A stretch of DNA of 64,000 nucleotides from Maribellus maritimus (lineage in GTDB: Bacteria > Bacteroidota > Bacteroidia > Bacteroidales > Prolixibacteraceae): the NCBI RefSeq assembly GCF_022267315.1, contig NZ_JAIKLE010000010.1, positions 62,001-126,000 on the forward strand. Reading direction: 5' to 3'. Under the pieces are notes generated by a model. That model was given only the letters and a program-made list of their open reading frames with translations. It did no database searches and was not told the DNA's origin. Both the position numbers and the translations under genes were made by a program. Within the stretch, counting starts at the first letter, position 1; each line of letters starts with the position of its first letter. This document shows positions 1 through 64,000 of this stretch, one piece after another.

Positions 1-103
1 TCGTCTTTGCTCCTTTTTCAGGTGCTACCAAAATTCCTGTTAATGCTCCTGCCGCCGCTCCGGCAACAAATCCCAATAATGCATTTCTTGTTCCTTTTCC
101 CAT
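1..103 (-). CDS. YtxH domain-containing protein, N-terminal fragment (runs off window)
   Basis: The first 34 codons are visible, starting at the ATG complementary to 101-103. The peptide begins MGKGTRNALLGFVAGAAAG and continues into LTGILVAPEKGAK. A glycine/alanine-rich membrane segment followed by LxAPxxG is the hallmark of YtxH-family small envelope or general-stress proteins. These normally have one N-terminal membrane helix and a lysine-rich helical tail; the tail lies outside the window. A 60-aa ORF lies 44 bases upstream on the same strand and is probably cotranscribed. The family assignment is fairly safe; the cellular role of YtxH proteins is poorly defined. Confidence 0.75.
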   Translation of the reverse strand, partial: MGKGTRNALLGFVAGAAAGALTGILVAPEKGAKT

Positions 104-147
104 GATTTCTAATTTTTAAGTGTTAATAATTTATTTTATATAATCGT

Positions 148-330
148 TTAAACTCCTGCCTTAAAATTCTCGGCAGTACGTTTCATTTTTCTAATGTCAT
201 TTTTTTTCTGAATCCAACCCTTATCCATCGCCTGAATTCTGCTTTTCAATGTATTTTTATCGCTACCTAAGTAATTTTTTGAGTTAATTACAAAAGACAA
301 GGTTGTTTTTCGTTTTTTTAATCCATTCAT
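148..330 (-). CDS. Small basic hypothetical protein (60 aa)
   Basis: This is a lysine-rich 60-residue reading frame (begins MNGLKKRKTTLSF) with no signal peptide or membrane segment. It sits directly upstream of the YtxH-type gene in the same orientation, with a 44-base gap, which suggests a two-gene stress or envelope unit. I do not recognise a family. Coding status rests on its position and a start-to-stop frame in an AT-rich region where short frames also arise by chance, so confidence is moderate. Confidence 0.5.
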   Translation of the reverse strand: MNGLKKRKTTLSFVINSKNYLGSDKNTLKSRIQAMDKGWIQKKNDIRKMKRTAENFKAGV

Positions 331-894
331 ATATCATTTCTGTTTAAATGTTTTCTACTCTTTTACTCGAAAAAAGTATTCCAGAATTAAGCCACCAGCC
401 CCACAACCCAACTACTTGCTGAAAATCAAGGCTTTATTTGTTTTTGATTTGTATATAATGTGAATTCCTAATGTGGACAAATCTCTACACGATGTGGATT
501 TTAAAGAAGGTTTAATTTTCCACGAAACAACAGCCACTCGTTAACTTGTATAAAAAAACTTTCCTTATTCTTTTTGTATTTAACAAAAATAAACAAGCAT
601 TTCTGTTTGGATTTTACTTCCAAATACTTAAAAGTTATACCATCATGAAGAAATTGTATAAAAATTTGAATGGTTGATTACTCTCATTATTCCGGCTGTA
701 GTAGCTGTTACTTGCATTAAAAACGATGATTTTGTTCCTGCGAATAGAATAAAAGTGAAAACCCCGAGAAAAAAGCATTACGGTGTCCCTTTACATTGTT
801 AAGAAAGCTGCTCAGTAACACTCTTCCTGCTCCAAAATAAATTATCTTTAGGAATAATTTTTGTTCCTTACCAAACAACTAATCTAAAACCGCA
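331..894. other. Long intergenic region with one decayed small gene
   Basis: This 564-base stretch lies between divergent genes. It holds a small frameshifted lipoprotein-like reading frame (645-802). The remainder is AT-rich with no RNA gene, terminator or repeat that I can support. It must carry promoters for both the leftward 60-aa gene and the rightward plug-domain gene. Boxes resembling TAnnTTT(A/G) occur near 847-868 but none is convincing. Confidence 0.5.
645..802 (+). pseudogene. Frameshifted small lipoprotein-like gene
   Basis: From ATG 645 the frame reads MKKLYKNLN and then hits TGA after one more codon. If one base is restored near 670, the frame continues from 671 as WLITLIIPAVVAVTCIKNDD, then basic residues, to TAA at 800-802. 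The joined product would be about 52 aa: a charged start, a hydrophobic segment, a cysteine followed by Lys-Asn-Asp-Asp, and a short tail. That is the shape of a small Bacteroidota lipoprotein signal, although VAVTC is a poor lipobox. It could be a true pseudogene, a sequencing error or chance. Confidence 0.4.
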
Positions 895-3315
895 ATGCAA
901 ACAAAATACTTACTCCCAATTTTACTGATATTAATTACGCAGTCAGTTCTTTCTCAGAACAAAAAGTCATTTATTGAAAGCCAACAAACGATTCCTTTTC
1001 AAAAACTTTACCTACACACCGACCATGAATTTTACTTTTTGAATGATACAATTTGGTTTGCGGGATACCTACTTCACCCGCAAACGCATGCTCCTTTAAA
1101 AACCGACTGTAACTTGTATATCGAATTAACTGACAGTTCCGGTCATTCTGTTCAAAAAGAATTTTTTCCGATTGAGCAAGGTTTTTGCCCAGGCCAGTTA
1201 ACGCTAAACAGGCCTGAATTGGAAGAAGGAAACTACCTGCTTCGTGCTTACACCGATTTATTGGGTGAATATGGAGATGATTTAATTTTTTCAAAACCAA
1301 TTCGTATTAGTCGTGTAAAAAATACAGCCGGTCATGAAACAAAGGATAAGGATAAGCATAAAATAATCAACAACATAACTATCGACCTGTTTCCTGAAGG
1401 TGGTTTTCTGCTGGCGGGCAAATACAACCAAATGGCTTTTAAAGCAACTGAACCTTCAGGAAGGGATGTTGAAATTCACGGCCGGTTACTAAACGGGAAA
1501 GGAGAAGAGTTGATGAAATTTTCTTCGTTGTACCGGGGCATGGGAATAATTTATTTTATTCCGGAGCAAAGAGAAAAATATACAATTGAAATTGATGGTT
1601 ATCCGAATGTAATCTATAATTTCCCTAAAATCTCAGACACCGGAGCCAAACTGATGATTTACAAAGAAAATCCGGACGGTATTGATGTTAACGTTCTTTT
1701 AAACGAAGCAGTTAGCAATCAAAAATACTATGTGACTTCTCTAACCAGAGGCGAATTAAACTCTTTTGCAGAGGTAAGCAGGAACAAAAAAGAAAAAATT
1801 GTTCATATTAAAAACGAACTACTAAAAAACGGTATCAACCGGGTAGTTCTGTTAAACGAAAATTTCAAACCTGTCTCGGAACGACTTGTTTTTATTGATG
1901 AAGCCGAAGATGCTTCTTTGAAATTAAAATTGAACCAATTCCAATTTCGCCCACGGGAACAAGTGAAACTTGAAATAGATGTAAGTAAAAACATTGACAG
2001 AAATGAAATTGCTAACCTTTCCATTTCGGTTATTGATAAAAGTTCGATTCCGGAATCAGGGATTACAGAAAACATAAAATCCTATCTGTTAATCGATTCT
2101 GAACTAAAAGGGTACATTGCCAGCCCTGCCGACTACTTTATAAACGAACCTCAAATTTCATCAGCAAAAAAACTTGATTTACTTATGATGACCCAGGGTT
2201 GGAGCAACTATGTTTGGAATACACTAACCAAGAGAGAAAGAATCCCAGAAATTGAAACACATTTAGGACATACTTTTACAGGAACATTAAAAAATTACTA
2301 CAAAACAAAAAAGCTAACTGATTCAGAAGTAATACTGAGTGTGTCCGGAAAAACAGACAACTTTATGAATTTTACCCAAACTGATTCACTGGGAAACTAT
2401 ACATTTGACAATGTACAGTTTTATGATTCAGCTATTGTTTTTATACAGGGAAAAAATAAAAGAGACAAACTTAATACCACCATAACGTTAGACAGTATCC
2501 TTTTTAGCTCGCCTGAAACAACCTCTTCTGAACTGACGTTGGCAAAACATTTTACCAAAATTCCGGTTCCCATGCTTCGGACAAAATATTTTAATGAAGC
2601 CAGACTAAAAGAATTTTTCCCCGACCGTGATACCCGTCTTATTGAAGAAGTAAGAGTAACGGCAGCCAGGCCGGAGGAAGAAAAAAGCCAGGGACGAATT
2701 AGAATTTATACCGAACCAACTCACACGGTAGTATTGAAAGAAAATGCTTATGCATACCCAAACATTATGGAATATTTGGCAGGTCGCGTTCCCGGAAGAG
2801 TGGATTCCACCTATTTATTCTTGATAGATGGGATTGAAGTATTTTCAACAGATGATTTTCCAGCATATGATTATGTAACCTCTATTCCTGTGGGAGATAT
2901 AGAAAGAGTAGAAATTCTAAAACATGCCGCAGGTACTTATTATGGAATGCGCGGAAGAAATGGTGTTATTAACATCATTATTAAAAGAGGTGGGGGACGT
3001 ACATCAACGCCGGATATTCTGAAAGGTACAATAGTTAAACGAATTAAAGGCTTTTCATCGTACCGCGAATTTTATTCTCCAGCATACAACAGCGAAAATA
3101 TACGTTCTGAAATACCCGACTACCGGACTACACTTTACTGGAATCCGTCAATCGCGGTGGAAGATGGGAAAGTTAACTGTACTTTTTTTACTTGCGACAA
3201 TGTTGCTGAATACAAAATATTTGTAGAAGGAATTACAGAAAACGGAACAATTTGTTTGGGTGAGGCAGAGTTCGAAGCGGTTAAAAACAATGATACTACA
3301 AGCGAAAATTATTAA
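895..3315 (+). CDS. Secreted MG2-like / TonB plug-domain protein
   Basis: This is an 806-aa exported protein with a clear signal peptide (residues 1-20, ending SVLSQ). The N-terminal half resembles the macroglobulin MG2-type extended beta domains of Bacteroidota surface proteins (PFQKLYLHTDHEFYFLNDTIWF region). Residues about 583-700 form a TonB-receptor plug: EEVRVTAARPEEE, then IMEYLAGRVPG, LIDGIE, DIERVEILKHAAGTYYGMRG and NGVINIIIKRG. No 22-strand outer-membrane barrel follows, only about 100 residues, so this is not a complete TonB receptor. Such proteins are common in Bacteroidota and their substrate is unknown. It is monocistronic as far as can be seen, with a weak hairpin after the stop. 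Confidence 0.85.
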   Translation: MQTKYLLPILLILITQSVLSQNKKSFIESQQTIPFQKLYLHTDHEFYFLNDTIWFAGYLLHPQTHAPLKTDCNLYIELTDSSGHSVQKEFFPIEQGFCPGQLTLNRPELEEGNYLLRAYTDLLGEYGDDLIFSKPIRISRVKNTAGHETKDKDKHKIINNITIDLFPEGGFLLAGKYNQMAFKATEPSGRDVEIHGRLLNGKGEELMKFSSLYRGMGIIYFIPEQREKYTIEIDGYPNVIYNFPKISDTGAKLMIYKENPDGIDVNVLLNEAVSNQKYYVTSLTRGELNSFAEVSRNKKEKIVHIKNELLKNGINRVVLLNENFKPVSERLVFIDEAEDASLKLKLNQFQFRPREQVKLEIDVSKNIDRNEIANLSISVIDKSSIPESGITENIKSYLLIDSELKGYIASPADYFINEPQISSAKKLDLLMMTQGWSNYVWNTLTKRERIPEIETHLGHTFTGTLKNYYKTKKLTDSEVILSVSGKTDNFMNFTQTDSLGNYTFDNVQFYDSAIVFIQGKNKRDKLNTTITLDSILFSSPETTSSELTLAKHFTKIPVPMLRTKYFNEARLKEFFPDRDTRLIEEVRVTAARPEEEKSQGRIRIYTEPTHTVVLKENAYAYPNIMEYLAGRVPGRVDSTYLFLIDGIEVFSTDDFPAYDYVTSIPVGDIERVEILKHAAGTYYGMRGRNGVINIIIKRGGGRTSTPDILKGTIVKRIKGFSSYREFYSPAYNSENIRSEIPDYRTTLYWNPSIAVEDGKVNCTFFTCDNVAEYKIFVEGITENGTICLGEAEFEAVKNNDTTSENY

Positions 3316-3316
3316 A

Positions 3317-3342
3317 ATCCCGGCAGTTTGCACCACCGGGAT
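3317..3342 (+). terminator. Hairpin after plug-domain gene (weak terminator)
   Basis: ATCCCGG at 3317-3323 pairs exactly with CCGGGAT at 3336-3342 across a 12-base loop, starting 2 bases after the stop codon. No T-run follows, so intrinsic termination is uncertain; it could be an RNA 3'-end stabiliser. Confidence 0.4.
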
Positions 3343-3436
3343 TCACCAGATTGACTCTCTGTAGAATGTGTCGACTTGAGGATTTTAACCTCTAAGTCTA
3401 TCGAATTAAAACTATTACGATTTCAGATTAAAAAAA

Positions 3437-5647
3437 CTACCGCAAAACACGTCTCAGCTGCAACAGCTCCGGATTTAAAGCAATGGTGAGGCCGCCGGTA
3501 ACAGTCCAGCCAATACCGTACCAGGTTGACTCTGTTCCTGACCACCGCCTGATTTTTATAGTATAAGTTTTGCCCGGCTGCCCGGTAAACTCAGCTATTT
3601 CGTAGCTGTTATCCCACGAACCGCTGTATCCTACCAAAGCTCCATTTTCGTCATATATCATAAGGTCAAGGTCGACCTTTAGCTTTGACATATACCAGCT
3701 CCAGAAAAGGAACGATGTCTTTTTGGTTTTGGATGTCCAGGCTAAAGCAACTTTCACTTTTCGTGGCCCCCATATGTAATTGGGGACAGACACTTTATAC
3801 TCAAAAGTAGATTTTTTGTCGCTGCCAAAACTGGAAGAGCTAAGCAAGCCTACGTCCCATCCTCTGCGTGTAGCGGGTGCATTTCCCCATCGCCGGTTCT
3901 TTGCTACATTTACACCTTCGCATGCATTCACAGCTCCTGCACCGTCTTTTGCGTCAACTCCCCCACTTACATCCTGCCACCATGTATTACCAACAACATT
4001 TTTTGTTGCACTGGCTAACAGTATGGCTCTGCATCCTTCGGGCCAATGTTTCAATGTTGAATTTGTACCTTGAAGAAGTGCGCTTACTCCAACAACTGCC
4101 GGTGAAGCCTGGCTGGTTCCGGTCATTGTAATTCCGTCGGCTGTTACGCCAACACCGTTTGCGCTTATTTCAGGCAGTTCACGATCGCCGTGCGAAGTGC
4201 CCGGATTTCGAAACGTTGATGATGCTGACATTGCCGATGCATCATCATTGTGATTCCCAACAGAAATCGTATTATACCCTTTATGATTTACATATTCACT
4301 GCTGGGCGGATTAATATTATCCGGGTCTCCGTTCCAGAAGTTACCTGCTGCATGAACTATTAAAGGATATGGATATCGGGTTGCCAGATAGTCGCCATAA
4401 ATATCATCGCTTGATAACGCAGCAGAACCAGGCTCGCTGGATCGGTGAAAGCTTTGATTAATAACCGTACAGCCTTTGTCTTTTACTGCCCAGGTTAACG
4501 CATCCCTGTCTTTATCATTTGCTGAATACAAACTACACCCGGGAGCGTGCCCATTTGGTGTTCCGGATTCCTTATTCCGGATTATCGCATGCACATTCTG
4601 CGAATGATTTGATGTAGAAGGATTTGATTTGTATTTTCCGGCAATAACCAAATCTGAATTATTTGAAGGCCCTGATTCCCAGACAGCGACTTTTACACCC
4701 GAACCAGTTTCACCGGTGGAGTGAACAACATCAGAGCAGGCAACGGAAATCGAGTCGTCGAGGTCTTCAATGCCTTCAGTTTCATGAAGAAGTAAACCTG
4801 CCACATCTTTTCGTTCCGCCAACTCTTTAATGCCCGATGTTACAACATGAACGGTAACTACCGGCGCGAGTTCATCAACCTTTACTACTTTCAGATTGCT
4901 GCGAAGAGATTTTGCAAACTCTTTTAACCGTCCAACCATCTTTTCTCTCATTTCTTCTGAACGTCGGTTTGCTGAATCCTGGTCACATTCATTTAAAGCA
5001 CGGTCTGAAGGCAAAGCTTCAGGCTCCTCAACTTCGTACCAAACATCGACCAACACATTTGCAGGTGGTTTTTCAGAATAGATAATAGAAAACAGTGAGG
5101 GATGAATCTTTCCGAATTTCGAATTCAGTTTTTCACGATGTTCTTCAAGGACTTTTTCTCCATCTACTCTTTTGCCTTTATGGTCAAATTCAAATGATAA
5201 AGGCCTACCACTCTTGCGGTCTGTAGCTTTAAAAAATTCGATATACTCTACGTCTGAAATCTTATCACCCGGAAGCCGCTCAACACCATCTTCAACAAGT
5301 TTAATTCGAACAAAACTATTGATTTGCAGGTTGCCGGCAATTTTTGAGTTCGTGGCAACTACTGTAAAAGGGATCTCCAGAGGATCACTCAATTTCTGTG
5401 ATTTAGCATCCACAAGCGGATCAATTACCAGCCTATGTTGTCCGGGTGGCAACCCATTCTCTGCACTCCATACAAAACCACCTCTCCGTCTTGTAGGAGA
5501 GACTTTCCCATCCACACCCTGAACCGCTATGCTTCTGATCACACGATCTGCATCTGCATTCGCAACAGTTGTGATTTCGATAGACGAATTTGTTGTTAGA
5601 ATTTCGTCGCGTACCAGACTTACCAGTACATTACTTTCTTTAGTCAT
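3437..5647 (-). CDS. Subtilisin-like (S8) serine protease, Glu in place of catalytic Asp
   Basis: This 736-aa protein has an S8 peptidase domain at about residues 310-555. The Ser block GTSQASP (S512), the AAGN oxyanion asparagine (N436) and the His region HSQNVHAII (H348) are present. The block that normally reads VAVxDxG is VAVWESG, placing Glu324 at the catalytic Asp position. About 300 N-terminal residues include a possible beta-sandwich and a protease-inhibitor-like region; the last about 130 residues look like a C-terminal beta-sandwich. No signal peptide is visible (start MTKESNVLVS), so it may be cytosolic or exported unconventionally. A strong AGGAG (5655-5659) lies 6 bases before the ATG. 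It stands alone between convergent and divergent neighbours, and by eye its codon use is richer in GC than theirs, suggesting acquisition. Confidence 0.85.
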   Translation of the reverse strand: MTKESNVLVSLVRDEILTTNSSIEITTVANADADRVIRSIAVQGVDGKVSPTRRRGGFVWSAENGLPPGQHRLVIDPLVDAKSQKLSDPLEIPFTVVATNSKIAGNLQINSFVRIKLVEDGVERLPGDKISDVEYIEFFKATDRKSGRPLSFEFDHKGKRVDGEKVLEEHREKLNSKFGKIHPSLFSIIYSEKPPANVLVDVWYEVEEPEALPSDRALNECDQDSANRRSEEMREKMVGRLKEFAKSLRSNLKVVKVDELAPVVTVHVVTSGIKELAERKDVAGLLLHETEGIEDLDDSISVACSDVVHSTGETGSGVKVAVWESGPSNNSDLVIAGKYKSNPSTSNHSQNVHAIIRNKESGTPNGHAPGCSLYSANDKDRDALTWAVKDKGCTVINQSFHRSSEPGSAALSSDDIYGDYLATRYPYPLIVHAAGNFWNGDPDNINPPSSEYVNHKGYNTISVGNHNDDASAMSASSTFRNPGTSHGDRELPEISANGVGVTADGITMTGTSQASPAVVGVSALLQGTNSTLKHWPEGCRAILLASATKNVVGNTWWQDVSGGVDAKDGAGAVNACEGVNVAKNRRWGNAPATRRGWDVGLLSSSSFGSDKKSTFEYKVSVPNYIWGPRKVKVALAWTSKTKKTSFLFWSWYMSKLKVDLDLMIYDENGALVGYSGSWDNSYEIAEFTGQPGKTYTIKIRRWSGTESTWYGIGWTVTGGLTIALNPELLQLRRVLR

Positions 5648-6058
5648 AACTAACTCCTCTCTTTTTTAAGTATTTAATGGTTGTTATTTTCGTGTTTGAG
5701 TAAAAGAGTCATATAATCTGCCAAGTTAAATCGAACGCAAATAAGCCAATGACTTTCGACGTCACCGCGTCAGAGGCTAAGCCTGTACTTCCAATCAGTC
5801 AGGTAAACTGTAAACTTGTCAATTTCAGCTTCTTTGTTTAAAAATGATAGTTTCCCAGATAATCATTTGGGGATTTAAACAAATCCAGCATAAATAGAAA
5901 AACTTCCACATGCCATTTCCGAAAAAGATTTTGAATTATTCACAATTTAAACTCAACATTTTACACGTGCAATATATGCACTAAAAAACTAAAAATCAAT
6001 AACATAGTTAAAATCCCGATAAAAATGGGGCAAAAACCCCTTGTCCTCAAAGGAGGTA
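5648..6058. other. Intergenic region upstream of protease gene
   Basis: This is a 411-base gap. The 5648-5662 end carries the Shine-Dalgarno of the protease gene and the 6018-6058 end carries a terminator for the histidine kinase operon. Between these I see no ORF, RNA gene or repeat that I can support. Confidence 0.5.
6018..6042 (-). terminator. Intrinsic terminator of the efflux/two-component operon
   Basis: Read on the minus strand, GGGG-TTTTTG-CCCC (6040 to 6027) is followed by ATTTTTAT, a short GC hairpin plus T-run 17-40 bases after the kinase stop. A second small CCTC/GAGG hairpin lies at 6044-6055. Confidence 0.5.
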
Positions 6059-7357
6059 TTATTTTAATGAAATTTTAAATTCCGTCATTCCGTCATCATT
6101 GGTTTCTAATGTAAATCCGGCTTTGTGATTTATGAGTATTTCCCGGATTAGAGTTAGTCCTATACCCTGCCCGGTTCGTTTTGTGGTGAAAAATGGCTCA
6201 AATAATCTCTTTTGAATATCAGCAGGAATGGGTTCTCCATTGTTTCCAATAATCAAAGTTGCAGGACTCAGACGGGTTTTAACAGTTATTATTCCTTCGC
6301 CGGTAATAGCCTCAATGGCATTCTGCATAATATTGATCAAAACCAGTTCCAGTTGTTGCGGGTCAAAAGGGATTGTCAGATTATCTGATGTAAATTCTGT
6401 AACGATTTTTATATTTTTTTCTTCAAAGTCTTTTTTGAAATAAAACAAAATGCGTGTGACAATTTCATTTATCGAACAGTCCTGGATTTCAGGCGGCGGA
6501 ATTCTGACAATATCGGCGAATTTTTTTGTAAAGGTATTTAAATTAAAAATCCGTTCTTTTGCAATCGCCAGTGCATCAACAAAATCCTCATTTTTTTCTG
6601 ATGAAAATCGCCGCAGATGAACTATCGAAGAATCAATAATCGAATTCACCGAGCCAACACTGTTATTTACTTCGTGCGAAATCATTCGTATCACCTTTTC
6701 ATACGACTGTTTTTCTGCATTCAACAATTCTTTTGTCAGTTCCTCTATAATATAAAAAGTTCGTTTAACTCCTCTTTCCAGAAAACTGGATCTGTAACAT
6801 TTGTATTGACTAATCCCGTTTATTTGGATCAACCTGGAGTCGTTTTCTTTAATATTTAATAGTTCCGAATTCCATGGTGGAGGTAACTTACAGATTTCCG
6901 TAATTTCTCCTTTTTCATCGATTTCCAAAAGGTCTTGGGCATAAGGATTTATGGATTCAATATTTTTATTTGCGTCTAAAATGATAATTCCTGTTGGTGT
7001 TGCGTCGATCATTTTCTGGAGAAAAAAGTGTTTCTCGGCAACATTGGTCCGTTCCAGCCTTAACTGGTCGATCATTTTATTATACACCTCGAATAATTTA
7101 TCAAGCTCCTTGTTTCCAACCGGCAAAAACTTTATGCTGAAATCTTTATCTGCAATAGAATCTATTCCTGCATTCAACAACTTAAACGGCTTAAAAAGCG
7201 GCAAAATCAGCGTAAACGAAAGTACCAGAGAAATAATCAGAATTGCTTCGCAAATCAGAAAAAGAATTTTATTCTGCTGATAGATTAAAACGGTTATAAC
7301 CCCAAATGAGAGGTGAACTATGATAATAAACAGTATGTATCTTGTTTTTAACTTCAT
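6059..7357 (-). CDS. Sensor histidine kinase (NtrY-like)
   Basis: This is a 432-aa membrane kinase. Two hydrophobic helices (about residues 6-26 and 32-52) with almost no periplasmic loop lead into a HAMP-like segment, a PAS domain (about 110-200, GIIILDANKNIESINPYAQ) and an H-box SHEVNN with phospho-acceptor His228. It ends in a HATPase domain with an N-box (NIMQNAIEAI), NNGEPIP and GQGIGLTLI. The missing sensor loop suggests that it senses membrane or cytoplasmic signals. Its start overlaps the end of the regulator gene by 4 bases, so the two are translationally coupled and very likely cognate partners. It probably controls the adjacent ABC/TolC export genes. Confidence 0.9.
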   Translation of the reverse strand: MKLKTRYILFIIIVHLSFGVITVLIYQQNKILFLICEAILIISLVLSFTLILPLFKPFKLLNAGIDSIADKDFSIKFLPVGNKELDKLFEVYNKMIDQLRLERTNVAEKHFFLQKMIDATPTGIIILDANKNIESINPYAQDLLEIDEKGEITEICKLPPPWNSELLNIKENDSRLIQINGISQYKCYRSSFLERGVKRTFYIIEELTKELLNAEKQSYEKVIRMISHEVNNSVGSVNSIIDSSIVHLRRFSSEKNEDFVDALAIAKERIFNLNTFTKKFADIVRIPPPEIQDCSINEIVTRILFYFKKDFEEKNIKIVTEFTSDNLTIPFDPQQLELVLINIMQNAIEAITGEGIITVKTRLSPATLIIGNNGEPIPADIQKRLFEPFFTTKRTGQGIGLTLIREILINHKAGFTLETNDDGMTEFKISLK

Positions 7358-8727
7358 TCGGCTTTTATAAAATCAGAAAGCCCGTGTTTTTCCAGTCTCC
7401 GGTACAAAGCGGCCCGGCTAAGCCCAAGTGATTTTGCTGTTTTTGACATATTGCCCCTGAACCTTTCCAGTGTTTTGATAATCATTTCCTTTTCAATTTG
7501 TTCTAACGTTAATGCTCCAACAGGAGGTAGGTTTTCTTTTGATATTGGAGTCGATGTTTGCTGCAAAGCTTTTTCAAAATCGGAAATTTCAAATTTGTTT
7601 TTCCCTGAAATTAACCATGTTCTCTCAATTAAATTTTTTAGCTCCCGGATATTTCCTGTGAACCTAATATTTTTCAGCCACTTTATTGCTTCTCGTGAAA
7701 CATCTATGTTATCTAAATTATAAATACTTTTTAAAGTTTGAATAAAATAATTAACCAGAAGCGGGATATCGCTCTTCCTTTCTGTTAATGAGGGAATATT
7801 GATTGTAATTAGGTTAATCCGGTAATAAAGATCCTCACGAAAAGTACCCTTTTCCACCATACTTTTTAAGTCCCTGTTTGTAGCACAAATTACTCTGACG
7901 TTTACCTTTCTTGTTTTACTTTCACCCAACACCTGGTAGGTTTTATCCTGCAGAACGCGAAGTAATTTTACTTGTGAATTCAAATCGAGGTCACCGATTT
8001 CGTCCAAAAAAATTGTTCCGTTATCTGCCAACTCAAATCTACCTTTTCTATTATTATAGGCGTCGGTAAATGCACCTTTTACATGCCCAAATATTTCACT
8101 TTCAAACAGGCTGGATGAAATTCCTCCAAGATTAACTTTTATAAACGGAGCATCCTTTCTGCTGCTGTTTTTATGAATGGCTTCCGCAAACAATTCTTTC
8201 CCGGTGCCGCTTTCTCCAAGGATTAACACAGGAGCATCTGTTTTACTAACCCTTCCCACTGTACTTAAAACAGATAGTATTTCAGAGCTGTTACCTACAA
8301 TATTTGTAAAATCATATTTGCTATCCAGCTCTTTTCTTTTTATTCCAACCCTGGGTTCCTTTGTTAATTCAAAAGCGGTTTTAATGTTATGCAGTAAACT
8401 CTCATTTTCCCAGGGTTTGCTTATAAAATCGAAAGCTCCTTTTTTTATACCTTCAATCGCCAAAGGAATTGAAGCCCAGGCAGTAATTAGAATTACGGGT
8501 ATTTTAGGAACAACTGCCTTGAGTTCTGACAAATAGTTCAATCCCTCTGTCCCTGAGCTATTGTTGCTGAAGTTCATATCCAGAATAACCAGTTCCGGTG
8601 TTCTCTCTTTTATTATTTCATTTGCCTCTTTTGGATTGGAGGCACAACGGGCTGTATAACCATTCTGTTTTAGCAGCAAACTGATTGAAGTTTGTATCGC
8701 CTTATCGTCGTCGATAACCAATATCAT
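7354..8727 (-). CDS. NtrC-type sigma-54-dependent response regulator
   Basis: This 457-aa protein has a receiver domain (DDD 6-8, phospho-acceptor Asp50, Lys104), an AAA+ domain (Walker A GESGTGKE 171-178; sigma-54 contact loop GAFTDA 218-223, the common D variant of GAFTGA; Walker B region GTIFLDEIGDL) and a Fis-type helix-turn-helix at about 427-451 (NMSKTAKSLGLSRAALYRRL). It would activate RNA polymerase carrying sigma-54 once phosphorylated by the kinase encoded next to it. It lies 27 bases after the ABC ATPase gene, so it probably autoregulates with the transporter. I could not find a convincing -24/-12 promoter in front of the operon. Confidence 0.93.
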   Translation of the reverse strand: MILVIDDDKAIQTSISLLLKQNGYTARCASNPKEANEIIKERTPELVILDMNFSNNSSGTEGLNYLSELKAVVPKIPVILITAWASIPLAIEGIKKGAFDFISKPWENESLLHNIKTAFELTKEPRVGIKRKELDSKYDFTNIVGNSSEILSVLSTVGRVSKTDAPVLILGESGTGKELFAEAIHKNSSRKDAPFIKVNLGGISSSLFESEIFGHVKGAFTDAYNNRKGRFELADNGTIFLDEIGDLDLNSQVKLLRVLQDKTYQVLGESKTRKVNVRVICATNRDLKSMVEKGTFREDLYYRINLITINIPSLTERKSDIPLLVNYFIQTLKSIYNLDNIDVSREAIKWLKNIRFTGNIRELKNLIERTWLISGKNKFEISDFEKALQQTSTPISKENLPPVGALTLEQIEKEMIIKTLERFRGNMSKTAKSLGLSRAALYRRLEKHGLSDFIKAE

Positions 8728-8754
8728 ATCAGGAAAGATAATAAGTTCTTAACG

Positions 8755-9423
8755 CTAATTTACCTGTTTACCATCAAATAAATGAATAATCCGGTTTGTT
8801 TTGTTTGCCAGCCGTTCGTCATGAGTAACCATAATGATGGTTGCTTTTTCCTGTTTATTCAGCTTTTCCAGTATTTCCATAATATCGTTCCCCATTTTAC
8901 TATCCAGATTACCCGTGGGTTCGTCGGCAAGAATAATGTCGGGTTGCCCGATAATTGCACGGGCAATAGCTACACGTTGTTTCTGTCCGCCGGACAATTG
9001 TGCCGGGTAATGTTTTGCACGAGTGCTCAATCCAACTTTTTCAATGGCTTCCAGTGCCCTTTTTCTTCGTTCTTTTCCAGAAATTCCCTTTCGGTAAAGC
9101 AGCGGTAGCTCCACATTATCAACTACCTGCAAATCGTTTATCAGGTGAAAGCTTTGAAAAATGAATCCCAGTTTTTGGTTTCTGAACTGAGCCAACCTCT
9201 TGTCTCTCCAGCCATCAATAATATTTTTTTCAATTTCAACCATGCCGTTTGTCGGTTTATCCAATAATCCAATCATGTTTAGCAAAGTACTTTTCCCACA
9301 GCCGGATGGCCCCATGATTGACAGGAATTCGCCTTTGGCAATTTCAAGGTTTATATTACTCAATGCAACCGTTTCAATCTCATCGGTTTGGTAAACTTTT
9401 TCAAGGTTTTTTAATGTTATCAT
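8755..9423 (-). CDS. ABC transporter ATPase, MacB/LolD type
   Basis: This is a 222-aa ATP-binding subunit with Walker [10 protein letters not shown] (39-47), signature LSGGQKQR, Walker [10 protein letters not shown] and an H-loop histidine in MVTHDE. The size and the [13 protein letters not shown] context are typical of LolD/MacB ATPases that power mechanotransmission permeases with periplasmic domains. Its partners should be the two FtsX-like permeases encoded just upstream, although a 152-base repeat-containing spacer separates them. It acts at the cytoplasmic face of the inner membrane. Confidence 0.93.
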
Positions 9424-9454
9424 AGTTGTAAATTTTATTTCATCATAAATTAAA

Positions 9455-9556
9455 GTCGTTTAGTTAATTTTTCCCGCCCCTGAAGGGGAGCAAGACAAGT
9501 CCCCTTTAGCGGATTTAGGGGTAAATTGACTTGTAATTTTTCCGAAACTAAACGAC
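9455..9556. repeat. Nested palindromic repeat element (MITE/REP-like)
   Basis: Outer 11-bp arms GTCGTTTAGTT (9455-9465) and AACTAAACGAC (9546-9556) enclose a hairpin CCCCTGAAGGGG (9477-9488) and an inner inverted pair ACAAGTC (9495-9501) / GACTTGT (9528-9534), plus CCCCTTTA / TTAGGGG. The minus strand contains CCCCTAAATCCGCTAAAGGGG, similar to the CCCTAAA-type dispersed palindromes common in Bacteroidota genomes. It fills the gap between the permease and ATPase genes. Only one copy is in the window, so its dispersed nature is inferred. Confidence 0.6.
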
Positions 9557-9575
9557 ATTGTTTTCAAAATGATTA

Positions 9576-10739
9576 TTATTCTTCGTGTAATGCAATTGCC
9601 GGTTGTATTTTAACCGCTTGTATGCTTGGAATAAAGCTGGATATAAAAACCAGCATATAAATAATAAAAACCGAACAAAGAATGGCCAGCAGGTATATTT
9701 CATCTTCAATTTCAAAAGCATGCAGAAGGGGAAATTGAACGGCAATCAGGATTCCGGGAATAAATCCAAGAGTGGTTAATACAAGCATTTCCCCGATAAA
9801 TTGCTGGTAAATTTTTCCGGCTGACGCGCCAACCGACTGACGTAACCCAATCTCGGGAATACGATTATTAATGTTGTACCAGAGAATTCCCAGAAGCCCC
9901 AGAATGATATTCAGAATAAGAAAGATACATACGCCGCCAAATAATAGAATGGGAATCCAGGTACGCTGGAAGGCGTCCTTTCGGTAGTTGGACAATGGCT
10001 CAACTTTGATGGTCCAGTCTTTGGCAATATTGGAGGCTGTTTGGATCAGCTGCTCCTCAAAAGCAATTCCTGCATCGGGTTTTACTTTTAACAGGAAAAT
10101 CCTATCAAAATGATTGGGTTCGAAGCGGGAAAAAAAATTATTTGGTTCTTCTGAGTATTCCCCTTTTAATTTAAATTGTTCAACCACCCCGACAACTTTA
10201 TATACTCCGGAATGAACGATTTCTCCAATTGCATTCTCGTCTCCAAACATGGCTTCTTTTAATTTCTGATTGATTACAATCGGAATTTCTTTGTTGCCTT
10301 CATCTGTTTTGTTATACCAGCGGCCTTGTTTCAACTTAATACCAAGCACTTCTGCAAAAGCATCATCACTTTGCACGCGGTTTGTTGAAATTTTCAAATC
10401 ATTATAATGCATGGTTGTTGAATAGGTACTCTGGGAATAAGGCAAATTACCCGATGTATTTGATAAAGATAGAACATCTGGCATGGATAAAATATTTCTC
10501 CTTAATTGGTCTATTATCAATTCATTTTGCTCATCACTCAATCCTGCACCCCAGATATTCATGTTCACCACCCAAACGTTTTCATAATCGAAGCCGGTTG
10601 GTTCAAGATAACTTCTTGTGTTTTTAAGAACCATGGCAAAAAGAGCGAACAACAGCAGAAATGAAATAAACATTTCCACAATCATTAACGTACTTCTTCT
10701 TTTGCGTTTCCAGATTAATTTGAATATTGACTTTATCAT
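9576..10739 (-). CDS. ABC transporter permease, FtsX/MacB family (second of pair)
   Basis: This 387-aa permease has one N-terminal membrane helix (about 20-40), a MacB_PCD-type periplasmic domain (about 45-260) and three C-terminal helices with the FtsX motif IPEIGLRQSVGAS. It ends IQPAIALHEE, a typical terminus for these permeases. Its start overlaps the upstream permease gene by 4 bases. The two permeases probably form a heterodimer driven by the ATPase encoded downstream. MacB-like systems push substrate through a TolC channel or remodel envelope lipoproteins; the substrate here is unknown. Confidence 0.9.
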   Translation of the reverse strand: MIKSIFKLIWKRKRRSTLMIVEMFISFLLLFALFAMVLKNTRSYLEPTGFDYENVWVVNMNIWGAGLSDEQNELIIDQLRRNILSMPDVLSLSNTSGNLPYSQSTYSTTMHYNDLKISTNRVQSDDAFAEVLGIKLKQGRWYNKTDEGNKEIPIVINQKLKEAMFGDENAIGEIVHSGVYKVVGVVEQFKLKGEYSEEPNNFFSRFEPNHFDRIFLLKVKPDAGIAFEEQLIQTASNIAKDWTIKVEPLSNYRKDAFQRTWIPILLFGGVCIFLILNIILGLLGILWYNINNRIPEIGLRQSVGASAGKIYQQFIGEMLVLTTLGFIPGILIAVQFPLLHAFEIEDEIYLLAILCSVFIIYMLVFISSFIPSIQAVKIQPAIALHEE

Positions 10740-11983
10740 AATTCACCTCCTTTTAGCGATTCAACAATTTGTAAGCGCGACATGCGGTAAGCCGGCAGTA
10801 CCCCGGAAATAAACCCAAACAAAAAACAAAAAAACAAGCCGGTAAAAAAGATGCGGAAGTTCAATGGAAACCCTTCTGAAGGTATAATACCTGTGGGTTG
10901 AAAAAACTTCAGTACGATAAACGAAAAAATAAAGGCAATAACACCGCCGAGAATCGTAAGAACAATGTTTTCAGTCAAAAATTGTCCAGTTAAGGCAATT
11001 TTAGTCGCACCAAATGATTTCCTGATCCCAATCTCCGACAAACGTTCACTTATCCGGGTCGTGTTCATACTGATTAGATTTAGAGAAGGGATAAATAACA
11101 AAATGAATATAACTGCTGACAGCAGGATACTAAAAGTTTTTTTGTTGACGGGGCTAAACCGGATAAAATCTTCAAGAACAGATTCAGCATGACAGTCAAT
11201 AAAATTCATTCCGTTAAAAGGGAAATCTATTTTTTTCAGCGCCGCCTGAAATTCACTTTCAATTTTTGGTAAATCACCTCTCTTTTTTGCAAGTAAAATA
11301 GCTGAGTAACCTCCATCCAGCTTTTTAACTGACAGATCGTTTTTCGTTGTAGTTATGGGTACCCAAACATTTCCGTAAGCATACTGGCTGGTAAAAGGAA
11401 CGTCTTTTACAATGCCGATAATCGTATAATTAATTTTGTCCATTTCTACCTGCTTCCCAATGGCATCCTGGCTCTCGTTGAAAATTGTTTTTGCGACAGA
11501 CTCAGATATTACAGCAACCTGTTGGGCATCTTCTACTTCATTTTTATTATAAGGCCGGCCCGCAATGAATTTAAAATCAAGAACATTCCAGAATTCATCG
11601 TCTGTATGTCTTATTTTCAGTTCTAACTTTTGTGCGTTAATATAACTGTTTACTGATGTTACAAAATTTGAGTTTATTGAAACTTTCAATGGTGTTTCTA
11701 AGGTCCGGGCATAATTATCAAGCAAGTAATAACTTGGAGATCCTCCAATATAATTGTTGTAACTGTTTTTTCCAGTCTGTTCATCCCAAATTCTCACATT
11801 ACTAATAAAGGATATCCGGTCTAACTTTTTTGCCGGATAATTCGATTTGGTAAAGTAATCGAAAAACGAAGCGGCAACTATAAGTATGATTAATGTAAAA
11901 CTGATGCCAAACAAACTGATAAATGTAAACAGCTTGTTACGCATCAGCACTTTCCAGGTAATTTTTAAATAGTTTTTTATCAT
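10736..11983 (-). CDS. ABC transporter permease, FtsX/MacB family (first of pair)
   Basis: This is a 415-aa permease. It has an N-terminal helix (about 20-42), a MacB_PCD periplasmic domain (ISFISNVRIWDEQTGKN onward) and three C-terminal helices with the conserved RLSEIGIRKSFGATK coupling-helix motif and the terminal RMSRLQIVESLKGGEL. It begins 11 bases after the TolC-like gene and overlaps the next permease by 4 bases. It is a paralogue of that neighbour with the same four-helix layout, which supports a heterodimeric transporter. Confidence 0.9.
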   Translation of the reverse strand: MIKNYLKITWKVLMRNKLFTFISLFGISFTLIILIVAASFFDYFTKSNYPAKKLDRISFISNVRIWDEQTGKNSYNNYIGGSPSYYLLDNYARTLETPLKVSINSNFVTSVNSYINAQKLELKIRHTDDEFWNVLDFKFIAGRPYNKNEVEDAQQVAVISESVAKTIFNESQDAIGKQVEMDKINYTIIGIVKDVPFTSQYAYGNVWVPITTTKNDLSVKKLDGGYSAILLAKKRGDLPKIESEFQAALKKIDFPFNGMNFIDCHAESVLEDFIRFSPVNKKTFSILLSAVIFILLFIPSLNLISMNTTRISERLSEIGIRKSFGATKIALTGQFLTENIVLTILGGVIAFIFSFIVLKFFQPTGIIPSEGFPLNFRIFFTGLFFCFLFGFISGVLPAYRMSRLQIVESLKGGEL

Positions 11984-11994
11984 GACATCTGATT

Positions 11995-13494
11995 TTAATT
12001 GATTGTCGAAAGTTGTCTGTTGTTTTCAAAATCATGCAGAGTAAGTATCCGAATAGTATAATAAGTCACCCAGTAATCGCGCAATGCCGTAATGTAATCC
12101 TGCCGGGCGTAGTCTTTTTGTTCCAGCGCAATATTATACTCGGTAAGGCTAATATCTTCGGCAATGTACCTTAACCGGGCAATTTCGTATCGTTCAGTTG
12201 CAGTTTGGTTGGCATCCCGGGTGTATTCGATAAAACCTTGTAACATGCTGAAGTATTCAACCTGTGTAATGATTTCCTGCCTGAAATTTATTCTATCCTG
12301 TTCAACGGTATGTTCTGCCAGTTTTAAATTTGCCAGGGCTGTTTCACGCTTTGCTTTGGCTCTGCCCCAATCAAGAATGGGTATAGACAGTCCAATATTG
12401 ACTGTTTGAAGCGTTTGCGGCTCTCTGTAAAGAGATGTAACATCATTTGCCACATTGGTTGTTCCGTAACTTAACTGCAGGTTGGCATTCAGTCCGCTTT
12501 CGCGTTTAGCTTTAACCAGGTCTCTTTGGGCCTCCAGTACTTCGCGTTTAAAAGCCAAAGAACGCTGGCTGTTTTCAAGTGCTTTTTCAACAGCCATCGA
12601 ATCGTCGATAAAAAAATGGTGAATTTTATCGGGTATTGCGAGTGTTGCTGTTTCTGTAACAAGTAAGCCCGTATATGAACTTAGTTCCAATTGTGAAGTT
12701 TCTCGTGAAAGCATGGCCTTTGACTTTGATTTCTGCGCTGTTATAACTCCAAATTTTAACTGGAGAAGTTCATTACGCGAGATTTTCCCCATGGCATATT
12801 TTTCCTGACCTGTTTTAAAAATGGTGTCGGCAGTTTGAAGATTGGCATTGGCAATCCTGAGATTAATTTGTGCAATCAGTAAGTTAAAAAAATGATACGC
12901 TGTATTATAAGCAATACGTTCGTTGTTTTCAATAAACTCCCGTTGCGATTCTTCATATTTTAATGGTTCAATTTTATTCATCCATTTTAATTCATTAAAA
13001 CGAAACACGGGCTGTTCAATTCCGATGTAAAATGGTGAATTGCTGTAGCTGTGCATATTTCCGTCGAAATTGTCCACGCGGCTAAGGTCTGAACTCAGGA
13101 ACAGTTTTCCCCCGGTAAGGCTGATATTTTGTTCCAGCGATATATCAACTGTGGCTTCACTTTGGTTCACCCTGCGGTAAACAATACTTCCATCGTCCTG
13201 CAATACAGGTATATTTCTATTTTGGTAAGGAAATTCTGAATTCAGCACAAGCTGTGGTTTATAGTTCGATTTGTAGGTTCTCCATTGCCAGTATTTGTTT
13301 TCTTTGGCGGTTTCAATCCGGATCGCCTCAGGAGAATTCTTTTGTGCGTACTCTATAATCTCATTTAATGTGTATGATTGACTGCAAACAGGATTTGTAA
13401 CAAAAAAAGTAAATAAAAGGAAAAAGAAACCTTTTCCAAGCTTGTGAACTCTGAAGAAGTTGGTTGCAAATATGGTCATAAAATCCTTTTTCAT
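11995..13494 (-). CDS. TolC-family outer-membrane efflux protein
   Basis: This is a 499-aa protein. The hydrophobic stretch FFFLLFTFFV ending near VCSQS marks a signal peptide preceded by an unusually long 20-residue n-region, so the true start may be one of the later methionines. The mature part opens with YTLNEIIEYAQKNSPE, the standard first helix of the TolC/OEP fold, followed by two OEP repeats with long coiled-coil helices (AKRETALANLKLAEHTVEQ). It forms the trimeric outer-membrane channel for the exporter encoded around it. It begins 6 bases after the adaptor gene. Confidence 0.92.
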   Translation of the reverse strand: MKKDFMTIFATNFFRVHKLGKGFFFLLFTFFVTNPVCSQSYTLNEIIEYAQKNSPEAIRIETAKENKYWQWRTYKSNYKPQLVLNSEFPYQNRNIPVLQDDGSIVYRRVNQSEATVDISLEQNISLTGGKLFLSSDLSRVDNFDGNMHSYSNSPFYIGIEQPVFRFNELKWMNKIEPLKYEESQREFIENNERIAYNTAYHFFNLLIAQINLRIANANLQTADTIFKTGQEKYAMGKISRNELLQLKFGVITAQKSKSKAMLSRETSQLELSSYTGLLVTETATLAIPDKIHHFFIDDSMAVEKALENSQRSLAFKREVLEAQRDLVKAKRESGLNANLQLSYGTTNVANDVTSLYREPQTLQTVNIGLSIPILDWGRAKAKRETALANLKLAEHTVEQDRINFRQEIITQVEYFSMLQGFIEYTRDANQTATERYEIARLRYIAEDISLTEYNIALEQKDYARQDYITALRDYWVTYYTIRILTLHDFENNRQLSTIN

Positions 13495-13500
13495 AGAGCA

Positions 13501-14808
13501 TCAGTCTTTTATAAAAAGTTGTTCAGATTTTTCATAATCTTCCATATCGGAAGTGACTATTTTTTCTCCTTTTGAAAGGTCTTTTATAATTTCAACATAG
13601 TCGATATTGCTTTCACCAAATTCAACTTCTTTTTGAATGAGTTTACCGTTCTCAACCACAAATACTTTTTGCCTGGTTCCTCCCTGGTAAAAAGCACCGT
13701 TTTTAACCCGCAGAACATTCTTTTTGAATGCGGTAACCAGGAATACATCAACTTTCATATTCGGACGGAGCAGGGGATGTTCCTTTTGCTGAAGCTTAAT
13801 TTTAAACTGAATCAGATTTTCTTCTATGGCCGGAGAAATACTGATAACTTGACCATCAATGTCGGTTTGCTTGTTAATACGTACAATTACATTGGCCCCG
13901 TTGCTTAATTTTTCTGAATGCATATCCGAGATACTTCCTTGCACTTCATAACTTTTAAGATTAGCAACTTTTACCATCTCTTCTCCTTCGCTGACTGTTT
14001 GCCCAATTTGATTATTTATCCAGGTTACTACACCTTTTTTGTCGGCTTTAATTGTTGCCCCGGCGATTTTATTTTCCAGTTCATTTATGTTGTTTTGCTG
14101 AATGCTAATTTCATAATTGAGGCCAACCAAATCTGCTTGCATCGATTTTTCACTGTTTTCAATGGTTTGGTTAATTTGTTCCAGTTCCAATTTTGCAATT
14201 TTCAAATTGAGTTCAGCTTTTTCAATTTTCTCCTTTGTGCCGCCACCAATGGAATTCAGATATCTTTCTTCCTTTAAATCTGTCTCCATACTTTCCACAC
14301 CTAACTCTTTGATGTTAAATTGAGTATTTAAATCAATGATTGTTTTTTCGAGCTGAAGCTTTAATCTGGTTGCATTATTCTTTTTTAATGCCAGTTCGTC
14401 TTTTAGTTTTTTTAACGCAGCGACCGAACTATTAATATCCAAAATCAAAATCGTATCTCCTGTATCGACCTCATTTCCCAAATTTTGATGTATTTCTACT
14501 ATTGCGGAAGAAATGGGGCTTGTTTTTATTTCTTCAAATTCGGGTAAGACTGTTCCTGAAGCCGACACGGTAGCTAAAACATCACCGGTTTCAACTGTTG
14601 CTACAAAAAAATTATGCGAACGAATAGTTGGTCTAATGAGTTGCCTCAAGCTAAATACTGAAATTATAAGAATAAGACCACCAATTACAATTCGTATTAA
14701 AATTGTTTTTTTACGTTTCTTTTTTACATCAGCAGGCAAGTCCCGATCCATTTGAATGATAATTTTGGCCATCCCTAAATCAAAAGGCATGCCGAAGCTG
14801 TATAACAC
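13501..14808 (-). CDS. HlyD/AcrA-type membrane-fusion (adaptor) protein
   Basis: This is a 435-aa adaptor and the first gene of the seven-gene export operon. After a basic segment (DVKKKRKKTI) comes a membrane anchor (about 33-52), a lipoyl/barrel-sandwich half motif, a long coiled-coil hairpin (about 130-240, rich in LKL/ELE heptads) and the second half with beta-barrel domains (GEKIVTSDMEDYEK near the end). It bridges the inner-membrane permeases to the TolC channel. The reading frame opens at 14808, but ATGs at 14772 (MAKIIIQ) or 14751 (MDRDLPADV) are more family-like starts. Confidence 0.9.
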   Translation of the reverse strand: MLYSFGMPFDLGMAKIIIQMDRDLPADVKKKRKKTILIRIVIGGLILIISVFSLRQLIRPTIRSHNFFVATVETGDVLATVSASGTVLPEFEEIKTSPISSAIVEIHQNLGNEVDTGDTILILDINSSVAALKKLKDELALKKNNATRLKLQLEKTIIDLNTQFNIKELGVESMETDLKEERYLNSIGGGTKEKIEKAELNLKIAKLELEQINQTIENSEKSMQADLVGLNYEISIQQNNINELENKIAGATIKADKKGVVTWINNQIGQTVSEGEEMVKVANLKSYEVQGSISDMHSEKLSNGANVIVRINKQTDIDGQVISISPAIEENLIQFKIKLQQKEHPLLRPNMKVDVFLVTAFKKNVLRVKNGAFYQGGTRQKVFVVENGKLIQKEVEFGESNIDYVEIIKDLSKGEKIVTSDMEDYEKSEQLFIKD

Positions 14809-14995
14809 TCATCTAATGCCACTTAAACCAAAACAGAAACAACAAAAAGTGTCCGATAATGAACAGCAGTGTTCGGTTTCGAATAGGTTTTAAATTTACC
14901 TTTAATAAATTTGGTGTATTTGTAAAGGTCAATAACAAAAAAAGCCCGAAATCAGTTGATTCCAAGCTTTTAGGAAATTTCGTTATTGTGATGCG

Positions 14996-15068
14996 AGCCA
15001 CTCACGGGACTCGAACCCGCGACCTGCACATTACGAGTGAGCTGCTCTACCGGCTGAGCTAAAGTGGC
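14996..15068 (-). tRNA. tRNA-Thr (anticodon CGT)
   Basis: Read on the minus strand, the 73-nt sequence folds as a cloverleaf. The acceptor stem GCCACTT pairs with GAGTGGC (one G-U), there is a D-arm GCTC...GAGC, a seven-base anticodon loop CTCGTAA with anticodon CGT at positions 34-36, and a T-arm with TTCGAGT between GCGGG and CCCGT. The anticodon stem has one U-U mismatch. The discriminator is T and CCA is not encoded. It reads ACG threonine codons. Confidence 0.93.
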
Positions 15069-15093
15069 CTTTGCCACGCAAGATTAAAACAAA

Positions 15094-15990
15094 TTATAAT
15101 TTAGCCTGCGCCTTTTCTATCATGTTTTCCCAAACCTGCCGCTGTTCTTTCATCGCTGCAACTTTATCTGCAGGATTAGTACGACACTCCAATAAAATCC
15201 AACCGGGATAATCTATTTTCACAAACAAATCCATCAACTCCTGATAGGGATAATCGCCCACATTTAGTTCACGAACATGGCAAATGTCCCCAAACTTATC
15301 TTTCACAAGATTAAAGTTGTATTCCAATCCCTGCCCATCCAAATCCTGGTCGTTGCAATTCCAACAAACAGTTGCACCTTTGTTTTCAACGTAATCCATC
15401 ATTGTTTTTATGTTGGGCAGTTGCTGCGTTTCCCGTCCATGTACTTCTAACCGGATTTGTTGCCCCATGTCAAGCGCCATTTTTCCGATTTCATTCAGCG
15501 CCTTTCCGATTTGTTCCAGAGTCTTTTCTTTTGAAACTCCATCAGGGAATGCATTGGGTTTTACTTTTACCCCCGAGCCACCTATATCCCTGCTTAGTTC
15601 AAGCCACTTCCGTGTATTTTCAATATGCTTTTTTAATACCGCAGGATCCGGAGAATGGTATTCTTCATTTGTTCCCATTCCCACAATCTCAACAGGAGAA
15701 TCGTTGAACTTTTTCTTCACCTCTGCCCGTTCTGCTGCTGTCATATTAAAATTAACACCATGTGCATGTTCAACGCGAAGCTCGACTCCCAACACCTGCG
15801 TTTCACTGCAATTTTTTATTATGGTAGGGATATCCCAGTCCTTTGCCCACAGATAAGTTACCAGTCCTAATTTCATTTTTGAACCTGCAACCTTACCCGA
15901 GGAAGCAAATAAACTTCCTGGAATTGCTGACGCGCCAACCAATAATGACAAGTTTCGGATAAACTCTTTTCTACTTTGATAAAATCTCAT
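15094..15990 (-). CDS. Exported sugar phosphate isomerase/epimerase-like TIM-barrel protein
   Basis: This 298-aa protein belongs to the xylose isomerase-like TIM-barrel (AP endonuclease 2) superfamily. The N-terminus SRKEFIRNLSLLVGASAIPG is a Tat-like signal (R-K instead of R-R) followed by a cleavable segment near LFASS. Metal-binding positions are suggested by VELRVEHAHG, LEVHGRE, WNCNDQDLDG, HVRELNVGD and ILLECRTNPADK. Bacteroidota encode many such periplasmic proteins near sugar-degrading genes, but no carbohydrate genes lie here, so the substrate is unknown. It is single, with the tRNA downstream. Confidence 0.85.
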   Translation of the reverse strand: MRFYQSRKEFIRNLSLLVGASAIPGSLFASSGKVAGSKMKLGLVTYLWAKDWDIPTIIKNCSETQVLGVELRVEHAHGVNFNMTAAERAEVKKKFNDSPVEIVGMGTNEEYHSPDPAVLKKHIENTRKWLELSRDIGGSGVKVKPNAFPDGVSKEKTLEQIGKALNEIGKMALDMGQQIRLEVHGRETQQLPNIKTMMDYVENKGATVCWNCNDQDLDGQGLEYNFNLVKDKFGDICHVRELNVGDYPYQELMDLFVKIDYPGWILLECRTNPADKVAAMKEQRQVWENMIEKAQAKL

Positions 15991-16066
15991 TGTTGTCAGA
16001 TTTAGTTGTTAAAAGATATTAAAGATATAATTCTCCGCTCAACTCTACAATATTGATTTATGAAAT

Positions 16067-16549
16067 ATGGCAAGATTTTCTACTTTTGTGCCGGAACAAA
16101 TACAAAAAAAGATGAAAGAAGCAGAAATTTATACGTCGAAGGGAGTAATGAAAATAAAATTCTTTGAGGAAGATGCACCTGGTACGGTAGCAAATTTTGT
16201 AAAACTCGCAAAAGATGGATTTTACGACGGATTAAATTTTCACAGGGTAATACCTAATTTTGTTATTCAGGGAGGATGCCCGGACAAAACCGGCGCAGGG
16301 GGCCCGGGTTATACTATCAAGTGTGAACTCGACGGCGACAACCAATACCACGAAAGAGGTGTTTTATCGATGGCGCATGCTGGCAAAGACACCGGTGGAT
16401 CACAGTTTTTTATTTGTCATAACAGGGAGAATACCAAACACCTCGACAAACATCATACTTGCTTTGGAAAAGTTTATGAAGGACTTGATGTAATTGATGA
16501 TATCAGGCAAGGTGATGAAATTGAAAAAATTGAAATTATTGAAGATTAA
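16067..16549 (+). CDS. Cyclophilin-type peptidyl-prolyl cis-trans isomerase
   Basis: This cyclophilin catalyses proline isomerisation. [13 protein letters not shown], the KTGAGGPGY region, [19 protein letters not shown] and the late [12 protein letters not shown] are the classic active-site blocks. No signal peptide is present, so it is cytosolic. The open frame gives 160 aa from 16067, but a TACTTTTG box at 16081-16088 lies inside that extension. The ATG at 16112 ([18 protein letters not shown]) fits the usual family start and gives about 145 aa. A strong palindromic terminator follows the stop. Confidence 0.93.
16081..16088 (+). promoter_or_regulatory. Bacteroidota-type -7 box before cyclophilin gene
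   Basis: TACTTTTG is an exact match to the TAnnTTTG consensus of primary Bacteroidota promoters. It is 24 bases before the preferred ATG at 16112. A TTG at 16053-16055 is a poorly spaced -33 candidate. Confidence 0.4.
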
Positions 16550-16566
16550 TAACAGAATTCGATTTG

Positions 16567-16604
16567 TAAAAAAGGGATTTACGTGCACGTAAATCCCTTT
16601 TTTA
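16567..16604. terminator. Perfect 38-bp palindromic terminator
   Basis: The sequence is symmetric about 16585/16586, with a core of AAAAAAGGGATTTACGTG and its complement, ending in a six-T run. This is a textbook intrinsic terminator for the cyclophilin gene and could work from either strand. Confidence 0.9.
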
Positions 16605-16652
16605 TTTCCGGCATCCTCAATTTAGTTGTAAATTCCCTGATATTTTTTTCAA

Positions 16653-17369
16653 ATGATAAAAGAGTTAAGTTACAGTTTTGAAGAACTATCTTTAAATTTC
16701 CACGAAATTGAAGAATACATGGGTTTTGAAAAAGGTACCTCTCCCGATCCCTTTCCTGAACTCGTGAAAGCTGGATTATCAAAAGCCTCCGCTTTGTGTG
16801 ATATCAGAGGAGGAATAAAAGTCTTATCGCCTGCTGTTGTCGATAAAAAAAATAACCAGATAAGAACGGAGAAAACAGTTTTTTCCCCCGGAAAAATTGT
16901 CACAGCCCGTTTATTCCATGCAAGTTCGATTGCTTTGTTTGTTTGCACAGCAGGAAGCGAAATATCAGAACATTCAAAAAAAATGATCAAAGAGGGAGAT
17001 GCACTGGCCGGATACATTTTTGATACAATCGGTTCTTTAATAGTGGAAAAAGCCGTGGATAACATACAAGAATGGCTCAAAAATAAAATGGCACCCCGCA
17101 GATTAAATATTTCAGACCGGTTTTCGCCGGGATATTGCAACTGGGATGTTTCGGAACAACAAAAACTGTTTTCTCTGCTCCCTCCACAGTTTTGTGGTAT
17201 TACACTTTCTTCCTCATCGCTGATGAATCCAATAAAATCAGTAAGTGGAATAATTGGAATTGGCCCCGAATTAAAACAGAAAGGATATCAGTGTAACTGG
17301 TGCGATGATTTAAATTGTTTCTACGGAAAAATAAAGCGTCAAAAAAAACCTTTAAAAAAATCAGAATAA
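16653..17369 (+). CDS. Stand-alone vitamin B12-dependent methionine synthase activation-domain protein
   Basis: This 238-aa protein resembles the C-terminal AdoMet-binding activation domain of MetH. The signature RFSPGYCNW (156-164) matches the MetH RxxPGY AdoMet loop. DIRGGIKVLSP and CTAGSEISEH match other conserved blocks. A cysteine cluster C214-x2-C217-x4-C222 at the C-terminus is seen in free-standing members of anaerobes and suggests a metal or redox site. It would reductively remethylate or reactivate a corrinoid protein, probably a split MetH encoded elsewhere. No corrinoid or methyltransferase genes adjoin it. It sits alone after a terminator. Confidence 0.75.
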   Translation: MIKELSYSFEELSLNFHEIEEYMGFEKGTSPDPFPELVKAGLSKASALCDIRGGIKVLSPAVVDKKNNQIRTEKTVFSPGKIVTARLFHASSIALFVCTAGSEISEHSKKMIKEGDALAGYIFDTIGSLIVEKAVDNIQEWLKNKMAPRRLNISDRFSPGYCNWDVSEQQKLFSLLPPQFCGITLSSSSLMNPIKSVSGIIGIGPELKQKGYQCNWCDDLNCFYGKIKRQKKPLKKSE

Positions 17370-17513
17370 CTGTTGGAAATATCAATTCTTACTCATTTAT
17401 TTGTTGTAGTTATTGGAATACAAACGATAGCATAAAAACGTTTTGTGTGCTTTTTACAACAAGGCAAAAAACATTAGTAAAACATTGATTTAAAAAAACT
17501 TAACAAAGCAGAA

Positions 17514-17849
17514 ATGGCACCTGTTAATAAACCTAGGGTAATAAAAGATTACAACAAGTTAGACAAGGATCTACAAGAGCAGATAAAATTGGTTTACGCT
17601 GATGGATTTGCCGATAACCTGATTCACTTTTTTGATAAAAACGGAATTAAAGTTACTGCGCTTCCGTTTGAAACCGAAGACAAATACTACATGCTCCGGA
17701 TGACCGAAAACGAAGCGGTTCAGATTGTTGATGAAGATGATGATTACGATGATGACGGTTTCTTAAAAGACAATGTAAAACAGGATTACGAAGACAAATA
17801 TGCAGATCTTGATCATGTTGCGGATCAAATATCTGACGATGAGGATTAA
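17514..17849 (+). CDS. Conserved acidic hypothetical protein (111 aa)
   Basis: This is a cytosolic protein with no signal peptide. The N-terminal 70 residues look folded (VIKDYNKLDKDLQEQIKLVYADGF, then an ETEDKYYMLRMTENEAV strand region). The C-terminal 40 residues are extremely acidic, with a run EDDDYDDDG. It resembles small acidic proteins common in Bacteroidota genomes, but I know of no assigned function. It ends before a pair of terminator hairpins shared with the convergent yqeY gene. The acidic tail might bind metals or basic proteins, which is speculation. Confidence 0.75.
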   Translation: MAPVNKPRVIKDYNKLDKDLQEQIKLVYADGFADNLIHFFDKNGIKVTALPFETEDKYYMLRMTENEAVQIVDEDDDYDDDGFLKDNVKQDYEDKYADLDHVADQISDDED

Positions 17850-17850
17850 A

Positions 17851-17880
17851 AAAAGGAAGGATTTATCTATGAATCCTTCC
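17851..17880 (-). terminator. Terminator of the division cluster
   Basis: On the minus strand, GGAAGGATT (17880-17872) pairs with AATCCTTCC (17863-17855) and is followed by TTTTTTT, 60 bases after the yqeY stop. It is an intrinsic terminator for the leftward operon and could also act weakly on the rightward acidic-protein gene. Confidence 0.75.
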
Positions 17881-17908
17881 GTATACTTTAAATCAAAAGA
17901 CTAAAAAT

Positions 17909-17931
17909 AACCGCATAAACATGCGGTTTTT
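17909..17931. terminator. Bidirectional hairpin between convergent genes
   Basis: AACCGCAT (17909-17916) and ATGCGGTT (17921-17928) enclose a four-base loop and are followed by Ts on the plus strand. On the minus strand the stem is followed by ATTTTTAG. It probably terminates both the acidic-protein gene and yqeY. Confidence 0.75.
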
Positions 17932-17940
17932 ACAATTAGA

Positions 17941-18390
17941 CTATTGTAACAATCTTTTTACTTTATCGGCTATTTCTTTCCCGTCTGCTTTCCCGGCTAA
18001 TTCTTTGCTCGCTAATCCCATAACTTTTCCCATATCTTTCATAGAAGAAGCTCCGGTTTTTTCAATTATCGCCTTTACAACAAATGTCAGTTCCTCTTCA
18101 CTCATTTTTGCGGGGAGATAGCTTTCATAAACAGCCACCTGCACCATTTCCTGATCGTGCAATTCCTGCCTCCCCTGTTCTTTATAAATAACTGCCGAAT
18201 CAGAACCTTGTTTAGCCAGTTTTGATATAATTTTCAATGCCTCTTCATCGGTCAATTCAGCTCCGGCACCTTTAGATGTTTTCGCTTCAAGCATCACTTT
18301 TTTAATGTTTCTGAGCGCTTCCAGCTTTTCCTTTTCACGGGCTTTCATAGCCGTTTTAATATCGTCGTTTATTTGTTCAAAAATTGTCAT
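17941..18390 (-). CDS. yqeY: GatB/YqeY domain-containing protein
   Basis: This 149-aa YqeY-family protein resembles the tRNA-binding tail domain of GatB amidotransferase subunits. Typical blocks are MTIFEQINDDIKTAMKAREKE, LEALRNIKKVMLEA, ELTDEEALKIISKLAKQ and SSMKDMGKVMGLASKEL. Free-standing members may bind tRNA or act in translation-related quality control; the exact job is unsettled. It is the last gene of the division cluster, 15 bases after the second ftsZ, and precedes the operon terminators. Confidence 0.92.
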   Translation of the reverse strand: MTIFEQINDDIKTAMKAREKEKLEALRNIKKVMLEAKTSKGAGAELTDEEALKIISKLAKQGSDSAVIYKEQGRQELHDQEMVQVAVYESYLPAKMSEEELTFVVKAIIEKTGASSMKDMGKVMGLASKELAGKADGKEIADKVKRLLQ

Positions 18391-18405
18391 AATTATTATT
18401 TTTAA

Positions 18406-19791
18406 TTAATCGACCTGATCATGAAGATATGAATTTTTGTCTTTTATTTTATTATCTTTTGAGACAGAATATTTTGACGGTTTATGGTTATATTTTGGGT
18501 CGTTCATTCTCAACTGTCTTCTTTTATAGGCAGGAATATTTTCAAACTCGTCCACATCCTCATCGCTTAGATTAGAATAATCCAGTACCACATTTTTCTT
18601 TTCAGGAGAGGTTCTCTCTTCTGATGTTTTTGGATACAACAACTCAAACTCAGACTCCTCCTGTCTTTTTTCCTCCGAAATATCAAACTCAAACGTTTTC
18701 TGATTGTTTCTGCTATTTGTTTTTTGAGTGGTCGAATTTTCTCTGTTTTGCTTCTCTGATTCGTCAAGCAGATGTTCTTTTTTTTCCGCCTGTTCTTTGT
18801 TCTCAAAATGAGGAATACTACTCTTACTGATTCCCGTAACAATTAAGGTTACTGAAATATTTTCACCAAGCGATTCTTCTTTTCCGTTTCCCCAAATAAT
18901 ATCGGCGTCAAATCCTGCTTTGTTCTGGACATAGTCTGTAATACGGCCAACTTCATCCATAGTAACTTCAGTTGTTCCAGAAGTAATATTTAGTAAAATA
19001 TTTTTTGCACCCCGAATATCATTGTTATTCAACAATGGGGAATTCAACGCTTTTTCAACTGCTTCTTCAGCACGTTTTTCACCTGTTGCGATTCCGGTTC
19101 CCATAACAGCCAAACCACTTTTGCGCATAACAGTTTCCACATCAGCAAAGTCTACATTTATGTATCCCGGAACAGTAATAATCTCTGCGATACCTTTTGC
19201 TGCAATAGCTAGAATATTATCTGCACGAGAAAAAGCTTCTGAAATTCCAAAATCACCATACATTTCACGAATTCTTTCATTGTTGATTACCAATAATGAG
19301 TCCACGTGCTTTTCTAATTCTTCAATTCCTTCAACAGCCTGTTTTATTCTCCTCCTTCCTTCATTTCTGAAGGGAATGGTTACAATCCCAACCGTTAAAT
19401 ACCCGCGGTTTTTACATGCTTCAGCAATAACCGGAGCGCCACCTGTTCCGGTTCCACCGCCCATTCCGGCAGTTACAAAAACCATTTTTGTGCCGTTCCC
19501 AAGTGCTGCTTTTACATCATCAATATTTTCAAGTGCCGCCTGTTTTCCTGTTTCCGGTTTGTTCCCTGCTCCCCGTCCCTCTGTCAACGAGGCTCCCAGT
19601 TGTACTTTAATCTGAATAGGGCTGGCATCCAAAGCCTGTGAATCTGTATTACAAATCACAAAATCAACATCGCGAATGCCCTGTTTAAACATATGGTTTA
19701 CCGCATTTCCTCCGCCTCCGCCAACTCCTATAACTTTTATCGCAGCTCCTTTATTTTTAGAATTTGATAAATCTGCCATTTTCTCTGTCAT
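18406..19791 (-). CDS. ftsZ: Cell division protein FtsZ (paralogue 2, canonical tail)
   Basis: This is a 461-aa tubulin-like GTPase that polymerises into the division ring. The GTP site is intact: GVGGGGGNAV near residue 22, the tubulin signature GGGTGTG (111-117), and T7 loop NVDFAD (N212, D214, D217) for hydrolysis. After a long charged linker the conserved C-terminal peptide DEFENIPAYKRRQ (IPAYKRRQ at about 419-426) is present, followed by 35 basic residues. This peptide binds FtsA and other partners in the family. It lies 24 bases downstream of another ftsZ, and this copy appears to be the orthodox one. Confidence 0.96.
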   Translation of the reverse strand: MTEKMADLSNSKNKGAAIKVIGVGGGGGNAVNHMFKQGIRDVDFVICNTDSQALDASPIQIKVQLGASLTEGRGAGNKPETGKQAALENIDDVKAALGNGTKMVFVTAGMGGGTGTGGAPVIAEACKNRGYLTVGIVTIPFRNEGRRRIKQAVEGIEELEKHVDSLLVINNERIREMYGDFGISEAFSRADNILAIAAKGIAEIITVPGYINVDFADVETVMRKSGLAVMGTGIATGEKRAEEAVEKALNSPLLNNNDIRGAKNILLNITSGTTEVTMDEVGRITDYVQNKAGFDADIIWGNGKEESLGENISVTLIVTGISKSSIPHFENKEQAEKKEHLLDESEKQNRENSTTQKTNSRNNQKTFEFDISEEKRQEESEFELLYPKTSEERTSPEKKNVVLDYSNLSDEDVDEFENIPAYKRRQLRMNDPKYNHKPSKYSVSKDNKIKDKNSYLHDQVD

Positions 19792-19815
19792 AATCCAATC
19801 TGTTTGTTTTTGGGT

Positions 19816-21174
19816 TTACTCATCCATTGCTTGATCCTCATCATCAAATAATTTCCCCAGTCCAAAATTTTTATAAAACCAATTATCAATACTAGGTTCA
19901 GTTACAGGTTCATCTTTCTTTACTTTTCTCTTAGGTTCTTTTTTCTTTTTTCGACCAAAAATCGATTTTTCACTTGTTTCCTTCTTTGGCCTTACGTAAA
20001 CTTTTTCTTTTAACTCCTCCTCTTTTTCGTCATCGTTTTCTTCCTGCTCAAAAACAATCTTATTTTCATTTTTTCTCTGTGAAACAAATTCTTCTTTTTC
20101 TTTTGTTTGTTCATTAAGAACAGGTTCTTCTTCCGGATCCTCAACTAAATCGAACTTTTCCCGTTCTTTTTTGGGCTGCAAAATCTGATTTGGATTGGTT
20201 ACAAAACCAGTGGCAAGAATGGTTACGCTGACTTTGTCTCCCAGTGATTCATCATATCCATTTCCCCAAATAATATCTGCCTCCTTACCTGCCTTTTCCT
20301 GCAAGGTTTCAATTATGTCACCAATCTCGCCCATTTTTATTTCTTCCTTGCCCGAAATAATATTGAGCAATATATTTTTGGTACCATGAATATCATTGCT
20401 ATCCAGCAAAGGCGATTCCAAAGCCTGATTCACTGCTTCCATTGCCCGGCCTTCACCAGTGGCATAACCGGTTCCCATAATAAACACTTTACTGTTGTGC
20501 ATTACGGTATGAACATCGGTATAATCAATATTTACATTACCATGAACCGTAATGATTTCGGCAACACCTTTTACCGCCGTGGTTACAATATTATCAGCCA
20601 TTTTAAATGCCTGTCGGGCAGGTAAATCTCCAAATATATTCTGAAGTCGCTGGTTGCTTACTACCAGCATACTATCCACAAACTCTCCCAGTTTCTCAAT
20701 TCCTTTCATAGCCTGACCAAACCGTTTCTTTCCTTCTGCCGGTGAAGGAATTGTAACTACCGCTATCGTAAGAATTTTAAGTTCCCGGGCCAACTTGGCA
20801 ATTACCGGAGCTGCCCCCGTACCGGTTCCTCCGCCCATTCCGGCGGTGATAAACAACATTTTGGTGTTATCTTCCAAAACTTTTTTTAGATCCTCATAAT
20901 TTTCACGTGCTGCCTCCTCGCCCATTTCGGGTTTGTTACCTGCTCCGCGGCCCTCGGTAAGTGTAACACCAAGCTGAATCTTCACAGGAACAGGACTCTG
21001 TTCCAACGCCTGCGAATCAGTATTACATATGATGTAATCCACTCCTGTAATTCCCTCCTCAAACATGTGGTTAACAGCATTGCAGCCGCCACCGCCAACA
21101 CCAATTACCTTTATTATGGATGACGAAGCTTTTGGAAGCTTAAAGTTTACTAATTCTTCGGTCATATCATTCAA
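19816..21174 (-). CDS. ftsZ: FtsZ paralogue 1, lacking the canonical C-terminal peptide
   Basis: This second full-length FtsZ (452 aa) is encoded 2 bases after ftsA. The GTPase core is complete: GVGGGGCNAV (about 25-34), GGGTGTG (114-120) and T7 loop NIDYTD with N215, D217 and D220, so it should bind and hydrolyse GTP. The sequence differs from its neighbour in many places (HGNVNIDYTDVHTVM against PGYINVDFADVETVM). The C-terminal third is a very charged Glu/Lys linker ending in NWFYKNFGLGKLFDDED, with no IPAYxRR peptide. It therefore probably co-polymerises with or modulates the ring but contacts other partners. A true duplication rather than an assembly error is indicated by this divergence. 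Confidence 0.95.
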   Translation of the reverse strand: MNDMTEELVNFKLPKASSSIIKVIGVGGGGCNAVNHMFEEGITGVDYIICNTDSQALEQSPVPVKIQLGVTLTEGRGAGNKPEMGEEAARENYEDLKKVLEDNTKMLFITAGMGGGTGTGAAPVIAKLARELKILTIAVVTIPSPAEGKKRFGQAMKGIEKLGEFVDSMLVVSNQRLQNIFGDLPARQAFKMADNIVTTAVKGVAEIITVHGNVNIDYTDVHTVMHNSKVFIMGTGYATGEGRAMEAVNQALESPLLDSNDIHGTKNILLNIISGKEEIKMGEIGDIIETLQEKAGKEADIIWGNGYDESLGDKVSVTILATGFVTNPNQILQPKKEREKFDLVEDPEEEPVLNEQTKEKEEFVSQRKNENKIVFEQEENDDEKEEELKEKVYVRPKKETSEKSIFGRKKKKEPKRKVKKDEPVTEPSIDNWFYKNFGLGKLFDDEDQAMDE

Positions 21175-21176
21175 TT

Positions 21177-22466
21177 TTAATTCATTGCTAAATCATCGTT
21201 GTCATCGTCGATGTAATCGAGAACACCCTGAATGGCTTTACGCCATGAAGAAAGGCCGTTATTTTCCTTTTTCTTCTTCTCCTTTTTTCTTTTCGTTCTT
21301 ATACCCTCCGACTCCTCCTCTTTCTCTAGAGTCATTTTCAACAAACCAAAAGCGGTAAGTAAATCCTGATTTTGAAATTCTTTCCGCCTGTTTACCGGAT
21401 GGATAACAGGAAAAGCTTTTCGGGCATCCAAACCAGTTCGGAATTTCACCAACGAAATCAGATTACTCATATCAGCGGTTCCTCCCGACACAACAACCCC
21501 AAACCCCAGTTTTTCTTCCACTCCTGATTTTCCTATCTGGAGATTTACATTGTCAATAATTTCCTCCATTCTTGCCTGAATGATAAATGCAAGGCTTTTA
21601 AAAGAGATTTCTTTGGGTTCCCAGCCATTATGCCCGGGAATGGTAACCACTTTTTGTTCATCAGCAAAATCGCCCAGAGCTTCACCATACTTTACCTTCA
21701 GCTGTTCGGCCCATTTTAACAAAATAGAACAACCTTCTCTGATGTCTTTGGTTACAACGTCTCCTCCAAAAGGGATAACTGCAACGTGTTTTAATACACT
21801 GTTATGAAAAACAGCTAGCTTTGTTGTTCCGGCTCCAATATCCAAAAGAACAGCTCCATTTTCCTTTTCATCCTCGGAAAGCGCCGACTCGGAGATTGCC
21901 AAAGGCGAAAGCGTGATTCCTTCTATATTCACCCCGACCTTTTCAAAAACCCGTTGAAAATTAAGAATATGAACCTCAGGAACAATAAACAATTTGTAAT
22001 TAGCCTCCAGTTTTCTTCCGGTAATTCCCACCGGGTTCAATTCCCTGATTTCATCATCGATAATAAAAGATTGCGGAACAATGTGAATCGTCTTGTAGTT
22101 CTGCTCAACCTTATAACTTTTAGCTTCATTATACAACTCGTTAATATCAAAATCAGATACTACTCCGTCGTCAGACGTATAGCGATAACCGCGGTAATCA
22201 GCCGTTTTCATTTGCTGTCCGGCAAAAGCAATTTCAACTCCTGTAATTTCTGCATCCAACTGCTTTTCCAAATCGGCAATTACTTCTTTCAGACATGAAG
22301 CCAATTCTTCAATATTAAAAACCACCCCTCGTTTGACACCTTTTGAGGACACTCTTGAAACGGCCAAGATTTCCATTTTGCCCTCCTCTGTTTTTTGTCC
22401 TGCCAGTCCGACAATTTTTGAAGTACCAATATCAATAACAACCGAAAGATTACTGTTTGAAGCCAT
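21177..22466 (-). CDS. ftsA: Cell division protein FtsA
   Basis: This is a 429-aa actin-fold membrane tether for FtsZ. Actin-family ATP motifs are visible: VVIDIGTSKIVGLAG (phosphate 1), GAVLLDIGAGTTKLAVF (phosphate 2) and GFGVVVSGGTADMSNL (adenosine). The SHS2/1C domain lies at about residues 85-165. The C-terminus carries a basic stretch, then LSSWRKAIQGVLDYI, a plausible amphipathic membrane-targeting helix, followed by an acidic tail. It lies between ftsQ (2-base gap) and two ftsZ genes, raising the question of which FtsZ it binds; only paralogue 2 has the usual binding peptide. Confidence 0.95.
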   Translation of the reverse strand: MASNSNLSVVIDIGTSKIVGLAGQKTEEGKMEILAVSRVSSKGVKRGVVFNIEELASCLKEVIADLEKQLDAEITGVEIAFAGQQMKTADYRGYRYTSDDGVVSDFDINELYNEAKSYKVEQNYKTIHIVPQSFIIDDEIRELNPVGITGRKLEANYKLFIVPEVHILNFQRVFEKVGVNIEGITLSPLAISESALSEDEKENGAVLLDIGAGTTKLAVFHNSVLKHVAVIPFGGDVVTKDIREGCSILLKWAEQLKVKYGEALGDFADEQKVVTIPGHNGWEPKEISFKSLAFIIQARMEEIIDNVNLQIGKSGVEEKLGFGVVVSGGTADMSNLISLVKFRTGLDARKAFPVIHPVNRRKEFQNQDLLTAFGLLKMTLEKEEESEGIRTKRKKEKKKKENNGLSSWRKAIQGVLDYIDDDNDDLAMN

Positions 22467-22468
22467 GT

Positions 22469-23218
22469 TTATCTCTTTTTTGCTACTATTTGATTTGAAT
22501 ATTTTAAACTCACCGATTTATATTTATCCCAGTTGTTCGCTGCCAGAACCTGGTTATAAAAAGCACGCATATTTCTTAGTTTTGCTTCATAATTCTCCAG
22601 TTTTCCCAGCTCTATAATCTGATCACCTACCAAAGGGATTAAAAGTACATCACCGTTATTCTCCAAATGAATCTGCTCAATTTGTGCTTCCCAAAACTCA
22701 TCCTCCTTCAAATAAAGTATAAACGGCAACAACTTTTCAACAGCAAATTTTTCGCTAATATTTCCTGTTGCAGCCAAAACATTTGCTGTGTATTGGTTCG
22801 AAACGGGAATTCTTCTCCCCGACTTATCCATATAATAATTTCCGTTTTCCGACACGATCCGAACTACTGGTTTCCTATGTTTTACCTTTACGGTTAAAAT
22901 TCCTTTGTAGGAAGTACTGTCTTTTACCCAAACCTTGTACACCTCGGCTTTTAAAACAGCTTTATGTTTTTCCACTTCCTGTTCAATGAATTCGGCGTTA
23001 ATTTTACTTAAATTCTTCCCGACAATACTGTCGTCAGCCGATTTTACCAACTTCAAAATCTCACTGTTATTAATTTTTATAATGTCATCTGGCCTAAAAT
23101 CAACTTCAATATTCCGGCAAATAATATCCCTGCTTTCATGTGAGGTGAAAGCAAGTGTGATGATCAAAAAAACAATCACTACCAACAAACCGCTAAATTT
23201 GAATATTCTACGCCACAT
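22469..23218 (-). CDS. ftsQ: Cell division protein FtsQ
   Basis: This is a 249-aa bitopic inner-membrane protein. A short cytoplasmic start (MWRRIFK) is followed by one membrane helix (about 8-25), a POTRA-like domain (CRNIEVDFRPDDIIKINNSEIL) and a beta domain with VKHRKPVVRIVSENGNYYMDKSGR, the usual FtsQ core. It links cytoplasmic and periplasmic parts of the divisome. Assignment relies on these blocks plus its place between murC and ftsA; its start abuts the murC stop. Confidence 0.9.
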   Translation of the reverse strand: MWRRIFKFSGLLVVIVFLIITLAFTSHESRDIICRNIEVDFRPDDIIKINNSEILKLVKSADDSIVGKNLSKINAEFIEQEVEKHKAVLKAEVYKVWVKDSTSYKGILTVKVKHRKPVVRIVSENGNYYMDKSGRRIPVSNQYTANVLAATGNISEKFAVEKLLPFILYLKEDEFWEAQIEQIHLENNGDVLLIPLVGDQIIELGKLENYEAKLRNMRAFYNQVLAANNWDKYKSVSLKYSNQIVAKKR

Positions 23219-24606
23219 TAATTTTTACTCTTTAGAACTTCAATTATATTTTCTGCCAGCCGGTCAATATCGCCGGCTCCTATTGTTAAAACCACATCTG
23301 TCTTTTCATTTCGCAGTAATTCAAGGGTCTCCTCTCTTGAAAGCAAATGTCTGTTTTCCAGTTTCATTTTTTCATAGATGGTTTCAGAAGAAATTCCCTT
23401 TATAGGTTCTTCCCGTGCGGGATATAACGGAATTAGAACTGCTTCATCAAGTAAATCCAGACTGTTGGCAAATTCAGCAGCAAAATCACGCGTGCGTGTG
23501 AATAAATGCGGCTGAAAAATCCCTGTTACTTTGCGGTTGGGATATAATGCCTGAACCGACGAAATCACCGCTTCCAACTCTTTTGGATGATGCGCATAAT
23601 CATCAATATAAATTTGTGAATCGCTTTTAAACCGAACATCAAATCTCCGCTGAACACCGGCGTATTTTTCCAGCCCGGCTTTTATATCATTTGCAGAAAC
23701 TTCCGCCAAAAATGACAGCGCAGCTGCTCCGACTGCGTTTTCAACATTCACCAACCCAGGATAATTCATTTTGCAGTTGGCAATTATTCCCTCCGGAGTT
23801 TTCAAATCGAACCGATAACAACCATCCCCTGCATCCAATCTCAAATTCAGGGTGGAAAAATCAGCTTTTTCTTTTAACGCATAGGTAAAAATTTCTGCTG
23901 AAGTTTTTTGCCTGTTTATCTCAACCCCGACTTTTACCACAAGTTTGCCACCCGGTTTTATTTGCGAAATAAACTTTTCAAATGCATCTACAATTTTTTC
24001 CTTGTCGCCATAAATATCCAGGTGATCTGCATCGATAGCTGTAATCAAAGCCAGTTCAGGTTGCAAGTGCAGGAACGAACGATCAAACTCGTCGGCTTCA
24101 GCTACAATCCAGGGCGAATCGTCTTTAGGAAGCAACAAATTGCTCCCAAAATTTTTGGAGATACCACCTAAAAAAGCACCGCATCCAATTGCTGTTTCAT
24201 TCAAAATAGTAGCGACCATCGTGCTTACAGTTGTTTTTCCATGCGTCCCTGCCACAGCGATTCCACTTTTGTCGTTGCTAATCAAGCCTAAAACTTTGGC
24301 TCGTTTCAGTAAACCAATCGGTTTTTCACGAAACCACGAAAGCTCCTGGTGTTCATCAGGAAGTGCAGGCGTAAAAACGGCAAGCGTTTCCGCCGGATTC
24401 CAGTTTTTGGGAATATTACGGATATCATCTTCAAAATGAATATCAATCCCCTCTTTTTCCATTGCCTCTGTAAGTGCAGTCGGTGTGCGATCGTAACCCG
24501 CCACATTGCAACCTGTAAATTTAAAATAGCGCGCAAGCGCGCTCATCCCTATTCCCCCGATTCCGAGGAAATATACATTTTTAATATTTTGAAGATTCTT
24601 CATCAA
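23218..24606 (-). CDS. murC: UDP-N-acetylmuramate--L-alanine ligase MurC
   Basis: This 462-aa Mur ligase adds L-Ala to UDP-MurNAc in the cytoplasm. The N-terminal Rossmann domain has VYFLGIGGIGMSALARYF, the ATP loop is AVAGTHGKTTVSTM, the central domain has IVAEADEFDRSFL and ITAIDADHLDIYGD, and the C-terminal domain has YIDDYAHHPKEL and IFQPHLFTRTRDF, which are MurC-specific. Its start overlaps the murG stop by 4 bases and its end abuts ftsQ. Confidence 0.96.
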   Translation of the reverse strand: MMKNLQNIKNVYFLGIGGIGMSALARYFKFTGCNVAGYDRTPTALTEAMEKEGIDIHFEDDIRNIPKNWNPAETLAVFTPALPDEHQELSWFREKPIGLLKRAKVLGLISNDKSGIAVAGTHGKTTVSTMVATILNETAIGCGAFLGGISKNFGSNLLLPKDDSPWIVAEADEFDRSFLHLQPELALITAIDADHLDIYGDKEKIVDAFEKFISQIKPGGKLVVKVGVEINRQKTSAEIFTYALKEKADFSTLNLRLDAGDGCYRFDLKTPEGIIANCKMNYPGLVNVENAVGAAALSFLAEVSANDIKAGLEKYAGVQRRFDVRFKSDSQIYIDDYAHHPKELEAVISSVQALYPNRKVTGIFQPHLFTRTRDFAAEFANSLDLLDEAVLIPLYPAREEPIKGISSETIYEKMKLENRHLLSREETLELLRNEKTDVVLTIGAGDIDRLAENIIEVLKSKN

Positions 24607-25703
24607 TGCAGAATTTTTTCTACTTCATCAACAATATCGTTCGTTGCATCGGGCTTTGCCAGCTTTTGTATTTTTTCTGAAAGCACTTTACATTTCTTTT
24701 CATCATTGATCAACTGAACGGCCTCCCGAATCAGTCGTCCCTTAATTTCATCATCTTTAATCATTAATGCAGCATCTTTTTCTACAAGTGCCATTGCATT
24801 TTTAGTTTGATGATCTTCGGCCACATTTGGTGAAGGCACCAAAACAGAAGGTTTTCCAACCAAACACAGTTCAGAAATGGTTCCGGCCCCAGCTCTTGAG
24901 ATTACCACTCCGGCAACAGAATAGGCCAAATCCATCCTCGAAATAAACTGGTGTATTTGCAAATTTTCCGGTCTGGCCTCCTCTAATTCTTTTTGAATTC
25001 GATTATAATAGATTGCTCCGGTTTGCCAGATTACCTGAACACCTGACTCTCCAATCTCTTTCACACTATTCAGAACTGTATTGTTTATTGAACGTGCTCC
25101 CAGGCTTCCGCCAACAACCAATATCACTTTGTCATTTTCTGTTAATCCGAAAAACTCCAGGGCCTCTTTTTTATTCGACTTACTCCGCAGTAAATTTTCC
25201 CTCACCGGGTTTCCGGTTATTGTTATTTTATCTGAGGGAAAATAACGTTCCATTCTATCGTAGGCCACACAAATTGTATTAACCTTTTTGCTCAATAACT
25301 TATTGGTTATTCCGGCATATGAGTTTTGTTCCTGAATAAGTGTTGGAATTCCTTTTGCAGACGCGGCACGTAACAGCGGACCGCTTGCATAACCTCCTAC
25401 ACCAATAGCCACCTGAGGCTTAAAATCTTTTACAATCTTCCTGGCCATTGAGGCACTTTTTATCAGGCGAACAAAAAAAGTAAACATCTTTAAGCCAGGT
25501 TTGCGGGGAAATCCCATTACCGGGAGCCCGATAATCTGATAACCAGCCGCCGGTACTTTTTCCATCTCCATTCTTCCAAGTGCACCAACAAACAAAATTT
25601 TGGCATCCGGATTTCGTTTGCCAATTTCGTTTGCAATTGCAAGTGCCGGGAAGATATGTCCCCCGGTTCCGCCTCCACTTATTATAACTCGTTCAATCTT
25701 CAT
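24603..25703 (-). CDS. murG: Undecaprenyldiphospho-muramoylpentapeptide GlcNAc transferase MurG
   Basis: This 366-aa GT28 enzyme converts lipid I to lipid II at the inner face of the cytoplasmic membrane. Diagnostic blocks are IISGGGTGGHIFPALAIA, IGVGGYASGPLLRAA, LIQEQNSYAGITNKLL, VVGGSLGARSINNTV, VISRAGAGTISELCLVGKPSVLVPSP and the AEDHQTKNA loop. It directly abuts ftsW upstream and overlaps murC downstream. Confidence 0.96.
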   Translation of the reverse strand: MKIERVIISGGGTGGHIFPALAIANEIGKRNPDAKILFVGALGRMEMEKVPAAGYQIIGLPVMGFPRKPGLKMFTFFVRLIKSASMARKIVKDFKPQVAIGVGGYASGPLLRAASAKGIPTLIQEQNSYAGITNKLLSKKVNTICVAYDRMERYFPSDKITITGNPVRENLLRSKSNKKEALEFFGLTENDKVILVVGGSLGARSINNTVLNSVKEIGESGVQVIWQTGAIYYNRIQKELEEARPENLQIHQFISRMDLAYSVAGVVISRAGAGTISELCLVGKPSVLVPSPNVAEDHQTKNAMALVEKDAALMIKDDEIKGRLIREAVQLINDEKKCKVLSEKIQKLAKPDATNDIVDEVEKILH

Positions 25704-26908
25704 TATTTTTCCATTTCAACATCTTCGTCAGGTACATTTACCTGAACAGGTTGTTTCTGAACTTCACGGTTTACCTGATTTTGGTGACTCACACTTAAAA
25801 TACATCCAAAAGCAATGGATGTAAAAAGCAGCGATGTACCGCCTAAACTCACCCATGGTAAAGGTTGTCCGGTTACCGGTAGTGCGCCGCTGGAAACACC
25901 TATGTTTATCATTGCCTGAAAAACCAGCAACAATGTTAATCCTGTTACCAAAAAAGCCGGGAACGTCCGGGTCGATCGCCGGACTATTACCACTCCCCTG
26001 AATAAAAATATCAGGTACAAAAACATTACTCCCGCCCCTAAAATCAATCCGTATTCTTCAACAATTATGGCAAAAATAAAATCGCTGTATGCAGCGGCCA
26101 TATAATTGCTTACATCGGAATGACCTGGCCCTTTGCCAAAAATTCCGCCTTCGTAAATAGCCAGTTTGGCATAATCTGCCTGTGTAATTCCTTTTTCTGA
26201 ATTCGGGTCTCCATGGATAAAACGTTCAATCCTGCCCTTTATCGTATGAGCCCTTGACACTGAATCGGGAATTAAATCTGCTCCATAGTATATCAAAACA
26301 ATCAGCGCAACACCTGTTGCGATAACCAATGCCAAATATTTTAAAGGAATTCGTCCGATAAACATCATGGCCATTATTGTTGCAAAAAGAAGAGCGGAAG
26401 TAGAGAAATCAGATAAAAATATGAGTCCGCAAATGACAATGGTGTACAGAATAATTCTTTTGAAAGCTTTAAACAAATCGCCTTTGGTTTTTTGCTTTTT
26501 CCCTAAAATTTTTGCGGTGTATATGATTAAAGAAATTTTTGCGATCTCGGCAGGCTGAAAAGAGATAGGCCCTAAACCCAACGTTCGTCCACTTCCTTCG
26601 CCAATTCCTGCAAAACGAAAAGCGACAGCCAGCAACAACAAACCTATACTAAAATAAACCAAATAATTTGCTACCATGGAATAAATTTTCACCGGGATTA
26701 CATTCACCATCAACAACATGAGCCCGAAGCCGGCAGCAAGAAAAAATAACTGCCGAACCAGATAATAGACGGTGTTACCTGACGCCTGCCGGTAAGCGAG
26801 TGCTCCTGTTGAGCTGTAAACAATTAACAGTGACAAAAGCGACAGTAACAACAGAATAATCCAAATCACCCTGTCACCCCTAAATATTTTCCCCAGTGTA
26901 ATTTCCAT
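25703..26908 (-). CDS. ftsW: FtsW-type SEDS peptidoglycan polymerase
   Basis: This 401-aa multipass SEDS protein has about 10 membrane helices and polymerises septal glycan strands from lipid II. Family motifs are LGPISFQPAEIAKI, GPGHSDVSNYMAAAYSDFIFAIIVEEYGL (with the catalytic-region Asp) and ALPVTGQPLPWVSLGGTSLL. The C-terminus is a short charged cytoplasmic tail. Gene position between murD and murG argues for FtsW rather than RodA. Its partner should be the PBP encoded upstream in the same cluster. Confidence 0.94.
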   Translation of the reverse strand: MEITLGKIFRGDRVIWIILLLLSLLSLLIVYSSTGALAYRQASGNTVYYLVRQLFFLAAGFGLMLLMVNVIPVKIYSMVANYLVYFSIGLLLLAVAFRFAGIGEGSGRTLGLGPISFQPAEIAKISLIIYTAKILGKKQKTKGDLFKAFKRIILYTIVICGLIFLSDFSTSALLFATIMAMMFIGRIPLKYLALVIATGVALIVLIYYGADLIPDSVSRAHTIKGRIERFIHGDPNSEKGITQADYAKLAIYEGGIFGKGPGHSDVSNYMAAAYSDFIFAIIVEEYGLILGAGVMFLYLIFLFRGVVIVRRSTRTFPAFLVTGLTLLLVFQAMINIGVSSGALPVTGQPLPWVSLGGTSLLFTSIAFGCILSVSHQNQVNREVQKQPVQVNVPDEDVEMEK

Positions 26909-26910
26909 TC

Positions 26911-28248
26911 CTATAAATTCCTTACTTCACGTTTAAACTGTCTCCCGCGATCTTCATAATTTTCAAACAAATCGAAACTGGCACAAGCCGGAGACAAAAG
27001 AACAGTATCGCCATTGCGGGCCAGGTAGTAGGCTGCTTTTACAGCTTCCTCCATGCTTGTTACATCGACCATATTTTTTACTTTTTCGTCAAAAGCCGCA
27101 TGAAGTTTTGCATTATTCTTTCCAAGGCAAACAATCGCTTTTACTTTTTCTCCTACCAGGTTATCCAACATTGAATAATCGTTTCCTTTATCCACACCTC
27201 CGGCAATCCAAACAATCGGTTTATGAATACTTTCGAGGGCATACCAGGTAGAATTTACGTTGGTTGCCTTTGAATCGTTTATAAAATCGATCCCGTGAAC
27301 TTTTAGAAAATTTTCCAGGCGGTGTTCTACTCCCTTAAAGTCGGCAAGGCTTTCCCGCAATTGTTCATTTCGAATTTTAAAAACCATACTTGCAATTCCT
27401 GCTGCCATTGAATTGTAAGTGTTGTGTTTTCCTTGTAATGATAAATCCAGAATAGACATACTGAATTGATTTTGATTAAAATTTATTATTATCTGATCCT
27501 CTCTTAAACCTGCACCGTCTGCTACATTTTCAGACAAGCCAAAAGGCAGGGAACAGGCATTTATTTCTCTCTTTTTTATTTCTTCTTGAATCACCTCGTC
27601 ATCAGCGCAATAGATAAAATAATCTGCACCGGTTTGATTTTGAATAATCCGGAATTTGGAGCTGATATAGTTCCTCATATCATAACCATATCTGTCGAGG
27701 TGATCGGGCGTGATGTTCATCAAAACAGCTACATCGGCTCTAAAATCATACATTCCGTCGAGCTGAAAACTGCTGAGTTCAATAACATACACATCGAAGT
27801 TTTCTTCGGCGACCTGCCATGCAAAACTTTTCCCGACATTGCCTGCCAAACCAACATTTACACCAGCCTTTTTCAGAATATGATAGGTTAACAGGGTTGT
27901 GGTTGTTTTTCCGTTACTTCCGGTTATACAAATGGTTTTTGCAGAATTGTATCTTCCGGCAAATTCTATTTCTGAAATTACCGGTATTTGTTTTGCCAAC
28001 AGTTTTTGTATGACAGGCGCAGTTTCCGGTATCCCGGGGCTTTTTACTACCAACTCAGCTTCCATAATCTTTTCTTCAGAGTGTTTTTCGCTTTCAAATT
28101 CAATATCATAATCTGAAAGAACATCCTGATACTTCTTTCTAATTTTCCCCAAATCAGACACAAACACCGAGTAACCTTTCTTTTGTCCAAGAATGGCGGC
28201 ACCTACACCACTTTCGCCTGCTCCTAATATGACTAAGCTGTTTTTCAA
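26911..28248 (-). CDS. murD: UDP-N-acetylmuramoyl-L-alanine--D-glutamate ligase MurD
   Basis: This 445-aa Mur ligase adds D-Glu. Features are SLVILGAGESGVGAAILG (N-terminal UDP site), CITGSNGKTTTTLL (ATP loop), VIELSSFQLDGM, MNITPDHLDRYG, FINDSKATNVNSTWYAL and VLLSPACASFDLFENYEDRGRQF, all MurD-specific. It lies 2 bases from both mraY and ftsW. Confidence 0.96.
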   Translation of the reverse strand: MKNSLVILGAGESGVGAAILGQKKGYSVFVSDLGKIRKKYQDVLSDYDIEFESEKHSEEKIMEAELVVKSPGIPETAPVIQKLLAKQIPVISEIEFAGRYNSAKTICITGSNGKTTTTLLTYHILKKAGVNVGLAGNVGKSFAWQVAEENFDVYVIELSSFQLDGMYDFRADVAVLMNITPDHLDRYGYDMRNYISSKFRIIQNQTGADYFIYCADDEVIQEEIKKREINACSLPFGLSENVADGAGLREDQIIINFNQNQFSMSILDLSLQGKHNTYNSMAAGIASMVFKIRNEQLRESLADFKGVEHRLENFLKVHGIDFINDSKATNVNSTWYALESIHKPIVWIAGGVDKGNDYSMLDNLVGEKVKAIVCLGKNNAKLHAAFDEKVKNMVDVTSMEEAVKAAYYLARNGDTVLLSPACASFDLFENYEDRGRQFKREVRNL

Positions 28249-28249
28249 C

Positions 28250-29500
28250 CTACCTGATTTTTAAAGTTACAATGGTTAATACTGCCAGAATAATTCCCAC
28301 AATCCAGAATCGTGTTGTAATCTTTGGTTCTGGAATCCCCTTTTTTTGGTAATGATGATGAATGGGACTCATTAAAAATACACGGCGTCCTTCACCATAC
28401 TTGCGTCTTGTATATTTAAACCATGACACCTGTATCATCACTGAAAAGTTCTCAACAAGAAATATCCCACACAACAGTGGTATTAATATTTCTTTTCGGA
28501 TAATAACTGAAAAAACCGCTAAAATTCCGCCAAGCGCCAAACTACCGGTATCGCCCATAAAAACCTGAGCCGGATAGGAGTTATACCACAGGAAGCCTAC
28601 GGTTGCTCCGATAAAAGCAGCAACAAAAACAGTTAATTCTCCAATATTTGGGATGTACATAATATTGAGATAATCGGCATAAATAATGTTACCGCTTACA
28701 TACGCCAAAATCCCCAGAGTGACCCCGCTGATTGCTGATGTACCTGATGCCAGTCCATCGATTCCGTCTGTCAAATTTGCGGCATTTGAAACAGCGGTAA
28801 TTATAAATATGATTGCCAGTGCATAAACCACCCATTTTAACCAGGATGAAGCATCGCCAGCAAACGACACAAGCCATTCATAATCAAATTCATTCTTTTT
28901 AATAAAAGGTATGGTTGTTATCGTCGATTTTACGTCTTCCGTTACATACTGCAAACTTTGTTCTCCCGTTTCCGCATCAATCACAATCTCCCGGATATCT
29001 TCACCATTTGCATCTTTTACATTCTGACGAACAATTACATCTTCACTTAAAAAAAGCGTTGCTGCTACAATCAGACCAAGGCTTACCTGTCCGAGTATTT
29101 TAAACTTACCGGCCAGTCCCTCTTTATTTTTCAGAAAAACTTTAATATAATCATCCACAAAACCAATTAATCCGAGAAAAGCGGTTGTTGTAAGCATCAA
29201 AAGAATATAGATGTTATCAAGCCGGGCAAAAAGAAGTGTTGGAATTATGATAGCCGACAGAATAATTATTCCCCCCATTGTCGGCGTCCCTTTTTTCTGC
29301 ATCTGGCCTTCCAATCCTAAATCACGGATTTCTTCGCCAATTTGTTTGCGTTGTAAAATGCGAATCATTTTTTTACCAAAAGCAGTGGTAATTATCAACG
29401 ACAAAATAATTGCGGCCGCCGAGCGAAATGAAATGTATTGAAACATTCCCAATCCGGGGAGGTCAAATCCTGATAATAATTTATACAAATAATAGAGCAT
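28250..29500 (-). CDS. mraY: Phospho-N-acetylmuramoyl-pentapeptide transferase MraY
   Basis: This 416-aa membrane enzyme forms lipid I from UDP-MurNAc-pentapeptide and undecaprenyl phosphate. [11 protein letters not shown], the [13 protein letters not shown] aspartates, [26 protein letters not shown] and [14 protein letters not shown] are all present. It is longer than the roughly 360-residue E. coli enzyme because of an insertion at about residues 150-205 ([18 protein letters not shown] region) between helices, as is usual in Bacteroidota. Confidence 0.96.
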
Positions 29501-29509
29501 AGTTTTGCT

Positions 29510-30967
29510 TTAATCTTCAATTCCAAAAAATTCCTTTACCACTTCCTTGTCATCAAAGTGGTGCTTCACACCATTTATTTCCTGGTAATTTTCATGGCCC
29601 TTTCCGGCGATTAAAATAATATCACCTGGTTGAGCAATCATTACCGCTGTTTTTATAGCTTCTTTTCTGTTTTCAATTGAAAGCACCTTGTTTTTATACT
29701 GCGCTTCAATCCCGGCTTCCATGTCTTTTATAATATCTGACGGATTTTCAGTTCGCGGATTATCAGAAGTCAGAATCACTTTATCGCTTGCAAGCAAAGC
29801 CTCCTGTGTCATTTCAGGACGTTTTGTTTTATCTCGGTCTCCCCCGGCGCCAACTACAGTTATTACCTGTTCGTTGCGGGTGCGGATTTCAGAAATAGCC
29901 TGAAGTACATTTTTTAATGCATCGGGTGTATGGGCGTAATCAACAATTGCCAACTTCCCATCTGTACTTCTAATTGTTTCAAATCGTCCGGCCACCGGCT
30001 GAAGGTTGCTGATTTCAGTGAGAACCTCTTCTGTACTCTGTTCCAAATTTATTGCTGCAGCATACACGGCCAACAGGTTGGAAGCATTAAATTTCCCTAC
30101 AAACCGGGTCCAGATTTCATGACCATCCATATTTAGCAACATCCCGTCAAAATGGCTCTCCAAAACTTTACAGCGAAAGTCAGCCATTCTTCCAACAGAA
30201 TAGCTTACTTTTTTCGCTTTGGTATTCTGGAGCATCACCAGTCCGTTTTTATCGTCGGCATTGGTAATTGCAAAAGCATTGGGCAACAAACCGTCAAAAA
30301 AAGCCTTTTTTGCTTTTATATATTCAGCAAATGTTTTGTGATAATCCAGGTGGTCGTGAGTAATGTTGGTAAAAATCCCACCGCCAAATTCGATCCCTGA
30401 AATTCGCTGCTGATGAATGGCATGAGAGCTCACCTCCATAAAACAAAATTCACAACCTGCATCGACCATCTCAGCCATCAACTTCTGGATTTTTAATGCG
30501 TCAGGAGTAGTATGGGATGCTGTTTCCTCCGCTTCATTTATTTTGTATGAAATGGTTGAAATAAGACCAACATTGTAACCCAGTTTTCGAAACAACTTGA
30601 AAAGAAGTGTCGCAATGCTTGTTTTACCATTTGTTCCGGTAACACCAACCACCTTCATTTTTGATGAAGGAAAACGATAAAATGCAGAAGCAAGTTTCCC
30701 CAAAACCGAATTTGAGTTTTCAACCTTAACATAGGTAATGCCTGAAATTCTTTCTGAAGGTATTTCCTCGCAGACAATTGTTCCGGCACCTTTCCCGATT
30801 GCCGGAATGATAAAATTATGCCCGTCAAAGTGAACTCCCCTTTGCGCCACAAAAACAGAGTCCTTTTCCACTTTGCGTGAGTCGAACTCAATTCCTGAGG
30901 CCTTTCGATTTAAAGTCCCAACAACCTCCAGACAATCAACACTTTTTATTAACTCCTCTACTTTCAT
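29510..30967 (-). CDS. murE: UDP-N-acetylmuramoyl-tripeptide synthetase MurE
   Basis: This 485-aa ligase adds the third amino acid. The ATP loop is VVGVTGTNGKTSIATLLF, with SSHAIHQQRISGIEF, TNITHDHLDYHKTF (carbamylated-lysine region) and VDYAHTPDALKNVLQA. The late motif DNPRTENPSDI matches the DNPR meso-diaminopimelate specificity motif, so a DAP-type peptidoglycan is expected. It lies between ftsI and mraY. No murF follows, so that ligase must be encoded elsewhere. Confidence 0.96.
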   Translation of the reverse strand: MKVEELIKSVDCLEVVGTLNRKASGIEFDSRKVEKDSVFVAQRGVHFDGHNFIIPAIGKGAGTIVCEEIPSERISGITYVKVENSNSVLGKLASAFYRFPSSKMKVVGVTGTNGKTSIATLLFKLFRKLGYNVGLISTISYKINEAEETASHTTPDALKIQKLMAEMVDAGCEFCFMEVSSHAIHQQRISGIEFGGGIFTNITHDHLDYHKTFAEYIKAKKAFFDGLLPNAFAITNADDKNGLVMLQNTKAKKVSYSVGRMADFRCKVLESHFDGMLLNMDGHEIWTRFVGKFNASNLLAVYAAAINLEQSTEEVLTEISNLQPVAGRFETIRSTDGKLAIVDYAHTPDALKNVLQAISEIRTRNEQVITVVGAGGDRDKTKRPEMTQEALLASDKVILTSDNPRTENPSDIIKDMEAGIEAQYKNKVLSIENRKEAIKTAVMIAQPGDIILIAGKGHENYQEINGVKHHFDDKEVVKEFFGIED

Positions 30968-30968
30968 T

Positions 30969-33071
30969 TCAACTTAATGTGAGATAAACCGTTTGCCCGG
31001 GTCTGCATTTTTCTCCCGGATTTAACGACTGCAGCGTTACTTTTCCGATTCCCTTAATTTTCACGTGCAGCCCTGCATTTTCCAATAAAAAAATAGCATT
31101 ACTAACTCCCATTCCACGAACATCGGGTACAATCCCCGGTGTTATATTGTCATCGCCTAAAACTATTTCACCACCTTCTCTTATTACCGAAGCCAGCTCT
31201 GTTTCAGGCAGTCCTCGTACATTTTTCAACTCCAATTCCTTTGCGACGCGTAAAATGTATTCTGATTTTCCCTTTTTTACATCCGGAAGCTGAAGCTCCT
31301 CATCAGAATTATTACCAGGAACATTTTCCATTAAAATCTGAGATGCGTAAACTTTTTCTGCAATTTCCTTAAATACCGGACCTGCAATAGAAGCTCCGTA
31401 ATACCCGTTACGCGGATTATTAAAAGTCACAATCATCGAATATTTTGGATTATCTGCCGGAAAGTACCCTGCAAAAGAAGCCAAATACAAACCGCTGTAT
31501 CCTGTATTTCCTTTTGCCACCCTGGCTGTTCCTGTTTTCCCTGCCACATCAAAATACTCGCTGGTTACGGTGCGACCAGTACCGTACAAACAAACACCCT
31601 TTAACATAGCCTGGGCTTTACCAATGGTTTCTTTTGAAGCAATCATTGGATTAATAATCTCGGTCTTAAACTGTTTTACCAAAGCGCCTTTATCTCGAAT
31701 TTCTTTTACAAGATGTGGCTTTACCATTTTTCCATCGTTGGCAACTGCGTTGTAAAAATTCAGTATCTGAAGCGGCGTCATCTTTGAATCGTAACCATAC
31801 GCCATACTGCCCAGAGTAGTCCCCCACCAGTCGGCGTCACCCGGATATTTAAAATAAGGCTGTCCTTCGCCCTTCACTTCCAAACCGATTGGCTTATTGA
31901 TACCAAAACCAAAAACCCTGTCAACATAATCGCGTGGTCTGCTACTGTACCTTGAAGTAATAACCATTGCAGTTCCCACATTGGATGATTTTTCAAAAAT
32001 CTGCTTTACTGTTAATTCTCCGTAACCATGAGTATCGGTAATTGTCCGCCCGTTATTTCTCCATGTTCCGTTTCCCGTATCAAAAACATCGCTGGTATCA
32101 ACAACACCATCCTCCAATGCAGCCATAAGCGAGACGAGCTTAAAAGTAGAGCCTGGCTCGTAGCAACCAGCATGTCCAAGCGCATAATTATAGTTTTCGT
32201 AATAATCACCATTTTCAAGCCCTAAGTTTGCAACCGCCTTTATTTCGCCGGTTTCTACTTCCATTAAAATGGCTGTTCCCCAATCAGCATTTGTTATTTT
32301 TAACTGCTTATACAAAGCACTTTCTGCAATATCCTGAAGCTTTACATTGATAGTGGTAATCACATCCATTCCGTCACGCGGTTCAATTTCAGTGCGAGTC
32401 ACCCACCTTCCCGACAAATTCTGTTTATAACTAATTCCGTCTTCTCCTTTTAAATATTGCTCATATGCACCTTCCAAACCAGTATACCCTATATTTCCGT
32501 GCACACCACCGTAGGCACCTTTATTTAATCCGCCAATAGTGCGGTAAGCCAGAATACCAAGCGGAGTTATTCTTTTATTTTCCTGCTCGACAATCATCCC
32601 TCCTCCAAAACGGCCACGCCGCAGAATGGGAAATTTTTTAAGCTTCTGAAGTTCGGTATAATCAATTTTACGGGGAGTAAGCATAAAACCACGATTCCCG
32701 CTACGATATGCTTCGTTTAGCCGCCGGTTGTATTCCTGCCTGGAAGCATCGCCAAAAAACCTGGAAAGATAGTATGCAAGCGAGTCACTTTCATTTGCAT
32801 ACACTCTCTTTACTCCCTCTGCTGCCAAATCTATACGAACATAATATCCAGGAACTGAGGTGGCCAAAACACTTCCGTCGTCAGCACAAATATTTCCGCG
32901 ATTGGGTTCAACAATTACCGTATTTTCACTTAAATTTCTGGCAATCTTTTCCCAACGTTCATTTTTAATTTGCTGAACGGAAACCATTTTAAAAACGACC
33001 ACTACACCAAAGAGAAGCAGTACGAAATAAACGATCGCTATTCGTGATATGATTGATCTTCGAATACCCAT
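30969..33071 (-). CDS. ftsI: FtsI/PBP3-like septal transpeptidase with PASTA domain
   Basis: This 700-aa class B penicillin-binding protein has an N-terminal membrane helix (about 12-28) and a dimerisation/pedestal domain (VEPNRGNICADDGSVLATS). The transpeptidase domain has S308-T-F-K311 (PGSTFKLVS), SSN in FEKSSNVGTAM and K512-T-G (AGKTGTARV). A PASTA domain follows at about 645-700 (VPDVRGMGVSNAIFLLENAG). It crosslinks septal peptidoglycan with FtsW. It is the largest gene of the cluster, with a 2-base gap to murE. FtsI in gamma-proteobacteria lacks PASTA; its presence here is typical of Bacteroidota. Confidence 0.95.
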   Translation of the reverse strand: MGIRRSIISRIAIVYFVLLLFGVVVVFKMVSVQQIKNERWEKIARNLSENTVIVEPNRGNICADDGSVLATSVPGYYVRIDLAAEGVKRVYANESDSLAYYLSRFFGDASRQEYNRRLNEAYRSGNRGFMLTPRKIDYTELQKLKKFPILRRGRFGGGMIVEQENKRITPLGILAYRTIGGLNKGAYGGVHGNIGYTGLEGAYEQYLKGEDGISYKQNLSGRWVTRTEIEPRDGMDVITTINVKLQDIAESALYKQLKITNADWGTAILMEVETGEIKAVANLGLENGDYYENYNYALGHAGCYEPGSTFKLVSLMAALEDGVVDTSDVFDTGNGTWRNNGRTITDTHGYGELTVKQIFEKSSNVGTAMVITSRYSSRPRDYVDRVFGFGINKPIGLEVKGEGQPYFKYPGDADWWGTTLGSMAYGYDSKMTPLQILNFYNAVANDGKMVKPHLVKEIRDKGALVKQFKTEIINPMIASKETIGKAQAMLKGVCLYGTGRTVTSEYFDVAGKTGTARVAKGNTGYSGLYLASFAGYFPADNPKYSMIVTFNNPRNGYYGASIAGPVFKEIAEKVYASQILMENVPGNNSDEELQLPDVKKGKSEYILRVAKELELKNVRGLPETELASVIREGGEIVLGDDNITPGIVPDVRGMGVSNAIFLLENAGLHVKIKGIGKVTLQSLNPGEKCRPGQTVYLTLS

Positions 33072-33076
33072 TTCTT

Positions 33077-33424
33077 CTATTCCTTTTTTACTATCAATTT
33101 TTTGGGTGGCGTAACCGGTTCTTTCAAACCGATTCCCGCATTCTCGACTTTCTTAAATACTTCCGACGGACGACTTGCGTCCATCAGTTTTGCCGACAAT
33201 GTTATCGACTCAGAACGAAGTTCATCCAGTGTGTCTTGCAAAACTTCAATTTGCCTGATAGTCCGTTCTGACCAGTTTCTGTTGGTAATCAACATTATTC
33301 CCAATGCTGCAAGAAAAAACAAAAACGGAATTTGGCGCGTAACTCGTTCATCGGTTAGCACCGTGCCCCCAATAAACGATTTCATACCGCCCCTTTTTCT
33401 GTTATTTTTTACTTTTTCTTCCAT
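33077..33424 (-). CDS. FtsL-like divisome protein
   Basis: This is a 115-aa bitopic protein. A basic cytoplasmic start with KVKNNRKRGG is followed by a helix RQIPFLFFLAALGIMLITNR (about 39-58) and a periplasmic coiled coil (IRQIEVLQDTLDELRSESITL). The size, topology and place between rsmH and ftsI fit FtsL, which bridges FtsQ and FtsW/FtsI. Sequence conservation in FtsL is too low to be sure from sequence alone. Confidence 0.8.
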   Translation of the reverse strand: MEEKVKNNRKRGGMKSFIGGTVLTDERVTRQIPFLFFLAALGIMLITNRNWSERTIRQIEVLQDTLDELRSESITLSAKLMDASRPSEVFKKVENAGIGLKEPVTPPKKLIVKKE

Positions 33425-33425
33425 T

Positions 33426-34328
33426 TTAAATCTTCTCTGCTATTCTCAATTTTGCACTCCGAGAACGTGTGTTACTTTCCATTTCCTTTTCATCAGGAAT
33501 AATTACCTTCCGGTTTACCATTCGAAACGGAGAACTAACGTTTCCGTAAAAATCCTTCTCTATTTTTCCGTCAAAATTTCCGGCTTTTATAAAATTTTTA
33601 CAGAGGCGATCTTCAAGACTGTGATAAGTTATTACAACCAGTCTTCCACCTTTCTTCAGAACGTCAAGCGATGCGACCAAAAATTCTTTTAAAGCATCCA
33701 TCTCGTCGTTTACCTCTATTCGTAAAGCCTGAAAAACCTGCGCCAAATATTTATTCTCAATTGCTTTTGGTGCACACTTAACAGCCACTTCTTTGAGCTG
33801 CGTTGTTGTTGTTATCTTTCCCGAGTTGCGCTCTTTGACAATCGCAGCAACCAGACGAGGGGCATTTTTTATTTCTCCATACAACCTAAAAACAGAAAGC
33901 AATTGTTCTTCTGAATATTCGTTTACAACCATCGTCGCATTCTTTGTAGCGTCCTGATTCATTCTCATATCCAACTCGCCCTCAAAACGAAACGAAAATC
34001 CACGTTCGGGAATATCAAAATCATGTGAAGAAACGCCGAGGTCGGCAAAAACAGAATCAACACTCCCCACCTCATAAAACCGAAGAAAGTTTTTCAGGTA
34101 CCTGAAGTTATGGCGAATAAAAAAAAGCCTTTTGTCTTTAAAAGTATTCCCGGCTGCATCTTCATCCTGATCGAAGGCAAAAAGCCTCCCCGCCCCCAAT
34201 GCCTGAAGAATCAACCGGGAGTGGCCACCTCCGCCAAAAGTAGCATCAACAACATCATCCCCCGGACGGATATTCAGTCCTGAAATGCTTTGCTCTGGTA
34301 ATACCGGTATGTGGTACTGCTGCAACAT
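33426..34328 (-). CDS. rsmH: 16S rRNA (cytosine-1402-N4)-methyltransferase RsmH
   Basis: This 300-aa AdoMet-dependent enzyme (formerly MraW) methylates C1402 of 16S rRNA. It has DATFGGGGHSRLIL (AdoMet motif I), FADLGVSSHDFDIPERGFSF, LDMRMNQ, the FQALRIEVNDEMDAL block and VVITYHSLEDRLCKNF. A good AGGAGGAG lies just before the ATG inside the end of mraZ. Second gene of the cluster, 11 bases after mraZ. Confidence 0.96.
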   Translation of the reverse strand: MLQQYHIPVLPEQSISGLNIRPGDDVVDATFGGGGHSRLILQALGAGRLFAFDQDEDAAGNTFKDKRLFFIRHNFRYLKNFLRFYEVGSVDSVFADLGVSSHDFDIPERGFSFRFEGELDMRMNQDATKNATMVVNEYSEEQLLSVFRLYGEIKNAPRLVAAIVKERNSGKITTTTQLKEVAVKCAPKAIENKYLAQVFQALRIEVNDEMDALKEFLVASLDVLKKGGRLVVITYHSLEDRLCKNFIKAGNFDGKIEKDFYGNVSSPFRMVNRKVIIPDEKEMESNTRSRSAKLRIAEKI

Positions 34329-34339
34329 TGTTTCTCCTC

Positions 34340-34801
34340 CTAACCTTCATCTCCACCTATATTCCCTATCATCCCCAGTAAACTCAGATATTCCTCATTG
34401 GACATCTCTGGCTCTTTTGTTTCGCCGACCGCACTCAAACGAATAGATGTATACATCCCCACAAATCGCACTTCTTTCTCGAGTTTCGCAAACTCCATAA
34501 AATCCGACGGGATATTAATCCTTCCGTTTGCAGCCACTGCAATCCTAGTAAAATTCTGAAAATACACCTGCAACAATCTATCGTGCAGCGGATTGAGTGG
34601 ATTCAGTTTCTTCTTGAAACTTTTCACATTTTCGGTCCATGTTTCTTCCGTATGAATATCCAGACAATTATTCAACCTGTTTTTTTCAACAATGACAAAT
34701 TCAAGCTTCATCTCGCCCACAGCCTTTTTAAATGCAGCAGGAAGCACCAACCTCCCTTTGTCATCTACTTTTGCGCTATGTTTTCCAACAAAAATTGCCA
34801 T
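34340..34801 (-). CDS. mraZ: Transcriptional regulator MraZ
   Basis: This 153-aa protein carries two SpoVT/AbrB-like repeats: the first with KHSAKVDDKGRLVLPAAFK, the second with FTRIAVAANGRINIPSDFMEFA. MraZ forms a ring and binds repeated short boxes before its own gene to repress the division cluster. Such boxes, four on a 10-bp period, lie 45-79 bases upstream of the ATG. It is the first gene of the cluster. Confidence 0.95.
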   Translation of the reverse strand: MAIFVGKHSAKVDDKGRLVLPAAFKKAVGEMKLEFVIVEKNRLNNCLDIHTEETWTENVKSFKKKLNPLNPLHDRLLQVYFQNFTRIAVAANGRINIPSDFMEFAKLEKEVRFVGMYTSIRLSAVGETKEPEMSNEEYLSLLGMIGNIGGDEG

Positions 34802-34829
34802 TTGATTAATTATCCGAATTTATCAACTG

Positions 34830-34837
34830 TAAAAGTA
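34830..34837 (-). promoter_or_regulatory. mraZ -7 promoter box
   Basis: On the minus strand this reads TACTTTTA, one mismatch from TAnnTTTG, 28 bases before the mraZ ATG. The -33 position falls inside the MraZ operator repeats, so repressor and polymerase would compete. Confidence 0.5.
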
Positions 34838-34845
34838 AAAATTTA

Positions 34846-34880
34846 TTCCATACCATTCCACTCTCTTCCATATTATTCCA
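34846..34880 (-). promoter_or_regulatory. MraZ operator: four TGGAA boxes at 10-bp spacing
   Basis: TTCCA occurs at 34846-34850, 34856-34860, 34866-34870 and 34876-34880. On the minus strand these are four direct TGGAA boxes each separated by 5 bases. The arrangement matches known MraZ sites (TGGGN with 5-base spacers) and overlaps the expected -33 region of the mraZ promoter. Confidence 0.85.
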
Positions 34881-35082
34881 CTCTCCTTCTATCTCAAATT
34901 GTTAAGAAATTGTTGATAGCATGTTGGCAACTTAAAACGCCCCTAATTCTCTTTTTATTTAAAACTCACAAAATCAATAATTTATTATCAACAACATTCA
35001 AAATTAACAGGCGTTAATAACTCACATATTTGCTGCGAACATTTAACAGAGCAACACGGGACAAATTCGTCGCTTATTTATC

Positions 35083-35100
35083 AGTTAGAAAAATCTAACT
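35083..35100 (+). promoter_or_regulatory. Hairpin just before the GlsA-like gene
   Basis: AGTTAGA (35083-35089) and TCTAACT (35094-35100) form a perfect 7-bp stem with an AAAA loop, 10 bases before ATG 35111. It may be an operator dyad or a leader hairpin; it is AT-rich and no T-run follows. Confidence 0.35.
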
Positions 35101-35110
35101 CTATCTTTCG

Positions 35111-36016
35111 ATGAGCATTTTTTCTTTTTATGGTGATTTTTTGTTTAATTGCCGGCTCAAAAATTTTCGAAAGGTGGAAAAGCCAAAAACAAATACATTT
35201 AAACCTGTGAGTATCAGGGAAGTTTTTGCCGAAAAAAGTCCAAAACTGGCAAAACTGATGCCTGGTTTTGTTTACAGTTACCTTACACGAATTTTGCACA
35301 TTGAATTCTTAAATGATTTTCTGGAAAGAACAGGACACCTGAAGGGAATTGCTTTTGTTGACGAGGCGGTAAAAGAATTTAATGTAAAGGAACATATCCA
35401 CGGAGTAGAAAACATTCCTTCTTCCGGCAGGTTTATATTCGCCAGCAACCATCCGCTTGGTGGTTTTGACGGAATGCTTTTAATGAAAAACGTCAACAAA
35501 GCCCTGGGAGATTTAAAATTTTTAACCAATGATATTTTGATGAATATTCCCAATCTCAATCCTATGTTTGTTCCTGTAAATAAACATGGGGGACACAGCC
35601 GTGATGCTGCCAGGGCAATGGATGAGACCTATCGATCCGATAAACAAATTCTGATCTTTCCATCAGGACTGGCATCCCGGAAAATCAAAGGAAAAATCAT
35701 CGATCTGGACTGGAAAAAACACTTTATTTCAAAAGCCATTCAATACAAAAGAGATGTAATTCCGGTATTTATTTCAGGGCGGAACACAAACCGTTTTTAC
35801 AGATTGGCCAAACTGAGAAAATTTTTCCGAATTAAGTGGAATCTGGAAATGTTTTTCCTCCCCGACGAAACCATAAAACACAGGAATACTGACGTTCATA
35901 TCTACTTTGGTCAACCTGTACCTTACACTTTGTTCAATAAAACAAAAACACATAAAGAATGGGCTGACTACGTTAAAGAACTGGTTTATAAACTTCCGCT
36001 TCAGTACAGTAACTGA
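35111..36016 (+). CDS. Acyltransferase, GlsA/OlsA-like (amino-acid lipid O-acylation)
   Basis: This is a 301-aa PlsC-fold acyltransferase. The catalytic NHxxxxD motif is NHPLGGFDG and the phosphate-binding block is FPSGLASRKIKG. Conserved flanking blocks LTNDILMNIPNLNPMFVPVNK and VKEHIHGVENIPSSGRF resemble GlsA, the O-acyltransferase that completes glycine lipids in Bacteroides, and OlsA of ornithine lipids. The next gene encodes the matching GlsB/OlsB-type N-acyltransferase. The start is uncertain: an in-frame GTG at 35174 (VEKPKTN...) looks more family-like than the ATG at 35111. Confidence 0.85.
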   Translation: MSIFSFYGDFLFNCRLKNFRKVEKPKTNTFKPVSIREVFAEKSPKLAKLMPGFVYSYLTRILHIEFLNDFLERTGHLKGIAFVDEAVKEFNVKEHIHGVENIPSSGRFIFASNHPLGGFDGMLLMKNVNKALGDLKFLTNDILMNIPNLNPMFVPVNKHGGHSRDAARAMDETYRSDKQILIFPSGLASRKIKGKIIDLDWKKHFISKAIQYKRDVIPVFISGRNTNRFYRLAKLRKFFRIKWNLEMFFLPDETIKHRNTDVHIYFGQPVPYTLFNKTKTHKEWADYVKELVYKLPLQYSN

Positions 36017-36056
36017 AATTAAAGTTTAATGAATTAAAAACATGCCCGTATTTTTT

Positions 36057-36064
36057 TAACTTTG
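36057..36064 (+). promoter_or_regulatory. Bacteroidota-type -7 box before GlsB-like gene
   Basis: TAACTTTG matches TAnnTTTG exactly, 26 bases before ATG 36090, suggesting that the second acyltransferase gene also has its own promoter. I see no good -33 box. Confidence 0.35.
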
Positions 36065-36089
36065 TATTCCATTTTTCAAAAAGCGTAAT

Positions 36090-37049
36090 ATGAAAGATAT
36101 AATAAAACCTCTTCCAAGAGAAGCCATCTACGCTGAACTTACCCCCGAAAAGCTTATGAGGAAAACGAATAAGGGTGGAAATGAAATATACATCATAACC
36201 CACCATGATTCGCCTTCAATCATGCATGAGATTGGCCGTTTAAGAGAGATTACTTTCAGAGATGCAGGAGGAGGAACCGGTAAAGATACAGATATTGACG
36301 CATACGATACAGCCGAAGTTCCGTACAAACAACTAATTGTATGGGATCCGGATGCAAGAGAAATTTTAGGTGGTTACAGATACATTCTTGGCTCAGAAGC
36401 TGCGAGAGACGAAAACGGAGAAATATCAATGGCAACGTCCCGCCTCTTTCATTTATCCAAGGAATTTATCGACGATTATTTACCGTACACACTGGAATTA
36501 GGACGTTCGTTTGTGCAGCCGGCTTACCAATCGAGTAAGGCAGGAGCCAAAGCCCTTTTTGCTCTTGATAATCTCTGGGATGGACTGGGAGCGTTAACCG
36601 TAGATCATCCTGAAATTAAATATTTCTTTGGAAAAGTAACCATGTACTCCCATTTTCATAATGAGGCGAGAAACCTGATACAGTATTTTTTTAAAAAATA
36701 TTTTAGAGATAAAGAAAACCTTGTATATCCGAAAAAACCTGTTGAGTTTGGGTATGATGCAGAGGAAATGAAAAAAGTATTCAATGGCTCAGACTACAAG
36801 GAAGATTACAAAATATTAATTCAGACGGTTCGTCAGTACGGAGAAAATGTTCCTCCACTCATCAATGCATACATGAATCTTTCACCATCGATGAAAACCT
36901 TTGGAACAGCGGTAAACGAAAAGTTCGGGGAAGTTTTGGAAACGGGGATAATTGTGACCATCGACGATATATACGAAGTAAAAAGAGACCGACATATAGA
37001 AACCTATGTAAAAGATAAGGACAACAGCCAATGGCCTGCACCGGAATAA
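36090..37049 (+). CDS. N-acyltransferase, GlsB/OlsB-like
   Basis: This 319-aa protein has a GNAT-like fold of the OlsB type, which transfers a 3-hydroxy-acyl chain from acyl carrier protein to the amino group of an amino acid. IGRLREITFRDAGGGTGKD, then YDTAEVPYKQLIVWD and ILGGYRYILG correspond to conserved OlsB/GlsB blocks, and SRLFHLS with YTLELGRSFVQP follow. In Bacteroides, GlsB makes N-acyl-glycine, the first step of glycine lipid synthesis, and GlsA adds the second chain. The amino acid used here (glycine, serine or ornithine) cannot be told from sequence. The regulator gene begins 4 bases after the stop. Confidence 0.85.
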   Translation: MKDIIKPLPREAIYAELTPEKLMRKTNKGGNEIYIITHHDSPSIMHEIGRLREITFRDAGGGTGKDTDIDAYDTAEVPYKQLIVWDPDAREILGGYRYILGSEAARDENGEISMATSRLFHLSKEFIDDYLPYTLELGRSFVQPAYQSSKAGAKALFALDNLWDGLGALTVDHPEIKYFFGKVTMYSHFHNEARNLIQYFFKKYFRDKENLVYPKKPVEFGYDAEEMKKVFNGSDYKEDYKILIQTVRQYGENVPPLINAYMNLSPSMKTFGTAVNEKFGEVLETGIIVTIDDIYEVKRDRHIETYVKDKDNSQWPAPE

Positions 37050-37053
37050 ATCT

Positions 37054-37746
37054 ATGAAATTCTACGAAAAGCATCCAAAAATACTTTTAGCCGTTGACTC
37101 TATTATTTTTGGGTTTAATGAAAATGAGAGAGAGCTAAAACTACTTATCCTTAAACGTAATTTTGAACCTGCTAAAGGCAATTGGTCGTTAATGGGTGGA
37201 TTTGTTGCTCCTGATGAAAGCATTGATGGTGCAGCCGAAAGGATTGTAAAAGAACTTACCGGGCTGGAAAACGTCTACATGGAACAACTTTTTGCTTTTG
37301 GCGGCTTAACCCGTGACCCCGGGGGCAGAATCGTTTCTGTTGCTTACTTCTCGCTGATCAAACTTAACGATTACGATAAGGAGCTGGCTAAAAAACATGG
37401 TGCTTACTGGATTTCACTTTCTGAACTGCCGGATTTAATATTTGACCACAATGAAATGGTAACAAAAGCACTCCGAAAATTAAGAATAAGAGCCCGCACA
37501 CAACCTATTGGTTTTGAGCTTTTACCTGAAAAGTTTACGATTCCCCAGCTGCAGGGCCTGTATGAAGCAATCTACCAAACTCCTTTTGACAAACGTAACT
37601 TCAGAAGAAAACTTCTTTCAATGAATTTGCTTGAAAAACTGGACGAAAAAGAAAAGGAAACCTCAAAAAAAGGAGCCTTCTACTATAAATTCAACCAGGA
37701 AAAGTATGAAGAACTTCTTTTGAAAGGATTTAATTTTGAGATTTAG
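37054..37746 (+). CDS. Nudix-domain transcriptional regulator (NrtR/AraR-like)
   Basis: This 230-aa protein has an N-terminal Nudix fold (about 8-145) and a C-terminal winged-helix domain (about 150-230, FTIPQLQGLYEAIYQTPFDKRNFRRKL). The Nudix box GGFVAPDESIDGAAERIVKELTGL keeps G49, E55, R63 and E67 but has Ile64 and Leu68 where hydrolases need Glu, so catalysis is unlikely and the domain probably binds a ligand. Related Bacteroidota regulators control sugar use; NrtR controls NAD synthesis. It lies 4 bases after the GlsB-like gene, which suggests cotranscription, but the target is unknown. Confidence 0.85.
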   Translation: MKFYEKHPKILLAVDSIIFGFNENERELKLLILKRNFEPAKGNWSLMGGFVAPDESIDGAAERIVKELTGLENVYMEQLFAFGGLTRDPGGRIVSVAYFSLIKLNDYDKELAKKHGAYWISLSELPDLIFDHNEMVTKALRKLRIRARTQPIGFELLPEKFTIPQLQGLYEAIYQTPFDKRNFRRKLLSMNLLEKLDEKEKETSKKGAFYYKFNQEKYEELLLKGFNFEI

Positions 37747-37752
37747 CAACAC

Positions 37753-37781
37753 TTTTATCGATAGTTTTTTGTCCGATAAAA
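37753..37781. terminator. Inverted repeat between convergent genes
   Basis: TTTTATCG (37753-37760) and CGATAAAA (37774-37781) form an 8-bp stem around a 13-base loop that contains a six-T run, in the 35-base gap between the Nudix regulator and the purF-type gene. It is AT-rich, so termination strength is doubtful. Confidence 0.35.
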
Positions 37782-39680
37782 TTAATATGCCCTCTCATTT
37801 TTTCCTTCAACAAAATAAATAAAGGAGGAGTTTACAACCCGGTTTCCACCCGGGGTCGGATAATTTCCGGTAAAGTACCAGTCGCCTAAATCGTTCGGGC
37901 AGGCTTTATGAAGGTTCTCAATGGATTGATAAACAATTTCCACTTCCGCTCCGCAATCATCCGGTTTTAACAATTCAGCAATTTTTGCAGAAACCTGTTC
38001 TGCCGTAAAAGGCTTGTATATTTCCCGAACATAATTTACCATTTCTTCTTTTGATAAATTCTCCTGTTCTTTGCACTTCTTGTAAACACTATCAATTATC
38101 GCCTCCTGCCCGGTTTCCTTTAACAATTCAATGGCCGCATTAAAAGCAATAAATTTATCAAGCTGGGCCATGTCAATACCGTAACAATCGGGATATCGAA
38201 TTTGCGGAGCTGAAGAAACCACAATTATTTTTTTGGGATGCAGGCGATCCAGAATTCGTAAAATACTATTTCTCAAAGTTGTTCCGCGAACAATTGAATC
38301 GTCGATGATTACCAGTGTGTCAACATCGTTTTTGATTACACCATAAGTGACATCATAGACATGGGCAACCAAATCATCGCGGCTTGCATCGTCTGCAATA
38401 AATGTTCTGAGCTTCACATCTTTAATGGCGATTTTCTCCATTCTGGGCTCAAACGAAATGATTTTTTTAATATCCTCGTTTGTTAGTGAACCGTTTTTCT
38501 TTTGAATCTCCCCAATTTTCCAGTCAACCAAATATTCCCGAACTCCTTCCATCATCCCGTAAAACGCTGTTTCTGAAGTATTCGGAATATACGAAAACAC
38601 TGTATTTTCAAAATCATAATCTACTGCCTTCAAAATCGTTGGACTAAGAAGACGTCCCAGTTGTTTTCTTTCCTGGTAAATATCCTTATCGCTTCCACGC
38701 GAAAAATAAATTCGTTCAAAAGAACATGATTTTCTTTTGTGTGGAACGCGGATCATTTCTTTGCTAATCCATCCGTCCTTTTTGATTATCAGCGCTTCTC
38801 CCGGCCCTATTTCGTTCACTTCACGTGCATGAACATCCATTACTGTTTGAATGACCGGCCGCTCGGAAGCAACCACAGCAATTTCTTCATCAAAATAATA
38901 ATACGCAGGACGAATTCCCCAGGGATCCCGAACAACAAATGCGTCGCCGTGTCCTATCAAACCAGCAATTGCATAGCCGCCATCCCAGTCTTTTGTGGCT
39001 CTCTCAAGTATATTCTGAATATCGAGATTCTTTTCAATCAGCGGAGAGATGTCGTTGTTACGATAACCTTCATTTTTGTATTTGCGAAACAACAACTGGT
39101 TTTCCTCGTCAAGAAAATGGCCAACTTTTTCTAAAGCTGTTACTGTATCAGTATAAGCTTTCGGATGCTGCCCCAATTCGATTAGTACTTTAAAAAGTTC
39201 ATCGGTATTGGTTAAGTTAAAATTACCTGCTAGCACAAGGTTTCTCGACCTCCAATTATTTTGCCGCGCAACAGGATGCACAAAATCAATGCTGTTTTTT
39301 CCAAAAGTACCATACCTTAAATGCCCCAAATACAACTCACCCGCAAATGGAAAATTTTCAGATGCCCATTCCGAATCATCGATATCTATATTATGCCTTC
39401 TTGCTTTTTTCAGGGGCTTATTTACTTTGTCGAAAATATCCTTTATCGGATTTTGCTCTACTGAACGGAAACGATTTATGTACGCGGTTCCGGGGCCCAG
39501 ATTATTTTTCACACAAACAACTCCGGCACCGTCCTGCCCTCTGTTGTGTTGTTTTTCCATTAAAAGATATAGCTTATTTAGGCCGTATTTCCAGGTTCCG
39601 TATTTCTCCTGGTAGTAGGATAACGGTTTTAACAATCGTATCAGGGCTATCCCACATTCGTGCTTAATTTGCTCACTCAT
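37782..39680 (-). CDS. Amidophosphoribosyltransferase-like protein (PurF family, long form)
   Basis: This is a 632-aa class II glutamine amidotransferase fused to a phosphoribosyltransferase domain. MSEQIKHE-CGIAL implies removal of an 8-residue propeptide to expose catalytic Cys9. NRGQDGAGVV, LYLGHLRYGTFG and AGNFNLTNTDEL follow in the glutaminase half. The PRPP motif is TLVIIDDSIVRGTTLRNSI. The enzyme would transfer glutamine ammonia to PRPP, the first step of purine synthesis. It is longer than standard PurF (about 470-500 aa) and matches the extra-long form that Bacteroidota often encode in addition to the normal one. Its start overlaps the SPOR gene by 8 bases. Confidence 0.9.
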   Translation of the reverse strand: MSEQIKHECGIALIRLLKPLSYYQEKYGTWKYGLNKLYLLMEKQHNRGQDGAGVVCVKNNLGPGTAYINRFRSVEQNPIKDIFDKVNKPLKKARRHNIDIDDSEWASENFPFAGELYLGHLRYGTFGKNSIDFVHPVARQNNWRSRNLVLAGNFNLTNTDELFKVLIELGQHPKAYTDTVTALEKVGHFLDEENQLLFRKYKNEGYRNNDISPLIEKNLDIQNILERATKDWDGGYAIAGLIGHGDAFVVRDPWGIRPAYYYFDEEIAVVASERPVIQTVMDVHAREVNEIGPGEALIIKKDGWISKEMIRVPHKRKSCSFERIYFSRGSDKDIYQERKQLGRLLSPTILKAVDYDFENTVFSYIPNTSETAFYGMMEGVREYLVDWKIGEIQKKNGSLTNEDIKKIISFEPRMEKIAIKDVKLRTFIADDASRDDLVAHVYDVTYGVIKNDVDTLVIIDDSIVRGTTLRNSILRILDRLHPKKIIVVSSAPQIRYPDCYGIDMAQLDKFIAFNAAIELLKETGQEAIIDSVYKKCKEQENLSKEEMVNYVREIYKPFTAEQVSAKIAELLKPDDCGAEVEIVYQSIENLHKACPNDLGDWYFTGNYPTPGGNRVVNSSFIYFVEGKNERAY

Positions 39681-40143
39681 AATCTATTGGATTCAACACC
39701 GGAAAATTAATTTTGTCTTTAACAACAAAAGCTGCACGATAATCGTCTTTTATTTTTTCGTACAGCTTCCATGCTTCATTTTTTGTTCTAAAATCACCTA
39801 CCCGAACCCTGAAATTTGGGGCTACAAATTTAACATGTACATTGTAATCCGGGTATTTTGATAAAAATTCAACCTTTTTATCAAATGCCTTTTCTTTGGC
39901 ATTCATATCGGAACTAAAGAATATTTCAACTCTGTAACCATCTATCCCATTCCGGTTTTTGTTGTTTTCGATGTGCCAGTTAAGCATTTTGTCAAGGCGT
40001 TCATCGCGCTCAACATTTACACGTTGTAAAATGGCAGGAGTTTTTATTTCAGCTTGTTCTTCTTCCGCCGCTATTTCACTTCCCTGAGCAAACAGCGTTT
40101 GAACAAAAAACAACATTAGAACAGATAGAAAAAGTCGTCTCAT
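39673..40143 (-). CDS. SPOR domain-containing exported protein
   Basis: This is a 156-aa protein with a signal peptide (about 1-20, FVQTLFAQG). The second half has the SPOR pattern GYRVEIFFSSDMNAKEKAF and YNVHVKFVAPNFRVRVGDF, ending with KIKDDYRAAFVVKDKI. SPOR domains bind peptidoglycan with denuded glycan strands, typical of division sites. It has an AAAGGAG ribosome site. Overlap with the PurF-type gene suggests a transcriptional link whose meaning is unclear. Confidence 0.88.
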   Translation of the reverse strand: MRRLFLSVLMLFFVQTLFAQGSEIAAEEEQAEIKTPAILQRVNVERDERLDKMLNWHIENNKNRNGIDGYRVEIFFSSDMNAKEKAFDKKVEFLSKYPDYNVHVKFVAPNFRVRVGDFRTKNEAWKLYEKIKDDYRAAFVVKDKINFPVLNPIDYE

Positions 40144-40224
40144 ATTCTCCTTTCTTGAGTGAGCAAATATAATTCAAAAACCAATACAATTATAACGGAT
40201 TTTTTCACCACCAATTGCCTGAAA

Positions 40225-40238
40225 GCTGCTTAAGCAGC
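40225..40238. terminator. Perfect 14-bp palindrome downstream of yebC
   Basis: GCTGCTTAAGCAGC is exactly self-complementary and lies 43 bases after the yebC stop. On the minus strand only TTTC follows, so it is either a weak terminator or a dimeric protein-binding site. Confidence 0.35.
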
Positions 40239-40280
40239 GTATAAAACAAAAAACAGAGACGAAACACTGTTGATAAATAA

Positions 40281-41030
40281 TTAAGATTCACTTAACGCTT
40301 CTTCCAGCTCGGGAGTTATTTCAAGGTTATGATACACGTTTTGGACGTCATCGTCGTCTTCGAGTTTCTCTATTAAACGCATAACTTTCAGGGCGTCGTC
40401 AAGATTTAGTTCTGTTGTACTATTGGGAACCCGCTGCAAATCCTGACTCTCCGTTTCCACACCAAGTTCCTCCAGTTTTTTTGAAACGTTGCCAAAATCT
40501 TCCAGCGCAGTAGTGATCATTATTAAATTATTATCTTCTTCCAGTTCTTCCGCTCCTGCGTCGATAATTTCCAACTCAAAATCTTCCAAATCCATATTCC
40601 CGGTATTTTGAACAACAAATATTCCTTTTCGATCGAATAAAAAGCTAAGCGAACCATTTGTTCCCAAACTTCCTCCATGTTTGGAAAATGCTGAGCGTAC
40701 ACTTGCAACTGACCGATTATTATTGTCGGTAAGGCATTCAACAAAAATTGCTATTCCTCCGGGGCCATATCCTTCAAATGCTACCTCTTCAAAATCCGAG
40801 GAGTCTTTATCGGCTTTGCTTATAGCTCTTTCAATAACATCTTTCGACATATTTTGCCCTTTGGCATTTTGGATTGCCTGTCGTAACCGCGGATTAGAAT
40901 CCTCATCAGAACCCCCCAATTTTGCAGCTACTGTAATTTCTTTAGAAAGTTTAGAAAACATTTTTGAACGTTTGGCATCAGCCGCTCCTTTTTTACGTTT
41001 TATAGTTGACCATTTGCTGTGACCTGACAT
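40281..41030 (-). CDS. yebC: YebC/PmpR family protein
   Basis: This 249-aa YebC-family protein has MSGHSKWSTIKRKKGAADAKRSKMFSK, the near-invariant start, then NPRLRQAIQNAKGQNMSKD and YEGYGPGG-like FEGYGPGGIAIFVECLTDN, with an acidic C-terminus (LEDDDDVQNVYHNLE). The family is known both as transcription regulators and as factors helping ribosomes through proline stretches. It is monocistronic. Confidence 0.96.
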   Translation of the reverse strand: MSGHSKWSTIKRKKGAADAKRSKMFSKLSKEITVAAKLGGSDEDSNPRLRQAIQNAKGQNMSKDVIERAISKADKDSSDFEEVAFEGYGPGGIAIFVECLTDNNNRSVASVRSAFSKHGGSLGTNGSLSFLFDRKGIFVVQNTGNMDLEDFELEIIDAGAEELEEDNNLIMITTALEDFGNVSKKLEELGVETESQDLQRVPNSTTELNLDDALKVMRLIEKLEDDDDVQNVYHNLEITPELEEALSES

Positions 41031-41178
41031 AAATTTTCACTTTTAATTCTTCTTCCCATAAAAATACAATAATTCATTTTTTTGAAAAAACAGGGAAACA
41101 GAAACTATAAATAAGAGAAAGATAAAAGTGACAAAGTCAACAAATGTCAATTGGCTTTCTTTTTGAAGCACCAGCTAA

Positions 41179-41889
41179 TCACCATCCTAAAAATAAAATA
41201 CTTGTTCCTAAAAACGCAATTACCAGACCAGCCGCAATATGCACATATTCTCCTTTGTCTTTAAAATTAAGAAACCTGGCTCCTTTGTAGCCCAGATAAA
41301 CAATACTCAACATAGTAACGATAGTAGCCAATCCAAAAATAATGGCGACCGTTGCAACTCCAACAGAACTGTGTTCAGCCGCCGGGAAAATAAGCATTGG
41401 GATAAGCACTTCGCACGGGCCAAAAACAAAAATGAGAAAAAGCATCCAAAAGGTTACATTCGATTTTTCGTTCTTATCCATATCTGCTCCACTGTCGTTC
41501 AAATGATGCATTTTGCGAATTCGCCCCGGAAGTAAAAAACTAAAAAAATGATGATGATGACCTCTTCTTTTTATATGACGAAACAAACCATAAAAGAAAT
41601 AAATGAGCCCAAATGCAAAAAGTAACCAACCGACGATTTCTCCCCGGAAAGCTTCTATTGACTCCAGTTTGCTGACGGAAATCCCCAGGGCAATTCCAAT
41701 AAAACCCAAAACCACTGAACTACTTACGTGACCGAGTCCGGAAACAAAGGTTACCCAAAGCGTTTTGGAGCGCGACCAGTTTCTGGCCTTACTTAACACG
41801 ATAAATGGAACATAGTGATCGGGGCCTAAAAGTGTATGAAAAAATCCCAAAGATGCAGCCGTAACATATAATAAATAGAGTTCGTTCAT
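41179..41889 (-). CDS. Nickel/cobalt permease-like protein (NicO/UreH type), last gene of lar operon
   Basis: This 236-aa membrane protein has about six helices and a His-rich cytoplasmic loop (RRGHHHHFF, then MHHLNDS). The first helix carries HTLLGPDHYVPF, an H-x4-DH pattern like the metal-binding helix of nickel/cobalt transporters; FGPCEVLIP is a second conserved block. It follows larB by 7 bases in an operon making a nickel cofactor, so nickel uptake is the most likely job. UreH-like or sulfite-exporter-like proteins look similar, so the ion is inferred from context. Confidence 0.78.
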   Translation of the reverse strand: MNELYLLYVTAASLGFFHTLLGPDHYVPFIVLSKARNWSRSKTLWVTFVSGLGHVSSSVVLGFIGIALGISVSKLESIEAFRGEIVGWLLFAFGLIYFFYGLFRHIKRRGHHHHFFSFLLPGRIRKMHHLNDSGADMDKNEKSNVTFWMLFLIFVFGPCEVLIPMLIFPAAEHSSVGVATVAIIFGLATIVTMLSIVYLGYKGARFLNFKDKGEYVHIAAGLVIAFLGTSILFLGW

Positions 41890-41896
41890 TTTCAGC

Positions 41897-42637
41897 TTAC
41901 TTTAATTTATTGATTAGACTGGCCTGACATGCTGCGCCAAAACCGTTGTCGATATTTACAACACTAATTCCCGCCGCGCAACTGTTTAACATTGCCAATA
42001 ACGCGGTCACTCCGCCTAAATTTGCTCCGTATCCTACACTTGTAGGAACTGCAATTACAGGTTTATCAACCAAACCTCCAACCACACTAGGAAGCGCACC
42101 TTCCATTCCGGCAACAACAATAATAACGCGAGCGCCACGAATCAATTCCAGCCGGCTAAATAAACGATGAATTCCGGCCACGCCAACATCGTAAATTCGC
42201 TCCACTTTGTTTCCTAAAAAATTGGCCGTTTCAACTGCTTCCTCTGCAACAGGAAGATCTGAAGTTCCGGCAGCAACAACTGCAATATAATCGTTGGTGT
42301 GTTTATTTGTTTTGTGATGATAAACAATGGTTTTTGCCTGAGGATTAAAAACAGCACCGGAAACAACTTCAGTTACACTTTGAAAAATTTCCTCCGAAGC
42401 TCGGGTTACCAGAATGTCAATTCCGGTTTTATACATTCTTTCGGCAATTTGTTGCACCTGTTCTTTGGTTTTACCAGCAGAATAAATCACTTCAGGAATA
42501 CCAGTCCGTTCCAATCTACTGGAATCAATTTTTGCAAAACCAAGATCTTCAATTCCCTGTTCTTTAATCTGAACCAGCGTTTCCTCCAGATCCAATTTGC
42601 CACTTTTATCACTTTTCAGCAATTCATTTACTCCCAT
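41897..42637 (-). CDS. larB: LarB, nickel-pincer cofactor biosynthesis carboxylase
   Basis: LarB (246 aa) carboxylates and hydrolyses nicotinic acid adenine dinucleotide, the first step of nickel-pincer nucleotide (NPN) synthesis. Its C-terminal half is PurE-like: VAAGTSDLPVAEEAVETA, YDVGVAGIHRLF, VIIVVAGMEGALPSVVGGL and VPTSVGYGANLGGVTALLAMLNSCA. LDLEETLVQIKEQGIEDLGFA is typical of the LarB N-terminus. It overlaps larC by 14 bases. Confidence 0.94.
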   Translation of the reverse strand: MGVNELLKSDKSGKLDLEETLVQIKEQGIEDLGFAKIDSSRLERTGIPEVIYSAGKTKEQVQQIAERMYKTGIDILVTRASEEIFQSVTEVVSGAVFNPQAKTIVYHHKTNKHTNDYIAVVAAGTSDLPVAEEAVETANFLGNKVERIYDVGVAGIHRLFSRLELIRGARVIIVVAGMEGALPSVVGGLVDKPVIAVPTSVGYGANLGGVTALLAMLNSCAAGISVVNIDNGFGAACQASLINKLK

Positions 42638-43808
42638 CTTCCAAACTTTTTAGAACCAACTCACGAACAAATTGTAACGAAACATTATTCTCAAGCGCCA
42701 GGCGTTTGCAATCTTCAAACTCCGGTTTTGTATTTACCAGTTCTCCTTTATAAAAACACTGTTTCACTTTCACGTCACCAAGAGAAGTTGTTATTGTTTT
42801 CTCTTCGCGGGGAAGCGCATCTTTTTTCAAATTCGTTTCCCGAAGTCCGATGGTACTTGTGTTTGAAAACAAAATTTGTTTCATTTTTGCGCTATCTTCC
42901 GGAGTACAAAGCACACAAAGTTTATTTGCCGGTCGTGATTTTTTCATGATGATATTTTCGATCCAAACATCGCCGGCTCCGGCATCAAAAAGCAAGTCCA
43001 TCACAAATTCATAATTTTCAGGACTTAAATCATCCATATTGCATTCAAGCAAGGTCGCATCACTTTGAATTACATCCTTGTCTTCATCAATTTCAGCCAG
43101 AAATACACGTAAAACATTGGGCACTTCAGTATCAATGGTTCCCAAACCGTAGCCGGTTTTCTGAATATCAAAATTTATTGATGAAGTAAATTCATCAACT
43201 GTCTCAGCTAAAATTGCAGCTCCTGTTGGAGTTGTTGCTTCGTACTGAACCAGACCCGCTTTTACCGGAATATTTTTCAAAATTTCGGCAGTTGCCGGAG
43301 CTGGTACCGGCATAATTCCATGTGCACATTTTACTGTTCCACCCCCTAGTTGAACCGGAGCGGAAAGAACTTTATCCACTTTCAAATAATCCAAACAAAT
43401 GGCAGCGCCAACAATATCAGCTATCGAGTCCAGTGCGCCAACTTCATGAAAATGTACTTTTTGAATGGGAATATTATGAACCTTTGCCTCTGCAACAGCA
43501 ACATGTTTAAAAATATTTAAGGCTGTTGTTTTCACCCGTTCCGGCAGCCCGGAGTCATTCACCAAAGTTTCAATATGATGCAAATGACGGTGTTTTTCAT
43601 TTTCAGGATTTTTGATTACAACATCAGCTTTAATTCCGCTGATTCCTCTTCTTTTATCCTCTTTTACTTCCAGCGAAAAACCTTCAATATTCAATTTTTT
43701 GAGCTCCGATTTTAAATACTCAGGCTCTACTCCCAAATGAATCAAAGCACCAAGATTCATATCGCCGCTAATTCCGGCAAAACAGTCGTAATACAATATT
43801 CGTTGCAT
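42624..43808 (-). CDS. larC: LarC, nickel insertion enzyme of the nickel-pincer cofactor
   Basis: This 394-aa protein inserts nickel into the pincer cofactor in a CTP-dependent reaction. Diagnostic blocks are YYDCFAGISGDMNLGALIHLG, VHFHEVGALDSIADIVGA, GGGTVKCAHGIMPVPAPATAEIL, TTPTGAAIL and LECNMDDLSPENYEFVMDLL. In Lactobacillus the protein needs a programmed frameshift between larC1 and larC2; here it is one uninterrupted frame. It lies between larE and larB. Confidence 0.95.
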   Translation of the reverse strand: MQRILYYDCFAGISGDMNLGALIHLGVEPEYLKSELKKLNIEGFSLEVKEDKRRGISGIKADVVIKNPENEKHRHLHHIETLVNDSGLPERVKTTALNIFKHVAVAEAKVHNIPIQKVHFHEVGALDSIADIVGAAICLDYLKVDKVLSAPVQLGGGTVKCAHGIMPVPAPATAEILKNIPVKAGLVQYEATTPTGAAILAETVDEFTSSINFDIQKTGYGLGTIDTEVPNVLRVFLAEIDEDKDVIQSDATLLECNMDDLSPENYEFVMDLLFDAGAGDVWIENIIMKKSRPANKLCVLCTPEDSAKMKQILFSNTSTIGLRETNLKKDALPREEKTITTSLGDVKVKQCFYKGELVNTKPEFEDCKRLALENNVSLQFVRELVLKSLEDGSK

Positions 43809-43813
43809 ATCGT

Positions 43814-44653
43814 TTAATTGGATGTATTAATCTGATCTTTTATCGCGCGGTTCAATTTTCCGGAAACCAAACCTTCGGTGTCTATCACACATTTTTCAAA
43901 TCCGAGTGAAGTTATTTTTGCAGTTATCTCGTCCTGCATCAGCACCAAACGCTCCACTTCGTCATGCGGAACCTCTATTTTTCCGTACGAATCGTAATGG
44001 CGAACCCGGACATCTGAAAAACCCAACTCGTTCAACAGATTTTCAGCATCCTCAACCTGCTGAAGTTTTTGTCGTGTAATAACGTGATTATATGGTATTC
44101 GGGAGCTAAGACACGGGCTTGCCGGTTTGTCCCAGTTGGGCAATTCAAAATACCGTGCCAATTGCCGAAGTTCTTTCTTTGCGATTTTGCAATCGGCCAT
44201 CGGTGAAAGAATCTCATGATTTGAAGCGGCTTGCAACCCCGGGCGATAATCACCAAAATCGTCAAAATTGGTTCCGTTTAATACATCGAAATCAGGATAT
44301 TTATTTTTCACCGCACTTAAATCACTGTACAAATGCTCTTTACAAAAAAAACAGCGATTCACCGGATTAACACTGTAACGCTCATCAGCAAGTTCGTTGG
44401 TTTTTATTACTTCCAACTGAATATCAAACTCGTTACAAATTTCCTGCGCCAACTCAAAATCCTTTTTCTTTAAACTCTCTGAATTGGAAATTACGCCAAT
44501 AGCATTCTCGCGTCCCTGAAATTTCCGGGCTAAAAACAGGACTAAAGTTGAATCAATCCCCCCGGAAAAAGCTACGATTGAACCTTTTCGGGATTTATAC
44601 CATTGTTCCAGGCTTTCTAATTTTTGTTGTATTTGAATCATCAGCAGCGACAT
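43814..44653 (-). CDS. larE: LarE, ATP-dependent sacrificial sulfur transferase
   Basis: This 279-aa PP-loop enzyme transfers sulfur to the carboxylated NPN precursor. The PP-loop SGGIDS is at 30-35. The sequence PASPCLSSRIPY places Cys181 where the Lactobacillus enzyme has its sacrificial sulfur-donating Cys176. RCFFCKEHLY (101-110) is another conserved pair. It is the first gene of the lar operon; an ATG at 44641 is an alternative start. Several inverted repeats lie in the promoter region before it. Confidence 0.93.
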   Translation of the reverse strand: MSLLMIQIQQKLESLEQWYKSRKGSIVAFSGGIDSTLVLFLARKFQGRENAIGVISNSESLKKKDFELAQEICNEFDIQLEVIKTNELADERYSVNPVNRCFFCKEHLYSDLSAVKNKYPDFDVLNGTNFDDFGDYRPGLQAASNHEILSPMADCKIAKKELRQLARYFELPNWDKPASPCLSSRIPYNHVITRQKLQQVEDAENLLNELGFSDVRVRHYDSYGKIEVPHDEVERLVLMQDEITAKITSLGFEKCVIDTEGLVSGKLNRAIKDQINTSN

Positions 44654-44681
44654 GGTTTTCGATTTTAGTGATTTAGATTAT

Positions 44682-44757
44682 TTGTGTTAAAAAAAGGCAA
44701 ACACAAGATTTCAAAAAAGTTACGAAGAGCATTTATTCGTCACCAATTAATCGTAAC
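44682..44757. promoter_or_regulatory. Cluster of inverted repeats between larE and miaB
   Basis: TTGTGTT (44682-44688) pairs with AACACAA (44700-44706), and GTTACGA (44719-44725) pairs with TCGTAAC (44751-44757), with a nested ACGAA/TTCGT (44722-44726/44736-44740). They lie 29-104 bases before larE in the 208-base divergent gap and could be operator dyads. The bound factor is unknown. Confidence 0.35.
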
Positions 44758-44836
44758 ACCTTTCTAAAAAAAAATAACACCACAAACATAAAAATGTTTT
44801 CCTCAGATTAAAAAAGAAGGAATCTAAAAATTCATC

Positions 44837-44844
44837 TATTTTTG
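44837..44844 (+). promoter_or_regulatory. Bacteroidota-type -7 box before miaB
   Basis: TATTTTTG matches TAnnTTTG and lies 18 bases before ATG 44862. It would give a short leader. No clear -33 box. Confidence 0.35.
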
Positions 44845-44861
44845 TAGCCACATTTTAAATT

Positions 44862-46193
44862 ATGCAGCAAAAGAAACTTTATATTGAAACCTATGGTTGT
44901 CAGATGAATGTGGCAGACAGTGAAGTTGTGGCAGCCATTCTTCAAGAAAAAAATTATCACCTGGCGACCGAAATTGAAGAAGCAGACGCCATTTTCTTAA
45001 ATACCTGCTCGGTTCGCGACAACGCAGAACAGCGCATTTGGAACAAACTGGAAAACTACAACAGTCTCCGAAAAAAGAATAAAAACCTGATTGTTGGCGT
45101 TCTGGGATGTATGGCCGAGCGTGTTGGCGAAGATTTTTTAAGCAAAGGCATTGTTGATCTGGTTGCCGGGCCGGATGCCTACCGAGATCTTCCTTTTTTA
45201 ATAGACAAAGTTGAAAATGGAGAGAATGCCGTAAACGTTGAACTTTCAACCAATGAAACCTACGATAAAATTACGCCGGTAAGAATTGGCGACAAAGCAA
45301 TTTCGGGTTTTGTGAGCATTACACGTGGCTGCAATAATTTTTGCACTTACTGTATTGTTCCCTACACCCGCGGACGTGAAAGAAGCCGTAATCCGGAAGA
45401 TATTTTAAATGAAGTTCGCGATCTTTCAGCGAAAAATTACAAGGAAGTTACTTTACTCGGACAAAATGTAAATTCCTACCAATGGTTGCCCGAAGGAGAA
45501 AGAAAACCGGTTAAATTCTGGGATTTGCTGGAAATGGTTGCACAAGTGGATTCGAACATGCGGGTTCGGTTTACAACTTCGCATCCCAAAGATATGTCGG
45601 ATAAAGTGCTGCGAAAAATTGCGGAATATCCAAATATTTGCAAACATATCCACCTGCCGTTTCAATCGGGAAGTTCGCGTATTTTGAAATTGATGAACCG
45701 AAAATATGATCGCGAGTGGTACCTCGACCGGATTAAAGCCATTAAAAGCATTGTTCCCGACTGCGGACTTTCAACCGACGTTTTCACCGGATTTTGTTCG
45801 GAAACGGAAAAAGATCACGCTGAAACTCTTTCGTTGATGGAAGAAGTAAAATTCGACATGGCTTTTATGTTTAAATATTCAGAGCGCCCGGGAACGTATG
45901 CTCACAAACACCTGGAAGACGATATTCCGGAAGAGATAAAAACACGACGATTGAACGAGGTAATTCAGCTTCAAAACCGGATGTCGATGGAGAGTAACCA
46001 AAACGACATTGGCAAAACCATGGAAGTTTTGGTGGAAGGTTTTTCAAAAAAATCGGACGACATGTTGTTTGGAAGAACTTCGCAAAACAAGGTTGCTGTA
46101 TTTCCAAAATACAATTTTAAGAAAGGGGATTTTGTGCAGGTGAAAATTGAAAAATGTACACAAACCACGTTGATTGGTGATATTTCAAAATAA
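44862..46193 (+). CDS. miaB: tRNA-2-methylthio-N6-dimethylallyladenosine synthase MiaB
   Basis: This 443-aa radical SAM methylthiotransferase modifies A37 of tRNAs. The N-terminal UPF0004 domain has cysteines C13, C49 and C83 for the second iron-sulfur cluster. The radical SAM motif RGCNNFCTYC gives C157, C161 and C164. It continues with PYTRGRERSR, LLGQNVNSY, FTTSHPKDMSD and LPFQSGSSRILKLMNRKY, and ends in a TRAM domain (VLVEGFSKKSDDMLFGRTSQN). The product acts in the cytoplasm. Two small genes follow at close spacing. Confidence 0.96.
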   Translation: MQQKKLYIETYGCQMNVADSEVVAAILQEKNYHLATEIEEADAIFLNTCSVRDNAEQRIWNKLENYNSLRKKNKNLIVGVLGCMAERVGEDFLSKGIVDLVAGPDAYRDLPFLIDKVENGENAVNVELSTNETYDKITPVRIGDKAISGFVSITRGCNNFCTYCIVPYTRGRERSRNPEDILNEVRDLSAKNYKEVTLLGQNVNSYQWLPEGERKPVKFWDLLEMVAQVDSNMRVRFTTSHPKDMSDKVLRKIAEYPNICKHIHLPFQSGSSRILKLMNRKYDREWYLDRIKAIKSIVPDCGLSTDVFTGFCSETEKDHAETLSLMEEVKFDMAFMFKYSERPGTYAHKHLEDDIPEEIKTRRLNEVIQLQNRMSMESNQNDIGKTMEVLVEGFSKKSDDMLFGRTSQNKVAVFPKYNFKKGDFVQVKIEKCTQTTLIGDISK

Positions 46194-46199
46194 AATACC

Positions 46200-46550
46200 A
46201 TGGGAAAGTTAGTTGAAGAATTTAATGCTTACCGTTCGAAAATGAACGAAAAGATTCTGGCATCGGACAACAAAGTGATGAAACGAATCTACGGAATTGA
46301 CACACTAACCTACCAGGAAGGTGCGTTAAGTACAAAAGTGAAAGAAATGCTTGGACTGGCCACTTCGATGGTATTGCGCTGTGACGATTGTGTAAAATAC
46401 CATCTTGAAAAATGTTACGAACAAGGGGTCACAACCCATGAAATTTTTGAAGTTTTTTCGGTAGCAAATCTGGTTGGAGGTACCATTGTAATCCCACACA
46501 CACGGAGGGCTGTTGAATACTGGGAAGAACTACACGATGGCAAATACTAA
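46200..46550 (+). CDS. AhpD/carboxymuconolactone decarboxylase-like protein
   Basis: This 116-aa alpha-helical protein of the CMD family has a CxxC redox pair and a histidine, C61-D-D-C64-x3-H68 (MVLRCDDCVKYHLEKC), as in AhpD-type alkylhydroperoxidases. EMLGLATSMVLRCDDC and GVTTHEIFEV are typical. It starts 6 bases after miaB, so it is probably cotranscribed. It may act as a small thiol oxidoreductase, but the reductant and substrate are unknown. Confidence 0.9.
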   Translation: MGKLVEEFNAYRSKMNEKILASDNKVMKRIYGIDTLTYQEGALSTKVKEMLGLATSMVLRCDDCVKYHLEKCYEQGVTTHEIFEVFSVANLVGGTIVIPHTRRAVEYWEELHDGKY

Positions 46551-46597
46551 AACTTTTTGTATCTTAATTGTTATATTACTGAATCAAATGTTTAAAA

Positions 46598-46921
46598 ATG
46601 GATAAAATATTTGCAATTTCATCAGCGGGAAAAACAGAAAAATCCTTTCTTGATTTACGATTTGGGAAATGTGAGAACATTGTTTTTTACAATGCAACGC
46701 AGGATTCTTTTTCTATTATTGAGAATCCCTATAAGAATTCGGATCACAGTGGAATAAAGCTGGTAAAATTTTTACAAAACGAAAAAGTTTCAACGATTAT
46801 TACCGGTGAGGTTGGTCCAATGGTTAGTAATTTGCTCGAGAAAGAAAAACTGCAACTCGTTCTTTTGGATGAAGAAAGAATTAAAATTGAAGAGATAATT
46901 TCACGTATTCAAAAAAAATAA
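46598..46921 (+). CDS. NifX/NifB-like dinitrogenase iron-molybdenum cofactor family protein
   Basis: This 107-aa protein has the DiNase_FeMo-co fold: FAISSAGKTEKSFLDLRFGKCENIVFY, SDHSGIKLVKFLQNEKVSTIITGEVGPMVSNLLE. Stand-alone members are common in anaerobes without nitrogenase and are thought to bind metal clusters. No nif genes lie nearby. It follows the AhpD-like gene by 47 bases and is probably in the miaB transcript. Confidence 0.87.
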   Translation: MDKIFAISSAGKTEKSFLDLRFGKCENIVFYNATQDSFSIIENPYKNSDHSGIKLVKFLQNEKVSTIITGEVGPMVSNLLEKEKLQLVLLDEERIKIEEIISRIQKK

Positions 46922-46946
46922 AAACCCATACATAAAAATACATCCG

Positions 46947-47525
46947 CTAAAATAAATCGGGATTAATAAAAGGAATTAAAGCCAGTTGCACAGCCTGGAT
47001 ATACAGTTGTGTCCGGCTGATTTCATTTTTTGTGAGCAAGCCCACTGCCCCCTGCTTTTGTTTTGAATTCTCTCTGTTAAAAACAACGTCAATTGCTGCT
47101 CCCAACTCTCTTCCGTTTTTTACTAAATTAGCTATCGCAGGAGGCAAAAGAAAAGTTGTCGTTCTGGCTTCACCACTTCCATTTTCCGATAAAACAACAA
47201 TCCAGGCAAATGCGGTTGTGCCTTTCTCCGAGTGCTCGATTCCACCTTCAATTCCAACCCAGAAATTAGCATCAGGAATTTTTTGTTTAGCACCAACAGC
47301 TCGGTTATGAGCCCCAAGTTTTGTTTCCAAATCGCTGACAGGTTGGTCTGGCACTCCTGATCCCACCTTAATACTTTCAACTTCAATCGCCGAATAAAAA
47401 ACTAAAAATCCTTCTTTTACTGCATTAATTTTTACCGGGTTTTCAGAGGCTACAACAATTTTTATTTTTTTTTCGTTTAAACTCATTCGTTTCTTTAGTG
47501 TTATTTGATGATTAAAATGAATCAA
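46947..47525 (-). CDS. Inosine/xanthosine triphosphatase (YjjX/DUF84 family)
   Basis: This protein removes deaminated purine nucleotides from the pool. VVASENPVKINAVKEGFL, SGVPDQPVSDLETKLGAHNRA, FWVGIEGGIE, AFAWIVVL and KQGAVGLLTKNEISRTQLYIQAV match the YjjX family. The frame gives 192 aa, but ATG 47486 (MSLNEKKIKIVVASENP) is the likelier start, giving 179 aa. It is convergent with the NifX-like gene. Confidence 0.9.
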   Translation of the reverse strand: MIHFNHQITLKKRMSLNEKKIKIVVASENPVKINAVKEGFLVFYSAIEVESIKVGSGVPDQPVSDLETKLGAHNRAVGAKQKIPDANFWVGIEGGIEHSEKGTTAFAWIVVLSENGSGEARTTTFLLPPAIANLVKNGRELGAAIDVVFNRENSKQKQGAVGLLTKNEISRTQLYIQAVQLALIPFINPDLF

Positions 47526-47610
47526 AAAAATCAGGGGCTAAAAATATAAATTAGAAATGGGATTGAAGAATAACGCGTCATGAATCGGTGGTATTTACTA
47601 TTTTTGAAAG

Positions 47611-48057
47611 ATGATAATTAGAGAAGCAAAACCAGAGGACATTTTTTCAATTGTCAATTTTCAAATTGCAATGGCGAAAGAAACGGAAGGAATTGAATTG
47701 CACCTCCCGACAGTTGAACTTGGAGTTAAAGCAGTTTTGAACGATGCAAGCAAAGGCAGATATTATGTTACTGAAGTTAATGACGAAATTATTGGATCGC
47801 TCTTAACTACCTATGAATGGAGTGACTGGAGAAATGGAACTGTATTGTGGATTCAGTCGGTTTATATAAAACCCGATTTCAGAAGAAAAGGAGTATACAG
47901 AAATATGTATTCTTATCTTAAACACAAAGTTCTTGAAGACGAAAAGCTTAAAGGAATACGATTGTATGCTGAGAAGTCCAACATCTCTGCACACAAAACA
48001 TATAAAAAACTGGGAATGAACCCGGAGCATTATACAACTTTCGAATGGCTAAAATAA
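47611..48057 (+). CDS. GNAT family N-acetyltransferase
   Basis: This is a 148-aa acetyltransferase. MIIREAKPEDIFSIVNFQ starts the GNAT fold, WIQSVYIKPDFRRKGVYRNMY holds the acetyl-CoA-binding R-x-x-G-x pattern, and LYAEKSNISAHKTYKKLGM is motif B. The acceptor is unknown. A TATTTTTG at 47599-47606 resembles a -7 box, but it is so close to the ATG that it would imply a leaderless message. The next gene begins 15 bases downstream. Confidence 0.9.
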   Translation: MIIREAKPEDIFSIVNFQIAMAKETEGIELHLPTVELGVKAVLNDASKGRYYVTEVNDEIIGSLLTTYEWSDWRNGTVLWIQSVYIKPDFRRKGVYRNMYSYLKHKVLEDEKLKGIRLYAEKSNISAHKTYKKLGMNPEHYTTFEWLK

Positions 48058-48072
48058 AACCATAAAACCATT

Positions 48073-48948
48073 ATGAAATCGTTAACACCGCTTGTAAGGA
48101 ATCAGATTATTAAAGCGCAGCGTGCTGAAATAACTGAATATTACACCTATAAAAAGTTAGCTCAAAAAGCCAAAAACAAATCAAATAGAAAGATTTTAAG
48201 CAAAATTGCTGACGACGAAAAGAGGCACTATGAAATATGGAAAAAATACAGTGGCCGGGAAGTAAGTCCAAGTCGATGGGACATAAGCAAATATTTCTGG
48301 CTTGCGCGTATTTTTGGATTAACATTCGGACTGAAACTGATGGAGCGCGGTGAAGAAAGGGCACAAATCAATTACAAACAGATTGGAAAAGAAATTCCCG
48401 AAGCTATTCAAATAAGCAAAGAAGAAAACGACCACGAAAAGGAACTTATTGCATTAATTGATGAAGACCAGTTAAAATACATCGGCTCAATTGTTTTGGG
48501 ACTAAATGATGCTCTGGTTGAAATTTTGGGAACGTTAGCCGGTTTAACATTTGCTCTTCAGAACAATCGTCTGGTAGCTTTGACGGGAGTTATTGCAGGA
48601 ATTGCAGGAGCTCTTTCAATGGCATCCTCTGAATACCTCTCAAACAAATCGGAAGGAAAAGAAGACGGCGCAGTCAAATCGGCTATCTTTACAGGAATAG
48701 CTTATGTTTTTGCGGTAATTTTCCTGGTGGTTCCCTATTTTATGCTTGACTCACCATTTTTGAGCTTAGCGTGGGCAGTTCTTGATTCTGTTTTTGTAGT
48801 ATTTATTTTTAGTTATTACATTTCGGTGGCCAACGATCAGTCGTTTAAAAAACGTTTTTTAGAAATGATTGTTCTAAGTACAGTGGTTGGTTTAATCTCA
48901 TTTGGATTAGGTTATCTGGCGCGTGTAATTTTTGGAATTGAAGTTTAA
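48073..48948 (+). CDS. Rubrerythrin-VIT1/CCC1 fusion, iron/manganese transporter-like
   Basis: This is a 291-aa two-domain protein. Residues 1-135 form a ferritin-like (rubrerythrin) domain with metal ligands suggested by AEITEYYTYKKLA, DDEKRHYEIW, ERGEERAQINY and EENDHEKEL. Residues 140-291 form a VIT1/CCC1-type transporter with about five helices (LNDALVEILGTLAGLTFAL, GIAGALSMASSEYLSNKSE). Similar fusions (MbfA-like) export iron, with the soluble domain sensing or oxidising it. It is probably in an operon with the GNAT gene and the following AlbA gene. Confidence 0.9.
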   Translation: MKSLTPLVRNQIIKAQRAEITEYYTYKKLAQKAKNKSNRKILSKIADDEKRHYEIWKKYSGREVSPSRWDISKYFWLARIFGLTFGLKLMERGEERAQINYKQIGKEIPEAIQISKEENDHEKELIALIDEDQLKYIGSIVLGLNDALVEILGTLAGLTFALQNNRLVALTGVIAGIAGALSMASSEYLSNKSEGKEDGAVKSAIFTGIAYVFAVIFLVVPYFMLDSPFLSLAWAVLDSVFVVFIFSYYISVANDQSFKKRFLEMIVLSTVVGLISFGLGYLARVIFGIEV

Positions 48949-48953
48949 AAACA

Positions 48954-49616
48954 TTGAGTATTTACTTACATAAATTAATTGAAGAGGGGGAGCATCAGCA
49001 GCAGGATTTTAAATACTGTATTAACGACTCAAAAAAAATTGCAAAATCGCTGGTCGCTTTCGCCAACACCGATGGCGGACGTTTGCTGATTGGTGTAAAA
49101 GACAATGGCAAAATAGCGGGAATACGTACCGATGAAGAATTTTACATGGTGGAAGCGGCGGCTAAAATTTATAGTAATCCAGCCATCAACTTCTCAACCA
49201 AACAATGGCAGGTAGAAGGAAAAACAGTTCTGGAAATTGGCATTGATTCAAGTGAGGACAGACCTCATTTTGCAAAGGATGAAAGTGGAAAATGGCTGGC
49301 CTATGTGCGGATGAAAGACGAAAATGTCCTTGCCCATAAGATACAAATTGAAGTATGGAAAAAACAAAACAGCCTGAAAGGAATTTATTTCACATATTCT
49401 GAAGATGAAAAATTTCTGGTTGAGTATCTTAAAAAGAATGAACAAATAACCTTTTCTAAATTTATGAGACTTGCCCATATTTCAAGGCGAAAAGCAGAAG
49501 AAATTTTAAGCAACTTTGTAGTTATGGATGTAATTCGAATGAATACAAACAGAGAAGGAACTTACTTCTTTCTTAACACGGAAGTTGGAGAAGACAAATT
49601 ACAAAAATTTGAATAA
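48954..49616 (+). CDS. AlbA/Schlafen-type ATP-binding domain protein, TTG start
   Basis: This is a 220-aa protein. The N-terminal AlbA_2 domain has EGEHQQQDFKYCIND, SLVAFANTDGGRLLIGVKDNGKIAGI and a following strand-helix pattern, and the C-terminal part looks like a winged helix (FMRLAHISRRKAEEILSNFV). Such proteins are often annotated as putative transcriptional regulators or nucleic-acid-binding proteins. Translation appears to begin at TTG 48954, 5 bases after the previous stop, since no in-frame ATG precedes the conserved domain. Confidence 0.82.
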   Translation: MSIYLHKLIEEGEHQQQDFKYCINDSKKIAKSLVAFANTDGGRLLIGVKDNGKIAGIRTDEEFYMVEAAAKIYSNPAINFSTKQWQVEGKTVLEIGIDSSEDRPHFAKDESGKWLAYVRMKDENVLAHKIQIEVWKKQNSLKGIYFTYSEDEKFLVEYLKKNEQITFSKFMRLAHISRRKAEEILSNFVVMDVIRMNTNREGTYFFLNTEVGEDKLQKFE

Positions 49617-49918
49617 CTACATCTTTGAAATACAACAAACATCATATATACCTGTGCTCAAAACTTCTGAAAAAAACTTTTTCGCAGGACTATGCGTCCC
49701 GGCAGAATTTCAGAAAATTTTTAGCAGCAAAAACAGCTTTCGTCTGCTTCGTTGAAACAACGTAGTCCCAAATAAATTTATCTAATACGATTTAGCTTAA
49801 AAATACGTATCTTTTCCTCAAAAATTAAAATCAATCTTGAGTTTACAAAATTAGTACAACAAAAAAACATAATCTTTTGGTTTAATGGTGATATTATAAT
49901 TTTTAGTTAAAAAAACTT
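49617..49918. other. Intergenic region before hybrid kinase gene
   Basis: This 302-base AT-rich gap should hold the kinase promoter. I see no exact TAnnTTTG box, RNA gene, ORF or repeat that I can support. Confidence 0.5.
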
Positions 49919-52900
49919 ATGGGAATTCACAACCGTCAGAAAGAATATATTCATTATCAAACATTCAATATTATAATTATCGAACATGACAAAAGCCTCA
50001 ACAATAAAATAAATCACTATTTAACGAACGAAGGTTTTCAAACGGTTGTTACATTTTCCGGTCAAGAAGCATTGTCGGAAATACAGGGAAAAGATAAAGA
50101 AATCCTTCTGCTTGATTTTAACTTGCCAGACTTTTCAGCAGAGTTGTTAATAGAAAAACTGGAAAAAACCCACAAAAAAACTCCCAATTTGATAATGCTC
50201 GCTGCAAAGAACAGCGAAAAAAAAATTGTCAGCATGCTGCGTCTTGGGGCACATGATTATGTTGTAAAAAATTCCAGCTTCCTTCCTATTTTAGTAGAAA
50301 AGCTAAAACGGATTTGCCGCGCCACTGAAAATCAAATAAAACTTAAACAAACTGCAAAAGCATTACAAGAAAGTAAATCCAAATTTCAGCATCTTAACGA
50401 AACTCTTACTCAGGGAGTAATCTATCAGGACAAAACAGGAAAAATTATTTCAGCAAATCCGGCTGCTCAAAAAATATTCGGCATCAGCGAGGAAAAGATG
50501 AAAAGTGCAAATTTGAGAGATATCGACTGGAAAGTTGTCGATGAAGACAAAAACGCTCTCCTTGAAAAAGATTTTCCATCTGCGGTGGTATTTCGAACAG
50601 GTGAAAAAGTTGAAAATGTTTTAATCGGTATAAATAAACCAACTGAAAACAATTATATTTGGACCATAATAAGCTCTGTTCCAAGATTTTCAAAAAACAA
50701 CAAAAAAATCATTGGCGTTTGTTCTACCTTCCTTGAAGTTACCAAGCGGATAGTTGCAGAGGAAAAACTTCAGAAACAGAGTTCTCTGTTAAATAAAACA
50801 GCAGATATTGCCAAGATCGGAGGTTGGGAAGTATACCTCGACACGAGTATTATTGAATGGACAGAGACTACCAGAAAAATTCACGAAGTATCAGATGATT
50901 ACGTACCAACGGTAAACGAAGCACTAGACTTTTTCGAGCCAGAATCACGCGAAACGATAAAAAATGCAGCGAAAAATGCGATTGAGCATGGCAAGATGTA
51001 TAACCTGGAGCTTTTAATGAAAACAGCAAAAGGAAACCTTCGATGGACGAATTCGATAGGTATCCCCCAGATGAAAAATAACAAATGTGTACGTTTTTAC
51101 GGAATTCTTCAGGACATCACAGACAGAAAGCTTGCAGAAGAGAAACAACGGGAACTTGACCGAAAACTTAATAACAGAGAAAAACAGTTAGAAACAACCA
51201 ATCAACAATTAAAAACGGTGATACAGCAATTAGTTCAAAAAGAAAAAGAACTAAACAAAAGCAAAGAAACCGTTGAGAAATACCTTGATTTAGCAGCCGA
51301 AATAGTTTTATCGCTCGATATTGAAGGGAAAATTTTAATGATTAATGAGAGCGGCGAAAAACTTCTGGGCTATGAGAAGGATGAGCTAATAGGAGAAAAC
51401 TGGTTTTCAAAATGTGTACCTCCGAAATCAAAAGAAGAACTGGAAAAAATATTTGAAGACACATTACAAAACAATGCATCAAATAATTCAACTTTCGAAT
51501 CGGAAATAATCACAATAACAGGGGATAAAAAAACTATTCTTTGGCACAACACCGTTTTAACAGCCCCTTCTGGAAAAATAACCGGCACGTTAAGTTCAGG
51601 AGAAGACATTAGTGAAAGGAAAAAACACGAAAGCCACATTTTAACTCTCAACAAACAATTTTTACTCTCACAAAACATTGCGAAACTGGCTTACTGGAAT
51701 GTTGATTTAAAAACGCAAAAAGCACACTGGTCCGACGAAATGTTTAAAATCTACGGAATCCCTATTGAAGAAGGAGAAATAACCTATAAAGAACAAAAAA
51801 AATATGTTCATCCCGAAGATTGGGACCTCTTTCATAATTCAATACAACTTTTAATAAGAAAAAATATAAATTACGACATTCAAGTACGCATAATACGTCG
51901 CGACAACAAAATCGTTTGGACCAGAACAAAAGGTTTTTTAAACAAAAAAGAGAAAGAAGACACAATCGAATTATACGGAGTTGTACAGGATATTACCGAA
52001 TACAAAGAAACAGAGAATGAGTTAATTGAGCAAAAACTTCTTTTTGAAAATATGTTTAACGCGATCGAAGATGCAATTGTAATTACTGACACAGAAAGAA
52101 ACATAGGGCTGGTTAACGAAGGTGTAAAAAAAACATTTGGTTTAACAAAGGACAACATAATAGGAAAAAATGCAAAATTATTTTATGCCAATAATGACAT
52201 ATACAATGATGTGGGATTAAAAACATTTGGAAATAAAGTTCAAAACAAAAAGTACTACTACATTACTAATTATAAAAGCGCAAACAACACCATTTTCCCG
52301 GGAGAAACTTTTGGAACGAAGCTATTTAATGCAAAAGGAGAATGGATTGGAAATCTCGCAATAATACGCAATATTACAGAACGAGTCAAATACATTGAAG
52401 ACTTAAAAAAAGCGAAAGCACTTGCTGAAAGTAAAGAACAAGATTTCAGGTTGTTATTTGAAAATATGCATCAGGGTTTTGCGCTTCATGAGCTAATTTA
52501 TGATGAAAATGGTAAAGCAATCAGTTTTAAATTCGTAAAAGTAAATCCTGCTTACGAAAAGATTACACAAAGGGAATTGGCGAAACATATTGGCAAAGAT
52601 ATTTTTGAAATATTTGGAAAACCCGAAAAAAAATGGATTTCTTTTTTGGATAAAATTTCCAAAACAGGTAAGAATGTACAACAAGAATATTTCGATAAAT
52701 CAATAAATAAATACTATCTGATTAATGCATTTAGCCCAAGGCCTGGTTTTGTAGCTGTCTTACTCGCCGACATAACCTCTGTCAAACTATATGAAAATGA
52801 ACTAATCAAGGCAAAAGAAAAAGCAGAGGGAGCAGACAGGCTCAAATCAGCTTTTCTTGCTAATATGAGCCATGAGATCAGAACGCCTATGAATGGTATC

Positions 52901-53941
52901 CTTGGATTTACAAGTTTATTAAACGAACCCGGATTAACCGGTGAAGAAAAACAACGCTTCATTGATATTATTCTGCAAAGTGGAAATCGTATGCTAAATA
53001 CAATCAATGATTTAATTGACATCTCAAAAATCGAAACAGGACAGGTCGAACTATTTTTAAAGAATGTCAACTTAAAAGAAGAAGTTGAAAATCAATATAA
53101 TTTTTTTACCACTGAAGCAAACAAGAAAGGCTTAACTTTACTCCTGAAGGACAAACTGTCAGAAAAAGAAAAGTATTTCGAAACCGACCTTTCAAAAATA
53201 AGTTCTATTATAATCAACGTTGTAAAAAATGCAATCAAATATACGGACAGAGGATTTATTGAAATTGGATTGGAAAAAAGAAATCACAATCTGATATTTT
53301 ACGTAAAAGACACGGGAATTGGTATTCCGGAAGAAAGACAGTCTGCCATTTTTGATCGTTTTGTTCAAGCCGACATCGGAGATTCCAGAGCTTTTGAAGG
53401 TTCCGGATTGGGGTTATCCATAACAAAGGCTTATGTTGAAATGTTGGGAGGTGAAATACATGTACATTCAAAAATTGGAGTTGGTACACTATTTACAATA
53501 GTACTTCCAGAAATTTCGAAAAAACAGAAAAAAAAGGAAAAAAAGCCGGATAAAACTTCTGCCAATATTAAAGAAAGACTAAAAAAGCTAAATATATTGA
53601 TAGCAGAAGATGATGAAACCAGTTTTCTTCACCTTTCTCTTCTTTTGAAAAATTATGCAAAACAAGTGCACAGAGCAAAAACAGGGTTGGAGGCAGTGAA
53701 TCTCTTCAAAAAAAATTCAGATATTGACCTGATTCTAATGGATATAAAAATGCCTGACATGGATGGTTTTGAAGCCATTAAAAGAATTAGAGAAATAAAT
53801 TCGGATATAGTAATAATTGCCCAAACGGCGTACGCGCTTGAAGGAGACAGGGCAAAAACACTGGAAACCGGATGTAACAGTTATATCTCAAAACCTATAG
53901 ATAAGGATAAACTTATTTCGTTAATAAAAAAACATTTTTAG
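49919..53941 (+). CDS. Hybrid sensor histidine kinase (REC, multiple PAS, HisKA, HATPase, REC)
   Basis: This 1340-aa cytoplasmic protein has no membrane helix. In order it has an N-terminal receiver (about 15-130, phospho-acceptor Asp66 in LLLDFNLP, but Ala where Thr/Ser is usual), about six PAS/PAC units between 140 and 960 (PAC ends such as GILQDITDRK, SSGEDISERK, GVVQDITEYK and IRNITERVKY) and a HisKA box NMSHEIRTPMNG with His985. A HATPase follows (NVVKNAIKY, DTGIGIPEER, GSGLGLSI), and a C-terminal receiver has Asp1275 (ILMDIKMPDMDGF). It is a complex input integrator. No output gene is encoded beside it, so its target is unknown. Confidence 0.93.
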   Translation: MGIHNRQKEYIHYQTFNIIIIEHDKSLNNKINHYLTNEGFQTVVTFSGQEALSEIQGKDKEILLLDFNLPDFSAELLIEKLEKTHKKTPNLIMLAAKNSEKKIVSMLRLGAHDYVVKNSSFLPILVEKLKRICRATENQIKLKQTAKALQESKSKFQHLNETLTQGVIYQDKTGKIISANPAAQKIFGISEEKMKSANLRDIDWKVVDEDKNALLEKDFPSAVVFRTGEKVENVLIGINKPTENNYIWTIISSVPRFSKNNKKIIGVCSTFLEVTKRIVAEEKLQKQSSLLNKTADIAKIGGWEVYLDTSIIEWTETTRKIHEVSDDYVPTVNEALDFFEPESRETIKNAAKNAIEHGKMYNLELLMKTAKGNLRWTNSIGIPQMKNNKCVRFYGILQDITDRKLAEEKQRELDRKLNNREKQLETTNQQLKTVIQQLVQKEKELNKSKETVEKYLDLAAEIVLSLDIEGKILMINESGEKLLGYEKDELIGENWFSKCVPPKSKEELEKIFEDTLQNNASNNSTFESEIITITGDKKTILWHNTVLTAPSGKITGTLSSGEDISERKKHESHILTLNKQFLLSQNIAKLAYWNVDLKTQKAHWSDEMFKIYGIPIEEGEITYKEQKKYVHPEDWDLFHNSIQLLIRKNINYDIQVRIIRRDNKIVWTRTKGFLNKKEKEDTIELYGVVQDITEYKETENELIEQKLLFENMFNAIEDAIVITDTERNIGLVNEGVKKTFGLTKDNIIGKNAKLFYANNDIYNDVGLKTFGNKVQNKKYYYITNYKSANNTIFPGETFGTKLFNAKGEWIGNLAIIRNITERVKYIEDLKKAKALAESKEQDFRLLFENMHQGFALHELIYDENGKAISFKFVKVNPAYEKITQRELAKHIGKDIFEIFGKPEKKWISFLDKISKTGKNVQQEYFDKSINKYYLINAFSPRPGFVAVLLADITSVKLYENELIKAKEKAEGADRLKSAFLANMSHEIRTPMNGILGFTSLLNEPGLTGEEKQRFIDIILQSGNRMLNTINDLIDISKIETGQVELFLKNVNLKEEVENQYNFFTTEANKKGLTLLLKDKLSEKEKYFETDLSKISSIIINVVKNAIKYTDRGFIEIGLEKRNHNLIFYVKDTGIGIPEERQSAIFDRFVQADIGDSRAFEGSGLGLSITKAYVEMLGGEIHVHSKIGVGTLFTIVLPEISKKQKKKEKKPDKTSANIKERLKKLNILIAEDDETSFLHLSLLLKNYAKQVHRAKTGLEAVNLFKKNSDIDLILMDIKMPDMDGFEAIKRIREINSDIVIIAQTAYALEGDRAKTLETGCNSYISKPIDKDKLISLIKKHF

Positions 53942-54027
53942 TCTACTAATTGTATTGTTACTGAAAATTAATTTCTCAAATACTTTTAACTTACTATTTT
54001 TACTAATTCAAAATAAACAGTTAAATT

Positions 54028-55182
54028 ATGCTTAAAAGATTATCGCTGCTGGTATTTTTACTGGCCTTTGGATTAAATATTTTTGCCCAGGACGCTTATA
54101 TGGATGCTGAGGCAGAAGATGTAGAAAAGACCTATGTTGGGGGAGAAAAGTATGAAGTAAAAACTTACCCCCAAACGTTTAAAGCAAAAAAACCTAAAAA
54201 CGTTATTTTTCTCATAGGAGACGGGATGGGAGTTGCCCAGGTTTTTTCCGGTATAACAGCAAACCACGGTCGGCTTTTTCTCGACAATTTTAAACACATC
54301 GGTTTCTCTCAAACACAATCGGCATCTGATTTTATTACCGATTCGGCTGCCGGAGGAACTGCCCTTTCAACAGGAGTCAGAACCTATAACGGAGCCATTG
54401 GCGTTGACACAGAAAAAAAACCGATAAAAACGATTTTGGAAAAAGCAGAAGAAAAAGGACTTGCAACGGGACTAGTTTCTACCTCAACAATAACCCATGC
54501 AACTCCTGCATCGTTCATAGCACATCAGCCAAACAGAAATATGTATGAAGAAATTGCTGATGATTTTTTGAAAACCGATATTGACGTTTTTATCGGAGGT
54601 GGTAAAGCTCATTTCACCCAACGAAAAGACGGGAGGAATCTGGTGGAAGAACTCAAACAAAAAGGGTATCAATTTGAAGAGGATATCGAAAATATCAAAA
54701 AGGTAAAAGAGGGTAAACTCGTTGGGTTAACTGAAGAAGGCGATGCCGGAAGACTTGAACATCGTAAAGATATGTTACCCGTTTCGACAGAAACAGCCAT
54801 CAATATTTTAAGTAACAACAAAAAAGGTTTCTTTTTAATGGTTGAAGGATCTCAGATAGATTGGGGTGGCCATGCCGGAAGTACAATTTATATTGTGGAA
54901 GATATGCTTGACTTCGACAAAGTTGTAGGAAAAGCCCTTGATTTTGCATCAAAAAACGGAGAAACTCTTGTGGTTGTAACTGCCGACCATGAAACTGGGG
55001 GAATGGCGATTACCGGTGGTGATTTTGAAACCGGCATGGTAAAAGCCGATTATCCGCTGGGGGGGCATACCGCAGTTATGGTTCCTGTTTTCGCATATGG
55101 CCCGGGAGCTGAAGAATTTGGTGGAATTATGAAAAATACAGATGTAAATAAAAAAATGGAGAAACTATTACTCAATAAATAG
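54028..55182 (+). CDS. Alkaline phosphatase (PhoA family)
   Basis: This 384-aa exported phosphomonoesterase has a signal peptide (about 1-20, LNIFAQ). Metal ligand Asp65 lies in VIFLIGDGMG and nucleophile Ser106 in TDSAAGGTALSTG. HATPASFIAHQPNR, VEGSQIDWGGHAG and TADHETGGM supply the other zinc/magnesium ligands, ending with GGHTAVMVPVFAYGPGAEEF. It is shorter than E. coli PhoA (about 470), as in many compact bacterial forms. It is monocistronic with a strong terminator. No Pho box could be judged. Confidence 0.95.
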   Translation: MLKRLSLLVFLLAFGLNIFAQDAYMDAEAEDVEKTYVGGEKYEVKTYPQTFKAKKPKNVIFLIGDGMGVAQVFSGITANHGRLFLDNFKHIGFSQTQSASDFITDSAAGGTALSTGVRTYNGAIGVDTEKKPIKTILEKAEEKGLATGLVSTSTITHATPASFIAHQPNRNMYEEIADDFLKTDIDVFIGGGKAHFTQRKDGRNLVEELKQKGYQFEEDIENIKKVKEGKLVGLTEEGDAGRLEHRKDMLPVSTETAINILSNNKKGFFLMVEGSQIDWGGHAGSTIYIVEDMLDFDKVVGKALDFASKNGETLVVVTADHETGGMAITGGDFETGMVKADYPLGGHTAVMVPVFAYGPGAEEFGGIMKNTDVNKKMEKLLLNK

Positions 55183-55203
55183 ATTATTAGCCATTTACAA
55201 AAT

Positions 55204-55243
55204 AAAAAAGCCGGAATCAGGATTACCTGACTCCGGCTTTTTT
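55204..55243 (+). terminator. Terminator after alkaline phosphatase gene
   Basis: AAAAAAGCCGGA (55204-55215) pairs with TCCGGCTTTTTT (55232-55243), extended by an inner TCAGG/CCTGA pair with one A-C mismatch between them and a four-base loop. This is a strong intrinsic terminator. Confidence 0.9.
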
Positions 55244-55293
55244 ATTGCTTTTTTAAATAGTTTTTATATTTTCAAACTTTCAAATTCAGACTT

Positions 55294-56262
55294 ATGAGAG
55301 AGGCATTGGAAGTTCTTGATAATGTTAGACTAAATTTTTCCCAATCTGGTTTATTTGCTTTAAATGTTACCATTGCATTTATTATGTTTGGTGTAGCGCT
55401 CGACATCAAACTCCAACATTTTAAGGATGTCATTATGAAACCCAAATCGGCTTTAGTGGGAGTCTTATCTCAATTCTTACTGCTGCCTCTTGTTACTTTG
55501 GCTTTTATTTTGATATTAAACCCAACCCCCACAGTAGCTTTGGGTATGATACTTATAGCATCGTGCCCCGGCGGCAACATTTCGAATTTTATGAGTGCGC
55601 TGGCAAAAGGGAATGTTGCATTATCGGTAAGTTTAACAGCAGTTGCGACACTGGCAGCAACATTTATGACGCCATTAAACTTCGCCATCTGGGGGAAAAT
55701 ATATTTAAACCAATACAATGCCTCAGCAGGCGCAGGGAATTATCTTGTTCCTATCGAAATAGATTTTTCCCAGATGGTACAAACTGTAGTTGTTTTATTA
55801 GGTATCCCGGTTGTATTGGGAGTATTGTTTTCACAATATCTTCCCCGTTTTACTGCCAGGATTAAAAAACCTATCAGACAGCTTTCAATTATAATCTTTA
55901 TTGCATTTGTAGTCATCTTACTATCTGCAAATTTCGACCATTTTATGAAATTCATTCACCTCGTATTTATAATCGTTCTTATCCACAATGCGATTGCTTT
56001 GGGAACAGGCTTTTCAATTGCAACCCTGTTTCGTTTACCAAGGGTCGACAGGAGAACAATTTCATTGGAAACAGGTATTCAGAACTCAGGACTAGCTTTG
56101 GTTTTGATGTTTAATCCCAAAATATTTCCTCCCGAACTTGAGTTAGGAGGAATGACAATTATTGCAGCCTGGTGGGGCGTATGGCATATTATCAGTGGGT
56201 TGGCAATTTCTACGATTTGGTCTAAAAAGCCATTAACACAGCCAGCCACTTCAAACGGGTAA
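55294..56262 (+). CDS. Bile acid:sodium symporter family protein
   Basis: This 322-aa protein has about ten membrane helices. FIMFGVALDIKLQHFKDV, LVGVLSQFLLLPLVTLAF, the unwound-helix block ASCPGGNISNFMSALAKGNVALSVSLTA, and ETGIQNSGLALVLMF are signatures of the BASS/ASBT family of sodium-coupled organic anion transporters. In bacteria the substrate is often not bile acid (pantoate, sulfonates or others). It follows a terminator, so it has its own promoter. Confidence 0.92.
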   Translation: MREALEVLDNVRLNFSQSGLFALNVTIAFIMFGVALDIKLQHFKDVIMKPKSALVGVLSQFLLLPLVTLAFILILNPTPTVALGMILIASCPGGNISNFMSALAKGNVALSVSLTAVATLAATFMTPLNFAIWGKIYLNQYNASAGAGNYLVPIEIDFSQMVQTVVVLLGIPVVLGVLFSQYLPRFTARIKKPIRQLSIIIFIAFVVILLSANFDHFMKFIHLVFIIVLIHNAIALGTGFSIATLFRLPRVDRRTISLETGIQNSGLALVLMFNPKIFPPELELGGMTIIAAWWGVWHIISGLAISTIWSKKPLTQPATSNG

Positions 56263-56269
56263 ATTTTTG

Positions 56270-56277
56270 TAGTTTTG
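56270..56277 (+). promoter_or_regulatory. Bacteroidota-type -7 box before PlsC-like gene
   Basis: TAGTTTTG matches TAnnTTTG, 45 bases before ATG 56322. No good -33 box is seen. Confidence 0.35.
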
Positions 56278-56321
56278 CTAAATCAAAACGAATAACAGAA
56301 CTTAACTGCGGAATTTATTAA

Positions 56322-57665
56322 ATGAAGTACGAAAAATGGTCGTTAGGGTATTGGTGCTTAAAGCAATATGTGACATTTGCTGATTGGTTGATTCACAAAA
56401 AAATAACCACCAACGGAAAAGAAAAAATTCCTCAAAACAAACCAATTCTTTTTGCCCCAAACCATCAGAACGCACTCAGCGATCCGATGGCGGTACTTCT
56501 CCATACCCGTTTTCAGCCCGTTTGGTTGGCCAGAGCTGATATTTTTAAGTCGAAAACAGTAGCTGCCATCTTACGGTTTCTGAAAATAATGCCCGTGTAT
56601 CGTTTGCGCGACGGGAAAGAGAATCTGGCAAAAAACGACCAAACATTTACTGATTCAATAAAAGTATTGGAAAATAATGGCGCACTTGCACTTTTCCCGG
56701 AAGCGGCCCATTCCGGGAAACGCCAAATGCTGGCGCATAAAAAAGCTGTCCCACGAATTGTTTTTATGGCGGAAGAAAAGGCCGGATACAACTTGGACAT
56801 TCAAATTGTTCCCACCGGAATTTACTACAATCATTACTGGAAATTTAACCGATGTGTGCTCGTAAATTTTGGCAAACCAATTCCGGTACAAGATTATCTG
56901 GAGGAATACAAAACCAATCCAAATGCTGCCACCATTTCACTGAGAGAAGCTATCTCCGATGCCATTCTGCCATTAATTTTAAACATTAACAGCAAAAAAT
57001 ATTATACTGATTTTGAAAACATCCGGGAAATTTATGGGAAACACTTTTTAAAGAAGCAAGGAAAGAAATATTCGCTGTTAAATCTTTTTCAGTCGAATCA
57101 AAAACTGGTTGCTCAACTGGACAAATTGGAGGCTGAAAAACCAGAAGAAACAGAAAAACTCGTTTCGCAAGTAAAAGAATATCAACGCAACTTAAAGAAA
57201 CACAAACTCAGAAGCTGGGTGGTTGAAAAACGAAAAAGTAATCTTATAAATATCATTGGAACCCGCCTCTTATTATTGATGGGACTACCGGTTTTTCTAT
57301 ATGGTTTTTTGCTAAACGCCATCCCCTATTTTACGATTGACCGTTTAATTCGTAAAAAAGTAAAAGACAGGACATTTTGGAGTTCGTTCTTCCTGGTTGC
57401 CGGCATTGTACTTTTTCCGGTAATTTATATTATTGAGATATTGGCGCTGGGTTGGCTGCTACCTTCTTTATTGTGGAAAATAATTTTTGTTGTGAGTTTA
57501 CCTTTTGCTGGAAAACTGGCATTTCAATGGTATATTTTACTTCGGAAAATTATTGGAAGAACACGTTTCGTCATGTTAAAACTGACGAATAAAAAAGAAT
57601 ATCAAAACATCGTTCAGCAACAGGAAAATCTTTTCAACCTATTAGACAAATTAATTCCGGACTAA
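56322..57665 (+). CDS. 1-acyl-glycerol-3-phosphate acyltransferase-like protein with membrane tail
   Basis: This is a 447-aa PlsC-type acyltransferase. The catalytic motif is NHQNALSDPMAV (NHx4D). LFPEAAHSGKRQM is the phosphate-binding FPEG-like block, and VPTGIYYNHYWKF precedes the last conserved motif. Residues about 310-400 carry three to four membrane helices (LLLLMGLPVFLYGFLLNAI and VAGIVLFPVIYIIEILALGW), unusual for plain PlsC but common in long Bacteroidota members. It probably esterifies a glycerolipid at the inner membrane. The acceptor is uncertain. Confidence 0.88.
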   Translation: MKYEKWSLGYWCLKQYVTFADWLIHKKITTNGKEKIPQNKPILFAPNHQNALSDPMAVLLHTRFQPVWLARADIFKSKTVAAILRFLKIMPVYRLRDGKENLAKNDQTFTDSIKVLENNGALALFPEAAHSGKRQMLAHKKAVPRIVFMAEEKAGYNLDIQIVPTGIYYNHYWKFNRCVLVNFGKPIPVQDYLEEYKTNPNAATISLREAISDAILPLILNINSKKYYTDFENIREIYGKHFLKKQGKKYSLLNLFQSNQKLVAQLDKLEAEKPEETEKLVSQVKEYQRNLKKHKLRSWVVEKRKSNLINIIGTRLLLLMGLPVFLYGFLLNAIPYFTIDRLIRKKVKDRTFWSSFFLVAGIVLFPVIYIIEILALGWLLPSLLWKIIFVVSLPFAGKLAFQWYILLRKIIGRTRFVMLKLTNKKEYQNIVQQQENLFNLLDKLIPD

Positions 57666-57710
57666 AACTTTTTTACCTAATTTTATATTCAAACTTTAAC
57701 TTACCTACCG

Positions 57711-58796
57711 ATGCCCGAAAAATTAAAAGATATCCTTTTCCCTTTGGAAAAAGTTGAACTGTTTGGCCGTGTTTTAAAAGAAGAATATCCGTCTTTTGAT
57801 TCCGAAAAATTTGTTTCTTCGGTTTGCGATGAAAATTGGCCTGCCAGAGAATTAAAGGAAAAAATGCGGCACACCACAGTTTGTTTGCATAAATATTTAC
57901 CTGAAGATTTTTCAGAAGCAATTGAAATACTGCAGAACATTGTACCTAAAGTTACAGGTTTTGAAGCAATTGTTTTACCCGATTATGTTGAAGTTTACGG
58001 AATCGACTATCCTGAAATTTCTGTTCCGGCACTGGGAGTTCTAACCAAGTGTGGTTCTTCAGAATTTGGTATTCGCCCGTTTTTAAACAAAGACCTGAAA
58101 AGCACCATGAAATACATGCTTGCGTGGGCTGACAATGAAGATTTTAAAGTACGCCGATTTGCCAGCGAAGGCTGCCGCCCAAGATTACCGTGGGCTTCCG
58201 GTGTTCCGGCATTAAAAAAAGATCCATCACTGATTCTTCCCATTCTGGAAAAACTAAAAGACGACTCCGAAGAATTTGTACGAAAAAGTGTAGCCAATAA
58301 TCTCAACGATATTTCCAAAGATCATCCGGGACTGGTTTTGGATATTTGCGAACGCTGGCAGGGAAATTCAAAAAACACCGACTGGATTATAAAACATGCT
58401 TGCAGAACACTTTTAAAGCAGGGCAACAAACGGGCCATGCTGCTTTTCGGTTTTGCCAATCCGGAACAAATGCAAATTAAAGAGCTCCAATTTTCAAGTC
58501 TTTCTCCTGCCATTGGTGATGAAATATCGTTCTCCTTCAATTTATATCTAAAAACAAAAAAGAAACAAAAAGTGCGTTTGGAATACATTGTTCATTTTGT
58601 AAAAAAAACCGGGAAGACTTCGCCAAAAGTTTTTCAAATGAAGGAAGTTTTGCTGGCTCCGGGGATTCATCCGATTCAGAAAAAACATTCGTTTGCCAAC
58701 ATGTCAACCAGAAAACATTTTCCGGGTGAACATAAATTCCAACTGGTGGTAAATGGAGAAGTAAAAGCAGAAGAAATAGTACAGCTTGCCGATTAA
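57711..58796 (+). CDS. AlkC-like DNA alkylation repair glycosylase
   Basis: This 361-aa HEAT-like repeat protein belongs to the AlkC/AlkD family, which excises N-alkylated bases without base flipping. The HEAT core spans about 1-250 (SEFGIRPFLNKDLKSTMKYML, DNEDFKVRRFASEGCRPRLPW, DDSEEFVRKSVANNLNDI, then TDWIIKHACRTLLKQGN). The last about 110 residues form an Ig-like beta domain (LSPAIGDEISFSFNLYLK, then VRLEYIVHFVKKTGKT). An Ig-like C-terminal domain is a mark of AlkC rather than AlkD. Its stop overlaps the convergent ABC gene by 4 bases. Confidence 0.88.
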   Translation: MPEKLKDILFPLEKVELFGRVLKEEYPSFDSEKFVSSVCDENWPARELKEKMRHTTVCLHKYLPEDFSEAIEILQNIVPKVTGFEAIVLPDYVEVYGIDYPEISVPALGVLTKCGSSEFGIRPFLNKDLKSTMKYMLAWADNEDFKVRRFASEGCRPRLPWASGVPALKKDPSLILPILEKLKDDSEEFVRKSVANNLNDISKDHPGLVLDICERWQGNSKNTDWIIKHACRTLLKQGNKRAMLLFGFANPEQMQIKELQFSSLSPAIGDEISFSFNLYLKTKKKQKVRLEYIVHFVKKTGKTSPKVFQMKEVLLAPGIHPIQKKHSFANMSTRKHFPGEHKFQLVVNGEVKAEEIVQLAD

Positions 58797-59446
58797 TAAA
58801 TATAACCTAATCGTTTTAAGTCCGACTTTCCTTTAACCGGAATTGTTGTTCCATTGTGCAAAAGGATAATTTTGTCACTTACATCCAGAATGTCATTATA
58901 ATAATGGTCAACCAGCATTATCCCCTTATTTTGTTTTTCACGTTGAATTAAACTTTTAACAATCTCAACATGAGCCGGCATGATGTGAGTAAACGGTTCG
59001 TCGAGCATACAAAACATTGATTGACTTGTGAGAATCAAATACAATTCAAGAATCCGTATTTCTCCTCCAGACAACTTGTTGACTCCGGATTTATAATACC
59101 TATCAAACTGGTTGAAGTATTTAAGGAAATCTGAAAAGTCAAGCTGGAAATGATGAAAGATTCTTTTTATTGAATTTGATTTTGGAAGAAAATTAAACTG
59201 CGGTAAATAACTGATAAGATTTTTCTCTTTATATGTTTTATGAATTACTCGGCCATCTATCCGAACTGACTTATTGTATGTTTGCAGATCGCCAAAAATA
59301 ATCCGTAAAAGCGTGGATTTCCCCGAACCATTTCTGCCAAGAATTCCCAGAGTTTCACCTGTTATACATCGCAAATAGACATCCGCCAACACTCTCTTCT
59401 GTCCGTATTCAAAAATAATACTATCAGCCTCCAGAATATGACTCAT
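58793..59446 (-). CDS. ABC transporter ATP-binding protein of a minimal system
   Basis: This 217-aa ATPase has Walker A GRNGSGKST near residue 37, signature LSGGEIRILEL, Walker B MFCMLDEPF and H-loop LVDHYYN. The Q-loop lies in YLPQFNFLP. It overlaps by 4 bases a 107-aa membrane protein that is the only apparent partner. The sequence is closer to LptB/LivF-like ATPases than to the MacB-type one in this window. Substrate and direction of transport are unknown. Confidence 0.88.
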   Translation of the reverse strand: MSHILEADSIIFEYGQKRVLADVYLRCITGETLGILGRNGSGKSTLLRIIFGDLQTYNKSVRIDGRVIHKTYKEKNLISYLPQFNFLPKSNSIKRIFHHFQLDFSDFLKYFNQFDRYYKSGVNKLSGGEIRILELYLILTSQSMFCMLDEPFTHIMPAHVEIVKSLIQREKQNKGIMLVDHYYNDILDVSDKIILLHNGTTIPVKGKSDLKRLGYIY

Positions 59447-59766
59447 CTGACCTTTAAAACAAGGATTAATAAAATAAAAAACAAAAAAATATCAATTAAA
59501 AAAGTGGAAATCCAAAGTTGTCTTTTTGAGACTCCCAGATTTAAGTAATAAAAAAACTCATTCTTTTTAAAGGTGTAATTGGCATACAACACAAACAGCA
59601 GTGCCATAATTTTAAACCAGAAGACAAAAACAAAGGGATTAATTCCATAAACAAAAATGATTGAAAGTGCTCCTGCCGAAATCAAAATATTAACAAATGC
59701 GCTCGATAAATAATAATTTATAAAGAATCTAATCTTTCTCAATCGATATAGCAATTTTGGCAACAA
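59443..59766 (-). CDS. Small membrane protein paired with ABC ATPase
   Basis: This 107-aa protein has about three membrane helices (AFVNILISAGALSIIFVYGI, FVFWFKIMALLFVLYANY, WISTFLIDIFLFFILLIL) and a basic start (LLYRLRKIRFF). The segment EFFYYLNLGVSKRQLWIS between helices two and three resembles a coupling-helix region of ABC-2 permeases. The ATGA overlap with the ATPase gene suggests that they form a unit. I do not recognise a named family; it is much shorter than ordinary ABC permeases. Confidence 0.75.
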   Translation of the reverse strand: MLPKLLYRLRKIRFFINYYLSSAFVNILISAGALSIIFVYGINPFVFVFWFKIMALLFVLYANYTFKKNEFFYYLNLGVSKRQLWISTFLIDIFLFFILLILVLKVR

Positions 59767-59843
59767 TACAAAGTTACCAAAAGCATCCCTATCAACTTAT
59801 TAGAAAGTGTTATATAAACTAAAAATAAGTTAAACAAACTCTG

Positions 59844-61166
59844 TTATCTTCTCCTTTTTGAACGTTTTTGCCGTGTCTTTGTACGTTTAAATTTATCGAC
59901 ATACGTTTTTTTCGGGCCGATTCTTTTTTTCTTTTCATGAAAGGCTCCCTGGTAAGTTGGGTCATCAATTTTTCGCTGTCGATCGATTTCGCGGAGCTGT
60001 TTTTGTTTTTCCTCAAAATCCGTTTCTACAATTGTAACTTCTCCTGGCACCTCTTCCTTCGGAATTTCCATCCGAATCAGCTCCTGAATTTTTTCAAAAT
60101 GCCATTCATCTGATGGTTCAATCAGGGTAATTGCGTCTCCTTTGTTCCCGGCACGTGCAGTTCGTCCAATCCGGTGAATATAATCGTCATAATTATTCGG
60201 AAGATCAAAATTAATAACATGGCTCACTAAACTGGCATCCAATCCGCGGGCAGAAACATCAGTAGAAATCAAGATTCTGATTTCCCCTTCTTTGAAAGCC
60301 TTTATCGCATTCATACGTGTATTCTGCGCTTTGTTCGAGTGCAAGATTCGCTTTTCCCCCTCAGTTTTACGCTTAATCACTTTAAAAACACCTTCCGCAT
60401 GTTCCTTTGTTTTTACAAAAATAATAACACGCGAAAAAGTCTCTTCATCTTTCAACAAATGCTGAATCAGGTTCAGCTTCGTCCTGTAATTCGGAACTTC
60501 ATAGGCTTTTTGCGTAACCAGCTCAACTGGCGTTGCCGACGGAGCTACTCCCACTTTTTCGTAATGATCCAGAAATTCTTCAGCCATCTTTTCCACTGTT
60601 TCCGGGAAGGTAGCAGAAAAAAGAAGGTTTTGCCTTTTACCCGGAAGAATCTCCTGAAGTTGCCGAAGTTGTGGTAAAAATCCCATATCAAGCATTCGGT
60701 CGGCTTCATCAATAACAAGAAACTTTATTTTTTTCAATGACAGCACTCCTGCACGATACAAATCCCGGAGCCGGCCCGGTGTTGCAACCAAAATATCAAT
60801 TCCCGGTGTAACCAGTTCTGCATGTTTTGTCCAGCCGATTCCTCCAAAAATTGCAGCATGCCTCAAATCGGAATATGTTGTCAATTCTTCAATATCTTCG
60901 CCAACCTGAATCGAAAGCTCCCGGGTTGGTACTATAATTAGCACTCGCGGATCAACGCCTTCTGCCTTTTTTAATTTTGTAAACAAAGGCAAAAGATAAG
61001 CCGCTGTTTTGCCCGTTCCGGTTTGAGCAATTCCAACCACATTTACTCCCGAACTAATCCGGGGAATCGCTTTTCTCTGGATAGGAGTTGGTTCAGTAAA
61101 ACCAATCTCGTCAAGCGACCTTAAAATGGCTTTCGATATTTTTAAATCTTCAAAAGATCTTTTCAT
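59844..61166 (-). CDS. DEAD-box RNA helicase (RhlE-like)
   Basis: This 440-aa ATP-dependent RNA helicase has a Q motif (GFTEPTPIQRKAIP), Walker A AQTGTGKTAAY, PTRELSIQ, TPGRL, motif II VIDEADRML, motif III FSATFP, STDVSARGLD and HRIGRTAR. The C-terminal 50 residues are strongly basic (KKKRIGPKKTYVDKFKRTK), an RNA-binding tail typical of RhlE-type helicases in ribosome assembly or cold response. It lies 77 bases upstream of the small membrane protein gene on the same strand. Confidence 0.94.
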   Translation of the reverse strand: MKRSFEDLKISKAILRSLDEIGFTEPTPIQRKAIPRISSGVNVVGIAQTGTGKTAAYLLPLFTKLKKAEGVDPRVLIIVPTRELSIQVGEDIEELTTYSDLRHAAIFGGIGWTKHAELVTPGIDILVATPGRLRDLYRAGVLSLKKIKFLVIDEADRMLDMGFLPQLRQLQEILPGKRQNLLFSATFPETVEKMAEEFLDHYEKVGVAPSATPVELVTQKAYEVPNYRTKLNLIQHLLKDEETFSRVIIFVKTKEHAEGVFKVIKRKTEGEKRILHSNKAQNTRMNAIKAFKEGEIRILISTDVSARGLDASLVSHVINFDLPNNYDDYIHRIGRTARAGNKGDAITLIEPSDEWHFEKIQELIRMEIPKEEVPGEVTIVETDFEEKQKQLREIDRQRKIDDPTYQGAFHEKKKRIGPKKTYVDKFKRTKTRQKRSKRRR

Positions 61167-61192
61167 GCCGCAAAAATAACAAAATCAAGCAA

Positions 61193-62296
61193 CTACTTCA
61201 ATCGATACATCTTTCCGGGCAAAGCCTTTAAAATATTTTTGAATTCCATATTTAGCAACAATGCAGAAACACGACTTACGGGCATTGAAAGTTTGGAAGA
61301 AATCTGATCAATAAAGAGTTCTCTGTTCTCTTTTAACAAATCAACAACTTTCTCTTCATCTTTTGTCAACTCAACAAATAAACTCGGTTGGACTACTTTT
61401 TCTTTATCGTCCATCTCCCACCCCATAAAAAACTCAAGGTCATCAATCCCGGAAATTAAACTGGCACCGTTATTTCGAATCAACTTATTACATCCTTTTG
61501 AATAAGTATCGCCCGCCCTGCCCGGAAATGCGAAAACATCGCGATTATAAGAAAATGCAATATCAGCAGTAACCAGCGCGCCACCTTTTTCTGCGGACTC
61601 AACCACAATTGTTGCATCTGCCATGCCCGCAATTATCCGGTTTCGACGCAAAAAATTGGGAGGATCAATCTTTGTTTGGCTTGGGAAATCAGTGAGTAAC
61701 CCGCCATTTTCCAACATTTTCATGGCAATTTCTTTGTGTAACGACGGATATAATTTATCCAATCCGTGTGCAACAACACCCACCGTTGGCAAATTATAAT
61801 TCATAGCCGATTTATGCGCGTGAACATCTATTCCGTAAGCCAGTCCGCTTACTATTAAAATCGGATATTTACGTTCCGAAAATTGTTGAATTAATTCCTC
61901 ACAAACCTGCTTTCCGTAGTCGGTAGCATTCCGGGTTCCAACAATCGAAATTACACGTTGCTCATCCAATTTCATATTTCCTTTTGTATAAATCAAAACA
62001 GGAGCGTCAACACAATTTTTTAACCGCCGGGGATAATTTTTTTCAGTATAAAAAAAGCAATTAATGTTTCCCTCATGAATGAATTTAAGCTCTTTCTCCG
62101 CACGTTCAAAAATTTCGTTATCGCTTATTCGTTTTACATTCACTTCTCCAATTCCGGGTATTTTCAGAAGTGCTTTTTTCGATTGTTTAAAAACACCTTC
62201 CACACTACCAACATACGAAACCAGATTTCGGGCAAGTATACCTCCCACCCCGGGAATCATAGAAAGTGCAATTTTGTAGATTAGATTGTCGTTCAT
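61193..62296 (-). CDS. dprA: DNA-processing protein DprA
   Basis: This 367-aa protein binds incoming single-stranded DNA and loads RecA. It has N-terminal helix-hairpin-helix repeats (PGVGGILARNLVSYVGS; IPGIGEVNVKRI), a Rossmann core with ISIVGTRNATDYGK, IVSGLAYGIDVHAHKSAM, LAHG-like VAHGLDKLYPSLH, FPSQTKIDPPNFLRRNRIIAGMAD and VTADIAFSYNRDVFAFPG, and a C-terminal winged helix (DQISSKLSMPVSRVSALLLNMEFKN). The gap to the helicase gene is 26 bases. Confidence 0.95.
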   Translation of the reverse strand: MNDNLIYKIALSMIPGVGGILARNLVSYVGSVEGVFKQSKKALLKIPGIGEVNVKRISDNEIFERAEKELKFIHEGNINCFFYTEKNYPRRLKNCVDAPVLIYTKGNMKLDEQRVISIVGTRNATDYGKQVCEELIQQFSERKYPILIVSGLAYGIDVHAHKSAMNYNLPTVGVVAHGLDKLYPSLHKEIAMKMLENGGLLTDFPSQTKIDPPNFLRRNRIIAGMADATIVVESAEKGGALVTADIAFSYNRDVFAFPGRAGDTYSKGCNKLIRNNGASLISGIDDLEFFMGWEMDDKEKVVQPSLFVELTKDEEKVVDLLKENRELFIDQISSKLSMPVSRVSALLLNMEFKNILKALPGKMYRLK

Positions 62297-62317
62297 TTTT
62301 GTTGTGAGGGCTTAAAT

Positions 62318-62770
62318 TTATATTCCAAGAACAGCATTGAGCGCTCGCTGCAATTCCCTTTTTTCCTCTTTTGAAAGTGCAGTGAGACTCACGGACGGAT
62401 ACTCTGCCATTCCTCGTTTGGTTTTTACGATTAAAGTTAGATCGCTCATTTTCCCGGCCATCGAATTTTCAAAATAAGCATTTTGAAGCATGTATTGTGG
62501 AAATTCAATGGAGTTATACTCGCCTCCGCCAAAACGAATTGCTTTATAGTAGCGCAACAAAACTTTGTTGTTTGCATCGCTAAAATAAATGTACTGATGG
62601 TCAGCAACCTGAAAATAAAGAAACCAAAGTGCAAAAACGCCAACTACAGCAATCCCCAAAATCGTTAAATCAAGCAAAAACAAAACCAGCGCAGCAACCG
62701 CAATTACCACACTTACCATATAAAAAAGCTTACGCAACTTGATGATTCGTTCTTTATTTTCAATCTTCAT
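62318..62770 (-). CDS. Hypothetical membrane protein with PH-like domain (150 aa)
   Basis: Two adjacent membrane helices at about 14-52 (LFYMVSVVIAVAALVLFLLDLTILGIAVVGVFALWFLYF) are written here only as positions plus the boundary residues F16 and F52; the remaining about 95 residues look like a small beta-rich, PH-like domain (YIYFSDANNKVLLRYY; LTLIVKTKRGMAEYPSVSL). No named family is recognised. It lies 21 bases upstream of dprA on the same strand, so it may be in its transcript. Confidence 0.75.
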   Translation of the reverse strand: MKIENKERIIKLRKLFYMVSVVIAVAALVLFLLDLTILGIAVVGVFALWFLYFQVADHQYIYFSDANNKVLLRYYKAIRFGGGEYNSIEFPQYMLQNAYFENSMAGKMSDLTLIVKTKRGMAEYPSVSLTALSKEEKRELQRALNAVLGI

Positions 62771-62868
62771 GAGTCGTTATCTAATTTCTAAAATTCAAAG
62801 TGCCGGAAACGGTTTCCAAAAAGGAAAACCAAAAATATTTTAACTTTACCGCAATTTAGCAGCTAAGT

Positions 62869-63933
62869 ATGGGAAATTCAAAAATTTATTCCAAAATAAT
62901 TTACAGTCGTCGGTTAGAAAACGAACTTTCAGAATGGATAAAAAAGTATCCGAAGGGCAAAGTTTTTTTGGCTACAGAAGAAACAGTTAATCAGCTCTGG
63001 GTATCAAAATTCGACCATTTCTTTTTGGAAAAAGGAATCCGGAAGGTGATAATTCCTTCGGGCGAAAACAACAAAAAAATTGAATCTGTTGCAAAAATCT
63101 GGGAATTCCTCTCCAAAAACGGAGGCGATAGAAAATCACTTCTAATTAATATTGGTGGTGGAATGCTTACTGATTTAGCAGGTTTTGCAGCTACTACTTT
63201 TAAACGAGGCATTGATTTTCTCAATGTTCCAACAACACTGCTTTCGCAAGTTGATGCGTCGGTTGGTGGAAAAACCGGAATCAATTTTAACGGACTAAAA
63301 AATGAAGTTGGCACCTTTAAAGAACCTGTGGCAGTTATTATCAATACCGATTTTTTGCAAACCATCGATAAAGAAAACTTTATTTCAGGTTTTGCTGAAA
63401 TGATAAAACATGGTTTGATCTACAGCCCGGAACACCTGGAAGAATTAAAAACTTTTGATTTTGAAAATATTGATTACGATTTGTTGCAGGAAATTATTCG
63501 GCATTCAGTAAATGTGAAGGAATATTTTGTAAGCAACGATCTCACTGAAAATAATATTCGCAAAGCATTAAATTACGGACACACCGTTGGGCACGCTTTT
63601 GAAAGTATTGCAATGGAACAAAAACGCCCGATTTTGCACGGTTACGCTGTTGCTTACGGAATGATTGCGGAACTTTTTCTTTCGGCAGAAATATGCAATT
63701 TCCCAAAAATCGATTTTGATAAGATTAATGGATGGCTTTTAAAAGTGTACGGCAAATTCGAAATTTCGGAAAACGACTTCGACCGGCTTTTTGAATTGAT
63801 GACACACGATAAAAAGAACGAATCGGGAAGAATAAACTTTACGCTTCTTCGTGCTGTCGGAAAAATTGAAATCAACCAAAATGGCGACAAAGAGTTGATT
63901 TTTGACGCTTTAAGATATTACGCAAATTTATAA
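62869..63933 (+). CDS. aroB: 3-dehydroquinate synthase AroB
   Basis: This 354-aa NAD-dependent enzyme of the shikimate pathway turns DAHP into 3-dehydroquinate. GGGMLTDLAGFAATTFKRGI, VPTTLLSQVDASVGGKTGIN, NEVGTF, SGFAEMIKHGLIY, LNYGHTVGHAFES (zinc ligand region) and HGYAVAYGM (zinc ligand) are present. Followed 18 bases later by the aroA start. Confidence 0.95.
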   Translation: MGNSKIYSKIIYSRRLENELSEWIKKYPKGKVFLATEETVNQLWVSKFDHFFLEKGIRKVIIPSGENNKKIESVAKIWEFLSKNGGDRKSLLINIGGGMLTDLAGFAATTFKRGIDFLNVPTTLLSQVDASVGGKTGINFNGLKNEVGTFKEPVAVIINTDFLQTIDKENFISGFAEMIKHGLIYSPEHLEELKTFDFENIDYDLLQEIIRHSVNVKEYFVSNDLTENNIRKALNYGHTVGHAFESIAMEQKRPILHGYAVAYGMIAELFLSAEICNFPKIDFDKINGWLLKVYGKFEISENDFDRLFELMTHDKKNESGRINFTLLRAVGKIEINQNGDKELIFDALRYYANL

Positions 63934-63951
63934 TCGGAGCCAAAAGAAAAA

Positions 63952-64000
63952 ATGAAATACCAGGTTTCAGCCAACACAAAAAATATTTCAGGGTCTATAA
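63952..64000 (+). CDS. aroA: 3-phosphoshikimate 1-carboxyvinyltransferase AroA, N-terminal fragment
   Basis: Sixteen codons (MKYQVSANTKNISGSI) remain before the window ends. The start resembles the first strand of EPSP synthase, and the gene follows aroB by 18 bases. The call rests on this short similarity plus pathway context. Confidence 0.6.
   Translation, partial: MKYQVSANTKNISGSI

Follow-up and report, generated by a model that had tools for sequence, protein, structure and literature searches.

A conserved tandem FtsZ pair in Prolixibacteraceae whose upstream member carries an FtsA-like tail in place of the partner-binding peptide

Here, we describe a pair of full-length FtsZ proteins encoded side by side in the dcw cluster of the bacterial family Prolixibacteraceae. 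Both proteins, denoted FtsZ-A (upstream copy) and FtsZ-B (downstream copy), are conserved and evolve under purifying selection; FtsZ-A has lost the ancestral C terminus and carries instead a tail with a sequence profile similar to that of FtsA tails. On balance, we favor a reading in which FtsZ-A would anchor itself to the membrane and assemble together with FtsA-bound FtsZ-B. The self-anchoring of FtsZ and the need for separate anchors have been addressed in vitro by means of engineered chimeras, such as that described in PMC7320174, and a family with cultured members in which a canonical FtsZ stands beside an FtsZ with an anchor-like tail offers a natural experiment on self-anchoring. Should the favored reading be true, single-FtsZ models of the Z-ring would fail for Prolixibacteraceae.

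Organization of the locus

The window, i.e., the whole stretch of 64,000 nucleotides that was analyzed, carries ftsA, ftsZ-A, and ftsZ-B in tandem and in this order on the minus strand, as judged from the positions of the open reading frames. The features that bear on the analysis are the following:

21177-22466, minus strand: ftsA, matching TIGR01174; the C terminus of the product, SSWRKAIQGVLDYIDDDNDDLAMN, is membrane-helix-like
19816-21174, minus strand: ftsZ-A, the upstream copy, 452 aa when read from TTG 21174 and 449 aa when read from ATG 21165, with a complete GTPase domain, a variable linker, and a novel tail
20515-20532, minus strand: T7 loop of FtsZ-A, NIDYTD; N207, D209, and D212 (E. 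coli numbering) are kept in 39/39 FtsZ-A
19834-19887, minus strand: conserved tail of FtsZ-A, DNWFYKNFGLGKLFDDED, a candidate membrane-interacting segment with the W motif, the FtsA-tail profile match, and the AlphaFold2 helix
18406-19791, minus strand: ftsZ-B, the downstream copy, 461 aa, a canonical FtsZ
19141-19158, minus strand: T7 loop of FtsZ-B, NVDFAD; N207, D209, and D212 (E. coli numbering) are kept in 39/39 FtsZ-B
18514-18537, minus strand: partner-binding peptide of FtsZ-B, IPAYKRRQ; its core PA[YF] is found in 61/62 family FtsZ-B and 0/65 FtsZ-A
18409-18435, minus strand: extreme C terminus of FtsZ-B, NSYLHDQVD, the second conserved motif, found in 62/62 FtsZ-B and 0/65 FtsZ-A

Translation of ftsZ-A more likely starts at ATG 21165 (MTEEL...) than at TTG 21174 because the alignment of relatives begins at the former. 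Both products exceed the cut-off of the FtsZ equivalog model TIGR00065 (351.7 bits for FtsZ-A and 366.4 bits for FtsZ-B, with a cut-off of 295.2), both contain the Pfam Tubulin and FtsZ_C domains, and the two are themselves the two FtsZ_C matches (E <= 0.001) in the whole 7.3 Mb genome, which bears out the preliminary description of this DNA as encoding two tandem ftsZ genes beside ftsA. The solved structures that best match FtsZ-A are ordinary FtsZs. The 3′ end of ftsZ-A, SIDNWFYKNFGLGKLFDDEDQAMDE, is followed by TAA and then, after 24 bp, by the ATG of ftsZ-B, which excludes a partner-binding peptide hidden by a frameshift at the end of ftsZ-A. A SepF search that detects the protein in 7 of 14 known genomes used as a control yielded no match in this genome.

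Catalytic domains of the two copies

The GGGTGTG motif is invariant in all 23 FtsZ-A and all 23 FtsZ-B rows, and E138, R142, and F182 are conserved, as are the T7 residues N207, D209, and D212, in all 39 copies of either kind; the T7 loops themselves, NIDYTD and NVDFAD, read as previously given. At several sites where FtsZ-B holds in 39/39 copies, FtsZ-A departs, with alanine at residue 21 in 7/39, cysteine at residue 103 in 4/39, leucine at residue 104 in 5/39, glycine at residue 165 in one copy, and asparagine at residue 186 in one copy; several other sites in those loops vary among the copies of both kinds. At a threshold of 87%, 10 positions in the domain separate FtsZ-A from FtsZ-B, mostly by mild changes.

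To assess selection, dN/dS was computed pairwise for 27 loci from the genus and from genera close to it (351 pairs) and summarized as a median; most pairs are saturated, and 45 to 89 were usable per FtsZ part. The medians for the domain are 0.048 in FtsZ-A (82 usable pairs) and 0.069 in FtsZ-B (89 usable pairs), compared to 0.43 and 0.39 for the respective linkers; at the C terminus, they are 0.19 for the FtsZ-A tail, 0.13 for FtsZ-B from the peptide to the end, and 0.42 for the FtsA tail. Thus, both FtsZ-A and FtsZ-B look like functional FtsZ proteins under purifying selection, with predicted GTPase activity and polymerization, and the earlier assertion that neither is a pseudogene holds, given the conserved catalytic residues and the constraint on both. 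The filament interface appears to be kept in FtsZ-A, which makes mixed filaments of the two proteins plausible.

The very strong constraint on the FtsZ-A domain and the small number of positions that set it apart from FtsZ-B would also suit a subunit with a regulatory or structural role, by which FtsZ-A would modulate the curvature, bundling, or speed of the FtsZ-B filament and employ its tail in self-association or regulation. We consider this improbable; such a role would leave unexplained the recurrence of helix-like tails in other families described below. A regulatory role of FtsZ-A and self-anchoring are mutually compatible.

Conservation and age of the pair

Of the 140 genomes of Prolixibacteraceae, 132 contain at least two FtsZ matches, some of them partial (e.g., in G014 and G035), three contain one, and five none; in the three single-match genomes (G067, G071, and G121), the matches are partial or located at contig ends. 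Two matches are present in all 37 genomes of the genus, including the source genome. Contigs matching the same query belong to Draconibacterium, Maribellus, Mariniphaga, and Tangfeifania, among other genera. The NCBI taxonomy assigns Draconibacterium to Prolixibacteraceae in the order Marinilabiliales; the wider order of our genome survey we take to be the Bacteroidales of GTDB.

In a tree of 127 rows, in which long branches were flagged, notably those of L108 and L154, 40 FtsZ-A rows and 40 FtsZ-B rows come apart, and at each of the 40 family loci the copy that comes first in the coding direction groups with FtsZ-A and the one that comes second with FtsZ-B. In a smaller tree of 72 rows, each group forms one side of a branch, with support of 100/100 for FtsZ-A and 96/93 for FtsZ-B. 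Judging from these trees, the split between FtsZ-A and FtsZ-B is ancient and the arrangement is family-wide. The preliminary description had suggested checking whether the pair and its novel tail persist in related genomes and how the copies fall in a tree, and it had named confinement of the tail to a single strain and its origin by a recent frameshift as findings that would count against it. Both checks came out in its favor: the pair is present in the 132 of 140 genomes given above, 64 of 65 FtsZ-A copies have the W motif of the tail, and the two kinds of copies separate cleanly. The pair is neither peculiar to the source genome nor the product of a recent frameshift.

A frameshifted gene or a pseudogene was considered and rejected, given the family-wide pair, the TAA followed by the 24-bp spacer, the low dN/dS, and the retained catalytic residues. 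The related view of FtsZ-A as a gene-dosage duplicate or a decaying copy devoid of a separate role accounts for the presence of two copies and nothing further, and we give it almost no credence in the face of two old tree groups, a conserved gene order, conserved catalytic residues and tails, and strong purifying selection.

C-terminal motifs of FtsZ-A and FtsZ-B

Motifs were counted in 65 family copies of FtsZ-A and in 62 of the 65 copies of FtsZ-B, those cut at the end of a contig or locus being left out. L165 (FtsZ-A partly masked), L157, L170, and the outgroup loci L067, L077, and L078 were dropped from the tail sets, and L163, where the pair is of another kind, was excluded from the FtsZ tail sets.

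The peptide of the [IV]PA[YF]xRR type that follows the linker in a canonical FtsZ is found in FtsZ-B and absent from FtsZ-A: its core, PA[YF], occurs in 61 of 62 FtsZ-B and in none of 65 FtsZ-A across the family, so that the contrast first noticed in one genome, where the downstream copy alone has the peptide, extends to the relatives. One detail of the preliminary description was mistaken, namely, that FtsZ-B ends with IPAYKRRQ; 35 more residues follow the peptide, and the last of these are NSYLHDQVD. An end of this type is present in 62/62 FtsZ-B and 0/65 FtsZ-A. Because it also closes several single-copy relatives, we conclude that FtsZ-B retained the ancestral C terminus and that FtsZ-A lost both of its parts.

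In FtsZ-A, a W[FLIM]xxx[FLI] motif lies near the end in 64 of the 65 copies and the narrower W[FL]x[RK][QNRK][FL] in 61 of the 65, the common pattern continuing with LF or FF and acidic residues. The exception is L099, whose FtsZ-A has another amphipathic stretch, GGGMFDGIKKIFGKLV, instead of the W motif and whose FtsZ-B is without PA[YF].

Similarity of the FtsZ-A tail to FtsA tails

When profiles of the last 45 residues were compared, the FtsZ-A tails matched the FtsA tails of the family with a probability of 92%, those of other families with 64%, and the helix-tailed FtsZ copies of other families with 90%; the corresponding value for FtsZ-B tails, over a span that misses the peptide in many FtsZ-B copies, is 0.06%. 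Because hhalign E-values are pairwise and lack calibration against a database, we relied on a permutation control. The match between FtsZ-A and FtsA tails scores 31.8, and none of 150 column permutations is as good (mean, 6.9; maximum, 13.0).

By eye, the FtsZ-A tail, I-x-x-W-x-x-[RK]-[QN]-F, could be taken for a diverged partner-binding peptide, IPAYKRRQL. This candidate is not supported, the match to the profile of the peptide being no better than permutation, with 34 of 150 permutations as good.

Similarity between such short tails of FtsZ-A and FtsA could stem from convergence.

The best hydrophobic moment over 11 residues has a median of 0.62 in FtsZ-A and 0.60 in FtsA of the family, compared to 0.38 in FtsZ-B and 0.35 in single-copy FtsZ (39, 39, 39, and 14 rows, respectively). 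With this window, FtsZ-A exceeds FtsZ-B in 24 of 24 rows drawn from 23 genera, and the same direction is seen with windows of 11, 14, and 18 residues (p values of 3e-12, 1e-7, and 4e-8, which ignore relatedness); over 18 residues, FtsZ-A, at 0.42, falls below FtsA, at 0.48. The choice of window lengths, of a proline rule, and of a mean-hydrophobicity rule was made after the tails had been viewed. Taken one by one, 41% of 39 family FtsZ-A tails reach p<0.05, as do 8% of the FtsA tails of the family and 65% of those of other families; for the controls, the figures are 3% of 78 FtsZ-A linker windows and 0% of 39 FtsZ-B tails. Taken as a single helix, the tail of the source genome's own FtsZ-A does not reach significance for amphipathicity (moment, 0.49; z, 0.27; p, 0.38, relative to shuffles); in its near relatives the segment contains one or more extra residues (GLG). 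The best FtsZ-A windows have a net charge of 0 to -1, unlike the basic tail of E. coli FtsA, for which the moment is 0.84. Relatives with a single FtsZ have more amphipathic FtsA tails than the family does (p 1.9e-4, window 11), a difference on which we do not build because the p value ignores relatedness.

AlphaFold2 predicts a helix at residues 427-434 of FtsZ-A (449-aa numbering), in blocks with a mean pLDDT of 45 and 54, and an otherwise disordered end. The prediction does not discriminate the tail of FtsZ-A from that of FtsZ-B because a helix of similar confidence covers the partner-binding peptide of the latter. The likeness to an FtsA-type tail consists in the profile match, in moments that are similar in short windows only, and in this low-confidence helix. 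Taken together, the comparisons point to an FtsA-like, possibly membrane-interacting segment.

The constraint on the tail leaves room for a different function. Being more constrained than the FtsA tail and having near-invariant W and F residues, the FtsZ-A tail agrees better with a specific binding motif than with a generic membrane helix, and it could be a new protein-binding peptide that took the place of the canonical one and brings in either FtsA, through a different site, or a divisome protein specific to the lineage, so that the two FtsZ proteins would have different sets of partners. A tail under stronger constraint than the linker, the W motif in 64 of 65 copies, and the weak amphipathicity, as a single helix, of the tail in the source genome all agree with such a peptide. 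Nevertheless, the FtsZ-A profile matches FtsA tails rather than the partner-binding peptide, and L099 and other families have helix-like tails of different appearance at this position. We rate this explanation, the main alternative to self-anchoring, as the less likely of the two.

Proposed mechanism

Under the self-anchoring reading, an ancient duplication of ftsZ within the dcw cluster would have yielded two functional FtsZ proteins. FtsZ-B kept the ancestral C terminus, with the peptide and the second end motif, and by its peptide would be tethered to the membrane through FtsA, like FtsZ of other bacteria. FtsZ-A lost both C-terminal motifs and carries a conserved FtsA-like tail, aromatic, amphipathic in most of the family, and with acidic residues after it. 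The two proteins would co-polymerize via the conserved longitudinal GTPase interface, the tail of FtsZ-A tying the mixed filaments straight to the membrane and FtsA linking the FtsZ-B subunits only, such that the ring would have a second, FtsA-independent hold on the membrane. That self-anchoring is feasible follows from the membrane binding in vitro of an engineered FtsZ fitted with the E. coli FtsA membrane sequence, as reported in passages of PMC7320174.

The split of labor between two co-assembling FtsZ proteins, which the preliminary description had suggested, finds support in part. Purifying selection on both copies, the ancient split, and the loss of PA[YF] from FtsZ-A alone (0/65, compared to 61/62 in FtsZ-B) are what a division of labor predicts; co-polymerization, membrane binding, and the division of labor as such are what we infer.

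Relation to known systems

Second FtsZ proteins without the C-terminal peptide are found in alpha-proteobacteria, where they are truncated; FtsZ-A, unlike this truncated paralog, has a conserved tail where the peptide would be, and its gene is located between ftsA and ftsZ. The plastid FtsZ1 and FtsZ2 resulted from a separate duplication and rely on other anchor proteins, and, unlike the Prolixibacteraceae pair, they belong to a eukaryotic organelle. In both cases two FtsZs co-exist, one of which is without the canonical peptide; in plastids, that one reportedly attaches to membranes with its C terminus. The relevant passages of PMC12583498 cite such C-terminal membrane binding for Arabidopsis FtsZ1, as well as membrane binding by the ends of mycoplasma FtsZ.

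A parallel in arrangement comes from Odinarchaeota, where, according to the same passages, OdinFtsZ1 is tethered directly by an N-terminal amphipathic helix and OdinFtsZ2 by SepF (PMC12583498). Here as there, two FtsZ paralogs are present, one adaptor-bound at its C-terminal tail and the other self-tethered, both tethers being presumptive in Prolixibacteraceae. By contrast, the Prolixibacteraceae tail is C-terminal rather than N-terminal, the presumed adaptor is FtsA rather than SepF, and the pair resides in the dcw cluster, whereas the Odinarchaeota genes are located beside ribosomal-protein and tRNA-synthetase genes (PMC12583498). Measured against the Odinarchaeota type, the family has the two paralogs and tails that are amphipathic at the family level and weakly so in the protein of the source genome; on the adaptor side, FtsA is present, FtsZ-B keeps the peptide, and the genome has no SepF match. 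The parallels with plastids and archaea that the preliminary description drew agree with what PMC12583498 states in these passages.

The FtsZ-YFP-mts[FtsA-E. coli] chimera, described as binding membranes and forming rotating rings in vitro (PMC7320174, relevant passages), carries an FtsA membrane-targeting sequence at the C terminus of FtsZ, where FtsZ-A has its FtsA-like tail. The chimera is engineered and was used in a minimal reconstitution, whereas FtsZ-A would be its natural counterpart operating beside a canonical FtsZ.

A study of FtsZ evolution notes that some CPR genomes have a second, divergent copy and, in its relevant passages, does not mention a Bacteroidota FtsZ pair (PMC9871819); the passages of PMC4164004 and PMC7203096 that matched our search contain nothing on such a pair. 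Among the matches listed for the open-access literature, a scope with few subscription papers or preprints, none dealt with ftsZ pairs of Bacteroidota. Dual FtsZ with different tethers is already known elsewhere, and the Bacteroidota arrangement is unreported as far as the searched open-access literature goes. The Prolixibacteraceae pair is real and conserved, a variant of the dual-FtsZ theme in which the upstream copy would play a self-anchoring role.

Tandem ftsZ copies in other families

Outside the family, 26 of the 243 genomes of the order contain at least two matches and five contain none. In 11 of the 26, representing 6 families (f16, f23, f32, f67, f81, and f100), adjacent copies exceed the cut-off; one more, G310, has an adjacent second copy under the cut-off and without an A-type tail, and the remaining 14 involve fragments, split genes, or remote homologs. 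All 11 genomes share the same order, with ftsA followed by one or two copies with helix-like tails and then by a copy with the partner-binding peptide (EPAHKR in L108). Four of the 11, from f32 and f67, have three ftsZ genes in a row, and the end of the second copy contains WIQTT in 4/4. The helix-tailed copies of other families (n=15) have a median moment of 0.61, and 27% are significant one by one.

In the 72-row tree, these copies are placed apart from the FtsZ-A group. The tree, when left free, requires the tail to switch 5 times between the helix-like and the peptide type, and the starred branches force at least 2 switches. A single clade of all helix-tailed copies is borderline in the AU test (p 0.0508); neither FtsZ-A held together with the second copies of f32 and f67 (p 0.117) nor FtsZ-A and FtsZ-B held as one clade, i.e., a duplication inside the family (AU test, p 0.418), is rejected. 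Given the borderline outcome of the one-clade test, the repeated origin of helix-like tails is likely, not proven. We tentatively entertain a broader scenario, whereby FtsZ-A is a natural fusion of FtsZ with a membrane anchor, and in several lineages of the order, extra copies independently swapped the peptide for an FtsA-like helix, possibly captured from the 3′ end of ftsA in the course of tandem duplication, so that Z-rings would consist of two or three FtsZ species differing mainly in their hold on the membrane. That some genomes carry three ftsZ genes in tandem suggests that tail exchange is a route taken repeatedly in FtsZ evolution. Beyond the order, more than one match was detected in 11 of 157 genomes.

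Variation in ftsZ number and C termini

Families f32 and f67 have triplets, in which the partner-binding peptide is carried by copy 3 and copies 1 and 2 end in helix-like tails that differ from each other:

L151, L153, L155 and L158, whole loci: three consecutive ftsZ genes downstream of ftsA

A pair of a different type, with a peptide-like first copy and a short C terminus on the second, is found in genome G310:

L163:736-1923 and 2413-3801: adjoining ftsZ genes

Within the window's own family, locus L099 is unusual in that its FtsZ-B (downstream copy) lacks the peptide core PA[YF], its FtsZ-A (upstream copy) ends in an amphipathic stretch of a different type, and the end of FtsA is also atypical.

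Further FtsZ-like genes are strongly diverged or short; in the short frames the match to the FtsZ model is confined to its GTPase region, and their terminal stretches are basic and may be amphipathic:

L157:1850-2974: third, strongly diverged gene at a separate site (G139, window's family)
L170:1325-2818: third, strongly diverged gene at a separate site (G108, window's family)
L167:936-1622: short open frame, 228 aa
L169:614-1381: short open frame, 255 aa

FtsZ-B copies and several single-copy relatives share a conserved NSYLHDQVD-type end:

window 18409-18435: extreme C terminus of FtsZ-B, beyond the partner-binding peptide

Beyond the order, 11 genomes contain more than one ftsZ match (ten of code f128, plus G539); in G445, from the same survey, the second match spans the whole conserved domain.
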